Of a stretch of 10,401 nucleotides of DNA, positions 1 to 10,401 are shown piece by piece. Under the pieces are notes generated by a model. That model was not told the origin of the DNA, searched no databases, and worked only from the letters and a program-made list of their open reading frames with translations. Every line of letters begins with the position of its first letter. The first letter of the stretch is position 1. The translations under genes were made by a program, and so were the position numbers. Source of the DNA: Eubacteriales bacterium (lineage in GTDB: Bacteria; Bacillota; Clostridia; Peptostreptococcales; Anaerovoracaceae); NCBI GenBank assembly GCA_028691625.1, contig JAQUYZ010000029.1, positions 1 through 10,401 of the forward strand, read 5' to 3'.

Positions 1-39
1 GGTAATATTTTGCTGTACAAAGGTTAAGATTTTGCTGTA
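1..39 (+). promoter_or_regulatory. Direct repeat upstream of the AraC-family gene, candidate regulator binding site
   Basis: The 11-mer ATTTTGCTGTA occurs at 7-17 and again at 29-39, a period of 22 bases, close to two helical turns. The similarity extends leftwards: a GGTWA-type word precedes each copy (from 1 and from 22). AraC-family regulators commonly bind direct half-sites about 21 bases apart, so this could be an autoregulatory operator for the gene starting at 62. The window begins at base 1, so further copies may lie upstream. No experimental support; the binding role is inference. Confidence 0.4.
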
Positions 40-61
40 TATTGATTTTGGAGGTGAGAGA

Positions 62-1039
62 ATGTTTCGCGAAACTATTGGATATAAATTGAGTTCAAGA
101 GTAAAATCCGTTCTGGAATGCATCGTATACTACCCCGCCCATATGCATACAAGCGCCATTGAAATCATCTGCGTGCTGGACGGCACCGTCAGCATCTCCG
201 ACTCAGCCATGAATCACAAGCTTTCCGCCGGCGATGTTTACATCTTCAATGCCAAAGATCCCCATAAAATCGTTACAGTTAGTGAAAAGAATATCATCCT
301 TACGGTGCAGATTGATATGGAGTATTACAAAAAATACCAGAAACGCCTCGACATGACCTACTTTATCTGTGACTCCTATATCAACAAGGACCAGCTTGCG
401 GGAGAACTCCGCTATTTAAGATTTCTGCTTGCTCAAATCCATTCTGAATACCATTCCGCAAAGATCAACGAATCCCGCCTGGAATCCCTGACCAAAGAGC
501 TGCTTGGCTTTTTAACGGAACAGTTCCAGTATTACACCTACAGTAAATCCAAGGAAAACAGCTATGATATCGTCCGCCGCCAGGAAATAAAAGCGGAGGA
601 TCCTTCCTACAACCGGATCTATGATATCATTGATTATATCTATGAGAGTTTTCGAAGAAAGCTCCGTCTTGAGGACATCGCCAAACGCGAGTTTCTCAGC
701 ATCTATTATCTTTCACGATATATTAAAAAAACCTGTGGTCTTTCTTTTTCCGAATTGGTTACTATCGCCCGGTGCGAGGAAGCAGAACGCCTTTTAGGAA
801 CCACAAACAAGACCATGGATGAAATCGCCCTCGAAGTGGGCTTTTCAAACAGAAAACATTTCTCCGCCTCTTTTAAAAGATGGTTCCATATGACCCCGTC
901 TGAATACAGGAGGTCTGTTTCGCGGAAATCCCGCGGTTCTATCAGCCCCCAATATGATAATTATAACGAAAAGCTGGCCCAATCAGTCCTGGAGTCCTAT
1001 TTGAATGAAGTTTCTATGTATAAAAAACCAAACCCATGA
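62..1039 (+). CDS. AraC-family transcriptional regulator with N-terminal cupin sensor domain
   Basis: A 325-residue cytoplasmic DNA-binding regulator. Residues about 25-75 form an AraC-type cupin domain (HMHTSAIEIICVLDG, then an LSAGDVYIFNAKDPH turn), where a small ligand, often a sugar or metabolite in this family, would bind. Residues about 185-285 form the double helix-turn-helix domain: first HTH around 203-222 (LEDIAKREFLSIYYLSRYIK), second around 251-273 (TMDEIALEVGFSNRKHFSASF), closed by the family hallmark MTPSEYRR. A roughly 40-residue polar tail follows. I chose the ATG at 62 because GGAGGTGA (50-57) sits just upstream; a TTG in frame at 32 would place that ribosome binding site inside the gene. 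The ligand and regulon are not visible. It is 188 bases from the hydrogenase operon on the same strand, but nothing ties it to that operon. Confidence 0.9.
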   Translation: MFRETIGYKLSSRVKSVLECIVYYPAHMHTSAIEIICVLDGTVSISDSAMNHKLSAGDVYIFNAKDPHKIVTVSEKNIILTVQIDMEYYKKYQKRLDMTYFICDSYINKDQLAGELRYLRFLLAQIHSEYHSAKINESRLESLTKELLGFLTEQFQYYTYSKSKENSYDIVRRQEIKAEDPSYNRIYDIIDYIYESFRRKLRLEDIAKREFLSIYYLSRYIKKTCGLSFSELVTIARCEEAERLLGTTNKTMDEIALEVGFSNRKHFSASFKRWFHMTPSEYRRSVSRKSRGSISPQYDNYNEKLAQSVLESYLNEVSMYKKPNP

Positions 1040-1066
1040 AACTCCTGAATTGGAACAATGTAACTG

Positions 1067-1078
1067 GTTAACTTTAAC
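1067..1078. promoter_or_regulatory. Short inverted repeat GTTAA-CT-TTAAC, possible second Rex-like half-site pair
   Basis: GTTAA (1067-1071) and TTAAC (1074-1078) are inverted around two bases and continue into TTAACAA (1074-1080), a perfect Rex half-site. The spacing is 2 rather than the 4 bases of the Rex consensus, so this is at best a degenerate site. TTAACA (1074-1079) with TATAAC (1095-1100) after 15 bases could also be a promoter -35/-10 pair for the hydrogenase operon; the spacing is short. Confidence 0.25.
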
Positions 1079-1096
1079 AACTTGGGGTGAAAAATA

Positions 1097-1124
1097 TAAC
1101 AAAATTTTGTTAATTGAATAACAA
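1097..1124. promoter_or_regulatory. Rex-type redox operator fused to a perfect palindrome, upstream of the hydrogenase operon
   Basis: TTGTTAATTGAATAACAA at 1107-1124 matches the clostridial Rex consensus TTGTTAA-N4-TTAACAA at 13 of 14 defined positions (A for T at 1118). It overlaps a perfect 16-base palindrome, TAACAAAATTTTGTTA (1097-1112), which shares the TTGTTA half-site. Rex is a repressor released from DNA when NADH/NAD+ rises and is known to control fermentation and hydrogenase genes in Firmicutes. The site lies 104 bases before the hydC start. Candidate promoters flank it: TTAACA/TATAAC upstream, with transcription starting about at the site, or TAGACA (1130-1135) with TATAGA (1152-1157) downstream. 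Rex binding is inferred from sequence. Confidence 0.65.
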
Positions 1125-1129
1125 TTTAA

Positions 1130-1157
1130 TAGACAAAGAACCCTACTATAGTATAGA
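1130..1157 (+). promoter_or_regulatory. Candidate promoter of the hydrogenase operon
   Basis: TAGACA (1130-1135) resembles a -35 box (5 of 6) and is followed after 16 bases by TATAGA (1152-1157); an overlapping TAGAAT (1154-1159) is 18 bases away. This would put transcription start about 60 bases before the hydC ATG, with the Rex-like site immediately upstream. The alternative promoter at 1074-1100 fits classical steric repression better, so the choice is open. Confidence 0.3.
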
Positions 1158-1227
1158 ATATTCGTATGAGTTTAAGTCTTATTTTTGCATTAAAGTAGAA
1201 ATGCAAGGACTGAAAGGAGTAATTGAA

Positions 1228-1731
1228 ATGAATAGCACCAAAACCAATGGCTTTGGGGTCTTGACGAGCGATTTGGCTTTGAAGATTGATGAGATCATTC
1301 AAACCTATGAGAGTAACTCAACAAGACTGGTTGGTATCCTTCTTGATATTCAGGATATCGTCCCGAAACAGTACATTCCAAGGGAAGTAGCCACTTATGT
1401 CAGTGAGAGAATGAACATTCCGCTGAGTAAGGTCTACGATGTCATTTCATTCTATGCTGCCCTCTCTGATGTGCCGAGAGCCGACTATGTCATCCAGTTA
1501 TGTGACAGCGTGGTCTGCAAGGTTACCGGCAACACAATTCTTCGCGATGCGATCACCGAACTGCTGGGAATTAAAGAACAAGAAGCTACTGCCGACGGTA
1601 AGTACTGGCTGGAATATACCCCATGCTTTGGAGCATGTGATATTTCCCCTGCCATGAGAATCAACGGCAAAGTGTTTGGTCATCTCACTACCCAAGCCAG
1701 TGTCAAGGCTGCCCTTGACCAGTATAAATAG
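1228..1731 (+). CDS. hydC: [FeFe] hydrogenase NuoE-like subunit, thioredoxin-fold [2Fe-2S] protein (HydC)
   Basis: A 167-residue subunit of a cytoplasmic NAD(H)-linked [FeFe] hydrogenase, homologous to NuoE of complex I. It carries one [2Fe-2S] cluster that relays electrons beside the flavin subunit. The four ligands are visible: Cys92 and Cys97 (LCDSVVC, C-x4-C) and Cys133 and Cys137 (CFGAC, C-x3-C) in the family context EYTPCFGACDISPAMRING. The N-terminal helical part contains the usual VYDVISFYA segment (about 69-77). Length is typical for a lone NuoE-like protein. I chose ATG 1228 because GAAAGGAG (1212-1219) lies 8 bases ahead; an in-frame TTG at 1114 would add 38 AT-rich, non-conserved residues, has no ribosome binding site and lies inside the Rex-like operator. 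First gene of hydC-hydB-hydA; hydB starts 14 bases after its stop. Confidence 0.9.
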   Translation: MNSTKTNGFGVLTSDLALKIDEIIQTYESNSTRLVGILLDIQDIVPKQYIPREVATYVSERMNIPLSKVYDVISFYAALSDVPRADYVIQLCDSVVCKVTGNTILRDAITELLGIKEQEATADGKYWLEYTPCFGACDISPAMRINGKVFGHLTTQASVKAALDQYK

Positions 1732-1745
1732 AAGGAGGAATTGTG

Positions 1746-3008
1746 ATGTCAAAAACAGTAAGTATCATCACTGAGAATTTCGGAAAATATGATCCGAGTT
1801 CCATCGACTCTTATTTGACCATCGGCGGCTTCTCTGCTGTAAAAAAAGCATTAGCCATGTCCTCCGCTGAGATCATTGAGATGACGAAAAAGGCCGCCGT
1901 CAAAGGCCGCGGCGGAGCTGCCTACGATACGGGCAGAAAATGGGCACAAGCTGCATCGGTACCGGGTGATGATAAAGTTGTCATCTGTAATGCAGACGAG
2001 GGCGAACCTTGTACGTTCAAAGACAGAAGTATCATATCCAAGGATCCGTTCCGGCTTTTGGAGGGTATGATTATTGCGGGTTATACCGTTGGTGCAAAAA
2101 ACGGTTACATCTATCTACGGGAAGAATATCGCCACTTGAAGCCATTGCTTCTGAATGCAATTCAGGAGTCAACAGAAAAGGGCTATCTCGGTGACAATAT
2201 ATTGAGTTCCGGTTTTTCTTTCCATATTCATCTCTATTCCGGCGCGGGCGCCTATGTCTGCGGCGAAGGTTCCACCTTGATCGAATCCATTGAAGGAAAA
2301 AGCGGCAGGCCGAGAATCAAACCCCCGTTTATTAAAGAATGCGGTTTGTTCCAGCTTCCGACTCTGGTAAATAATGTGGAAACTCTTGCCATCGCTGCAA
2401 CCTTCATTCAGCACGGGGTGGAAGACTATCTGCGTTATGGCACACCGGATTCTCCGGGCACAAAGATCATCAGCCTGGCAGGGAATGTTAAGAATCCCGG
2501 CGCCTATGAAATTCCGTTTGGTCTTACGCTGCGGGAAATCATCTACGACATCGGCGGAGGAATCCCCGACGGACATGAACTGAAGTTGTTCCAATTGGGC
2601 GGAGCCTCCGGTAAAGTCGGAGACGCTTCAATTATTGACACTCCATATACATATGAAGCACTTTCAAAACAGGGACTCGTTGTCGGTTCCGGAGGATTTC
2701 TGGTGGTGGACGATAGAACGCGGGTCATCGATTTTGTAAAATCAGTTCAGGATTTCTTCATTCATGAAAGCTGCGGCAAATGCACCCCATGCAGGGAGGG
2801 CAACAGACAGATTGCCAAGATTATCGACCGGTTTGTGGAAGGGAATCCTCGACCGGATGATCTCCAGACTGCAGAGCGTTTTGCAAACATCATGAAAAAC
2901 TGTGCATTCTGCGGTTTGGGCGAAACTGCTCAAAGTACGCTATTGTCTGCGATCAAGCATTTCCCCGAAGAATTTGGATTGGAGGTGGCTGTAAATGAAA
3001 AACATTAA
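1746..3008 (+). CDS. hydB: [FeFe] hydrogenase NuoF-like flavoprotein subunit, NAD(H)-binding (HydB, short form)
   Basis: A 420-residue NuoF-family subunit that binds FMN, NAD(H) and one [4Fe-4S] cluster, the entry and exit point for NADH electrons in the hydrogenase. The FMN/NAD glycine motif is GRGGAAYDTGRKW (54-66), followed by CNADEGEPCTFKDR (81-94) and GAGAYVCGEGSTLIESIEG (166-184). Cluster N3 ligands are Cys343, Cys346 and Cys349 (SCGKCTPCR) with Cys389 in CGLGETA. The protein starts and ends with the NuoF core: it has neither the N-terminal thioredoxin-like [2Fe-2S] domain nor the C-terminal two-[4Fe-4S] ferredoxin domain of the roughly 600-residue HydB of bifurcating enzymes. ATG 1746 is preferred over GTG 1743 because GGAGG (1735-1739) is 6 bases from the ATG. 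Its last 14 bases overlap hydA, suggesting translational coupling. Confidence 0.92.
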   Translation: MSKTVSIITENFGKYDPSSIDSYLTIGGFSAVKKALAMSSAEIIEMTKKAAVKGRGGAAYDTGRKWAQAASVPGDDKVVICNADEGEPCTFKDRSIISKDPFRLLEGMIIAGYTVGAKNGYIYLREEYRHLKPLLLNAIQESTEKGYLGDNILSSGFSFHIHLYSGAGAYVCGEGSTLIESIEGKSGRPRIKPPFIKECGLFQLPTLVNNVETLAIAATFIQHGVEDYLRYGTPDSPGTKIISLAGNVKNPGAYEIPFGLTLREIIYDIGGGIPDGHELKLFQLGGASGKVGDASIIDTPYTYEALSKQGLVVGSGGFLVVDDRTRVIDFVKSVQDFFIHESCGKCTPCREGNRQIAKIIDRFVEGNPRPDDLQTAERFANIMKNCAFCGLGETAQSTLLSAIKHFPEEFGLEVAVNEKH

Positions 3009-4746
3009 GATTAAGATTGATAATATTGACCTGGTCGTTCCGGAAGGTACCACAATACTGGAAGCGGCAAAAAAGATCAACATCAATATCCCTCATCTCT
3101 GCTATCACCCGGATCAGGCGATCAAAGCGAACTGCAGACTCTGTGTCGTTGAGGTTGCAGGCAGCAAAAAACTGACTCCCTCCTGTTCCTCTTATGTTTT
3201 CGAGGGGATGGAGGTTCAGACAAACACAAAAAAGGTACGTGATATGCAAAAGGGAATCCTCGAATTGATTCTTGCAAATCATGATCAGGATTGTCTGAAA
3301 TGTCTCCGCAACGGGAATTGCGAATTGCAGGCCCTCTGTCAGAGATTTAATATTTCAAAAACAAATCTGGAGGATACCGTTGATGCATTGCCTCTGGACG
3401 ATACGAATCCTTGTCTGGTCAGAGATTCGGCAAAATGTGTGAAATGCAACCGTTGTGTTGATGCGTGCCAGAAGGTTCAGGAGGTTCATGTCCTGACCCA
3501 TTCCCATCGGTCGATTCATTACAACATTACTCCTGCCTATGAAATGCCGCTGGAAGAGACGTTCTGTGTCTTCTGCGGGCAGTGCGCAGCCGTATGTCCT
3601 GTGGGTGCGATTGTAGAAAAGGATGATACTGCCAAGGTTTGGGATGCAATCTACGATACGGGCAAACATGTCATCGTTCAAACAGCTCCTGCAGTAAGAG
3701 TCGCATTGGGAGACGCCTTTAATCTTCCAAAGGGCTCCATTGTTACAGGAAAGATGGTAGCCGCATTGAGGAGACTTGGTTTTGATCAAATTTTCGATAC
3801 CAACTTTACTGCTGACTTAACCATCCTGGAAGAAGGAAACGAACTGATCAAGAGAGTCACCGAAGGCGGCACCCTTCCGATGATCACCTCCTGCTCACCG
3901 GGTTGGATCAACTTTATCGAAGGCCGTTATGACCACCTTCTGGATCACCTTTCCTCCTGCAAATCACCGCAGCAGATGTTTGGAGCTCTCTCCAAATCCT
4001 ATTATGCGGAAAAGACAGGAATCGATCCGAAAAACATCTATACGGTGTCCATCATGCCATGTACCGCAAAGAAGTTTGAGGCTAAGAGGCCGGAAATGGT
4101 TACCAACGGCGTACAGGAGGTTGATGCAGTTTTAACGACCAGAGAGCTGGCACGTATGATTCAGTCTGCCGGCATCGATTTTACCGGCCTGGAGGAGGAC
4201 CAGTTTGACAATCCATTCGGCATCGGAACCGGCGCGGGACAGATTTTCGGCGCAACCGGAGGCGTAATGGAGGCAGCTCTGCGGACCGCTTATGAGGTAA
4301 TCACCGGGAAAGGACTTCCATCCCTGAACTTTACCGAAGTCAGAGGGTTGGAAGGAATCAAGGAGAGCACCGTTCATATCGACGGCCTTGATTTGAAGGT
4401 CGCCGTAGCACACGGACTTGGAAATGCCAAGGTGCTTCTCAAGCAGATCGACAAGGGAGAATCCCCTTACCACTTCATCGAAGTGATGGCTTGCCCGGGC
4501 GGCTGCATCGGCGGCGGCGGACAGCCGATCAAATCCACCATGGATGTCAAGCAAAAACGAATCGATGCCATCTATCATATCGATGAGGACCTCCCACTCA
4601 TGAAATCCCATAAGAATCCGGATGTGATGAGACTTTATGACGAGTATCTTGGTGAACCGCGTGGCCATAAATCCCATGAGCTGCTTCACACCCATTATCA
4701 CTCCCGCGGTATGAAATATAATTTCAGCGAGCTGATGAAGCAGTAA
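2995..4746 (+). CDS. hydA: [FeFe] hydrogenase catalytic subunit, group A, CpI-like architecture (HydA)
   Basis: A 583-residue catalytic subunit for reversible H+ reduction to H2. Domains in order: [2Fe-2S] plant-type ferredoxin (Cys36, 47, 50, 64); His-Cys3 [4Fe-4S] cluster (His96, Cys100, 103, 109); two-[4Fe-4S] ferredoxin domain (Cys148, 151, 154, 158 and Cys191, 194, 197, 201); and the H-cluster domain from about 215. H-cluster motifs: TSCSPGW (298-304), MPCTAKKFE with Cys356, and EVMACPGGCIGGGGQP with Cys500 and Cys504. Numbering runs one ahead of my recollection of Clostridium pasteurianum CpI, and the proton-path residues Glu280, Glu283, Ser320 and Cys300 appear conserved. Ser301 replaces the second Cys of the textbook TSCCP motif, which would be the CpI Cys300 ligand. 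There is no C-terminal extra [2Fe-2S] domain. The start has GGAGGTG at 2981-2987. No maturation genes (hydE, hydF, hydG) are in the window, so they must be elsewhere. Confidence 0.95.
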   Translation: MKNIKIKIDNIDLVVPEGTTILEAAKKININIPHLCYHPDQAIKANCRLCVVEVAGSKKLTPSCSSYVFEGMEVQTNTKKVRDMQKGILELILANHDQDCLKCLRNGNCELQALCQRFNISKTNLEDTVDALPLDDTNPCLVRDSAKCVKCNRCVDACQKVQEVHVLTHSHRSIHYNITPAYEMPLEETFCVFCGQCAAVCPVGAIVEKDDTAKVWDAIYDTGKHVIVQTAPAVRVALGDAFNLPKGSIVTGKMVAALRRLGFDQIFDTNFTADLTILEEGNELIKRVTEGGTLPMITSCSPGWINFIEGRYDHLLDHLSSCKSPQQMFGALSKSYYAEKTGIDPKNIYTVSIMPCTAKKFEAKRPEMVTNGVQEVDAVLTTRELARMIQSAGIDFTGLEEDQFDNPFGIGTGAGQIFGATGGVMEAALRTAYEVITGKGLPSLNFTEVRGLEGIKESTVHIDGLDLKVAVAHGLGNAKVLLKQIDKGESPYHFIEVMACPGGCIGGGGQPIKSTMDVKQKRIDAIYHIDEDLPLMKSHKNPDVMRLYDEYLGEPRGHKSHELLHTHYHSRGMKYNFSELMKQ

Positions 4747-4782
4747 ACAGCATTTTCATGGAAACCGCCGACTTTATGAATG

Positions 4783-4814
4783 TTGGTGAAACAATACTGT
4801 AAATATGATACAAT
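4783..4814 (+). promoter_or_regulatory. Weak candidate promoter before malQ
   Basis: TACAAT (4809-4814) preceded by TG at 4806-4807 resembles an extended -10 box; an overlapping TATGAT (4804-4809) is a second candidate. TTGGTG (4783-4788) is only a poor -35. A transcript from here would start within the hydA terminator hairpin and run to malQ with a leader of about 100 bases. No better promoter is visible between the terminator and malQ. Confidence 0.22.
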
Positions 4815-4816
4815 TT

Positions 4817-4846
4817 AAGGTGGGTCGTGTTCGACCCACCTTTTTA
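4817..4846 (+). terminator. Rho-independent terminator of the hydrogenase operon
   Basis: A perfect 9-bp stem, GGTGGGTCG (4819-4827) and CGACCCACC (4832-4840), with a TGTT loop, is followed directly by TTTTT (4841-4845). AA at 4817-4818 can extend the stem using the first two T bases. It lies 70 bases after the hydA stop and separates the hydrogenase operon from malQ. Confidence 0.9.
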
Positions 4847-4872
4847 TATCTAAAATCGACAATAAACGATGC

Positions 4873-4897
4873 CTGCCGCATCGACTGAAAGCGGCAG
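4873..4897 (+). other. Stem-loop in the malQ leader
   Basis: CTGCCGC (4873-4879) and GCGGCAG (4891-4897) form a 7-bp GC-rich stem with an 11-base loop, ending 10 bases before the malQ ribosome binding site AAGGAG (4908-4913). There is no T-run, so it is not a terminator. It could be a 5' leader structure affecting mRNA stability or translation, or simply chance. Confidence 0.35.
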
Positions 4898-4920
4898 CCA
4901 TCTATTTAAGGAGACAACAC

Positions 4921-6408
4921 ATGCAAAGAGGCTCTGGGATTTTGATGCATATCAGCTCCCTTCCAAACCAATACGGAATCGGCACCTTCGGAAAGGAAGC
5001 CTATGCCTTTGCCGACTTTTTAGCTGCGGCAAAACAGAAATACTGGCAGCTTCTTCCCCTCTGTCCCACCAGCTTCGGCGATTCCCCTTATCAGTCACCG
5101 TCGGCCTTTGCGCTGAATCCCTACTTTATCGACCTGGAACGGTTGGAGGTGCAGGGTCTGCTGCAATACGATGATTACAGCCAGGTTGATTTTGGCAGTG
5201 ATCCGGATCATGTTGACTATTTCAAGGTTTATGTAAACAAGGAAACAGTTCTTCGAAAAGCCTTTGCGCGAAGGCACCTGCTTCCGTCTCATGGTTTTGA
5301 AGCTTTTATCCAAATGCACCAAAGCTGGTTGGAGGACTATGCCCTCTATATGGCTTTTAAAAATCATTTTGAAAACAAGGCTTGGGAGTTCTGGGATGAG
5401 GAGGTCAAGCAGAGAGTGCCGGAATCTCTTGCATATTATCGAGAGCGCTATCAGGAGGACATCCTTTATTTCCAATTTATACAGTATATCGCCTATGAAC
5501 AATGGAATTCGCTGAAAGACTACAGCAATCGACAGGGGATTGAAATCATCGGAGACATTCCGATCTATGCCTCTGCTGACAGTGCGGATACCTGGAGCAA
5601 TGCCTCCTCCGGAATATTTCAGTATAACAGAGACCTGACGCCCGTCTGCGTCGCAGGCTGTCCTCCCGATTATTTTTCCGGCGACGGACAGTACTGGGGC
5701 AATACCGTTTATGATTGGGATAAGAATAAAGAGACCGGCTATGCCTGGTGGATTCGAAGGATCCAAAATGCATTGAAGAATTACGATTGGGTACGCATTG
5801 ATCATTTCCGCGGATTTGAAAGCTATTGGGAAGTTCCCTATGGGTCTCCCACCGCTGCCCATGGAAGCTGGAAGCCCGGACCGGGTATGGATTTTATCGA
5901 CGCATTGAAAAACACCCTTGGTGATGTCAAGATCATCGCAGAGGATCTGGGCTACATGACAGACAGCGTGAAGGACTTCTTAAAGAATAGCGGCTTTCCC
6001 GGAATGAAGGTTCTCGGTTTCGCCTTTGACGCACTGGGAGACAACGACTATCTTCCCCATAACTATGAAAAGAACTGTGTCGTTTATACGGGAACCCATG
6101 ACAATGATACGGTGCAGGGCTGGTTTGCTCACGCAGGTGAGGAACAGACCGCCTACGCGAAACGATACCTGAAACTGGATGCCACAGAAGGCTATCATTG
6201 GGGCATGATTCGGGGCGCACTGTCTTCTGCTGCCGCGCTGTCCATTATTCCCATGCAGGATTTTCTGGGATTAGGTTCGGAAGCCAGAATGAATACCCCC
6301 GCAACGGTAGGCGGCACCAACTGGCAGTGGAGAATGAAAGAAAATGACGCCTCCCCAGAGCTGGCAGAAAAAATTGCAGAGATGACTCAATTGTATGGGC
6401 GGGAGTAA
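4921..6408 (+). CDS. malQ: 4-alpha-glucanotransferase (amylomaltase), GH77
   Basis: A 495-residue cytoplasmic enzyme that transfers alpha-1,4-glucan segments between maltooligosaccharides, used in maltodextrin or glycogen breakdown. The N-terminus has the GH77 pattern GIGTFGKEAYAFADFL and the donor-site segment GDSPYQSPSAFALNPY. The catalytic residues are in the expected places and numbers: nucleophile Asp294 (RIDHFRGFESYW), acid/base Glu341 (AEDLGYMT) and transition-state stabiliser Asp394 (GTHDNDT), matching Thermus amylomaltase Asp293, Glu340 and Asp395. NTPATVGGTNWQWR closes the barrel. Length is that of the compact bacterial form, without the N-terminal extension of E. coli MalQ. AAGGAG (4908-4913) supports the ATG at 4921. 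It stands alone, without glycogen phosphorylase or sugar transporter genes next to it; only a tiny peptide frame shares its transcript. Confidence 0.97.
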   Translation: MQRGSGILMHISSLPNQYGIGTFGKEAYAFADFLAAAKQKYWQLLPLCPTSFGDSPYQSPSAFALNPYFIDLERLEVQGLLQYDDYSQVDFGSDPDHVDYFKVYVNKETVLRKAFARRHLLPSHGFEAFIQMHQSWLEDYALYMAFKNHFENKAWEFWDEEVKQRVPESLAYYRERYQEDILYFQFIQYIAYEQWNSLKDYSNRQGIEIIGDIPIYASADSADTWSNASSGIFQYNRDLTPVCVAGCPPDYFSGDGQYWGNTVYDWDKNKETGYAWWIRRIQNALKNYDWVRIDHFRGFESYWEVPYGSPTAAHGSWKPGPGMDFIDALKNTLGDVKIIAEDLGYMTDSVKDFLKNSGFPGMKVLGFAFDALGDNDYLPHNYEKNCVVYTGTHDNDTVQGWFAHAGEEQTAYAKRYLKLDATEGYHWGMIRGALSSAAALSIIPMQDFLGLGSEARMNTPATVGGTNWQWRMKENDASPELAEKIAEMTQLYGRE

Positions 6409-6499
6409 CCGTTTGTCTGTTTGTGAATTGTCCGATTTGGAATTGGATATGGTAGCCGGCGGAAAGGATTGTGTCAACATAGATGCTACTTATAAATAA
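6395..6499 (+). CDS. Candidate small peptide with double-glycine leader (bacteriocin- or signal-like)
   Basis: A 34-residue frame overlapping the last 14 bases of malQ in another frame and ending just before the shared terminator. It contains LSDLELDMVAGG (residues 12-23 from the ATG), which fits the double-glycine leader consensus LSxxELxxIxGG at every defined position, allowing Val for Ile at -4. Peptides with such leaders are cut after GG and exported by C39-peptidase ABC transporters (PCAT). The predicted cargo is only 11 residues, KDCVNIDATYK, with one Cys. Two starts are possible: ATG 6395 (GAGATGA at 6379-6385, nine bases ahead) or TTG 6413 (GGGAG at 6401-6405, seven bases ahead, giving 28 residues and coupling to the malQ stop). 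No transporter or modification enzyme is in the window. It could be a genuine peptide gene, a remnant of one, or coincidence; the motif match and position favour the first two. Confidence 0.5.
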   Translation: MGGSNRLSVCELSDLELDMVAGGKDCVNIDATYK

Positions 6500-6501
6500 A
6501 C

Positions 6502-6543
6502 AAATCCCATCGCCGGCCTATGCCTCTGATGGGATTTTTTTTT
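6502..6543. terminator. Terminator between malQ/peptide frame and dacF, probably bidirectional
   Basis: AAATCCCATC (6502-6511) and GATGGGATTT (6528-6537) form a 10-bp perfect stem; inside the loop GGC (6515-6517) can pair with GCC (6522-6524). On the plus strand nine T bases (6535-6543) follow the stem, making a strong terminator for malQ and the small peptide frame. Read on the minus strand the stem is followed by the T-rich TTTGTTTATTTAT, so it can also end the serC-apgM-dacF transcript, whose last stop codon is at 6572. Confidence 0.85.
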
Positions 6544-6571
6544 CTCATATATTTCAGTTCCAAAGTTTTTG

Positions 6572-7918
6572 TTAACGCCAATATTCATTGTACCTTTGCT
6601 GATCGCCTTGGCTCATATAACGATTTGCCCTCTCCATGCGTCTCAGCTTTCTTCTTCGTATCTGTCTTCTCTTTAATACCACATAGGCCGCAAACAGCAG
6701 CACAATGAGGATCAAGATTACAGCAAAGGATCTTTCGATCACCTTTGCTGTCTCATCGGACAGTCCGATGATAGATAAAATACCGCCTTCCGGGATGTCG
6801 CTTGCGGTCACCGCATCTACTGTTCCGACCAACCTGTCGCCTTCATAAATCTCAACAACGCCGACCTTCTGCCCCTTCGCGATCGGTGCGCGAACCTTAT
6901 TATCCAATATAATCTTTGTATTCACCACAGCATCCGAAGCTTCAATGGGAAGTGTCGCATAGGCGTTGCCCAATGCCACCACCTGTACTTTGCGTTCGGT
7001 ACCACGCTTGACAGGGATTTCTCCCAGGATCGTTCCGGCACTCATGGCTTTTACACTTTTATAATTTTCAAAGGCATAATCCAATAATGCAATTGAGTCT
7101 GCAAAACGGCCCTCGTCAGTGGATTTCATGACAACTGCGATCAGTTCCGTCTCTCCGCGAATGGCTCCTGCAATGAGGCAGCCTCCCGCATGACTGGTAT
7201 ACCCTGTTTTGATTCCTGTGGCTCCCTCATATTTTGCAGCCCGCTGTATACCATTGACGAGCACCTTTGTTTTTTCATCATAGATCAAACGATTGGTATT
7301 ATATAAGTAACGAGTTTCCTGCATGTTGGTTGCGGGAATCACATGCCGGTAGGTGGTCACAAATTCTCTGAATTTTTCATTCTTCATTGCCTCTTTGGCA
7401 ATCATGACCAAATCGTAGGCTGTTGACACATGGCCTTCCTCGTGCAGACCGTTGGGATTGATAAAGTTTGTATTTTCTGCCCCAAGCTCCTTTGCCCTTT
7501 TGTTCATCATCCCGGCAAAGTCAGGCACGGTACCTGCAATCACTTTTCCCAGTGCAACCGCCGCGTCGTTGGCCGATTCCAGGAGCAAGGCGTACATGAG
7601 CTGTTCTACTGTGACATTTTCCCCTTCCAGAAGATAAACCCGGCTGCCTTCTGTGAAGGGAGTCTCCGCATCAATGGTGACGAGCTGTTTCAGGTCGAGG
7701 TTTTCAAGTGTCAGAAGCGCAGTGATCACCTTCGTGGTACTCGCCGGTTCTCTTTGCTCCTTCATGTTCTTATCATACAGCACCTGCCCGGTTTTTGCGT
7801 CGATCACAACAGCTGTCTCGGCTAAAATTGCCGGTGGTTCTGTTGTTCCGAAAGATACGAGCGGAGCTGCATTTATAATAAGCAATACTGTTACTATGAT
7901 TGAAACTATTCTTTTCAT
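6572..7918 (-). CDS. dacF: D-alanyl-D-alanine carboxypeptidase, DacF/PBP5 family
   Basis: A 448-residue penicillin-binding protein (peptidase S11) that trims the terminal D-Ala from peptidoglycan stem peptides outside the membrane. A signal peptide is visible at residues 1 to about 24 (MKRIVSIIVTVLLIINAAPL). The three active-site motifs are intact: SxxK at Ser60-Lys63 (PASTTK), SxN at Ser115-Asn117 (ESANDA) and KTG at 237-239 (GIKTGYTSHAGG). The PBP5 C-terminal beta domain follows (about 300-380). The C-terminus has a real hydrophobic membrane segment (about 398-415) and a 33-residue, very Arg-rich cytoplasmic tail, not just the amphipathic anchor of E. coli PBP5. The gene starts 15 bases after the apgM stop; the ribosome binding site (GGGGA, 7927-7923) is weak and close, so translation may depend on coupling. 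The dacF symbol rests on family similarity; dacA- or dacB-type naming is possible. Confidence 0.92.
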   Translation of the reverse strand: MKRIVSIIVTVLLIINAAPLVSFGTTEPPAILAETAVVIDAKTGQVLYDKNMKEQREPASTTKVITALLTLENLDLKQLVTIDAETPFTEGSRVYLLEGENVTVEQLMYALLLESANDAAVALGKVIAGTVPDFAGMMNKRAKELGAENTNFINPNGLHEEGHVSTAYDLVMIAKEAMKNEKFREFVTTYRHVIPATNMQETRYLYNTNRLIYDEKTKVLVNGIQRAAKYEGATGIKTGYTSHAGGCLIAGAIRGETELIAVVMKSTDEGRFADSIALLDYAFENYKSVKAMSAGTILGEIPVKRGTERKVQVVALGNAYATLPIEASDAVVNTKIILDNKVRAPIAKGQKVGVVEIYEGDRLVGTVDAVTASDIPEGGILSIIGLSDETAKVIERSFAVILILIVLLFAAYVVLKRRQIRRRKLRRMERANRYMSQGDQQRYNEYWR

Positions 7919-7933
7919 ACTATCCCCATGTTG

Positions 7934-9145
7934 TTATTCAGCAAAAAAATAATCTGCCAGTTCAAATCCATTCTCAAAAAATCTTCCTTTTTTCCCTGCC
8001 GCCTCATCAAATGTTCTTTCCCGATCCGGTTCGGCTTCATGATCACTGTCATAAAGCACAAAAGGCACCGGGGCTGCGGAATGGGTCCGGATGGCGATTG
8101 GGGTCCTATGATCTGGAACAATCAGCACCTTAAAGGCTTCTCCGCAGGAAGAAAAATAATCCAGAATCGGTTTTAAAACCAATTGATCGATCAGCTCAAG
8201 AGATTTGATTTTTCCCTCCAGGTCACCCTGATGGGAGCATTCGTCCGGTGCTTCCAAATGAAGGTAGACAAAATCCTGTCCTCTCTGATACTCCTCAATG
8301 GCCGCCTGTGCTTTTCCATCAAAATTTGTATGGATAGTACCCGTTGCACCTTCCACATCCACAGAGGAAAGACCCGCGCACAGGGCAATTCCCTTGATTA
8401 AATCTACAGCTGAAATCGCAGTGCCTTTGATTCCGTATTTATCGAAAAAGGAAGAGAGATTCGGTTTCCTGCCCTGACCCCAGATCCAAATGGAATTTGC
8501 CGGATTGAGCCCTTTCCTTTCGCGTTCTTTATTAATCGGATGAACAGACAGGAGTTCATAGCTTTTCTTCATCATCGCTGTGATAAATTCCGAGCCGCTT
8601 CCTTTTGGCAGGTGATCTCCCACCCTCTGTGTCAGAACATCATGAGGCGGCGTCAAATCATAATCGGTCGAGCCGTCTTTGACGATCATGGCATGGCGGA
8701 AACTTACACCCGGATAAAATCTGAGCTGAGCTGTTCCAAACTGCTCGTCCATATATTCCATCAGGACCTTTGCCTCCTCACTGGTAATATCGCCTGCGGC
8801 GTGGTCCTGAATCGTCAGATCCTCATAACTTCCGTCTCCCGCCAGGGTTACAAGATTTGTTCGAAAGGCTACGTCCGTATCCGACATTCTAATTCCCATA
8901 CTTGCTGCTTCCAGCGGTGATCTTCCCGTATGATAGACGGCAGGATCATATCCCATGACAGACAGATTTGCCGCATCGCTTCCCGGCGCGATTCCCGGCG
9001 GTATGGTCCTTACCAGACCAACCAAGCCGATCCGGGCCAGCCGGTCCATATGCTCCAAATTTGCTGCCTGCAACGGGGTTTTATTTCCCAGCATGGCAAT
9101 TTCTTCATCACCCGCACCATCGGGTATCAGTATCAAGTATTTCAT
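7934..9145 (-). CDS. apgM: Cofactor-independent phosphoglycerate mutase, archaeal type (ApgM, COG3635 family)
   Basis: A 403-residue alkaline-phosphatase-superfamily enzyme, expected to interconvert 3- and 2-phosphoglycerate without 2,3-bisphosphoglycerate, using two metal ions. Visible motifs: metal ligand Asp9 (LIPDGAGD), nucleophile Ser56 in APGSDAANLSVMGYDP, GRSPLEAASMG, EAPDECSHQGD with Asp301 and His305, and DHRTP with Asp345 and His346, then THSAAPVPF with His355. I chose the second of two adjacent ATGs (9145) because GGGAG (9157-9153) is seven bases from it and only four from the first, and relatives begin MKYxILI. Its start shares one base with the serC stop (TGATG), so translation is coupled. 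Some relatives were once proposed to be homoserine kinases. Linkage to serC raises the possibility of a serine-pathway role, but mutase is the default. Confidence 0.88.
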   Translation of the reverse strand: MKYLILIPDGAGDEEIAMLGNKTPLQAANLEHMDRLARIGLVGLVRTIPPGIAPGSDAANLSVMGYDPAVYHTGRSPLEAASMGIRMSDTDVAFRTNLVTLAGDGSYEDLTIQDHAAGDITSEEAKVLMEYMDEQFGTAQLRFYPGVSFRHAMIVKDGSTDYDLTPPHDVLTQRVGDHLPKGSGSEFITAMMKKSYELLSVHPINKERERKGLNPANSIWIWGQGRKPNLSSFFDKYGIKGTAISAVDLIKGIALCAGLSSVDVEGATGTIHTNFDGKAQAAIEEYQRGQDFVYLHLEAPDECSHQGDLEGKIKSLELIDQLVLKPILDYFSSCGEAFKVLIVPDHRTPIAIRTHSAAPVPFVLYDSDHEAEPDRERTFDEAAGKKGRFFENGFELADYFFAE

Positions 9146-10254
9146 CATTTTTCTCCCATAGATCCTTTGTTTTCGGTTTCGAATTTCTTCATGAAAGCGA
9201 TCAGTGCATCCACTCCCTCCATGGGCATTGCGTTGTAAATACTGGCCCGCATGCCGCCAATGGAACGATGTCCTCCCAAATTATGCAGGCCGGCCGCTTT
9301 TGCCTCAGAGGTGAACTTTTTGTCCAGTGCTTCGGCTCCGGTCACAAAGACTACATTCATCAGAGACCGGTCCCTCTCTGCCACAGGACAGCTATATAGG
9401 CTGCTGCCGTCAATATAATCATAGAGCTTCTTCGCTTTTTGCCGGTTGATCGTTTCCAGGGCACTGACGCCTCCGGTTGCCTTGATCCGTTTAAAGATTT
9501 CTCCCGCCATGTAGATCCCAAAGGTCGGAGGCGTATTGTACATGGAATCATTTTTCGCGTGAATTGCGTAATCCAGATAAATCGGTGTATCCTTTCCCGC
9601 AAAGCCGATCAGATCCTCCCGGATGATCACAATGAGAACGCCCGCAGGACCGATATTTTTCTGCGCGCCCGCATAAATCAAGCCAAATTTGGAAACATCG
9701 ACTTCATCGGATAAAATGCAGGAGGAGAGATCTCCTACCAGCGGAACCGTTCCCGTATCGGGAATATATGGATATCTTGTTCCATAGATCGTATTATTCA
9801 ATGTGATGTGGACATAATCGGCATCGGTCGTAAAGTCTTCCCGTTTCACCTCCGGGATATAGGTGAAATTGCTTTCCTCCGAAGATGCAACGACTCTGAT
9901 CTCACCGAATTTTGCCGCTTCCTCAGCCGCTTTCTTCGCCCAGGCTCCGGTCACGATATAATCGGCCTTCTTTGAATTGCGAAGGAGATTGATCGGCACC
10001 ATGGAGAACTGCAGTGTTGCACCGCCCTGCAGAAATAGTACTTTATAATTGTCAGGAATATTCATTATCTCTCGCAGATTGCTTTCCGCAGAGTGAAGGA
10101 TTTCTTCAAATTCTTTTGAGCGATGGCTCATTTCCATGACAGACATTCCGCAGCCGTTATAATTGGTCAGTTGTTCAGCAGCAAGTTCCATTACCTCTAA
10201 AGGCAGCATGGAGGGGCCTGCTGAGAAATTGTATACTCTTACTGATTTGCTCAT
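9145..10254 (-). CDS. serC: Phosphoserine aminotransferase
   Basis: A 369-residue PLP enzyme of class V aminotransferases that converts 3-phosphohydroxypyruvate plus glutamate to O-phosphoserine and 2-oxoglutarate, the second step of serine synthesis. Family marks: VYNFSAGPSMLP at the N-terminus, GMSVMEMSHRSKEF, FLQGGATLQFSMVPINLL, NNTIYGTR, and the PLP lysine Lys199 in AGAQKNIGPAGV, one residue from E. coli Lys198. The C-terminal part has LGGHRSIGGMRASIYNAMP. Length is normal. Two ATGs are adjacent; 10254 is chosen because GGGGTGA (10267-10261) lies six bases ahead, against three for the ATG at 10257. First gene of a minus-strand operon with apgM and dacF, driven by a strong promoter at 10289-10317. 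The serA and serB partners are not in the window. Confidence 0.96.
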   Translation of the reverse strand: MSKSVRVYNFSAGPSMLPLEVMELAAEQLTNYNGCGMSVMEMSHRSKEFEEILHSAESNLREIMNIPDNYKVLFLQGGATLQFSMVPINLLRNSKKADYIVTGAWAKKAAEEAAKFGEIRVVASSEESNFTYIPEVKREDFTTDADYVHITLNNTIYGTRYPYIPDTGTVPLVGDLSSCILSDEVDVSKFGLIYAGAQKNIGPAGVLIVIIREDLIGFAGKDTPIYLDYAIHAKNDSMYNTPPTFGIYMAGEIFKRIKATGGVSALETINRQKAKKLYDYIDGSSLYSCPVAERDRSLMNVVFVTGAEALDKKFTSEAKAAGLHNLGGHRSIGGMRASIYNAMPMEGVDALIAFMKKFETENKGSMGEK

Positions 10255-10288
10255 CATTATTCACCCCATTTTTAATTATTAATATAAT

Positions 10289-10317
10289 ATTATAGCACTT
10301 TACGGCACCTGGGTAAA
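10289..10317 (-). promoter_or_regulatory. Promoter of the serC-apgM-dacF operon
   Basis: On the minus strand TTTACC (10317-10312) is followed after exactly 17 bases by TATAAT (10294-10289) with an extended TGC before it. Transcription would start near 10282, leaving a leader of about 28 bases to the serC ATG with its GGGGTGA site. The elements lie within the arms of a 14-bp inverted repeat shared with a divergent promoter. Confidence 0.7.
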
Positions 10318-10326
10318 GTGCTATAA
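10290..10326. repeat. Inverted repeat with 14-bp arms holding two opposed promoters
   Basis: TTATAGCACTTTAC (10290-10303) and GTAAAGTGCTATAA (10313-10326) are perfect inverted copies around nine bases. Each arm supplies the extended -10 of one promoter and most of the -35 of the opposite one. As DNA it could be an operator; as RNA it would form a hairpin only in transcripts crossing it from outside. Confidence 0.75.
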
Positions 10327-10327
10327 T
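10299..10327 (+). promoter_or_regulatory. Divergent promoter for the gene starting at 10391
   Basis: TTTACG (10299-10304), a 17-base spacer and TATAAT (10322-10327) with TGC in front mirror the serC promoter. Transcription would start around 10334, about 57 bases before the ATG at 10391. It overlaps the serC promoter almost completely, so RNA polymerase should not be able to occupy both at once. Confidence 0.6.
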
Positions 10328-10337
10328 TTTACCCAGG
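10308..10337. promoter_or_regulatory. Second inverted repeat, candidate operator over the rightward promoter
   Basis: CCTGGGTAAA (10308-10317) and TTTACCCAGG (10328-10337) are perfect 10-base inverted arms around a 10-base centre that contains the rightward -10 box; the left arm also covers the -35 of the serC promoter. A dimeric repressor here would block both. In RNA the right arm competes with nothing downstream, so a DNA-binding role is likelier than attenuation. The cognate regulator is unknown, perhaps the divergent gene itself. Confidence 0.5.
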
Positions 10338-10390
10338 GTTTATAGAAATTAGTGATAGTAATAAAAAAAACGAATCAGGAGAATAGAAAA

Positions 10391-10401
10391 ATGTATCAGA
10401 T
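10391..10401 (+). CDS. Start of a divergent gene, cut by the window edge
   Basis: ATG at 10391 follows AGGAG (10377-10381) by nine bases and lies downstream of a good promoter, so a rightward gene very probably begins here. Only three full codons are visible (Met-Tyr-Gln), so no product can be named. Confidence 0.5.

What the first reader, a model, noticed from the sequence alone, without database searches (positions are those of the whole stretch)
6395..6499. Unannotated double-glycine leader peptide tucked between malQ and its terminator
The frame reads LSDLELDMVAGG and then an 11-residue cargo with one Cys. All defined positions of the double-glycine leader consensus LSxxELxxIxGG are satisfied (L-12, S-11, E-8, L-7, V-4, G-2, G-1). 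Such leaders direct cleavage and export by C39-peptidase ABC transporters and mark bacteriocins, some RiPP precursors and quorum-sensing peptides. The frame has plausible starts (ATG 6395, TTG 6413 with GGGAG), stops just before a strong terminator and would be co-transcribed with malQ. A cargo this short, beside a glucanotransferase and without a local transporter, is unusual: it could be a signalling peptide or an orphan precursor matured in trans.
Basis: partly seen in the sequence, partly recalled or inferred. Interest (0 to 1): 0.8.

Follow-up and report, generated by a model that had tools for sequence, protein, structure and literature searches.

The report
Orphan stub of a peptide-export leader
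Just after a starch-metabolism gene sits a tiny reading frame carrying the cleavage tag that this genome's own peptide-export system should read, but without the usual large leader domain and seen in one genome only, so it may be a leftover or a very small secreted peptide.

Summary
Window 6395-6499 encodes MGGSNRLSVCELSDLELDMVAGG plus KDCVNIDATYK. The motif is not chance: 36.5 bits on a profile of 20 same-genus Nif11 leader ends, at most 14.8 in 772,667 control positions. It matches the leader ends of this genome's own Nif11 lanthipeptide precursors (LSDxELDMVAGGK). Other contigs carry LanM, an NHLM HlyD and a C39 transporter whose peptidase is 61% identical to LahT. A published study found 13 C-terminal leader residues enough for LahT cleavage, about what this ORF keeps.

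The ORF has no Nif11 domain and an 11-residue cargo, and was found in no other genome examined. The closest relative held, G003, has the same gene order with an acetyltransferase gene in this slot; no Nif11 precursor or C39 peptidase was detected there.

I read it as a stripped-down end of a Nif11 precursor, still legible to the resident transporter. Relic (0.50) and working micro-precursor (0.38) cannot be separated with one genome. Signalling is not excluded; nothing here shows it.

The parts
4921..6408 (+). malQ, 4-alpha-glucanotransferase, upstream gene
   Evidence: 495-aa ORF; PF02446 593 bits, TIGR00217 386.9 bits; 88% identical to its counterpart in L062, the G003 record
6401..6405 (+). 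GGGAG Shine-Dalgarno-like site inside the last malQ codons
   Evidence: duplex -6.9 kcal/mol for TTG 6413; G003 has GGGGG at the same place ahead of the ATG of its acetyltransferase gene
6395..6499 (+). mini-ORF, longest form (ATG start), 34 codons plus stop
6413..6499 (+). mini-ORF, favoured form (TTG start): 17-residue leader and 11-residue cargo
   Evidence: start-site strength; the start is not shown by experiment
6425..6463 (+). 13-residue Nif11-type leader end ELSDLELDMVAGG (C39 recognition motif)
   Evidence: minimal motif length from PMC6363468
6464..6496 (+). 11-residue cargo KDCVNIDATYK
6502..6537 (+). terminator hairpin, followed by a T run
   Evidence: the region aligns with the same place in G003
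6572..7918 (-). convergent D-alanyl-D-alanine carboxypeptidase gene, marks synteny with G003
   Evidence: PF00768 200.7 bits

Best explanation
The ORF is the detached C-terminal end of a Nif11-type RiPP leader with a short core. It was left between malQ and its terminator when most of a Nif11 precursor gene was lost, or when a fragment of one was inserted. It keeps about the 13 residues that a LahT-like C39 peptidase needs. If ribosomes re-initiate on the malQ message at TTG 6413, the product could be cut after GG and the 11-mer exported in trans by the genome's NHLM transporter. It lacks the Nif11 domain that the intact precursors of the genus carry, so modification by the resident LanM is unlikely. 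I judge a relic without selected function slightly more likely than a working gene. Shown: sequence, homology of the motif, resident machinery, absence in the relatives examined. Inferred: origin by truncation, translation, cleavage, export, lack of function.
For: Motif shared with own-genome Nif11 precursors GLLSDAELDMVAGGK and GALSESELDMVAGGK; profile test; 10 of 13 residues equal the published Nif11 motif ELSDEELEAVAGG (PMC2887384, passage). Compared with seven same-genus leaders that have Lys at +1, 8-13 of 39 nt differ, mostly synonymously (3-8 synonymous, 1-2 nonsynonymous codons of 13), so none of the seven looks like a recent parent. In sister species G005 one Nif11 precursor is broken just after GG and another leader frame is N-terminally incomplete, so decay of such genes happens in the genus. 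The ORF is seen in one genome only, and G003 has another gene in the slot. Among seven ELDMVAGG leader frames, four have 82 residues counted from the first Met and one 85; the two shorter ones (27 and 50) are the damaged G005 frames.
Against: A random truncation need not leave a frame joined to a good ribosome site, with the motif undamaged and a stop just before the terminator. No trace of a Nif11 domain or of an earlier full gene was seen at this place in the relatives examined. No parent gene identified (the assembly is 74% complete).
Confidence: 0.5

Rival explanations
1. A working micro-precursor: a leader reduced to the bare protease-recognition tag, translationally coupled to malQ, whose 11-residue product is cleaved and exported in trans by the NHLM transporter, unmodified, perhaps as a signal tied to sugar use.
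For: Complete anatomy: ribosome site and start, intact motif, stop before terminator. The resident C39 peptidase is 61% identical (83 of 135) to LahT, PDB 6mpz; LahT150 cleaved a synthetic peptide with only 13 leader residues plus 4 (PMC6363468, section 8). Another precursor of this genome (C282) lies on a 6.5-kb contig where I recognised by eye no NHLM or LanM gene among ORFs of 80 aa or more (it sits near the contig end, so its far side is unseen). By eye, the homology stops about where the minimal motif begins.
Against: No conservation found; the cargo is shorter than in the 19 same-genus rows that remain after leaving out one cut by a contig end and one broken by a frameshift (17 residues or more); weak TTG start; no receptor or regulator known; nothing links malQ with peptide export. 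C39 peptidases are common (8 of 14 control genomes; 4 of 9 genomes of the genus), so having one is weak evidence by itself.
Confidence: 0.38
2. Chance resemblance in an untranslated stretch after malQ.
For: Only one genome; an 8-residue core of the motif also turns up inside unrelated or tiny frames (18 of 38 matches in 349 genomes, my reading).
Confidence: 0.05
3. Assembly artefact of a fragmented genome: a short leader sequence wrongly joined in.
For: 435 contigs, 74% complete; repeated leader motifs can mislead assemblers.
Against: Both flanks and the terminator region keep the gene order of G003; among 11 loci compared, the best leader DNA match is only 84% identical over 37 nt, so no collapsed copy is apparent.
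Confidence: 0.04

Closest known systems
Nif11-leader RiPP precursors (TIGR03798) of NHLM lanthipeptide clusters
   Same: C-terminal leader motif, including Lys at +1 and the genus' LSDxELDMVAGG form
   Different: no Nif11 domain, 17-23 instead of usually 82 leader residues, 11-residue core, on another contig than the cluster
LahA/LahT system of Lachnospiraceae bacterium C6A11 (PMC6363468)
   Same: resident C39 domain 61% identical; the 13-residue motif is about the published minimum
   Different: LahA precursors carry Nif11-type leaders and are encoded in the same cluster as LahT
Short double-glycine leaders of class II bacteriocins (TIGR01847 type) and pneumococcal GG peptides
   Same: short leader ending like LSxxELxxVxGG
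   Different: cargo much shorter than the 41-residue suffix tabulated for TIGR01847 in PMC2887384; no local transporter; no NCBIfam hit above cut-off and no Pfam hit

Membership tests
Nif11-leader RiPP precursor (TIGR03798) | C-terminal motif like ELSDEELEAVAGG | tested here: met
   10 of 13 residues identical (motif from PMC2887384); profile score 36.5 bits
Nif11-leader RiPP precursor (TIGR03798) | Nif11 leader domain, score above the model's cut-off | tested here: not met
   no TIGR03798 hit for the ORF at E 0.001; the two G001 precursors tested beside it score 38.8 and 42.4 bits, cut-off 32.3
Nif11-leader RiPP precursor (TIGR03798) | beside NHLM transport or modification genes | tested here: not met
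   none recognised among the ORFs of the 10.4-kb window; the machinery lies on C110 and C328
Nif11-leader RiPP precursor (TIGR03798) | core with modifiable Cys, Ser or Thr | tested here: inconclusive
   one Cys and one Thr; many cores of G005 have no Cys
Substrate of a LahT-like C39 (AMS/PCAT) transporter | L-12, L-7, V-4 and GG within the last 13 leader residues | tested here: met
Substrate of a LahT-like C39 (AMS/PCAT) transporter | such a transporter in the genome | tested here: met
   C110: PF03412 129.9 bits; TIGR03796 423.1 bits over positions 2-285 of 710, below its cut-off of 853.3 because the contig ends there; 61% identity to 6mpz
Substrate of a LahT-like C39 (AMS/PCAT) transporter | cleavage and export observed | not testable with these tools
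   needs biochemistry
CTB family bacteriocin (NF038167) | score above the curated cut-off | tested here: not met
   22.5 bits, cut-off 32; positions 2-25 of the 72-position model align

The most novel reading that the evidence does not exclude
A RiPP leader has been pared down to the bare C39 protease tag and placed behind a sugar-metabolism gene, so that the lanthipeptide transporter exports in trans a short unmodified peptide reporting on maltodextrin use.
Probability: 0.2. Interest if true: 0.65.

Novelty: new variant of a known kind. Interest (0 to 1): 0.36.

Why it matters
If functional, it would show that an NHLM/PCAT transporter can serve dispersed tag-only substrates, so that searches relying on the Nif11 domain or on clustering miss secreted peptides. 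If a relic, it shows how such tags can arise and persist. Either way it is a natural near-minimal substrate for testing what these transporters require.

Tried and rejected
One weak match, in a 23-residue frame of L074, is probably chance. No counterpart.

Was the leader piece present in the untranslated region of G003? The alignment of the 5' part is no better than shuffles (418 of 2,000 reach it), so rejected; only the terminator region aligns.

Mobile origin: no match in viral contigs (an E-L/F-DMVAGGK pattern), plasmids or phages. RNA element: no Rfam match in the window at gathering thresholds.

Is the G003 acetyltransferase elsewhere in this genome? No match at E 1e-10 in G000; matches in G003 itself, G008 and G004, 3 of 13 genomes searched. 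This did not settle which state is ancestral.

Pneumococcal papers PMC7595303 and PMC9426450 were seen in passages only, for short GG peptides; nothing decisive was taken from them. PHROGs and PADLOC were not searched.

Full report
The observation. Window 6395-6499 reads MGGSNRLSVCELSDLELDMVAGGKDCVNIDATYK and stops. malQ (PF02446; TIGR00217) ends at 6408. The best start is TTG 6413, seven bases after GGGAG, with a duplex energy of -6.9 kcal/mol. Of seven larger window genes tested, six score between -5.0 and -12.2 and one (TTG 1114, start uncertain) +1.9; ATG 6395 scores -2.9. The stop is followed by a hairpin at 6502-6537 of -18.5 kcal/mol with a T run. Rfam has no match in the window. The ORF has no Pfam hit.

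Not chance. The profile was made from 20 distinct leader ends of Nif11 precursors from three same-genus genomes (22 ends, two duplicates dropped, the window left out, one end taken from a frameshifted copy). It gives the window 36.5 bits. The best of 772,667 open control positions from 80 malQ loci scores 14.8, and the fitted expectation is about 0.002 per genome. An 8-residue core pattern has 38 matches in 27 of 349 family genomes, against 3 for the reversed control. By my reading and of the fetched contigs, 20 of the 38 are leader-type frames (the window included) and 18 lie in unrelated or tiny frames; none of the 18 has Leu or Met at -12 followed by Ser or Thr.

What the motif is. The genome has five matches to TIGR03798, on contigs C328 (three, one of them at 27.9 bits below the cut-off of 32.3), C434 and C282; two end LSDAELDMVAGGK and LSESELDMVAGGK. 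C328 also encodes a LanM of 1,061 residues (TIGR03897 649.9 bits, cut-off 304) between precursors. C110 encodes the NHLM HlyD protein (TIGR03794) and the start of the C39 transporter (TIGR03796, cut off by the contig end, so below its cut-off). G001 has HlyD, both transporters, two precursors and LanM in one cluster. C110 ends inside the first transporter and C328 begins with what looks like the end of the second, so I infer that they are two pieces of the same kind of cluster. The resident C39 domain is 61% identical (83 of 135) to LahT, PDB 6mpz. C39 peptidases as such are common: 8 of 14 control genomes and 4 of 9 genomes of the genus.

Why it could still work. In PMC6363468 (section 8 read; other passages) LahT150 cleaved a synthetic 17-mer with only 13 leader residues, and changes at L-12, L-7 and V-4 harmed cleavage. 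The window keeps ELSDLELDMVAGG, 10 of 13 residues equal to the Nif11 motif of PMC2887384 (passages). So cleavage and export in trans are plausible; neither is shown.

Why it may be a relic. It has no Nif11 domain. Among the seven ELDMVAGG leader frames, four have 82 residues counted from the first Met and one 85; the two shorter (27 and 50) belong to damaged G005 genes. Its cargo of 11 is shorter than in the 19 rows that remain when one truncated by a contig end and one frameshifted are left out (17 or more). It follows malQ in none of 9 loci read and 80 scanned. A search with the peptide over 41 genomes at E up to 1 finds, besides itself, seven precursor leader ends and one weak match in G030. 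The closest relative held, G003, keeps the gene order but has a 164-residue GNAT acetyltransferase gene (PF00583) in this slot, with a homologous terminator region. It has no Nif11 match and no C39 match, though its genome is listed as 89% complete. In G005 a Nif11 precursor is broken just after GG. Against a relic: an intact motif, a good ribosome site and a clean stop. The DNA differs from seven same-genus leaders at 8-13 of 39 positions, mostly synonymously, so none of these is a recent parent; the assembly is only 74% complete, so a parent may be missing.

Verdict. Real and homologous to Nif11 leaders: about 0.9. Relic 0.50, working micro-precursor 0.38, chance 0.05, artefact 0.04. With one genome these cannot be separated further. 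It is a new variant of a known kind, of modest interest unless translation is shown. The literature check was three searches (15 of 168, 15 of 202 and 10 of 25 papers listed); the listings showed no tag-only Nif11 precursor, which is no proof that none is in print.

Noticed in passing
L057 (G000:C282) 5865-6173: A Nif11-type precursor on a 6.5-kb contig with no NHLM or LanM gene recognised by eye, near a rifampin ADP-ribosyltransferase gene (4288-4764; NF033144 211.9 bits).
   Followed up: partly
L056 (G000:C434) 1135-1407: A Nif11-type precursor beside a B12-binding radical SAM protein gene (PF04055 and PF02310); the ORF on its other side looks alike but was not searched.
   Followed up: partly
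L058 (G005:C73): Many Nif11 precursors, all listed cores without Cys and several rich in Ala, Ser and Val; one is broken by a frameshift just after GG and one leader frame is N-terminally incomplete. No C39 peptidase match in that genome.
   Followed up: partly
L061 (G007:C250) 547-798: A short-leader GG peptide (25 leader residues) near a DDE transposase gene (PF13751), of a different kind from the Nif11 precursors.
   Followed up: partly
L016 3491-3985: In G003 a GNAT gene sits in the place of the mini-ORF; homologues elsewhere in G004 and G008, none found in the window's genome at E 1e-10.
   Followed up: partly
window 4817-4842: A strong hairpin with a T run between the hydrogenase-like gene (name by eye) and malQ, so malQ and the mini-ORF are probably their own transcript.
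   Followed up: no
L014 and L015 (G001:C47): In G001 malQ lies on the same contig as the NHLM lanthipeptide cluster, roughly 20 kb away.
   Followed up: no
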